IMG/VR virus record: IMGVR_UViG_3300042992_002239
Span: 1 to 23,414 of that record
Length of the DNA stretch: 23,414 bases
Direction: 5' to 3' (one strand)
DNA from: a virus
The translations under genes were made by a program, and so were the position numbers. The notes under the pieces are model-generated. The model saw only the letters and a list, made by a program, of their open reading frames with translations. It did not search any database and was not told the DNA's origin. Numbering within the stretch: the first letter of the stretch is position 1; each line of letters opens with the position of its first letter. Positions 1 through 23,414 of the stretch are shown piece after piece.

Positions 1-60
1 ACTTGTCTCATGTTGCCAACAGTCAAGTTGAAAACAGGATTTCTGTTTCCAGTCCATCAT
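1..60 (-). CDS. possible N-terminal start of an unknown gene, cut by the window edge
   Basis: An open frame starts with two consecutive ATG codons (60 and 57) and runs 20 codons to the window edge without a stop. The peptide begins MMDWKQKSCF. No good Shine-Dalgarno sequence is visible upstream, and I recognise nothing in it. The stretch between it and the tRNA at 109 holds no other signal that I can support. This is a candidate only. Confidence 0.2.
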   Translation of the reverse strand, partial: MMDWKQKSCFQLDCWQHETS

Positions 61-108
61 CGCTTATGCTAGGACTAATTACTTAATTTTCAAAGAGCGG
101 GTAGACTT

Positions 109-180
109 TGGTAGTGATAGTGAGAGTCGAACTCACTCTAGATCCTTATGAGAGACCCGCCCGAACCACTCGGTAGCACC
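109..180 (-). tRNA. tRNA-Met(CAT) (or tRNA-Ile2)
   Basis: The minus strand folds as a cloverleaf. The acceptor arm GGTGCTA pairs with TATCACT with one mismatch and one G-U pair. The anticodon arm is GGTCT / loop CTCATAA / GGATC, the variable loop is short (TAGA), the T arm is GTGAG-TTCGACT-CTCAC, the discriminator is A and CCA is encoded. The anticodon is CAT, so it is elongator Met, or Ile2 if the C is converted to lysidine. The D arm is weak and the gene is short (72 nt with CCA). Confidence 0.75.
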
Positions 181-184
181 ATTT

Positions 185-260
185 TGGAGAGCCAGATAGG
201 ATTCGAACCTACACCTCAAGGATTTGCAGTCCCGCGCATTACCGATTTTGCTACTGGCTC
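185..260 (-). tRNA. tRNA-Cys(GCA)
   Basis: The acceptor arm GAGCCAG pairs perfectly with CTGGCTC. The discriminator is T (U), as is usual for tRNA-Cys, and CCA is encoded. The anticodon loop is CTGCAAA (anticodon GCA) and the T loop is TTCGAAT. It follows the Met tRNA by only 4 nt on the genome, and a terminator-like hairpin lies just upstream of it. Confidence 0.88.
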
Positions 261-297
261 GTAACAGAAACCCCTCCGGATCTTTCGATCGGAGGGG
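261..297 (-). terminator. rho-independent terminator-like hairpin
   Basis: CCCCTCCG at 271-278 pairs with CGGAGGGG at 290-297. The stem is extended inside by ATC/GAT with one bulged base and closed by a GAAA tetraloop on the minus strand. The minus-strand continuation is TTTCTGTT. It would end transcription of the small ORF at 330-395, just before the tRNA-Cys gene. Read-through must occur, or a processing role apply, if the tRNAs downstream share the transcript. Confidence 0.65.
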
Positions 298-329
298 CGT
301 AAACCTTTTGTACGGCTTCATACAGTTAG

Positions 330-395
330 TTAAACGCTTCCTCCGAATTGACGGGGGCGATAGGTAATCTCACATTTAAAAGTATGATAAGCCAT
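330..395 (-). CDS. candidate 21-aa micro-protein between a promoter and a terminator
   Basis: The ATG at 395 opens a 21-codon frame (peptide begins MAYHTFKCEI and ends RQFGGSV) that stops with TAA. AGAGAAG lies just upstream as a weak Shine-Dalgarno sequence. A sigma70-like promoter with an embedded TATAAATA late box lies 30-60 nt upstream, and a strong hairpin terminator follows 33 nt after the stop. The peptide resembles nothing I know. Its placement as a complete small transcription unit is the main support; alternatively the transcript is a non-coding RNA. Confidence 0.35.
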   Translation of the reverse strand: MAYHTFKCEITYRPRQFGGSV

Positions 396-420
396 GTTCT
401 TCTCTTTTGATTCTCTTGCT

Positions 421-453
421 ACTATATTTATACTAGTTTCACTGATCTGTCAA
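421..453 (-). promoter_or_regulatory. overlapping sigma70-like and T4 late promoter
   Basis: The minus strand has TTGACA (453-448), followed after 15 nt by TATAAATA (432-425), which in turn overlaps TATAGT. TATAAATA is the exact T4 late-promoter box. TATAAA or TAAATA could serve as a -10 element for host sigma70. The unit could therefore be used both early and late. It sits upstream of the micro-ORF at 330-395. Confidence 0.5.
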
Positions 454-481
454 CAAAAATGTGCAAAAATCGTTATTATTT

Positions 482-565
482 TGGTGCTAGAGGCCGGAAT
501 CGAACCGACTCGCCCTTTCGGGAAAGCGTTATGAGCGCTCAGGATCCCCATTATCCATCTCTAGC
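482..565 (-). tRNA. tRNA with CAT anticodon and a long variable arm
   Basis: The cloverleaf is good: acceptor GCTAGAG/CTCTAGC is perfect, D stem GGAT/ATCC, anticodon arm GAGCG-CTCATAA-CGCTT, T arm GTCGG-TTCGATT-CCGGC, discriminator A, CCA encoded. The anticodon loop CTCATAA is the usual Met/Ile2 loop. The variable region is 14 nt and holds a CCC-GAAA-GGG hairpin, which is typical of Leu, Ser or Tyr tRNAs rather than Met or Ile. The amino-acid identity is therefore unresolved. Confidence 0.8.
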
Positions 566-572
566 GTATATT

Positions 573-782
573 CTATGTACTACTACTTGCCTTAATTCTT
601 TTCTGGAACTCAGCTAACTCGTCGTAGTTTTTTGCGTTAGAGGAGGTCCAATCTTGGCACGCTGTTCCGAGCCAAACGCCTCCTCCACATTGACATTTAG
701 GCCTAGAACATCTACATCTACAGTGACCAGCAATACAAATTCCGTAGTGATCGCTTAGATATTCTCTTAACTGATAATCGTC
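573..782 (-). CDS. small cysteine-rich protein of unknown function
   Basis: The frame overlaps the stop of the upstream membrane-protein gene. I prefer the GTG at 782, which has a purine-rich GTGGG stretch before it, giving about 69 aa. A TTG further upstream at 803 is possible. The middle of the protein is a dense cluster of cysteines (GHCRCRCSRPKCQCGGG), followed by GTACQDW and a charged tail ending KRIKASSST. Closely spaced CxC pairs suggest metal binding or disulfides, but I recognise no family. It lies between two tRNA genes in a region of small accessory genes. Confidence 0.6.
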   Translation of the reverse strand, partial: DDYQLREYLSDHYGICIAGHCRCRCSRPKCQCGGGVWLGTACQDWTSSNAKNYDELAEFQKRIKASSST

Positions 783-973
783 CACAAAACACCCACTAAA
801 CAAAACAACACTAACATATGCCAGGTGATTGTGAAAACGCTACCAAATATCAATCCTGCAATAATACCAATGATGTAGTTTTTGATATCTTTTTCATGTT
901 CAACAAGATCTTTTTTGTCTTCAGGTTTGTAATACATTAAGCGCGGCGCTGGTGCGGCCGGTTTCTTAGCCAT
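767..973 (-). CDS. small membrane protein, unknown
   Basis: 68 aa with ATG at 973, preceded by AAGGATT as a Shine-Dalgarno sequence. The N-terminus is basic and alanine/proline-rich (MAKKPAAPAP), followed by a charged stretch (KPEDKKDLVEHEKD). Two hydrophobic segments follow, at about residues 33-50 and 52-67. This predicts a small protein with the N-terminus in the cytoplasm and one or two membrane passes. The family is not recognised. Its stop overlaps the start of the cysteine-rich gene, so the two are probably translated from the same message. Confidence 0.7.
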   Translation of the reverse strand: MAKKPAAPAPRLMYYKPEDKKDLVEHEKDIKNYIIGIIAGLIFGSVFTITWHMLVLFCLVGVLWTIIS

Positions 974-1064
974 AACTATGAATCCTTTCGATATTTCATA
1001 TCATTAGAAGTCACGGCCATTTGATATACCTTCATCATAGGAAGTTAACTAACATTTTCTATAT

Positions 1065-1155
1065 TGGTAGAAGTGGGTGGATTCGAACCACCTCAAAGGC
1101 GCTAATCTGGCGCAAAGAGCTTATAAGACTCCTCTGACTACCAAGTCTCACTTCC
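1065..1155 (-). tRNA. class II-shaped tRNA, anticodon reads as TAT
   Basis: Acceptor GGAAGTG pairs with CACTTCT (one G-U). The T arm is GGTGG-TTCGAAT-CCACC, the discriminator is A and CCA is encoded. The anticodon arm is GGAGT-CTTATAA-GCTCT (two G-U pairs), so the anticodon is TAT, which would read AUA (Ile). The D arm is compact. The variable region is about 23 nt and contains a GCGC-CAGATTA-GCGC hairpin, a class II shape unexpected for Ile. The gene itself is clear, but its identity is not. Confidence 0.72.
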
Positions 1156-1162
1156 AGAATTT

Positions 1163-1239
1163 TGGTGCGGGTGGTGGGACTTGAACCCACAGAACTCACA
1201 TTTTAAGTGTGATACGGTTACCGATTACGTCACACCCGC
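1163..1239 (-). tRNA. tRNA-Leu(TAA), short variable loop
   Basis: Acceptor GCGGGTG/CACCCGC is perfect, with discriminator A and CCA encoded. The anticodon arm TCACA-CTTAAAA-TGTGA is perfect with anticodon TAA (reads UUA). The T arm is GTGGG-TTCAAGT-CCCAC and GG is present in the D loop. The variable loop is only 5 nt (GTTCT), although bacterial and phage tRNA-Leu normally carry a long variable arm. Confidence 0.85.
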
Positions 1240-1244
1240 AAAAT

Positions 1245-1322
1245 TGGTGCTCCCGGAGGGACTCGAACCCCCGGCCTTGACATTAGAAGTGTCTTGCTCT
1301 ATTCCAACTGAGCTACGGAAGC
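1245..1322 (-). tRNA. tRNA-Arg(TCT)
   Basis: Acceptor GCTTCCG pairs with CGGGAGC (one G-U), with discriminator A and CCA encoded. The anticodon loop is CTTCTAA (anticodon TCT, reads AGA), with four clear stem pairs. The D arm is of the usual GTAGCTCAGTTGG type. It is the first tRNA of the cluster in the direction of transcription, and its 5' end lies about where a transcript from the TATAAATA box at 1329-1336 would begin. Confidence 0.92.
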
Positions 1323-1328
1323 GTTATA

Positions 1329-1336
1329 TATTTATA
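1329..1336 (-). promoter_or_regulatory. T4-type late promoter box in front of the tRNA cluster
   Basis: An exact TATAAATA on the minus strand. With T4 spacing the transcript would start near 1323, essentially at the first base of tRNA-Arg. The box overlaps the region just past the stop of the small membrane gene at 1337-1546. Confidence 0.5.
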
Positions 1337-1546
1337 CTAGTCGTAGAGGCCTGCCATCCAAAGTATAAAGATAAAAATAATGAGAAATAATACTGGTCCC
1401 CACAATGGGGCTAGTACCCACCACCAAGACCATGTAATGTAGCCGGTAAGTTTCAGGCCGATAAAAAGTACTGCCAAAAGACTCATAAAGAATCCACCGC
1501 CATTAGACCCATTATTGTTGTTGTTGTTAATCATAGTTTTTCTCAT
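1337..1546 (-). CDS. small membrane protein with WSWWWVL motif (paralogue of the next gene)
   Basis: 69 aa from ATG 1546; a second in-frame ATG at 1534 (MINNNNNNG) is an equally good start. The N-terminus is an asparagine/glycine-rich stretch, followed by two hydrophobic segments around residues 20-35 and 42-65. The shared core is FIGLKLTGYITWSWWWVL, nearly identical to residues 26-43 of the product of 1621-1833. Proteins of this kind are common in phages and are sometimes annotated as transmembrane Fragile-X-F proteins; the function is unknown. A sigma70-like promoter ends about 20 nt upstream. Confidence 0.82.
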   Translation of the reverse strand: MRKTMINNNNNNGSNGGGFFMSLLAVLFIGLKLTGYITWSWWWVLAPLWGPVLFLIIFIFILWMAGLYD

Positions 1547-1564
1547 TGTTAATGTTACTTTGTA

Positions 1565-1593
1565 AGTATACTATAATTCGCCAGATCTGTCAA
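1565..1593 (-). promoter_or_regulatory. sigma70-like promoter TTGACA-17-TATACT
   Basis: The minus strand has TTGACA (1593-1588), a 17-nt spacer and TATACT (1570-1565). It is placed to start transcription at about 1558, just ahead of the membrane-protein gene at 1337-1546. It shares the flanking bases GTTGACAGATC with the promoter near 450. Confidence 0.7.
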
Positions 1594-1620
1594 CTAATTT
1601 TTTCTACATTATGCACAAGC

Positions 1621-1833
1621 TTAGAGCGGTCTTGCAACACTAAAAAGAACAACAGCGATGATACCAACAGAACCAATAATACCGAGGGGAATTAGGATTG
1701 GCGACAAAACCCACCACCAAGACCATGCAATATACCCACTAAGTTTCAAGCCAATGAAAAGAATTGTGAGCAACGCAAGAATATTACCTGCTGTATACGT
1801 AATAGCTGTCTTGTTATTTAGAAAATTTTTCAA
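1621..1833 (-). CDS. small membrane protein with WSWWWVL motif
   Basis: 70 aa. The start is taken as TTG 1833, which overlaps the upstream stop as TTGA; no ATG follows. AAAGG lies 11-12 nt upstream. Two hydrophobic segments flank the core FIGLKLSGYIAWSWWWVL, and the C-terminal half is an alternating Ile/Val/Leu membrane stretch. It is a tandem paralogue of the product of 1337-1546, most similar in the first membrane segment and the tryptophan motif. The role is unknown; a small inner-membrane protein acting during infection is a reasonable guess. Confidence 0.78.
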   Translation of the reverse strand: MKNFLNNKTAITYTAGNILALLTILFIGLKLSGYIAWSWWWVLSPILIPLGIIGSVGIIAVVLFSVARPL

Positions 1834-2027
1834 AATTGGTTAAGCCTTTCATTCCAAAATTTTTTGATAAGAGTTTCATTATCGCAGTCAAAAAAATCTC
1901 TCAGAAGCCCAGTTTCGAATGACCATTTAAGTACATCAATCCAAACATTTTCCTCGAATTCAGAAAAAACCGCCTGTGACTTTGCATGTACTCGACTGAT
2001 TTCGTCTTCAACAAGCATATCATTCAT
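1830..2027 (-). CDS. small acidic hypothetical protein
   Basis: About 65 aa from ATG 2027 (MNDMLVEDEI). This start is chosen because GGAG lies 8 nt upstream and the ATG overlaps the upstream stop as ATGA. A GTG three codons earlier lacks this support. The protein is acidic at the N-terminus and rich in aromatic residues later (WIDVLKWSFETGLLRDFF), so it is probably a soluble helical protein. I recognise no family. It is translationally coupled at both ends, inside a string of small genes. Confidence 0.65.
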   Translation of the reverse strand: MNDMLVEDEISRVHAKSQAVFSEFEENVWIDVLKWSFETGLLRDFFDCDNETLIKKFWNERLNQF

Positions 2028-2230
2028 ACTTTCCACTCCGTTTTTGTTGATAGCGCATCACTAGCTAACTGCATATAATCTCTATCATCTTCGCTTAGAT
2101 GATCCCAACAAACCGAGAGTCCGTCCAATACTTCAATAACAGATAAAGGCAATTTGATATGCATCTGAGTATTCATCAGATGCTCTAGCGCAGCCATCTT
2201 GCGTTCAGTCTTTTGGGCAATAGTCAACAC
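2024..2230 (-). CDS. small hypothetical protein
   Basis: 68 aa starting at GTG 2230, which overlaps the upstream TGA stop in the sequence GTGTTGA and suggests coupled translation. A later ATG (MAALEHLMNT) is an alternative start. The protein is probably helical, with no membrane segment, and ends STKTEWKV. No known family is recognised. The neighbours on both sides overlap it by a few bases, which supports a real operon gene. Confidence 0.6.
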   Translation of the reverse strand: MLTIAQKTERKMAALEHLMNTQMHIKLPLSVIEVLDGLSVCWDHLSEDDRDYMQLASDALSTKTEWKV

Positions 2231-2406
2231 ACTAGATTCATTTCTTGAATCATTTCTTTTTCTTGTAGGTCTTGAGCAGTGTGAAAATCATCAATGATAA
2301 TTCGAATCAACGCTACAAGATCTTCTTTAGTGCAATCTACAGTCTGTGCGTGGAGAACAAGAGAATCGAGCTTCTCGATGTTCATGTCATAATCTTGCAT
2401 CTGCAT
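2224..2406 (-). CDS. small hypothetical protein with duplicated start region
   Basis: 60 aa from ATG 2406 (MQMQDYDMNI), with CTGGAG about 8 nt upstream. It is a probably helical acidic protein with no recognised domain. The Shine-Dalgarno sequence, start codon and first eight codons are present a second time 93 nt upstream as one copy of a 49-bp direct repeat. There the reading frame stops after MQMQDYDMNNK. A sigma70-like promoter lies between the copies, so this gene has its own transcription start. Confidence 0.65.
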   Translation of the reverse strand: MQMQDYDMNIEKLDSLVLHAQTVDCTKEDLVALIRIIIDDFHTAQDLQEKEMIQEMNLVC

Positions 2407-2520
2407 TTTGTTTTCTCCAGTAATCTTAATTTATCTATACCATACTGGAATTACAATGTCAACTCATTTATTGTTCATGTCGTAATCTTGCATCTGCATT
2501 TTGTTTTCTCCAGTAATCTT
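2379..2520. repeat. 49-bp direct repeat (2379-2427 and 2472-2520)
   Basis: The two copies differ at one base (2389 versus 2482) and are separated by 44 bp that hold a promoter. The copy at 2379-2427 carries the ribosome-binding site and first codons of the gene at 2224-2406. The copy at 2472-2520 overlaps the 3' end of the gene at 2468-2827 and supplies its last codons. Confidence 0.9.
2434..2462 (-). promoter_or_regulatory. sigma70-like promoter TTGACA-17-TATAGA
   Basis: The minus strand has TTGACA (2462-2457), a 17-nt spacer and TATAGA (2439-2434), between the two copies of the 49-bp repeat. The transcript would start near 2427 and serve the small genes at 2406-1621. Confidence 0.7.
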
Positions 2521-2827
2521 TGTAACTTTCAACAAGGCTGACTTCTGCGTGTGGGCCAGGTTTAGTAAGAGCCTTTGGGATAGAAACAAGAACTGCGCTT
2601 GTTGCTACATCGGAAAAATTCATGTTATTCACAAACCAATCGATGGCTTCGTAGGAATCTTTCATGACAAAATCGAATTCCTCTTTGTAAACAAGAGTTG
2701 CATCTTCATCAGAAAGCTGTTCTCTTTTCGCTTCAATATCACGGTAATATTTCGCACGATTATCTGCTACAACCTCAACTGGAATATGCCAAACATACCC
2801 GCTGTCAGTGATTTCGATGACTTTCAT
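2468..2827 (-). CDS. hypothetical phage protein, 119 aa
   Basis: ATG 2827 (MKVIEITDSG). The ribosome-binding site is weak (purine-rich AAATAGAG directly upstream). The protein looks like a soluble alpha/beta protein with many acidic and aromatic residues; I recognise no domain. Its last 17 or so residues (from YWRKQNADAR onward) are encoded by the upstream copy of the 49-bp repeat, so the C-terminus was probably replaced or extended when the repeat formed. An older, different C-terminus in relatives would confirm this. Confidence 0.65.
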   Translation of the reverse strand: MKVIEITDSGYVWHIPVEVVADNRAKYYRDIEAKREQLSDEDATLVYKEEFDFVMKDSYEAIDWFVNNMNFSDVATSAVLVSIPKALTKPGPHAEVSLVESYKDYWRKQNADARLRHEQ

Positions 2828-2839
2828 CTCTATTTGCCT

Positions 2840-2965
2840 TTACCGTTGTTCAAGTTCTAAAAATCTGGCGTTATCTACGGCTCTAAGCCATGTGCCAAGC
2901 TTTTCTGGATTAAACCAGCATACTAAAACTAATACGATCAAAATAAGCGACAAAACACTACTCAT
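2840..2965 (-). CDS. 41-aa single-pass membrane protein
   Basis: A short gene with ATG 2965 and AGGAG about 10 nt upstream, ending in TAA. The N-terminus is a membrane segment (residues about 4-18, SVLSLILIVLVLVCW), followed by a polar tail (NPEKLGTWLRAVDNARFLELEQR). The layout is that of a small type III or signal-anchored inner-membrane protein. No family is recognised. It fills the gap between the 119-aa gene and the gene at 3020-3238. Confidence 0.6.
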   Translation of the reverse strand: MSSVLSLILIVLVLVCWFNPEKLGTWLRAVDNARFLELEQR

Positions 2966-3019
2966 AGTAAAGATTCTCCTCAATAATCATGAAAACATTG
3001 GTTCTTTTACGCCATTGCT

Positions 3020-3238
3020 CTAGCGGCCGTTCACAAGAATATTCGCAAGAGCTTTACTCTTGTTCCACATACCCTGTACATCAGTATAACGCTGAGTGGT
3101 GATCCACTCACCTTGCATTGATCCCCAAGTTTGGATCGCGATATTTTTCGACCGAGTACCCTCGATAAGGCGCATTTTCATCGACTTAGGCTCAAGTATT
3201 TCTTCGAGAACAGTAAATTCCGTTGCAAAACTTGACAT
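3020..3238 (-). CDS. hypothetical phage protein, 72 aa
   Basis: ATG 3238 with AAGGGG about 7 nt upstream. The product begins MSSFATEFTV, is basic in the middle (SKNIAIQTWGSMQGEWITTQRY is partly aromatic) and has no membrane segment. I do not recognise a family. It is the first gene behind a promoter-like sequence at 3269-3295 and is followed by the small membrane-protein gene, so it probably heads the block of small accessory genes that runs down to the tRNAs. Confidence 0.6.
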   Translation of the reverse strand: MSSFATEFTVLEEILEPKSMKMRLIEGTRSKNIAIQTWGSMQGEWITTQRYTDVQGMWNKSKALANILVNGR

Positions 3239-3268
3239 GATTCGCCCCTTATTGATTACATTTTCAGT

Positions 3269-3295
3269 TGTATACTGATTCTATCTCAATGTCAA
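3269..3295 (-). promoter_or_regulatory. sigma70-like promoter, short spacer
   Basis: The minus strand has TTGACA (3295-3290) followed after 15 nt by TATACA (3274-3269). The bases TTGACATTG match the promoter at 2434-2462. The 15-nt spacer is shorter than optimal. It overlaps the 3' end of the GIY-YIG-like gene and precedes the gene at 3020-3238. Confidence 0.5.
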
Positions 3296-3726
3296 TCAGT
3301 AATTTGTGTTTTCTGTAAATGTTTCAGATGACTACGGTTTATGCGGGCGCCAACAAACGCGTTGTAGTATTCATCTGGCTTAAGAAGAACATCGTTTTCT
3401 ATTTGTTCTTTAAGTTCAAAGTAGCTCATTTCTGCCGTAGTTTTACATAGGCGTAAAACCTTACGGCAAAACCTGTCTGGCCCAAACTCTTCTAGAAGTG
3501 CTTTCACCTCTTCACTTGACCCATAGTAGCTTTCCCAGTCAGATTCAGATACTACCCTGCGCTTACGCTTCTGGCCTTTGAGGGGCTTCAGAGTGCGAGT
3601 AGAGCTCAGCTTCTTTTTTCCGATGTACTTCTTACCATTCAGGGTGTCAGTGATCTCATATACAAAACCAGCATTACCATCAATATCATCTGAAGAGAAT
3701 GGCTTCCCTTCATACACCCAAGTCAT
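3292..3726 (-). CDS. GIY-YIG nuclease-like protein
   Basis: 144 aa with ATG 3726 overlapping the upstream stop as ATGA. Residues 20-40 show the GIY-YIG pattern: GFVYEIT at 20-26, then KKYIGKKKL at 32-40. A basic stretch follows (KGQKRKRR, 50-57), then ESDWESYYGS at 61-70 and a C-terminal part with YFELKEQIE and YYNAFVGARINR. Similar stand-alone proteins occur in many marine T4-like phages. In the wider family this fold makes DNA-cutting enzymes, including homing and repair nucleases. Its substrate here is unknown. It is coupled to a small zinc-ribbon protein upstream, and the two may act together. Confidence 0.72.
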   Translation of the reverse strand: MTWVYEGKPFSSDDIDGNAGFVYEITDTLNGKKYIGKKKLSSTRTLKPLKGQKRKRRVVSESDWESYYGSSEEVKALLEEFGPDRFCRKVLRLCKTTAEMSYFELKEQIENDVLLKPDEYYNAFVGARINRSHLKHLQKTQITD

Positions 3727-3887
3727 TCTTCGTCGTCTTCGTCATCAAAATCCTTTGGGTCAACTTGATCGTCATTCGAGAAAAGACTCTCTCCACAGAA
3801 GGGGCAAAAGAGTACTTCATCGTCTTCGTAATGTTTAACGGTGAATTCTGAATCACAGACTTCGCAAACTAAATCTTCTTCGTTCAT
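3723..3887 (-). CDS. small acidic zinc-ribbon protein
   Basis: 54 aa from ATG 3887, chosen because AAGGAG sits 6 nt upstream; an earlier frame start lies inside the terminator. The product has CEVC near residue 8-11 and CPFCGES near residue 28, a four-cysteine zinc-ribbon arrangement. The tail is almost entirely acidic (DPKDFDDEDDEE). Small proteins of this kind could bind a partner protein or nucleic acid, but the role is unknown. The Shine-Dalgarno sequence comes directly after the terminator that ends the nrd operon, so this gene starts the next expression block or is reached by read-through. Confidence 0.75.
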   Translation of the reverse strand: MNEEDLVCEVCDSEFTVKHYEDDEVLFCPFCGESLFSNDDQVDPKDFDDEDDEE

Positions 3888-3903
3888 AGCAATCTCCTTA
3901 AAG

Positions 3904-3934
3904 AAATAGGGCAAGTATTGCTCCTGCCCTATTT
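3904..3934 (-). terminator. terminator after nrdA
   Basis: The inverted repeat AAATAGGGCA / TGCCCTATTT (3925-3934 and 3904-3913) is a perfect 10-bp stem with an 11-nt loop, and the minus strand continues with CTTT. It lies 21 nt past the nrdA stop codon and closes the primase-DHFR-ThyA-NrdB-NrdA operon. Confidence 0.75.
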
Positions 3935-3955
3935 ATTCATTCGAAAACTGCTATA

Positions 3956-5599
3956 TTACGATTCACAAGATACACAATTTAAGATGTCGCGAACCAATTG
4001 TTGTGCTGGATTTGTCGATCGCTGATAGTAGAATGTTTTTATCCCCATTCGCCAACCCTCGATGATCAAGGTGTTGACGTCTTTGATCGATGCATCAGGA
4101 GCAATCAACAGGTTTAGTGACTGAGCTTGATCAATATACTTCTGACGTCCTGCTGCTTGTTGAATAATACTCATCGGTGCAATTTCTGAGAACGTTTTGA
4201 ATACGTCTCGCTCGAGTTGAGTCAGGAAATCAAGGTGCTGAACAGATCCGCCACGTTGAAGAATTGACATCCACACCTCTGGAGTATTTTTTTCATAGGT
4301 CTCTAAGATAGCAATGAGGTATGGGTTCTTATACGTGAATTTACCTTTTGCAAGATCTTTCGTAAAGTAGTTCGAAGCAAGTGGTTCAATCGAAGGAGAT
4401 ACTTGTCCAAGGATAAAACTCGAAGAAGTAGTTGGAGCAATAGCACAACGAGTTACATTTCTTATGCCATATCCGAGTAGTCCTTCAGGTTCACCATACT
4501 CAATGGCAAGTTCTTTAGTGGCTGCAAGAGACCTGTCATCGATGAACTTAGAGATCTTAATGGCCATCATATGTGCATCAAAAGATTCAAACGGAATCAT
4601 CTTCGATTGTAAATATGAATGCCAACCAAGTTGGCCTAGTCCAAGCGCTCTCCAACGAATAGCAAAGTTATACGCAGGTTCCATAAACTTCATGTCTTTG
4701 ATTTTTTCAATGTACTCTTCCAAAACCGCATCAAGGAAGAAGATCATCGTCTCTACCGCGTCAGTATGCATCCATTCTTCGAACGTAACACAGTTCATTG
4801 ATGCTAGGTTACAGACAAACGACTCATCTGCTGAAGAAGCGAGCGCTATTTCGGAACAAAGATTCGAAGAATAAATCTTGCGCTTCTTGTCCTTATAAGC
4901 CTGAGGTGCGTTATTGTTTACAGTGTCTGTGAAGAATAGATAAGGATATCCGGATTCCTTTCGCTTACGTAGGACACGTGCCCACAGCGTGCGTTTTTCT
5001 GCATCGCCATCAATCATAGCATTCATCCAGGCGTCGGTGATACAGATCCCAAGGGATAGGTTCTGTACTGAAGATCCGATTTCTCTGGCGTCGAGGAACT
5101 CGTAAATATCGGGGTGTTCGATGTCGAGGTAGACGGCGCAAGAGCCACGACGGACGTTCCCTTGACTAATAACATCCACCGCGGTTTCCAGTAGATTAGC
5201 ATAATGCACAGGACCATCAGCCTTTCCTCCAGATTTAATAACAGTTCCCCGAGGACGAAGTGCACCAAGATATGCTGATGTGCCAGCACCATGTTTAGTT
5301 TGCATACCGATTTCAGCATGCTTAACAAGGATAGATTCGATTGAATCCTCAATATAGACGTTGTTACACGAAATAGGAAGACCCTTTCTCGTGCCAAAGT
5401 TAGACCATACCGGCGAAGATAGCGAATAATATCCCTTGCTCATGTAATCATAGAACTTATCAGCAAAGCCGTCACGATCTAGAATACGTTCTGCGGTCTT
5501 TGCGATCTCGCGAACTCTTTCTTCTACGGTCATATTCCCATCTACATATCCGCGTGAGAGGAAGAGTCTCGAGTCTTCGTTTGCCCATTCAAACCCCAT
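3956..5599 (-). CDS. nrdA: ribonucleoside-diphosphate reductase, large subunit (class I)
   Basis: 547 aa with ATG 5599 after AAGGGAA. It reduces ribonucleoside diphosphates to deoxy forms in the cytoplasm, together with NrdB. Visible active-site elements are Cys78 in ISCNNVYI, the N246-x-C248-x-E250 set in NLCSE, Cys263 in FVCNLA, the tyrosine pair Y524-Y525 in the FYYQRS motif, and a C-terminal redox pair Cys542/Cys545 in CVSCES. PTTSSSFILGQVSPS is the conserved substrate loop. The protein lacks the N-terminal ATP-cone found in host NrdA, which explains the short length and suggests loss of dATP feedback inhibition, as is common for phage enzymes. No intein or intron interrupts it. It is the last gene of the nucleotide operon, 31 nt after nrdB. 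Confidence 0.96.
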   Translation of the reverse strand: MGFEWANEDSRLFLSRGYVDGNMTVEERVREIAKTAERILDRDGFADKFYDYMSKGYYSLSSPVWSNFGTRKGLPISCNNVYIEDSIESILVKHAEIGMQTKHGAGTSAYLGALRPRGTVIKSGGKADGPVHYANLLETAVDVISQGNVRRGSCAVYLDIEHPDIYEFLDAREIGSSVQNLSLGICITDAWMNAMIDGDAEKRTLWARVLRKRKESGYPYLFFTDTVNNNAPQAYKDKKRKIYSSNLCSEIALASSADESFVCNLASMNCVTFEEWMHTDAVETMIFFLDAVLEEYIEKIKDMKFMEPAYNFAIRWRALGLGQLGWHSYLQSKMIPFESFDAHMMAIKISKFIDDRSLAATKELAIEYGEPEGLLGYGIRNVTRCAIAPTTSSSFILGQVSPSIEPLASNYFTKDLAKGKFTYKNPYLIAILETYEKNTPEVWMSILQRGGSVQHLDFLTQLERDVFKTFSEIAPMSIIQQAAGRQKYIDQAQSLNLLIAPDASIKDVNTLIIEGWRMGIKTFYYQRSTNPAQQLVRDILNCVSCES

Positions 5600-5629
5600 A
5601 TGTAGTATTCCCTTTCTTATTCTTAATAT

Positions 5630-6604
5630 TCAAAACAAATCTTCAGATGTGATAGCAGTGCCCTTTGCATATTCAACGGGTCTCTTAGCAAAGAAGTCGG
5701 TCATGTTAGTACCATATAGTTCTACTTCAAACCATTCAGTTTCTTTTGCAAGTTCAGCATCATATATAATAGCAGAGCTCTCAAATCCAATTGCGTCGAT
5801 CGAATCCTTCATACGCTTTGCTATAAAGTTCTTCAGAATAGATGCGTTCAGACCTGGTTGTTCGTAACCGTTCATGATCCAATCAATAACCTTTGATTCA
5901 GCTTTCAGCGAATCAATGCATTCAGCTTCAATACGCTCCTGAAGTTCCTCATCAAAAAGCTCTGGATATTCTTCACGAAGTGTGTTGATGATCTTAATAC
6001 CTACTTGGGCATGAAGCATCTCTTCATTACGAGTGTATTGAACTTGTTGTGCGCAGTCTTTAAGAACTGCTTTGTTACGGTTGAAATGCATAATGATATA
6101 GAATTGGGAAAATAAGGAAACGTTTTCTACAAACAAGGTGAAAAGAGTAATCGCGTAAATATATTGCTTCTTATTATCGCCCCTGTAAGCTTTGTTAAGA
6201 TACTTGCGTAGATAATTAACTCTACCTTTAATCACTTCTTGATTCAAATTCTCTTCAAATACATGAGTAAGATGAAGCACATCAAGCAATTTTTCATATG
6301 CAAGATTATGAATTACCTCTGAATTTGCCATAGCAAAGCCAAGATCGCGAAGAGAGGGATGAGGAAGGTTTTTTCCCAGATCTGCCCAGAATGTTTTAAC
6401 CGCAACTTCAATTTGACCAATTGCTGACAATGTTTTAACTATAACTTCGCGTTCTTCATCTGTTAAATCTGTTTTAAATTGTGAGTAGTCAGATCTAAAA
6501 TTAAACTCGTCTGGAGTCCAAAAACCCTGCCAAATCGCGTCAATAAATTGCTTAGTCCATGGATAAAGATCTGGTTTACGTGAAATTTGTTCTTCGAATA
6601 GCAT
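5630..6604 (-). CDS. nrdB: ribonucleoside-diphosphate reductase, small subunit
   Basis: 324 aa starting at ATG 6604 (MLFEEQISRK) with AGAGGAA upstream; the frame continues open further upstream, but that part overlaps thyA. It forms the metal centre and tyrosyl radical used by NrdA. Likely metal ligands and radical residue are Glu66, Glu96, His99, Tyr103 (in SEVIHNLAY), Glu160 (FVENVSLF), and Glu195/His198 (RNEEMLH). By alignment to E. coli R2, position 66 holds Glu where Asp84 is usual. The length is closer to NrdF than to T4 NrdB (about 390 aa). It lies between thyA and nrdA in one operon. Confidence 0.95.
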   Translation of the reverse strand: MLFEEQISRKPDLYPWTKQFIDAIWQGFWTPDEFNFRSDYSQFKTDLTDEEREVIVKTLSAIGQIEVAVKTFWADLGKNLPHPSLRDLGFAMANSEVIHNLAYEKLLDVLHLTHVFEENLNQEVIKGRVNYLRKYLNKAYRGDNKKQYIYAITLFTLFVENVSLFSQFYIIMHFNRNKAVLKDCAQQVQYTRNEEMLHAQVGIKIINTLREEYPELFDEELQERIEAECIDSLKAESKVIDWIMNGYEQPGLNASILKNFIAKRMKDSIDAIGFESSAIIYDAELAKETEWFEVELYGTNMTDFFAKRPVEYAKGTAITSEDLF

Positions 6605-6620
6605 TGTTCCTCTTTTCTTT

Positions 6621-7487
6621 TTATACAGCCATTGTAGCTTTAAGTGAATCCATAGGATCATAATCTAAAAGCTCAAAGTCCGAAACACATAATTTCATTA
6701 TATCCTCAACAGCAAGTGAGGATATATTTGGCATACGTAGAGTCGGCAGTTTTCTTGGAGTTCGCTTTAGTTGTTCACGTACAACATCGACATGAGTAGT
6801 ATATATATGTGCGTCTCCGATCGAAACCACTAAATCGCCTACTTCTAAGGAATTTGCTTTTGCAAAAATATGTGTTAACAAAGCGTAACTAGCAATATTA
6901 AATGGCAACCCTAAAAATGTGTCAGATGAGCGGAGATAAAGTTGACAACTTAGCTTGCCATTCACCATACGAAACTGTGACATCATGTGGCATGGCGGGA
7001 GAGCCATTTGATCTATCTGTGCTGGATTAAACGCTGTAAGAATAATTCGCCTACTATCTGGATTTGTTCGTAGCTCTCGTGAAATGTTAGAAATCTGATC
7101 AACGCCTGAGCCATTGAAATTTCTCCATTGCGCGCCATAGACTGGACCAAGTTCTTTAGTGAATTCATTGTTGATATGTCCTAGAGCTTTACCCTGAGCA
7201 TTGGCATTAGCCGTCCAAATAGTTGTTTTGTTAATCAGGTTTACCCGATGACTTTCGTATGTGATTTCGGCCAGACGCCTCTCGTCAGTAGAACCTTCTA
7301 AAAACCACAATAGTTCACCAACAACTGCTTTCCATGCTAACCTTTTTGTAGTAACAGCAGGAAACCCATCATTTAGATTGAATCTTAATTGATAACCAAA
7401 TATGGATCGTGTTCCTACACCAGTCCTATCATTGCAATCGACACCATTATCTAAAACATGTGAGAGTAAATCGTGATATTGTTTCAA
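6621..7487 (-). CDS. thyA: thymidylate synthase
   Basis: 288 aa ThyA-type enzyme (td in T4) that converts dUMP to dTMP with methylene-tetrahydrofolate. The start is TTG 7487: the N-terminus MKQYHDLLSHVLDNG matches the usual ThyA start, GGAG is 6 nt upstream, and TTG overlaps the DHFR stop as TTGA. Landmarks are RTGVGT (21-26), ELLWFLEGSTD (58-68), GPVYGAQWR (114-122), the catalytic Cys166 in LPPCHMMSQF, and LRSSDTFLGLPFNIASY. The product dihydrofolate is recycled by the DHFR encoded directly upstream. No intron is present, unlike T4 td. Confidence 0.97.
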   Translation of the reverse strand: MKQYHDLLSHVLDNGVDCNDRTGVGTRSIFGYQLRFNLNDGFPAVTTKRLAWKAVVGELLWFLEGSTDERRLAEITYESHRVNLINKTTIWTANANAQGKALGHINNEFTKELGPVYGAQWRNFNGSGVDQISNISRELRTNPDSRRIILTAFNPAQIDQMALPPCHMMSQFRMVNGKLSCQLYLRSSDTFLGLPFNIASYALLTHIFAKANSLEVGDLVVSIGDAHIYTTHVDVVREQLKRTPRKLPTLRMPNISSLAVEDIMKLCVSDFELLDYDPMDSLKATMAV

Positions 7488-7984
7488 CCTCTACTCCAAA
7501 CGCTAAATGTGCACTCATCAGTCGACTTACTATTTAAGAGTGTGGTAAACGGTGTAATCAATTCTTTATCAATGAATTTGTTACAATCATAACGTTGTTT
7601 GAATTTTGTCAAATATAAGTTATGGCAATATGGAAGTGCTTGATCATAAATCTCAGCCCCGCCAATAACCCAAACTATTTTATTTGGATAGCTCATTTCA
7701 ATGGTTTGTAAAAGCTTTCCCATGTCACCGTAAGATATCATATCTGGTGACCCCTCGAGAATTTCAGGTGAATTAGTGATCACCACGTTAATGCGATCTG
7801 TTAGTGCTTTATTTTCAAGAGACATCCAGGTCTTTCTTCCCATGACAACTACGTGATGAATCGTATTTTCACGAAACCATTTCATGTCGTCATTAGACCT
7901 AGGCCAAGGTAAGGCGTTGTTTTTGCCGATACCATATTCGGTATCGCATGCAAGTATAGCGTTAATCGTCAAGTTTTTCTCCAT
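7484..7984 (-). CDS. frd: dihydrofolate reductase
   Basis: 166 aa. It reduces dihydrofolate to tetrahydrofolate with NADPH and supports ThyA. Signature elements are GIGKNNALPWP (18-28), the acid-containing DDMKWFR with catalytic Asp33, VVMGRKTWMSL (47-56), INVVIT, and IGGAEIYDQALP. ATG 7984 lies inside the end of the primase gene (16-nt overlap), and the stop overlaps the thyA TTG start. A fused, T4-like order of folate and thymidylate genes is thus kept in one operon. Confidence 0.95.
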   Translation of the reverse strand: MEKNLTINAILACDTEYGIGKNNALPWPRSNDDMKWFRENTIHHVVVMGRKTWMSLENKALTDRINVVITNSPEILEGSPDMISYGDMGKLLQTIEMSYPNKIVWVIGGAEIYDQALPYCHNLYLTKFKQRYDCNKFIDKELITPFTTLLNSKSTDECTFSVWSRG

Positions 7985-8997
7985 TCCGCAATGGCAAGTC
8001 TTCCGGCTAAACCAGTGTATGTGTTATCATTAATCGTCGCTTCAATGCTTGCAGAAGAATATCCGGCAAGTATCATATCGTTTATATCTTTTGTCTTTAA
8101 CATATTTTTTGGCCAAACACACACATTATAGCCTCGATCAATTAAAGATGTCATTCTATTTACAATATCTATATTACGTGGTTCATTATCAAAAACAAAC
8201 ACCGCATTATTCGTATTTTCTAAAGAAGAGGAACTGACATCTGCACCGGCCATGGCAATAGCATTTGAAAGAAACAACGAATCAATTGGACCTTCGAGGA
8301 CATAATATTTTGCCGTAAAGTCAATTTGATTTAATCCAAAAATCTTTGGTTTGTTTTCGTTAAGCATAATAGTGATATAACGTATACTATTTTTGTCAAA
8401 TGCTCTTCCTTGAAAGCCAAACACATCACCGTCCGCGTCGATAAATGGTAAAATTAATCTTGGTTTATCTAAGACAGTTATAGACAATTTATCGGGTATT
8501 AACGAATTAACATATGCATTAAACTTAGGCGCGTAATATATTCTATGATGTGTGTTAACTGGTATTTTTCGCTTATCAACATATCTCCGTGCTGGATGAT
8601 CAGCGTCTAATTGGCTAATTTTTTTGATCAATAGTAGAGGCGATCCGGCTTTTTTAAAAGAAGGTGTTGGTAGTATAAGTGCATCGAGGGGTGTTTGTTT
8701 TGGTTCTTTGTGTATAATATTTTCAAATTTAGAATCGATTATGTAATCATTATACAAAACAAAGTCAGTAAGCTTAAGGAAGCGCCACAAAGGATGTGAC
8801 TGACCACAATTAAAACAATGAAACATTGCTGTTTGGCCCTTTTCGATAAACCAACCGCGTGACAACGTCCGAGACTTCTTACTGTCCCCACATATCGGGC
8901 ATCTAAAGTTAGCTCGATATGGTGATGATTGCTTAACTTTATACTTATCTAAACGTGTGGACAATATACCACAATACTTTAGATCCACTAAATTCAT
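7969..8997 (-). CDS. 61: DNA primase, T4 gp61 type
   Basis: 342 aa with ATG 8997 and GGGATAG upstream. It makes RNA primers for the lagging strand and works with the gp41 helicase, whose gene is also in this window. Residues 33-64 carry a zinc-binding set CPIC (33-36) and CFNC (61-64), around the T4-like GWFIEKGQT. The TOPRIM core shows YYVLEGPIDSLF (Glu235) and VFDNEPR (Asp270), followed by KTKDINDM. The region FIDADGDVFGFQGRAF also matches gp61. It opens the operon that continues with DHFR, ThyA, NrdB and NrdA. Confidence 0.95.
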   Translation of the reverse strand: MNLVDLKYCGILSTRLDKYKVKQSSPYRANFRCPICGDSKKSRTLSRGWFIEKGQTAMFHCFNCGQSHPLWRFLKLTDFVLYNDYIIDSKFENIIHKEPKQTPLDALILPTPSFKKAGSPLLLIKKISQLDADHPARRYVDKRKIPVNTHHRIYYAPKFNAYVNSLIPDKLSITVLDKPRLILPFIDADGDVFGFQGRAFDKNSIRYITIMLNENKPKIFGLNQIDFTAKYYVLEGPIDSLFLSNAIAMAGADVSSSSLENTNNAVFVFDNEPRNIDIVNRMTSLIDRGYNVCVWPKNMLKTKDINDMILAGYSSASIEATINDNTYTGLAGRLAIAEWRKT

Positions 8998-9026
8998 GAA
9001 CTATCCCAAAATGCAAATTTGTATAG

Positions 9027-9065
9027 TGTATTATACACCTATTACGGGGATTGTACACCGTAATA
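9027..9065 (-). promoter_or_regulatory. hairpins and possible -10 element between lysis and replication operons
   Basis: TATTACGG (9040-9047) pairs with CCGTAATA (9058-9065), and GTGTATTATACAC (9027-9039) is a second inverted repeat directly beside it. The minus strand of the latter contains TATAAT preceded by TG, which may be an extended -10 for the primase operon. No clear -35 is seen. The first hairpin could end the lysis transcript, but no T-run follows. Confidence 0.45.
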
Positions 9066-9070
9066 TACGA

Positions 9071-9541
9071 TTATCCGATAAAAATTTCCCATGGAATTTG
9101 TGATAGAAGAAAGCCGACAATACCAGAAACACCGAGCACATACCACTTCCACTGTTCAAGCTTCGAGACCCTCTGATCGAGTGCCCTGTTAGAATCAGCT
9201 ATGTCCTTTAGCGCGGCTATGACTTCTTTATGATATTTTTCTCGTTCTTTATGATTATCATCTTTCATGTCACTTATTCTCCTATGCAACATGTCGACAT
9301 GTTTATCAAAGTCGGTTTTTCTTTCGTATATCGAAGACTTCAGACCATCTATTTGCTGATCATGATTCTGTAGTTTGTTTTCGTGAACTACAAGCATTTT
9401 TGTAATGCTATTTGATACGTCGGCCATTTTGTCAATTACGTCTTCTAACTTGTTTGAAAAGGCCTGCACAGTAATAATATCGCGCTTAATGATTTCTACA
9501 TCAGTTTTGATTGTATTTAGAATAGCATCATCAGGTGTCAT
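9071..9541 (-). CDS. coiled-coil protein with C-terminal membrane anchor, holin-associated candidate
   Basis: 156 aa, ATG 9541 with AAGGAA 7 nt upstream. Most of the protein is a long charged helical coiled coil (about residues 10-125, with runs such as KREDIADSNRAL-type heptads). One hydrophobic segment, WYVLGVSGIVGFLLSQIPW, lies at residues about 132-150. This matches the architecture of XhlA-type hemolysin or holin-associated proteins, and it closely recalls a DUF7201-type family in T4-like phages. Its position at the end of the endolysin-spanin cassette supports a role in lysis, but a holin function is inference. It has too few membrane spans for a classical class I holin. Confidence 0.65.
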   Translation of the reverse strand: MTPDDAILNTIKTDVEIIKRDIITVQAFSNKLEDVIDKMADVSNSITKMLVVHENKLQNHDQQIDGLKSSIYERKTDFDKHVDMLHRRISDMKDDNHKEREKYHKEVIAALKDIADSNRALDQRVSKLEQWKWYVLGVSGIVGFLLSQIPWEIFIG

Positions 9542-9569
9542 AGTCAGTTCCTTGTTAAGTAATATATCG

Positions 9570-9929
9570 TTAGTAAGATTTACGATATGTAGTAATAATT
9601 TCTTGTTGTTGTCTTATCATTCCAATAACATCGTTTTGATTCATCATTAAGTTTGTATACCCATCTGATGATAAACCATATATTACCGGTTCTTTACCTG
9701 CTTTTTGTAAATCAGTAACAGTGCTCTGATAATTTTCTTTAGTAATAACCATCCAATCGAGTTTTCGCATCTTTAAACTATCGACTTGAGGAACAATCGG
9801 AGGCAAAGGTTTTATTTGAACAGTCTTTACCTCAACTTGTTGATTGGGTATTATTTTGGGTGCACAACCACTAATTACTAGAGCGACTAGAATAGAACCA
9901 AGGACATTCAGAGTTGAATTCATTTGCAT
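9570..9929 (-). CDS. outer-membrane spanin (Rz1-like lipoprotein)
   Basis: About 119 aa from ATG 9929 (MQMNSTLNVL); AAAGG lies 6 nt upstream, while an ATG at 9953 has no such site. A signal sequence ends in the lipobox VISGC, so the mature protein starts with a lipid-modified cysteine in the outer membrane. A proline-rich stretch follows (IKPLPPIVPQ), as in other Rz1 proteins. The 5' end overlaps the inner-spanin gene in another frame, the classic Rz/Rz1 nesting. It would pair with the inner spanin to disrupt the outer membrane in the last step of lysis. Confidence 0.85.
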   Translation of the reverse strand: MQMNSTLNVLGSILVALVISGCAPKIIPNQQVEVKTVQIKPLPPIVPQVDSLKMRKLDWMVITKENYQSTVTDLQKAGKEPVIYGLSSDGYTNLMMNQNDVIGMIRQQQEIITTYRKSY

Positions 9930-10359
9930 TTTTAGCCTTTCTTTCAGCTTCATTTAGAGGTGCACCAGACAGCAGCTCAAAACATCTATTTATATTATTA
10001 CTTATTTGATTTACGATAACTTCTGTTGCTTCAACATTACCAGAGGATGCCTTTAAAGAATTCTCTAATTTATCATTAAGGTTCTGCTTTTCATCATTTA
10101 TTATTGCAAAAGTAGACTCTATTTTAAGAAATTCTTCTGCTCTCTTGATTTGTTGTTCTTGTAAATAATCAATAGTTTTTGTTTGAAGATTAAGAGCATC
10201 TTTATATGTTGAAACATCTGCAAGAAGACTAGCATTTTCAGCTAAAAGCTTTTCTTTTACATTTTCGTTGTGCTTAACATAAAAAACACCACTTACAGTA
10301 ATAGCTACTAGTATAATTCCGATGATAATGTAAACTGGGGTTTTGAATAACTTTAGCAT
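9871..10359 (-). CDS. inner-membrane spanin (Rz-like)
   Basis: 162 aa. ATG 10359 overlaps the endolysin stop as TAATG. An N-terminal membrane anchor (residues 9-27, VYIIIGIILVAITVSGVFY) is followed by a long periplasmic coiled coil to about residue 120. A C-terminal region with NRCFELLSGAPLNEAE and ECPW carries two cysteines. The last part overlaps the lipoprotein gene in a different frame. The gene order endolysin, inner spanin, outer spanin fits the lysis cassettes of phages of Gram-negative hosts. Confidence 0.85.
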   Translation of the reverse strand: MLKLFKTPVYIIIGIILVAITVSGVFYVKHNENVKEKLLAENASLLADVSTYKDALNLQTKTIDYLQEQQIKRAEEFLKIESTFAIINDEKQNLNDKLENSLKASSGNVEATEVIVNQISNNINRCFELLSGAPLNEAERKAKNANEFNSECPWFYSSRSSN

Positions 10360-11165
10360 TATTTTACCAATCTACTATATATTTCAGGAGTAACTATTCC
10401 AGTTATTTCTAAGTTATTGTCTGCTTGCCACTGACGAAGACTTATTTCTGTTCCAATTCCGAATATGCCATCGACTTCTACTCCAAGTGCCTTTTGAATT
10501 GCCTTTACCATTTCACCGGTATCGCGCCGTCTTATATCTTTTATACTAGGCTTTGCATTTGATGAAAGGACAGTTTTTGCAATCGAATATTTCTTTTTTC
10601 TATCAGCTAATCCGATTGTGCCGCCGTTAATAGCTTTTGTTAGTCCCACGATATCATCAGCATCTGCAAATCGATTTAGATTATTTGTTTTCCAAAACCA
10701 TGCAGCAGATTCGACTGCTCCTCTTTTTGTAGAACAATACTCTGTGGCTTCTTCAGCCGTAATACCAATAGCTTTTGCAAACTGTGTATAATTATCACGA
10801 CCCGTAAGCTGTTTGATTCCGCGACCCCTGAATTTCCAGCCATCACCTGATGCTTCATTACCGTTTCCCATACGATCTGCATAAACTTTGTTTGCTATAG
10901 CTTCTGGTTTTCGAGCATAGGCCTTTGTATTGTTGGTGTTAAACCGTGTTGGCCATGTTTTTATTAGGCCTTCGGCAGAATAGTTCAGATTTTCTTCGAT
11001 CGACTTAAAATCACCCGATTCATGTGCAGTTTGAGCAAGAAATCCTGCCAAGCGCAAAGGGGTATTAACACCGTACTTTGGTAATACTGTGTTTAATACT
11101 TCTAACCAAGCTGCTGTTTCTTTGTTGGTAGGGATAATCTTTTTTAATTGTTCAATTAATATCAT
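10359..11165 (-). CDS. endolysin, GH19 domain plus peptidoglycan-binding domain
   Basis: 268 aa, ATG 11165 with GGAG 10 nt upstream. The N-terminal 200 residues are a glycoside hydrolase family 19 (chitinase/lysozyme-like) domain. Glu49 in AQTAHESGDF and Glu58 in IEENLNYS are likely catalytic, and GRGIKQLTGRDNY (115-127) is typical of the family. The C-terminal 55 residues form a PG_binding_1 domain (IQKALGVEVDGIFGIGTE and LRQWQADNNL). It has no signal peptide, so export needs a holin. It cleaves the host cell wall at lysis. Confidence 0.93.
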   Translation of the reverse strand: MILIEQLKKIIPTNKETAAWLEVLNTVLPKYGVNTPLRLAGFLAQTAHESGDFKSIEENLNYSAEGLIKTWPTRFNTNNTKAYARKPEAIANKVYADRMGNGNEASGDGWKFRGRGIKQLTGRDNYTQFAKAIGITAEEATEYCSTKRGAVESAAWFWKTNNLNRFADADDIVGLTKAINGGTIGLADRKKKYSIAKTVLSSNAKPSIKDIRRRDTGEMVKAIQKALGVEVDGIFGIGTEISLRQWQADNNLEITGIVTPEIYSRLVK

Positions 11166-11679
11166 TAGTATTAATCTCCATATTTCTTTTCAGAATTTTT
11201 CTTTGTACTCGACGTGATACGCCGGGCTCACCCCTTGGTCCTACGCCTATTCCATCGATATTTCCAGAACCAGCATTATTCGCAATATCTTCTATCATTG
11301 ATTCAAATTTACTGTTGACATCATATGTTTCTTTGGTATAATGAATATAATGGTTTAATGATTCTTCTATGTATTCTTCTGTAATATAGTCGCCATTCAT
11401 TATAATTTGATCATGTTCTTTGATTAACCATAACGCTGCAGCATATGTTGCAATTCTGCTTTGGCCGCCTGGTACTTTTGCTAACAGTTTTTTGAGTTTA
11501 AGAATCATTAAGTCAAAGATACCAAATGCATCTCTTTCCTTAACTGTTTTTAAGTCCCTTCTTTTTTTAAGAAGATTGCCATCAGCATCGATTATTCCTT
11601 GCGCATATGCGGGCCAATCTTGAAAAGGCGTTGTAAGCCTTTTTAAGAATTGATAGACAAGGAATAAATCAATTATCAT
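11152..11679 (-). CDS. conserved T4-like phage protein, 175 aa
   Basis: ATG 11679, overlapping the upstream stop as ATGA. The sequence begins MIIDLFLVYQFLKRLTTPF, then shows GIIDADGNLLKKRRD, AFGIFDLMILKLKKLLAKVPGG and AAALWLIKE. These stretches recur in proteins of marine T4-like phages that I recall as conserved but functionally uncharacterised. The C-terminal tail is glycine-rich (GSGNIDGIGVGPRGEPG) and then basic. It sits between the virion-type genes and the endolysin; a structural or assembly role is possible but unproven. Confidence 0.72.
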   Translation of the reverse strand: MIIDLFLVYQFLKRLTTPFQDWPAYAQGIIDADGNLLKKRRDLKTVKERDAFGIFDLMILKLKKLLAKVPGGQSRIATYAAALWLIKEHDQIIMNGDYITEEYIEESLNHYIHYTKETYDVNSKFESMIEDIANNAGSGNIDGIGVGPRGEPGVSRRVQRKILKRNMEINTNDIN

Positions 11680-12059
11680 ATTTTTCTCAGTTCGTTAACT
11701 ACTACGTGATCTAAAGGAATATCAGAATTGATTATGATAGCATTTTCATAAACTACACGCTCTGGCATATAGTTTAAAAAAACTGCAAATGGTTTAACAT
11801 AAGCATGATATCCCTTTAATTTAAAGAAGAGCATATTTGTGGTATGCTCTCCAAAGCAATTGTATAGCACAATGATATGATTCAAAATGAGTCTAACCTT
11901 TAGATCACTTGGATTTTGTGATTCGTCGTATCTTTTAAGTAATCTTTTTAGATACTGAAATCTTTTTAATTCTTCATGAAATTCTTCGGTACTTGCCGAT
12001 TGCTTGAAATCATAAGATTTCGCAGCATAAAGCAAAAAGTTAGTTTCGTTTAATATCAT
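11676..12059 (-). CDS. conserved phage protein, DUF7207-like
   Basis: 127 aa with ATG 12059. The protein resembles a family common in T4-like phages, with an N-terminal MILNETNFLLYAAKSYD, a central FQYLKRLLKRYDES and LILNHIIVLYNCFGEHT, and a C-terminal IPLDHVVVNELRKI. The function is unknown. A ribosome-binding sequence AAAGGGAG lies far (about 28 nt) upstream, and the hairpin GAGTAA/TTACTC lies between it and the start, which might bring it closer. The gene is coupled by an ATGA overlap to the next one. Confidence 0.75.
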   Translation of the reverse strand: MILNETNFLLYAAKSYDFKQSASTEEFHEELKRFQYLKRLLKRYDESQNPSDLKVRLILNHIIVLYNCFGEHTTNMLFFKLKGYHAYVKPFAVFLNYMPERVVYENAIIINSDIPLDHVVVNELRKI

Positions 12060-12096
12060 ATCGTTTTATATGAGTAATATACTTACTCCCTTTAAA

Positions 12097-12411
12097 TTAG
12101 CTATCTGCTATAGTAGCATCTTCTGTTACAGTGTTGTTGGCAACACCTAAGTCACCAGCAGTAGCTGAGGTAGCACGTACAACAGCAAGACTTTCTACAC
12201 GGCGACGTGTATTGCCAGCCGAGTTTGTGTATTGTATGTATGTATTCCATCCGGGTGTGTGAATTCCCTTGGCGCGGTTTGAAGCAATAGTTACCTCAGT
12301 TAAGTCAGCAAAATACGCGTTAGATCTTCTTACCTGAGGTGCAGAGTTTGCATCAGTTGAAAGAAACTTTGGTGCACCGTTAGCGGTGTCTGATTTAGTC
12401 CACAAAGCCAT
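12097..12411 (-). CDS. probable virion structural protein, 104 aa
   Basis: ATG 12411 with AAGGAG 7 nt upstream. It begins MALWTKSDTANGAPKFLSTD, a start shared by small structural proteins of marine T4-like phages. The rest is rich in Ala, Thr, Ser and Asn, with GWNTYIQYTNSAGNTRRRVESL, suggesting a beta-rich extracellular-type fold. It has no membrane segment. It lies in the late block after the internal head proteins. A near-consensus late box (AATAAATA at 12440-12447) is upstream. The structural role is from memory of related phages, not from a domain seen here. Confidence 0.6.
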   Translation of the reverse strand: MALWTKSDTANGAPKFLSTDANSAPQVRRSNAYFADLTEVTIASNRAKGIHTPGWNTYIQYTNSAGNTRRRVESLAVVRATSATAGDLGVANNTVTEDATIADS

Positions 12412-12467
12412 GTGATGTCTCCTTTTAATTGGCTATCTGTATTTATTTAATTGTGTAGTTAAGCCTA

Positions 12468-12776
12468 TTACCACTTTACTCTATCTGCCCAATATGCTGC
12501 AGATGTTTTTCCTTTGGCGATGTTCTTCGCGTGTCGTGCTTTAAATGACTTACGTTTTGCTTTCATACGATCTGATTCACCTTCCTTCGGTGCACCTGCA
12601 GTTTCTGCACCTTGTTCACCAAAACGAATAGTCTTTATCTGATCGCCGCTTTTAGCAACTACAATGTGACTCTTTTCTGGATGATTCGGAGTTGCCTTTG
12701 GCTTATTGAATCCAGAAACACCGGCTCTTTCAAGCCTAGGATCTTTTTCTTCTAAGAATTCTTTAAAGCTTTTCAT
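12468..12776 (-). CDS. DUF6321-like protein with capsid-targeting-like N-terminus
   Basis: 102 aa starting at ATG 12776, 3 nt past the preceding stop, without its own strong ribosome site, so probably coupled. The N-terminus MKSFKEFLEEKDPR resembles the capsid targeting sequence of T4 internal proteins (MKTYQEFI-type). The rest matches a module common in marine phages (DUF6321 as I recall it): GFNKPKATPNHPEKSHIVV, then RFGEQGAETAG, then the basic KAKRKSFKARHAKNIAKGK and the end SAAYWADRVKW. Packaging inside the head is inferred from the leader and the neighbours. Confidence 0.75.
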   Translation of the reverse strand: MKSFKEFLEEKDPRLERAGVSGFNKPKATPNHPEKSHIVVAKSGDQIKTIRFGEQGAETAGAPKEGESDRMKAKRKSFKARHAKNIAKGKTSAAYWADRVKW

Positions 12777-12779
12777 CGA

Positions 12780-14357
12780 TTAAGGATTTTCATTCTTTGC
12801 TTTCCATTCGGTATGTGCTATTCGAGCGCCCCTTAGTGCGTCCTTACTATCTATGTGTCCGTTTTTAAGAAATGATTTGATTCTATGAGGCTCTGGTCCC
12901 TTTCCGCTATGAAAGTGCACTGAGTAACGTGTTGCGTTTTTGCGGGAAGAAACTATTCTTGGATTGTGCTTAAGGTATTTTTCTGAATAACCAGAATATG
13001 GCTCTATCTTACCAATGACTTCATCACGATGAATAATATTATATGTTGGCTTACCATCCGGGTGTGCAAGCGTAGGTTTTACACCTGTTTTTTTAATAGA
13101 GTACTCTTCGTTGGGTTCAACTTCTTCTCTGAGATCTCTCACATGCTTTGGGTCATCACCGGCCATATTCGATGCTGAAATTGGATAACCCCTTTGTCCT
13201 CTATCAACGCCACGATGTTGAACTACTTTTCCGGTTGCAGAATTAACTTTATGTATGATTCCAGCTTGGCGACCACTAGTTTTAACGATGTGATTAAACG
13301 CGTCAGTTTCACTGGTAAATGGTTTGTCCTTGGAATGAGTCAGTTTCATTTCATTAGCACTCATGTCGTTCTTTGTTACATAATAGTGATAGGTAGGATT
13401 TTGTTCTTCATCAAGCTCAACTTCTTCTTTAAAATCATATGGAGATTTAAAACCAGCTTTTGCATAGCCAGGCCATACTTTTCCTGGATTCTTTGCTTTC
13501 CAAGAAGTTTTAAATGAACGCTGTTTTGCATATTCACGATCTGACTGATCTGCACTAGCCGCTTTGTGAATTGCACCCTTTGGACCAAGAAGAGAAGCTT
13601 CATCAAGTTCGACTTCTTCATTTCTACTAATTAATTTAGGAGCTGTTTTACCTTTGTTATCATTATATGATATAAAGTGGCGATGTCCGACAGAATATTG
13701 CCACTGCCTATTAATCTTTCCATCAGTTATCTCGTGAACAGTATGAAGACGACGAGTTCTATTTTCTTCTGTTTGTGCATGTTTTATAGCATCATGATGT
13801 GTTTCAAATGGTTTATTATGTGTTAACTTATTACCTCTTGTTGTTACATAATATTTTGAGCCAGAACCATCAGCTTCATCAAGTTCGACTTCTTCGTTTT
13901 TCTTACGATGGTCTGAATAAATTCCCGCCTTTTGTAATCTTCTTCCTAGAACTTTACGATTGCCCGAGGACCATCTTCCGCCTTTAGGCACTGCGAGCCC
14001 AGCGCGCTTTACTAATCCCTTATTTTGATAACCAACATCTCCGAGCCTTTCTTGCTCGTTATTACGCTTTCTTCTATTTTCATCGTTACGTTCTGTGATA
14101 GCTTCTTCGTCCATGTCATCAAGATCGTAATTATCTTCAGATTGTTCTGATTCCATATAATCTGCAGCGCTTGTGATATAATCAGTTGCTAAGACAATGT
14201 CAGCAATAATATGCCCTGGAAGTGCATCATCCTCCAACAATGAATCATGAAGGCGTTGTGCTGCTGACATAATCATGCGTAATTGTGATTTTGCCATTCC
14301 GCCTTGTTTACCATATTCGTCGTCTTCTTTAATAAGAAAATCTGTAAAGTTTTTCAT
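12780..14357 (-). CDS. modular internal head-type polyprotein with EEVELDE linkers
   Basis: 525 aa with ATG 14357 after AAGGAG. The N-terminus MKNFTDFLIKEDDE is capsid-targeting-like. Residues 15-68 match a recurring phage module (YGKQGGMAKSQLRMIM and ATDYITSAADYM). Then come at least four different blocks separated by the linker EEVELDE at about 155-161, 247-253, 311-317, and a degenerate EEVEPNE at 411-417. Blocks at 168-220 and 325-380 are paralogous (both YYVT, then KLTH, KPF, and a conserved His-x-Val). LDE followed by A or E fits the L/I-x-E cleavage consensus of T4 gp21-type proteases. I infer a polyprotein cut during head maturation. Confidence 0.7.
   Translation of the reverse strand: MKNFTDFLIKEDDEYGKQGGMAKSQLRMIMSAAQRLHDSLLEDDALPGHIIADIVLATDYITSAADYMESEQSEDNYDLDDMDEEAITERNDENRRKRNNEQERLGDVGYQNKGLVKRAGLAVPKGGRWSSGNRKVLGRRLQKAGIYSDHRKKNEEVELDEADGSGSKYYVTTRGNKLTHNKPFETHHDAIKHAQTEENRTRRLHTVHEITDGKINRQWQYSVGHRHFISYNDNKGKTAPKLISRNEEVELDEASLLGPKGAIHKAASADQSDREYAKQRSFKTSWKAKNPGKVWPGYAKAGFKSPYDFKEEVELDEEQNPTYHYYVTKNDMSANEMKLTHSKDKPFTSETDAFNHIVKTSGRQAGIIHKVNSATGKVVQHRGVDRGQRGYPISASNMAGDDPKHVRDLREEVEPNEEYSIKKTGVKPTLAHPDGKPTYNIIHRDEVIGKIEPYSGYSEKYLKHNPRIVSSRKNATRYSVHFHSGKGPEPHRIKSFLKNGHIDSKDALRGARIAHTEWKAKNENP
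13104..13898 (-). repeat. four copies of a coding repeat for EEVELDE linkers
   Basis: Imperfect repeats encode the linker at 13872-13898, 13596-13622, 13404-13430 and, with substitutions, 13104-13127. The first two copies share the DNA core TCAAGTTCGACTTCTTC (plus-strand orientation) plus a preceding CTTCA. They separate the blocks of the 525-aa protein. Confidence 0.85.
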
Positions 14358-14367
14358 TGTTTTCTCC

Positions 14368-16299
14368 TTAGTATTTAATTATTTGATCTGGTGTAAAAAA
14401 GTTCTTTTTTCTCATGATTGTTTTTGCAACAACATCTATTTCATCGTTCTTTGCATCGTATTTAACTACGATTGGCATATTAAGATCTGATTGAAGGTCT
14501 CTTACAACCAATTCTGCTCCAACCTTACCCTTTAATGGATTGCCATTTTTTGCATAGATTTTCTTAATAAGATCAGCTAATTCCTTTAAGCTAATTTTTG
14601 GCGTATTCCGATCATCATTCATGCGCTCGCCAAAGTGCTTTGTGAATTCAAAATCAATCTTAAACTTTTCGAACATACGATCAACAAATCTTTCAAAGTC
14701 TTTTAATTTAGATGCAGTAATTTCATCTGATTCCATTAGAGCCGAAAATGCTTCATTCACTGATTCACAAGGAGTATCTTTCTTGTATTTCTTAAGAAGC
14801 TTAGGTGTACCTTCGTTTCCGGCCCCGCCTTCCTCCATAAAGTCTTCAAAGTGTTGATTTATATCTTGAGATTCAATATTTAATGTCTTAGGATAGCCTT
14901 CATCGCCAGGCTTCTTCGGTGGTAAACCAGCCTTTCGGCGCTTATGAATATTATACCACAGACCTTTATTCTTACCTTCTGCAATGAAGGCGTTTACATG
15001 GTCAAATGGATTACCTCCCATTAAGGCGCCTTCTTCAAATACCTCAGAAAGTACTTCTAACGGTATATTAGATCTCTCTGCTTTCTCTTTCAAAGCTTTA
15101 GTAGCCCTATTACCCTCAAGGCTAATTGATTCAGCAACGTTATAAATTTCGTCAATGATATTAATGATATCGTGATCAGTTTGTATGTCTTCTTTTACTA
15201 TATGTTTGAACATACGAAAGCGGCGATCATATTTTAACTTTCCGTCTTTTGAACGCATCATATGATAGCGCGGTTTGCTTGTTTCTTCTAAATACGAGTT
15301 AAAATCTTCATTCACCTTATAAAGATTTGCAACTCTTTGCATTTCTTTTTGGCGTACTCTTGACAATAGTCTTGCTGCAATTTTAGCAATTGCACCCTTT
15401 CTTTGTTCAACCCTTTTATCGATAGCTATTTTTTCAGATACTGGTAAGTCGCTATAGTTAGCGCCCTTTTCGCCTGCAACTTTTCTACGAATAATTTCGA
15501 TGGCTTGTTTACGAGCTCTGCCGATTAGCTTCTTATTGTCTGCAATCCTGCCCCGCAATCTAGCTCTCGAAGCTTGCATTTTTCTTTCAAACCTGCGCAT
15601 AACGATTGCGCGCTTTCTACGCTGATCGATTGTAAGTACTGCTTCTTCAATGGTTTCTTCCGATAATTTCATAGCAGTGCGAACCATGGTATAGATATCA
15701 TCTGCGTGCGCTTGAAGCTTTTGGGGTAATCCAGATTTGAACTCAGAAAATTGTCCATTCCTTGCCGCTTCTCTCATTTTTGAAGCAGACATGCCTTCGA
15801 CTGTTTCAGCATCGGGATCGCGTTCACCAGCTGAAACTACATCTATATTACTAAACCTGTATTCTTTTTCATTATATTTGTTTAAGAGAGACTCAAACTC
15901 TGATACACGATCTTGGCCAACAACAAGAGTTACCTCTGAGTATTTACCAGAGAGGTGTTTCATTAAGTCAATAATAGTGTTAATGCTGAGTTTTTGAATG
16001 ATTGGTCCGAATGCCTCTCGTGCAATCATTATTTTATCGTCATACGATAAGGGGTTCTTTTTAGGATCTTGTGAATGACTCAAATAAATCTCGGCTTGAG
16101 CACCCTGTTTACGAGCAATTTCCCGTACCTTGTTAACGAGTTTTTCATGACCAGTTGTAGGAGGATTCATTCTACCAAATGAAACTACTATTTTATTTGA
16201 TAAAGCTTCTTGAACAATAGGGTTAATAACAATTACATTATTATTTAACGCATCGTCTTTCTTAGCTTTAAGCTTTTTATCTTTAATTTCTTCAGCCAT
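14368..16299 (-). CDS. nucleotidyltransferase fused to head-module regions, 643 aa
   Basis: ATG 16299 (MAEEIKDKKL) after TAGGAG, with a late promoter 60 nt upstream. Residues 36-195 form a cytidylyl/adenylyltransferase-like domain: FGRMNPPTTGHEKLV (41-55; TGH in place of HxGH) and EGMSASKMREAARNG (168-182, the second signature). A very basic helical module follows (226-325, RRKRAIVMRRFERK). Then GKNKGLWYNIHKRRKAG (442-458) and a C-terminal block (550-632) with HFGERMNDDRN and KTIMRKKNF, all shared with T4-like cyanophage and marine phage proteins. Possible L/I-x-E cleavage sites fall at module edges: IEE|A 217-220 and IAE|G 439-442. The enzyme substrate is unknown. Confidence 0.72.
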   Translation of the reverse strand: MAEEIKDKKLKAKKDDALNNNVIVINPIVQEALSNKIVVSFGRMNPPTTGHEKLVNKVREIARKQGAQAEIYLSHSQDPKKNPLSYDDKIMIAREAFGPIIQKLSINTIIDLMKHLSGKYSEVTLVVGQDRVSEFESLLNKYNEKEYRFSNIDVVSAGERDPDAETVEGMSASKMREAARNGQFSEFKSGLPQKLQAHADDIYTMVRTAMKLSEETIEEAVLTIDQRRKRAIVMRRFERKMQASRARLRGRIADNKKLIGRARKQAIEIIRRKVAGEKGANYSDLPVSEKIAIDKRVEQRKGAIAKIAARLLSRVRQKEMQRVANLYKVNEDFNSYLEETSKPRYHMMRSKDGKLKYDRRFRMFKHIVKEDIQTDHDIINIIDEIYNVAESISLEGNRATKALKEKAERSNIPLEVLSEVFEEGALMGGNPFDHVNAFIAEGKNKGLWYNIHKRRKAGLPPKKPGDEGYPKTLNIESQDINQHFEDFMEEGGAGNEGTPKLLKKYKKDTPCESVNEAFSALMESDEITASKLKDFERFVDRMFEKFKIDFEFTKHFGERMNDDRNTPKISLKELADLIKKIYAKNGNPLKGKVGAELVVRDLQSDLNMPIVVKYDAKNDEIDVVAKTIMRKKNFFTPDQIIKY

Positions 16300-16359
16300 C
16301 AATGTCTCCTAAAACAATGTAGGTTTACCGAAGCCTAACTACACGTCCATGCTTTTATC

Positions 16360-16367
16360 TATTTATA
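16360..16367 (-). promoter_or_regulatory. T4-type late promoter
   Basis: An exact TATAAATA on the minus strand, in the gap between the methyltransferase gene and the 643-aa gene. With T4 spacing, transcription would start near 16354 and leave a leader of about 55 nt. Confidence 0.68.
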
Positions 16368-16370
16368 CTA

Positions 16371-16985
16371 TTAAATCTTAGCAAAAACATGGTCCATCGG
16401 TAACACATGGACTCGAGTATAACCCATTTGAATAAGCAATTCTGCGCCATTTCCACGTTCAACAATTACCACTGGATTGTTCTTTTCAATAAGCTCACGG
16501 GCTCCCATAATAACACTCTCTTCAGCCCCTTCAACATCTAAATGAAGTAAATTACACTTTTGAATATCTAAACTATCAAGAGTTAACACCGGTATTTCAC
16601 CGACCCCTAACCGAAGTTCATTCATACCGATATTGTTTGTATGTGGCCTATACATTTCACCGGTAGTGGTCATATTCGATAATCCACAATTGAACTTGTG
16701 ATATTCGTTACCTGCACAATTCATGAGCAAAGCAGAAAAGCTAATAGGATCGGGCTCAAATGTATACACATGCTTGAAGTAATTTTTATAGAATCTTGGA
16801 TACATTCCACAACAACCTCCGGCCTGAATCACTGTATCAAATTCAGTAACATGACTCATAAAGGCTCCCTTATCACTTTGCCAATCGCCAAGAGGACCAT
16901 CCCATGCGCCGTCGTCCTTTGTAACCCACCATAAACCATCGACATTTTCCACACCACATTGGCGGTACGATATATCTGAATTCAT
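16371..16985 (-). CDS. FkbM-family methyltransferase
   Basis: 204 aa with ATG 16985 and TGGAGAG upstream. The Rossmann-type SAM site shows TVIQAGGCCGMYPRF (51-65), and the acidic residue of the second strand is in FEPDP (76-80). The family signature LLHLDVEGAEESVI (146-159) and the strand PVVIVERG (171-178) are both clear. FkbM enzymes methylate hydroxyl groups of sugars or small molecules. In phages they are found with sugar-modifying genes, and the target here is unknown. A terminator lies just before it and a late promoter just after it, so it may be expressed from read-through or from an unseen promoter. Confidence 0.88.
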   Translation of the reverse strand: MNSDISYRQCGVENVDGLWWVTKDDGAWDGPLGDWQSDKGAFMSHVTEFDTVIQAGGCCGMYPRFYKNYFKHVYTFEPDPISFSALLMNCAGNEYHKFNCGLSNMTTTGEMYRPHTNNIGMNELRLGVGEIPVLTLDSLDIQKCNLLHLDVEGAEESVIMGARELIEKNNPVVIVERGNGAELLIQMGYTRVHVLPMDHVFAKI

Positions 16986-16996
16986 AAAATCTCTCC

Positions 16997-17023
16997 ATAA
17001 AAAAGAGAGCCATTGGCTCTCTT
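16997..17023 (-). terminator. rho-independent terminator
   Basis: The inverted repeat AAGAGAGCC / GGCTCTCTT (17003-17011 and 17015-17023) forms a 9-bp stem. The minus strand then reads TTTTATGG. It follows the small DUF3563-like gene and precedes the methyltransferase start, whose ribosome-binding site comes directly after. Confidence 0.75.
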
Positions 17024-17056
17024 GGACCGTAACTATTTATTGCGTACTCGACCCGA

Positions 17057-17206
17057 CTAGTTATGCCAGGTGATGCCTCTTCTGTCGAGATCTTTCATTC
17101 TATACTCTAGATTTACGTTGTCATACGACTCTGATAGATACTTATCAGCATAAGCCCTTTGATCAAACGAAAACGATTTGAAAAAGTCTTTGATTCTTTT
17201 AAACAA
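17057..17206 (-). CDS. DUF3563-like small protein
   Basis: 49 aa starting at TTG 17206, chosen because GGAG lies 8 nt upstream and the frame before it overlaps the previous gene. The product begins FKRIKDFFKSF, then shows RAYADKYLSESYDNVNLEYR and MKDLDRRGITWHN. The pattern YL(A/S)xS-D-xxLExRM-xxLDR matches DUF3563 proteins of proteobacteria; the function is unknown. It overlaps the stop of the upstream gene by 8 nt. The presence of a host-like small family hints at an alpha- or betaproteobacterial host. Confidence 0.65.
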   Translation of the reverse strand: MFKRIKDFFKSFSFDQRAYADKYLSESYDNVNLEYRMKDLDRRGITWHN

Positions 17207-17435
17207 TCTGCGACTCCTTATATTTTTCAGCGGCGATCGTATAAACATATCCCTTAGGCTCATGAGGAAACTCAAAACTAAGAGCGTATGCAAGTTTTTC
17301 GATAGCCCTACTATCATTATTTTTATATGTTCTAACAATGTTAAGAACAAAATTTATCAAAGACATAATTGCATTTGAGATGAGTACTCCCAATGGTTCT
17401 AGAGTACGAGCAGCTACAATTACTGCGTGAGTCAT
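17199..17435 (-). CDS. small hypothetical protein with hydrophobic segment
   Basis: 78 aa from ATG 17435 (MTHAVIVAAR), which has GGAG 7 nt upstream; an in-frame ATG at 17462 lacks such a site. Residues 12-37 (PLGVLISNAIMSLINFVLNIV) are hydrophobic and could be a membrane segment. A charged region and an aromatic C-terminus (YVYTIAAEKYKESQIV) follow. The family is not recognised. A near-consensus late box (GATAAATA, 17470-17477) is placed 35 nt upstream, which may drive this gene and the DUF3563-like one. Confidence 0.6.
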   Translation of the reverse strand: MTHAVIVAARTLEPLGVLISNAIMSLINFVLNIVRTYKNNDSRAIEKLAYALSFEFPHEPKGYVYTIAAEKYKESQIV

Positions 17436-17522
17436 TCCTTTTCTCCGTATATACTTTTCCATATAGTTATATTTATCACATAATTACTCAAATGTATATA
17501 GTCATAATGTCATAGCCCCTAG

Positions 17523-18752
17523 TCACTTCGTCCACCCTTTGATAATATCTGTTGAGAAGTTTGCACGAGAAAACTGAAGTCGATCAACTAATTTAACTGC
17601 ATTCTTTCCGACGTGATCGATAGCCACAAATCCTTCTTGTTCGGTGACTTTATAACCATCTACAGTTTTAAGAAATGTACCGATAGTTTTAGCCTTATCG
17701 AGTTTTCTCACAATCATAAGCTTCGCCTCAACAATCAAATCATATAGATCGAATATTTTAACTATATCTATTTTAGGAGTATTGGAGAAGTACTTCATAC
17801 TCTCTGAGCGCTTAGCTTCCCAAACAGCTTTACTCTTATCGGTAACCTTCTTATCAATTTCATTTTGATAGTAGTCATGGATATATTTTATCAAATCATT
17901 TACAAACACAGCAGTATTACCGATTGGTTGTCCAGCACGGACCTTAGAGTTGATAAAGGTCTTAATACGAATAAGTAGTTCATTATTATATGAAATGTCA
18001 TTTAAAGCTTCGTGCTTCAACCCAGAAAAGATCTTACTAGCGTTTGATAAGATCGCAGTGATTTCTTTCGTCTCTTTCGCGTTGAAGTTAACTGAACCAG
18101 AGACGTCTTTGTAAACTGCGTCTACTGACCAGATCGTTTTCGTTTTTTGGAGATTGCTTGTGATCTCTTCTCCAAAAGTTGCTGACATTGTTTCAAAAGT
18201 CTCTCCTCTGTATCGAGTGTGCCAGACCACGCCAATTCTTGAGGCAAGTATTTCTTTAGCAAGGTTACTTCCTTTTGGTATCGCGTAAACGATCGTATTA
18301 GGATGAAAAGTAATGTACGATGCACCATCAATGTCCACCTCACTAATATCTTCTCTCGAATATAAGAAATCACCCTGAATCACTCCCGTAATACCAAGCT
18401 TAGGAAACTCCTCAAGAGCTAACTTAAGCTTTGCGTTCAAATTACCAGACGTATCAACATCGATATCGGCAGGCGTTTTATACACCTTTGGATACCTATT
18501 GAATATGCCCTTCTTAGCTACAAAAAACTTTCCATCGCGAGGATCAATACCACTGAATACACTTGGCGCGCCATCCCATTTTATGCTTACATTGATAGAT
18601 TTTGCAGTATTTCCAACAAGCATATCTCGTAGCGCCCGAAGATAGTCGATTGATTGCCTTACACCTTCGACCCCATTGTTCAACATAACATCCTCGAGAT
18701 GTTCCATATGAACATTTTTTTCTTCATTTAAGAAATGATAAAACCTTAACAT
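17523..18752 (-). CDS. DNA-ligase-like nucleotidyltransferase, DUF6267 type
   Basis: 409 aa with ATG 18752. Residues 58-63 read KWDGAP, the lysine motif I (KxDG) of ATP-dependent ligases and mRNA-capping-type nucleotidyltransferases, with Lys58 the likely AMP-acceptor. Other conserved pieces are FFVAKKGIFN (76-85), GVIQGDFLYSRED (123-135), TFHPNTIVYAIP and GVVWH, arranged like the later ligase motifs. The C-terminal 200 residues are mostly helical. Close relatives occur in marine T4-like phages. The N-terminus MLRFYHFLNEEKN resembles a capsid-targeting leader, so the protein may be packaged. The substrate is not known. It lies 2 nt after a nuclease-like gene. Confidence 0.75.
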   Translation of the reverse strand: MLRFYHFLNEEKNVHMEHLEDVMLNNGVEGVRQSIDYLRALRDMLVGNTAKSINVSIKWDGAPSVFSGIDPRDGKFFVAKKGIFNRYPKVYKTPADIDVDTSGNLNAKLKLALEEFPKLGITGVIQGDFLYSREDISEVDIDGASYITFHPNTIVYAIPKGSNLAKEILASRIGVVWHTRYRGETFETMSATFGEEITSNLQKTKTIWSVDAVYKDVSGSVNFNAKETKEITAILSNASKIFSGLKHEALNDISYNNELLIRIKTFINSKVRAGQPIGNTAVFVNDLIKYIHDYYQNEIDKKVTDKSKAVWEAKRSESMKYFSNTPKIDIVKIFDLYDLIVEAKLMIVRKLDKAKTIGTFLKTVDGYKVTEQEGFVAIDHVGKNAVKLVDRLQFSRANFSTDIIKGWTK

Positions 18753-18754
18753 AC

Positions 18755-19537
18755 TTAAATCTTTACAATAGGTTTAATTGATCTGTTAGTATAACGTTCC
18801 ATTTTTATGTCTGTAGCTTCAATGTTTTTTATACTAATTATCTCGCCAAAATCTGGCTGATTGTATTCTGTCTGAATAAAAACTACGTCATGGCCAGCGA
18901 AATAACCTTTGGCCATATCTTGATATCTTTTTTCAAACTCTGCGTACTGACTAGGATGATCTTTTTCGAACTGCTTAAAAATTGAACCCTTAATTTCAGG
19001 GGCACCTAATACATCTGTGTATCCGTTATTATAGCACGCTTGTTGAATCTCTGATTCTAACTGTGACATATTTGGTATGTTTCCTCCGAGTTTAAAGTCA
19101 ACTACATAGTCCTTCGTAGACTTACTCTTCCACTTAACAGCCTTTACCTCATACTTTTTAGAATCTAGTATGAAGTCTACACCGGCACTAGTCCCTCCTC
19201 CTAAATAACCACTCGAAGATTTTGTAAGAAGAAACAATGCAGCTTCTCCTGGGCCGATACCCTTAAGCGGAAGATTGTGGAGCCTTTCATATTGCATTAA
19301 ATCATCAGACTTCAGTAATTTAACAAGGTTGTTATATTCTGATCTATCTAATATACTGAGTGTATTATTCGGATCAAACGACTTAAACATATACTGCTGA
19401 TAAAGAGTCTGTATTTCTTTCTTATACTTTGTAGAATTAAAATCTGCTGGTGTTAAATTAAACGATGTTAACCTTAAAGCTCTCTCTATAAAAACCGAAT
19501 CTAATTGTGGTAGCATATATTCAAGTAACGCATTCAA
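18755..19537 (-). CDS. PD-(D/E)XK nuclease-like protein
   Basis: 260 aa. The start is TTG 19537, with GAGG upstream and a TTGA overlap with the previous stop. GIGPGEAALFLL (93-104), AGVDFILD (118-125) and YEVKAVKW (129-136) together give an E98...D121...E130-x-K132 layout, the usual PD-(D/E)XK metal site. The rest is mixed helix and strand with no membrane part. Nuclease activity is inferred from this motif alone. The pairing with a ligase-like gene suggests joint action on DNA or RNA ends, for example repair or attack on host nucleic acid. Confidence 0.65.
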   Translation of the reverse strand: MNALLEYMLPQLDSVFIERALRLTSFNLTPADFNSTKYKKEIQTLYQQYMFKSFDPNNTLSILDRSEYNNLVKLLKSDDLMQYERLHNLPLKGIGPGEAALFLLTKSSSGYLGGGTSAGVDFILDSKKYEVKAVKWKSKSTKDYVVDFKLGGNIPNMSQLESEIQQACYNNGYTDVLGAPEIKGSIFKQFEKDHPSQYAEFEKRYQDMAKGYFAGHDVVFIQTEYNQPDFGEIISIKNIEATDIKMERYTNRSIKPIVKI

Positions 19538-19845
19538 TTTCGCCTCATATTTGCTGAATCAACCGCTTGTTGTTTCGATGTAATTGGTTGTAAATTTGAC
19601 TTATGTGTTGTGGTGATACCTATAATATAGTCACCAGTATATACATTAGCATCTTTTTTAGTACCGTTGCCAGCAATGCCATTGCTAAGCTTCGCGTTTT
19701 CAGTAATCCCAAGTCTTAGATCTATATGATCTACGCCCTTTAGCGTAGACCTACCCTTCACCCCTACAGATAGTAGCCAGGCTTCATGTCTGCGTTGCGC
19801 TTCCTTTGTTCTCTTGTTCGGTTGTTTCTTCGTTAATAAGTTCAT
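19534..19845 (-). CDS. conserved small phage protein, unknown function
   Basis: 103 aa from ATG 19845, overlapping the upstream gene by 62 nt; no later start is convincing. The basic N-terminus includes KRTKEAQRRHEAWLLSVGV, followed by NGIAGNGTKKDANVYTGDY and IIGITTTHKSNLQPI, and the end is SANMRRN. I recall similar sequences, with an Asn-Gly/Lys-Lys/THKSN pattern, in marine phages. The function is unknown. It links the unknown 107-aa protein with the nuclease-like gene in one operon. Confidence 0.65.
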   Translation of the reverse strand: MNLLTKKQPNKRTKEAQRRHEAWLLSVGVKGRSTLKGVDHIDLRLGITENAKLSNGIAGNGTKKDANVYTGDYIIGITTTHKSNLQPITSKQQAVDSANMRRN

Positions 19846-20106
19846 AATCTGGCATATATCCTAAAGCTATACCCTGAAAGATTCTTAAATCTTTTTCTGG
19901 TATATAATTGATGAATAAATAAAACTCAATTTCTTCTTCTGGAGTTAAAATTACTCCTCTTTGTGGACATGGCATGAAGCCATCAAAATCCCATTCAATA
20001 GCTTCTTTCATTGATATACTATAGTCGCGCATCATCTCTAAGATACGAATATAGTAAATATCAATCGGATCTCTCGATCGAGAACTCGAAGCCCTAATAT
20101 GCTTCA
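19784..20106 (-). CDS. hypothetical phage protein, first gene of a small operon
   Basis: About 107 aa from ATG 20106 (MKHIRASSSRSRDP), chosen because GAGG lies 7 nt upstream and the promoter at 20154-20181 would start its transcript near 20147. A TTG at 20155 would lie upstream of that transcript start. The protein is acidic and helical, with a central CPQRGVILTPEEEIEFYLFIN. I recognise no domain. It opens the operon that holds the nuclease-like and ligase-like genes. Confidence 0.65.
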
Positions 20107-20153
20107 TATATTTCCTCACTATTGAGTAATCAAAATTTAGGTTTTTTTGATTC

Positions 20154-20181
20154 AATATAAACTTTTTTCAAAGAATGTCAA
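20154..20181 (-). promoter_or_regulatory. sigma70-like promoter TTGACA-16-TATATT
   Basis: The minus strand has TTGACA (20181-20176), a 16-nt spacer and TATATT (20159-20154). It is divergent from the plus-strand TATAAATA box at 20201, with about 20 bp between them. Confidence 0.68.
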
Positions 20182-20200
20182 CTGTCAAAATATACTTTCG

Positions 20201-20208
20201 TATAAATA
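20201..20208 (+). promoter_or_regulatory. T4-type late promoter on the plus strand
   Basis: An exact TATAAATA on the plus strand, the strand opposite to almost every other gene here. The transcript would start near 20214 and run into the short ORF at 20250-20333 and the hairpin at 20340-20368. Confidence 0.5.
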
Positions 20209-20249
20209 ATAGCACGAATACATGTAATCACGTGAGAACGTAGAGGCAA

Positions 20250-20333
20250 GTGTGGCAAGTTTATACAACCGCAGATGGAATAGTTGGGATAGCATTAAGT
20301 GCCGGTGGAGGTTCCGCCCAACATTATATGTAA
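20250..20333 (+). CDS. candidate 27-aa plus-strand micro-protein
   Basis: GTG 20250 opens a frame of 27 codons ending in TAA, flanked by an in-frame stop upstream. The peptide reads (M)WQVYTTADGIVGIA, then LSAGGGSAQHYM, with no family known to me. AGAGG lies only 3 nt before the GTG, a poor spacing. The ORF lies between a late-type promoter and a hairpin terminator, which makes a transcribed unit plausible. If it is not translated, the same stretch would encode a small RNA of about 150 nt. Confidence 0.35.
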   Translation: MWQVYTTADGIVGIALSAGGGSAQHYM

Positions 20334-20339
20334 TCATAT

Positions 20340-20368
20340 AAGGGACGTGCCGAAGGGTAACGTCCCTT
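20340..20368. terminator. bidirectional hairpin terminator between convergent units
   Basis: AAGGGACGT (20340-20348) pairs perfectly with ACGTCCCTT (20360-20368) across an 11-nt loop. On the minus strand it begins inside the stop codon of the gene at 20367-20561. On the plus strand it follows the micro-ORF stop by 6 nt. An adjoining inverted repeat TATATG/CATATA lies at 20325-20340. T-runs on both sides are weak. Confidence 0.6.
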
Positions 20369-20561
20369 AACTATTTTCTAACTTTGGATAAACCGCAATA
20401 AAAAACATTGGTGTATGACCGGCAAATCCACCGCCTAGATTAAGGGCTTGGCAAAGTTTAGTTGCTTCTGTTTTTACTTTTCGAGTAGCAATCACTAAAT
20501 TTGAGTCTTTTTCTACAACGTTGAAGCAAGTTTTATCTTGTTGTACAGTGTAAGCCATCAT
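20367..20561 (-). CDS. small hypothetical protein next to gp41
   Basis: 64 aa with a strong ribosome-binding site (GGAGGAGAT) before tandem ATG codons at 20561 and 20558. The sequence MAYTVQQDKTCFNVVEKDSN, then VIATRKVKTEATKLCQALNLGGGFAGHTP, suggests a small beta-alpha-beta fold. I recognise no family. It follows the C-terminal gp41 fragment by 8 nt and is likely co-expressed with it. A hairpin terminator overlaps its stop codon. Confidence 0.65.
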   Translation of the reverse strand: MMAYTVQQDKTCFNVVEKDSNLVIATRKVKTEATKLCQALNLGGGFAGHTPMFFIAVYPKLENS

Positions 20562-20569
20562 ATCTCCTC

Positions 20570-21193
20570 CTATTTAAAGCCGCCAAAGTTAGGTTTCTTT
20601 TTCTTAAAATTACTCAATTTATTCGACTCAAAACTTTCAACAACCTGAAAATCTTCATCCTGCATCATGCTAGATGAATCGAATAAAGGCTTATCTTCTG
20701 ATTGTTTAGCTCCGCCAGTGATTCCGTCTTGAGCAGATTCTTCAGCGTCAAATAGTTTCATTTTTGCTCGATCGACACCAATTACAAATCTCTTAGGGCT
20801 GTCAATACTTCCCCAACGATTCTTTAATTGCTTCACCATCAGTTGGCCAAGTTTTTCGAGCTCCTCAGTTGAAATGAGAGCGAACATGAAATCTGCTGTT
20901 GCCGGAAGACCGAAACTATTTTTAGTTAAGATACCATTACAATAAAAAAGGTTATCACCAGAAACTGATATATCAATTGTTTCTAATTCGCCAACTGGTT
21001 CAATAGATATGACTTCATCATCGTAATTTATTGATTGATCATTTATGATTTCTTTTTCTATCCGTTCTGTTTCTAACTTAATTAGTAATATGGTTAAATC
21101 TTCATGTGTGATTTTTCCGGAAAAATATTCAAATTCAATGAGTTTTTCTGCCTTTATTGCGCATTTTAGGTATAAGTCATAATCCGCTATCAC
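20570..21193 (-). CDS. 41: C-intein plus C-terminal part of replicative helicase gp41
   Basis: 207 aa starting at GTG 21193, which overlaps the endonuclease gene by 17 nt. Residues 1-92 are a C-intein: DDEVISIEPVGELETIDI, SGDNLFYCNG (block F) and ILTKN (block G), ending at Asn92. Ser93 is the first residue of the C-extein. SFGLPATADFMFALIS follows and continues the DnaB-like domain, then a C-terminal tail ending KKKPNFGGFK. After trans-splicing with the upstream product it would restore gp41, which unwinds DNA at the fork and recruits gp61 primase. The usual penultimate His of the intein is Lys91. Confidence 0.9.
   Translation of the reverse strand: MIADYDLYLKCAIKAEKLIEFEYFSGKITHEDLTILLIKLETERIEKEIINDQSINYDDEVISIEPVGELETIDISVSGDNLFYCNGILTKNSFGLPATADFMFALISTEELEKLGQLMVKQLKNRWGSIDSPKRFVIGVDRAKMKLFDAEESAQDGITGGAKQSEDKPLFDSSSMMQDEDFQVVESFESNKLSNFKKKKPNFGGFK
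20918..21193 (-). other. C-terminal half of a split intein
   Basis: A 92-residue region from the GTG start to Asn92. The last 37 or so residues match C-inteins of the gp41 split-intein type. The first 55 (IADYDLYLKCAIKAEKLIEF onward) are extra sequence not usual in such short C-inteins. Confidence 0.88.
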
Positions 21194-22226
21194 TTAACTT
21201 TTCCCTTATTATATCTGTTAATTTATTAATACTAACTATTTTATCATCGTCTGACCATACTGTCAATAAATCATAACCTCTTTTTTTACATAGTTCTTCC
21301 TTTTCTTCTTCTATTAGCATTGCGTCTTCAAAAGTGATCCATGGATTTAACCATTTTAAGTCATGTCTAGGATGCCAAAAAACACCATTATATTCGACAA
21401 CAAAACTAAGCTTAGGTATAGCAAAGTCAAAAAACCTTCCACTGTTTTCTTTACCTTCGTGCCTTATAAAAAACTCACGAGATCCACTAATACCAGTATA
21501 AATATCCTTTCTTTTGATGCCCATTTTACGACATATGCGATATAGTTTTACAAAAAACAACTTTGACTCTAACGAAACGTACCCAGCGCTTTTGCGATTA
21601 TGTCTATTTTTTTCACATGATTCTTTAAATTTTCTATTTCTTTCGGCGTAAATTCTTTTACCGTGTTCTTCACCGTGTCGAGATATTAATGACGATAAGT
21701 CATTTAAATAAAGATGCTGTTGCCTAAGAATTTCTCCTTCTTCTGGAGAATATCCCATATTAGTCCAATACTCAACGCATGCTTTAAGCTTTAATTTTGT
21801 GTCTTTATAAGATGCCTTTGACCTGGCCCGTACCTGTTTTAATTGAAACTCAGAAACCTTTTTCTTTGCATCTTCCTCAGTTAAACCCACCCTGATCATC
21901 CAATAATCTTTTTGCATAACACTGAAATACTTAGGTTTAGGCCTATTTTTTAACTTATGCTTGTACGTGTTTAATTCTTCTAAACCATATGCCATTAACA
22001 CCTTTTCGCTTTGTGAATTAGATTTGATATATGCATCATATATGTCTAAGGCGCGCGCAGAACCATTTGTTCTTATAATCTTGATCATAATTTTAGATCT
22101 AGATATCTTTAAATTATTGGGTATTGTATTAATCCAATCAATAAATTTTGATTTGTCAGTTTGATCGATCAAAGAAAGTATCGTGATAAAATACTTGCTC
22201 TCTTCAAATGAATTTAATTTTCGCAT
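21177..22226 (-). CDS. homing endonuclease, Vsr-like / EDxHD family
   Basis: 349 aa from ATG 22226 with a weak ribosome-binding site (GCGAG). Residues 263-289 carry the nuclease core: RFFDFAIP with Asp267, VVEYNG with Glu278, then FWHPRHD with His285, His288 and Asp289. This resembles very-short-patch-repair nucleases and the EDxHD homing family, as in I-Bth0305I and in the nucleases found inside fractured split-intein genes. Residues 160-205 (SPEEGEILR, SRHGEEHGKRIYAE) look like repeat units that bind DNA in such proteins. It lies exactly between the two halves of the split gp41 gene and is probably the element that spreads the interruption. A late promoter precedes it. Confidence 0.85.
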   Translation of the reverse strand: MRKLNSFEESKYFITILSLIDQTDKSKFIDWINTIPNNLKISRSKIMIKIIRTNGSARALDIYDAYIKSNSQSEKVLMAYGLEELNTYKHKLKNRPKPKYFSVMQKDYWMIRVGLTEEDAKKKVSEFQLKQVRARSKASYKDTKLKLKACVEYWTNMGYSPEEGEILRQQHLYLNDLSSLISRHGEEHGKRIYAERNRKFKESCEKNRHNRKSAGYVSLESKLFFVKLYRICRKMGIKRKDIYTGISGSREFFIRHEGKENSGRFFDFAIPKLSFVVEYNGVFWHPRHDLKWLNPWITFEDAMLIEEEKEELCKKRGYDLLTVWSDDDKIVSINKLTDIIREKLSDSGL

Positions 22227-22260
22227 TTGTATAAAACTCGCTGTTACTGTTGTTCAGCAC

Positions 22261-22268
22261 TATTTATA
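22261..22268 (-). promoter_or_regulatory. T4-type late promoter for the homing endonuclease
   Basis: An exact TATAAATA on the minus strand, in the 75-nt gap between the end of the N-intein and the endonuclease start. The transcript would begin near 22255, leaving a leader of about 29 nt. Confidence 0.65.
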
Positions 22269-22301
22269 AGTTTTACTTCTTTAGCAACGAATAGTTTTAT
22301 A

Positions 22302-23414
22302 TCATTTTAGTGTATTTAATTTAGATCCAACGGTCATTCCGGTATTAATAGACAATCTTCCATTACTTGTTGGAAATATATGATCAGCAGACACTATTAT
22401 TTCTTTACCTGATTTTAACTTAACCTTATAACATTCTTTTTTCTTTGGGTGATGTACCATCATTACAGTCTTGTAACCGTCATTAGAGATGATTTGATCA
22501 CCTACTTGAATATCGCGTAAATGTATAACATTACCATTTCTTAATTGTAGACTTTCGTTCACCCAAATACATTCAGATGTATCTGTGATTTCTACGTCGG
22601 AATTGCCGTAACCGCCTCTTGTAGTTTGCGTAGCAGAAAGTACTGGAACGTTAAACTCCATTGCCAAACCTCGCAACTCTTCTGCTATAGACTTTATCAA
22701 TGTATACGAGTTTACGTTCGCTCCACCTTTGATCCTTGAACTTGAGCAAATATTTAAATAATCAACAAAAATAATATCTGCAACAAAATTCTTTTTTAAG
22801 CGAAGCTCATTAAGCAAATGCCTAAAGTGATTTGAATTTGCAGAACCTGTTGGATATTCTTTAACAATCAATTTACCGGCAGTTCTGCTTTTCACCCTAT
22901 CAATCTTCTTTTGATATGAGTCCCGTGTAATCAGACTAAGATCATCAAGATTGATGTTAAGCAAATTAGCATCAATACGTTCTGCAATGCGCTCTTCGGC
23001 CATTTCCATAGTAATATAAAGCACGTTCTTTCCTGACATAAGAGACGATGCTGCACAATGTGTCATAAATAAAGTTTTTCCAACCCCTGTAGGCGCAAGA
23101 ACAATTGATAGGGACTTTTTACTCAGGCCGCCTTTTGTAATTTTGTTAAAGTACTCAAGATCAAATTGAAGTTTTTCTTCAACTCTATGATAGAAATCAT
23201 ATCGTTCTTCATAATTTTCAAGGAAATCATGGCCAACGTTTGTATCAAAACTAATACCTAAAGCATCACTCAAAAGCTTTGGAATCGATCCCTTATCGAG
23301 ATCTTTTACCTTGTCATCAAGAATAAGAATAGACTGTCTTACAGCATTATAAATTGCTTTGTCTTGGCAAAACTTTTCTGTTTTATCAACAAGCCAGTTG
23401 ATGTCAGTATTAGG
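22302..23414 (-). CDS. 41: replicative helicase gp41, N-terminal part with N-intein (5' end outside the window)
   Basis: The frame is open to the window edge and ends with a stop at 22302. Within it, FDLEYFNKITKGGL is followed by the Walker A box LAPTGVGKTLF, then LYITMEMAEERIAERIDAN, a Walker B region with IIFVDYLNICSS, and SATQTTRGGYGN, all typical of T4 gp41 and DnaB-type helicases. The helicase part ends at ITDTSE. Cys1 of an intein follows (codon 22571-22569), with block A and B motifs CIWVNE and GKEIIVSADHIFPTSNG. The N-intein is 89 residues and the gene then stops. It must be joined to the downstream fragment at 20570-21193 for a full helicase. Confidence 0.93.
   Translation of the reverse strand, partial: PNTDINWLVDKTEKFCQDKAIYNAVRQSILILDDKVKDLDKGSIPKLLSDALGISFDTNVGHDFLENYEERYDFYHRVEEKLQFDLEYFNKITKGGLSKKSLSIVLAPTGVGKTLFMTHCAASSLMSGKNVLYITMEMAEERIAERIDANLLNINLDDLSLITRDSYQKKIDRVKSRTAGKLIVKEYPTGSANSNHFRHLLNELRLKKNFVADIIFVDYLNICSSSRIKGGANVNSYTLIKSIAEELRGLAMEFNVPVLSATQTTRGGYGNSDVEITDTSECIWVNESLQLRNGNVIHLRDIQVGDQIISNDGYKTVMMVHHPKKKECYKVKLKSGKEIIVSADHIFPTSNGRLSINTGMTVGSKLNTLK
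22305..22571 (-). other. N-terminal half of a split intein
   Basis: 89 residues from the first Cys (22571) to the stop. Block A spans CIWVNESLQLRNG to DIQVGDQI, and block B is VSADHIF with the Hint histidine. The length and motifs match the N-halves of fractured gp41 inteins such as gp41-1 and gp41-8 as I recall them. Confidence 0.9.

What the first reader, a model, noticed from the sequence alone, without database searches (positions are those of the whole stretch)
20570..23414. Fractured gp41 helicase gene with a split intein
The helicase is coded in two separate genes. The first ends in an 89-residue N-intein that starts at Cys1 right after ITDTSE. The second starts with a 92-residue C-intein that ends at Asn92 before SFGLPATAD. 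The two extein edges join without loss at a conserved helicase motif. Fractured gp41 genes with split inteins are known from ocean metagenomes (gp41-1, gp41-8), so the class is known; this pair may be a new member. Splicing of an essential helicase would be needed for replication.
Basis: partly seen in the sequence, partly recalled or inferred. Interest (0 to 1): 0.9.

Follow-up and report, generated by a model that had tools for sequence, protein, structure and literature searches.

The report
Split-intein phage helicase with mobile endonuclease
An essential phage helicase is made as two separate proteins that a split intein should stitch together, and between the two half-genes sits a late-timed DNA-cutting gene that spreads the break; the class was known, but this branch has its own insertion site, an extra conserved helical domain and relatives in which the helicase comes in three pieces.

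Summary
In detail: minus strand, gp41 N-half + 89-residue N-intein, then 92-residue C-intein + gp41 C-half. This is a 'fractured gene', so the class is known; the window is a new member of a distinctive branch. About 54 related phage loci at the same site (gp41 TSE|S, 12 residues from the gp41-1 site) show: (1) the C-intein always ends Lys-Asn and, with one exception, carries a conserved 45-60-residue predicted helical hairpin, absent from gp41-1, under purifying selection (pN/pS 0.16); (2) a covarying hairpin and late promoter that come and go with the endonuclease; (3) 24 loci that lost all or most of the endonuclease, none re-fused; (4) two loci where a gp41-1-type and this split intein flank a 12-residue middle extein, so the helicase is three polypeptides; (5) homing signatures, including a clean 1553-bp insertion in the cultured Tequatrovirus ESh36, whose genome has no intact gp41. 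Splicing itself is inferred. Dassa et al. 2009 could not be read, so priority of single features is open.

The parts
22572..23414 (-). gp41 (DnaB-like replicative helicase) N-extein, incomplete at the contig end
   Evidence: phrog_19 E 1e-82; Pfam DnaB_C; 60-68% identity to gp41 of DLP_6 and cyanophages
22305..22571 (-). N-intein, 89 aa, Cys1 after TDTSE; stop codon 22302-22304
   Evidence: phmmer to gp41-1 intein 6qaz E 1.4e-15; block B SxxH invariant in family
22227..22301 (-). Covarying hairpin (outer arms about 22282-22301 and 22230-22243) with late promoter in its loop, upstream of the endonuclease
   Evidence: 9 of 11 stem pairs show compensatory changes across 16 loci; 91.5% of cells paired versus 36-47% in slid controls
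22261..22268 (-). TATAAATA, exact T4-type late promoter box
   Evidence: exact box in this gap in 20 of 31 endonuclease-bearing loci, 0 of 15 endonuclease-less loci examined
21177..22226 (-). Vsr-like (PD-(D/E)XK / EDxHD-type) homing endonuclease, 349 aa, free-standing ORF
   Evidence: Only PDB profile hits are three Vsr structures (E about 0.04); AF2 model best nuclease match 1cw0 Vsr, prob 0.99; phrog_559/3339/9084 endonucleases
21029..21193 (-). N-terminal extension of the C-intein, about 55 aa, predicted two-helix hairpin; GTG start with AGGGA at 21202-21206; overlaps the endonuclease end by 17 nt
   Evidence: conserved in all full-length relatives but one; pN/pS 0.16 over 16 pairs; helices in the AF2 model of the homologue L013
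20918..21028 (-). C-intein core (blocks F and G), ends ILTKN with penultimate Lys
   Evidence: gp41-1 IC aligned 60-92 to 96-128; TKN in all site members
20573..20917 (-). gp41 C-extein starting SFGLPATAD (Ser+1); stop 20570-20572
   Evidence: phrog_19 E 7.6e-14, positions 522-595; T4 gp41 structure 8dtp E 3.6e-10

Best explanation
The locus is a mobile fractured-gene element in gp41 of a T4-like phage. The helicase is made as two proteins. Their intein halves associate, fold into a Hint domain, and splice class-1 style (Cys1 attack, transfer to Ser+1, Asn cyclisation), joining TDTSE to SFGLPATAD. The C-intein carries an extra helical hairpin, most likely a folding or docking module for the C-intein. 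Between the halves, a Vsr-type endonuclease is held silent on early transcripts by an RNA hairpin and expressed late from a promoter in the hairpin loop; it cuts intein-less gp41 genes so that the whole cassette is copied in with flanking gp41 sequence. Shown from sequence: anatomy, catalytic residues, conservation, hairpin covariation, insertion into an empty site, conversion-like breakpoints. Inferred: splicing activity, cleavage specificity, timing, role of the hairpin domain.
For: Exteins abut in the helicase profile. Intein halves match gp41-1 by sequence, and the AF2 model of the read-through fusion of homologue L013 matches 6qaz with TM 0.91 by target length. Vsr fold and catalytic region. 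Hairpin and late box covary; T4 homing endonucleases are known to be gated this way (PMC2988022). Homing: L004 differs from the window up to 27 nt before Cys1, then 0/100 mismatches inside the intein; L002 matches L004 (0 mismatches) at positions 117-537, then switches to the window type. ESh36 differs from Salmonella phage SG1 by an exact 1553-bp insertion in about 97.4%-identical flanks, and its complete genome has only the two gp41 halves.
Against: No splicing or cleavage data. Penultimate Lys replaces the usual His (rare but compatible: PMC7664689, PMC4031507). Vsr assignment by sequence is marginal (E 0.04) and the structural match covers only the C-terminal domain. The window hairpin alone is weak (z -1.8); the case rests on relatives. 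L002/L004 breakpoints could be assembly chimeras.
Confidence: 0.88

Rival explanations
1. The endonuclease broke gp41 and the two halves work by non-covalent assembly, without splicing, as the split NrdA of phage Aeh1 does; the intein halves are relics.
For: Non-covalent reassembly of endonuclease-split phage enzymes is documented (PMC2988022). Penultimate Lys is unusual.
Against: Cys1, block B His, block F Asp, Asn and Ser+1 are invariant across the family and the C-intein core is under strong purifying selection (pN/pS 0.11), not expected of relics.
Confidence: 0.06
2. The two halves are normally translated as one chain by stop read-through or recoding, and the intein splices in cis.
For: In L013, L027, L088 and L096 a single in-frame TAA separates the halves.
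Against: In the window, 1.1 kb of endonuclease gene and many stops intervene and the halves are out of frame; most C-inteins have their own start with a Shine-Dalgarno-like motif; several endonuclease-less loci are out of frame.
Confidence: 0.02
3. Assembly artefact or decaying pseudogene.
For: Single metagenomic fragment.
Against: The same element is found in other samples (L002 identical, L003 about 79% in the N-intein) and in a cultured phage genome; all ORFs in the window are intact and the family is under purifying selection.
Confidence: 0.01

Closest known systems
Fractured genes with split inteins and Vsr-like homing endonucleases (Dassa et al. 2009, NAR 37:2560; not held in the library, described from general knowledge)
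   Same: Conserved DNA-metabolism gene broken by a split intein with a free-standing endonuclease gene, Vsr-related, between the halves
   Different: Cannot be checked whether this site, the helical extension or the Lys-Asn ending were in that set
gp41-1 split intein (PDB 6qaz)
   Same: Same host protein, 88-89 aa N-intein, Cys1/Ser+1, Hint fold, TM 0.91
   Different: Site 12 residues upstream (SGY|SSSD); C-intein 37 aa without extension; ends THN. Occurs in tandem with this family in L088
gp41-8 split intein
   Same: gp41 host, class 1 Cys1/Ser+1
   Different: C-intein listed as 50 aa (PMC11766414); native flank QLNR|S from memory; L116 has an intein at that kind of site in addition to this one
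I-TevI-type hairpin and late promoter control of T4 homing endonucleases (PMC2988022)
   Same: RNA hairpin upstream of the endonuclease with a late promoter inside the loop
   Different: Here it sits inside a split-intein break rather than in a group I intron or between genes

Membership tests
Fractured gene (split intein + free-standing endonuclease) | Host gene in two ORFs whose extein edges join without loss | tested here: met
   phrog_19 523/522; ESh36 versus SG1 empty site
Fractured gene (split intein + free-standing endonuclease) | Complementary N- and C-intein halves with splicing motifs | tested here: met
Fractured gene (split intein + free-standing endonuclease) | Endonuclease ORF between the halves | tested here: met
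   window 21177-22226
Fractured gene (split intein + free-standing endonuclease) | Trans-splicing activity | not testable with these tools
   needs bench work
gp41-1 insertion allele | Insertion at TTRSGY|S(S/N)SD | tested here: not met
   window site is TDTSE|SFGL; L015 and L088 carry both sites in one gene
gp41-1 insertion allele | Short C-intein (37 aa) ending THN | tested here: not met
   92 aa, TKN; gp41-1 sizes in PMC11766414
Vsr-like homing endonuclease | Vsr fold with conserved Asp/His active-site region | tested here: met
   PDB profile hits only Vsr, but marginal (E 0.043-0.059); Foldseek 1cw0 prob 0.99 over the C-terminal domain; D267, E278, H285 invariant among 10 relatives
Vsr-like homing endonuclease | Cleaves the intein-less gp41 site | not testable with these tools
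   only indirect conversion signatures

The most novel reading that the evidence does not exclude
This is a structurally distinct lineage of split inteins whose C-fragment carries a dedicated helical-hairpin accessory domain (docking, chaperone or gating) that, with the Lys-Asn ending, defines the lineage; the split is actively retained after the endonuclease is lost, and the lineage can combine with gp41-1 to build a helicase from three polypeptides around a 12-residue middle extein.
Probability: 0.4. Interest if true: 0.72.

Novelty: new variant of a known kind. Interest (0 to 1): 0.62.

Why it matters
How split inteins arise is an old question. Here one insertion site shows the series in nature: endonuclease-bearing split, endonuclease decaying or deleted, and a compact split intein that stays split. 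A cultured Tequatrovirus (ESh36) carries the element in its only gp41, so trans-splicing of an essential replication protein, homing and the role of the extra helical domain can be tested in a tractable phage. The family also offers many new split inteins for protein engineering, including a natural two-intein, three-piece assembly.

Tried and rejected
Dassa 2009 could not be read, so priority claims are limited. An alignment mixing separate intein halves failed (A5) and was replaced by in-frame read-through fusions (A6). Search of bacterial and archaeal genomes with the C-intein profile: no relatives. The extension profile found nothing outside these C-inteins among fetched ORFs and no convincing Pfam family. 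Considered and dropped: group I intron (extein edges meet at the protein level with coding intein halves), pseudogene, assembly artefact.

Full report
Observation. On the minus strand the window ends with gp41 split in two. ORF 22302-23414 is the helicase up to TDTSE followed by an 89-residue N-intein; ORF 20570-21193 is a 92-residue C-intein followed by SFGLPATAD. The helicase profile stops at 523 and resumes at 522. Both intein halves match the solved gp41-1 intein. What was missed is the 349-residue ORF between them (21177-22226) and a regulatory module in front of it.

The middle gene. Pfam gives nothing reliable, PHROGs gives endonuclease families, and a profile of ten relatives finds only Vsr endonucleases in the PDB (E about 0.04). 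An AF2 model (mean pLDDT 80) has Vsr as its best nuclease match (1cw0, prob 0.99), limited to the C-terminal domain. Invariant residues among relatives include D267, E278, W284 and H285. This fits the Vsr-like homing endonucleases reported for fractured genes (general knowledge; Dassa 2009 not held).

Timing control. The 75-nt gap before the endonuclease (22227-22301) is an inverted repeat with an exact T4 late promoter box, TATAAATA, in its loop (22261-22268). The exact box is in this gap in 20 of 31 endonuclease-bearing loci and in none of 15 endonuclease-less loci examined. Across 16 loci the stem covaries: 9 of 11 pairs have compensatory changes, 91.5% of cells pair, against 36-47% when partners are slid. 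In L003 the Shine-Dalgarno AGGAG lies in the 3' arm. The same arrangement represses T4 homing endonucleases on early transcripts (PMC2988022). The window hairpin on its own is only modest (z -1.8).

The family. A scan that allowed His, Gln, Asn or Lys at the penultimate position found 33 viral stretches, all with Lys; a profile search added many more. Every full-length C-intein at this site except L123 has a 45-60-residue N-terminal extension. gp41-1, gp41-8, NrdJ-1 and IMPDH-1 C-inteins are 37-50 residues long (PMC11766414). The extension is under purifying selection (pN/pS 0.16 against 0.11 for the C-intein core; 16 pairs). In L013 one in-frame TAA separates the halves, so the fusion could be modelled by reading the stop through: a Hint fold with a two-helix hairpin between the halves (pLDDT 82, pTM 0.71), closest to gp41-1 (TM 0.91 by target length). 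The extension matches no known family and nothing else in the fetched loci. Its role is inferred: it most likely helps the C-intein fold or dock.

Endonuclease loss. Of 54 loci with both halves, 30 have a full middle ORF (span 1553-1742 bp) and 24 lack it or keep only remnants (537-874 bp); none is contiguous. Some of these 54 are near-duplicates. Remnants of the endonuclease tail (WSDD) are visible in L048, L081 and L112, L018 keeps 81 residues, and L088 is a clean deletion relative to L089. In L003 the endonuclease frame is broken. So the intein stays split when the endonuclease goes.

Tandem splits. In L015 and L088 a gp41-1-type split intein sits 12 residues upstream of this site; in L088 its halves match gp41-1 closely. 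The middle polypeptide is C-intein, a 12-residue extein (SNSDLGLEDTSE or SSSDPELTDTSE), then N-intein, so the helicase should need three polypeptides and two splicing events. A dedicated scan found just these two contigs. Other loci carry further inteins at the Walker A region or near the gp41-8 site.

Mobility. L004 differs from the window along the N-extein up to 27 nt before Cys1 and then has no mismatch in the 100 intein bases it holds. L002 has no mismatch to L004 at positions 117-537, then switches to the window type and stays identical. These look like co-conversion tracts, with assembly chimerism as a caveat. In the cultured Tequatrovirus ESh36 (isolated from sewage, PMC9686686; record flagged UNVERIFIED) the element is a clean 1553-bp insertion relative to Salmonella phage SG1, with silent differences clustered beside the site. 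ESh36 has no intact gp41, so full-length helicase there requires splicing, unless non-covalent assembly suffices.

Verdict. A confirmed, ordinary-in-kind but distinctive fractured gp41: a new variant of a known class, with an extended C-intein, its own insertion site, late-gated Vsr-type endonuclease, surviving split after endonuclease loss, and three-piece relatives.

Noticed in passing
L015:1401-5479 and L088:127-3252: gp41 broken by two split inteins 12 residues apart; the middle ORF encodes C-intein, a 12-aa extein, then N-intein. GIY-YIG-like ORF in the first break.
   Followed up: partly
L012, L019, L041, L075, L093, L119, L123: A further intein in the Walker A region of gp41, in addition to the split intein of this report; in L012, L019 and L041 the gene is then in three ORFs.
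   Followed up: partly
L033:7616-9185, L036, L055, L082: uvsX (RecA-like) genes in relatives also carry intein pieces, in L033 apparently split into two overlapping ORFs.
   Followed up: no
L013, L027, L088, L096: N- and C-intein halves in the same frame separated by one TAA: one stop codon from a contiguous intein.
   Followed up: partly
window 3292-3726 (-): 144-aa ORF with GIY-YIG-like residues matching phrog_447 and two homing-endonuclease families.
   Followed up: no
window 109-1322 (-): Six tRNA genes (2 Met-CAU, Cys, Ile-UAU, Leu-UAA, Arg-UCU) at the other end of the fragment.
   Followed up: no
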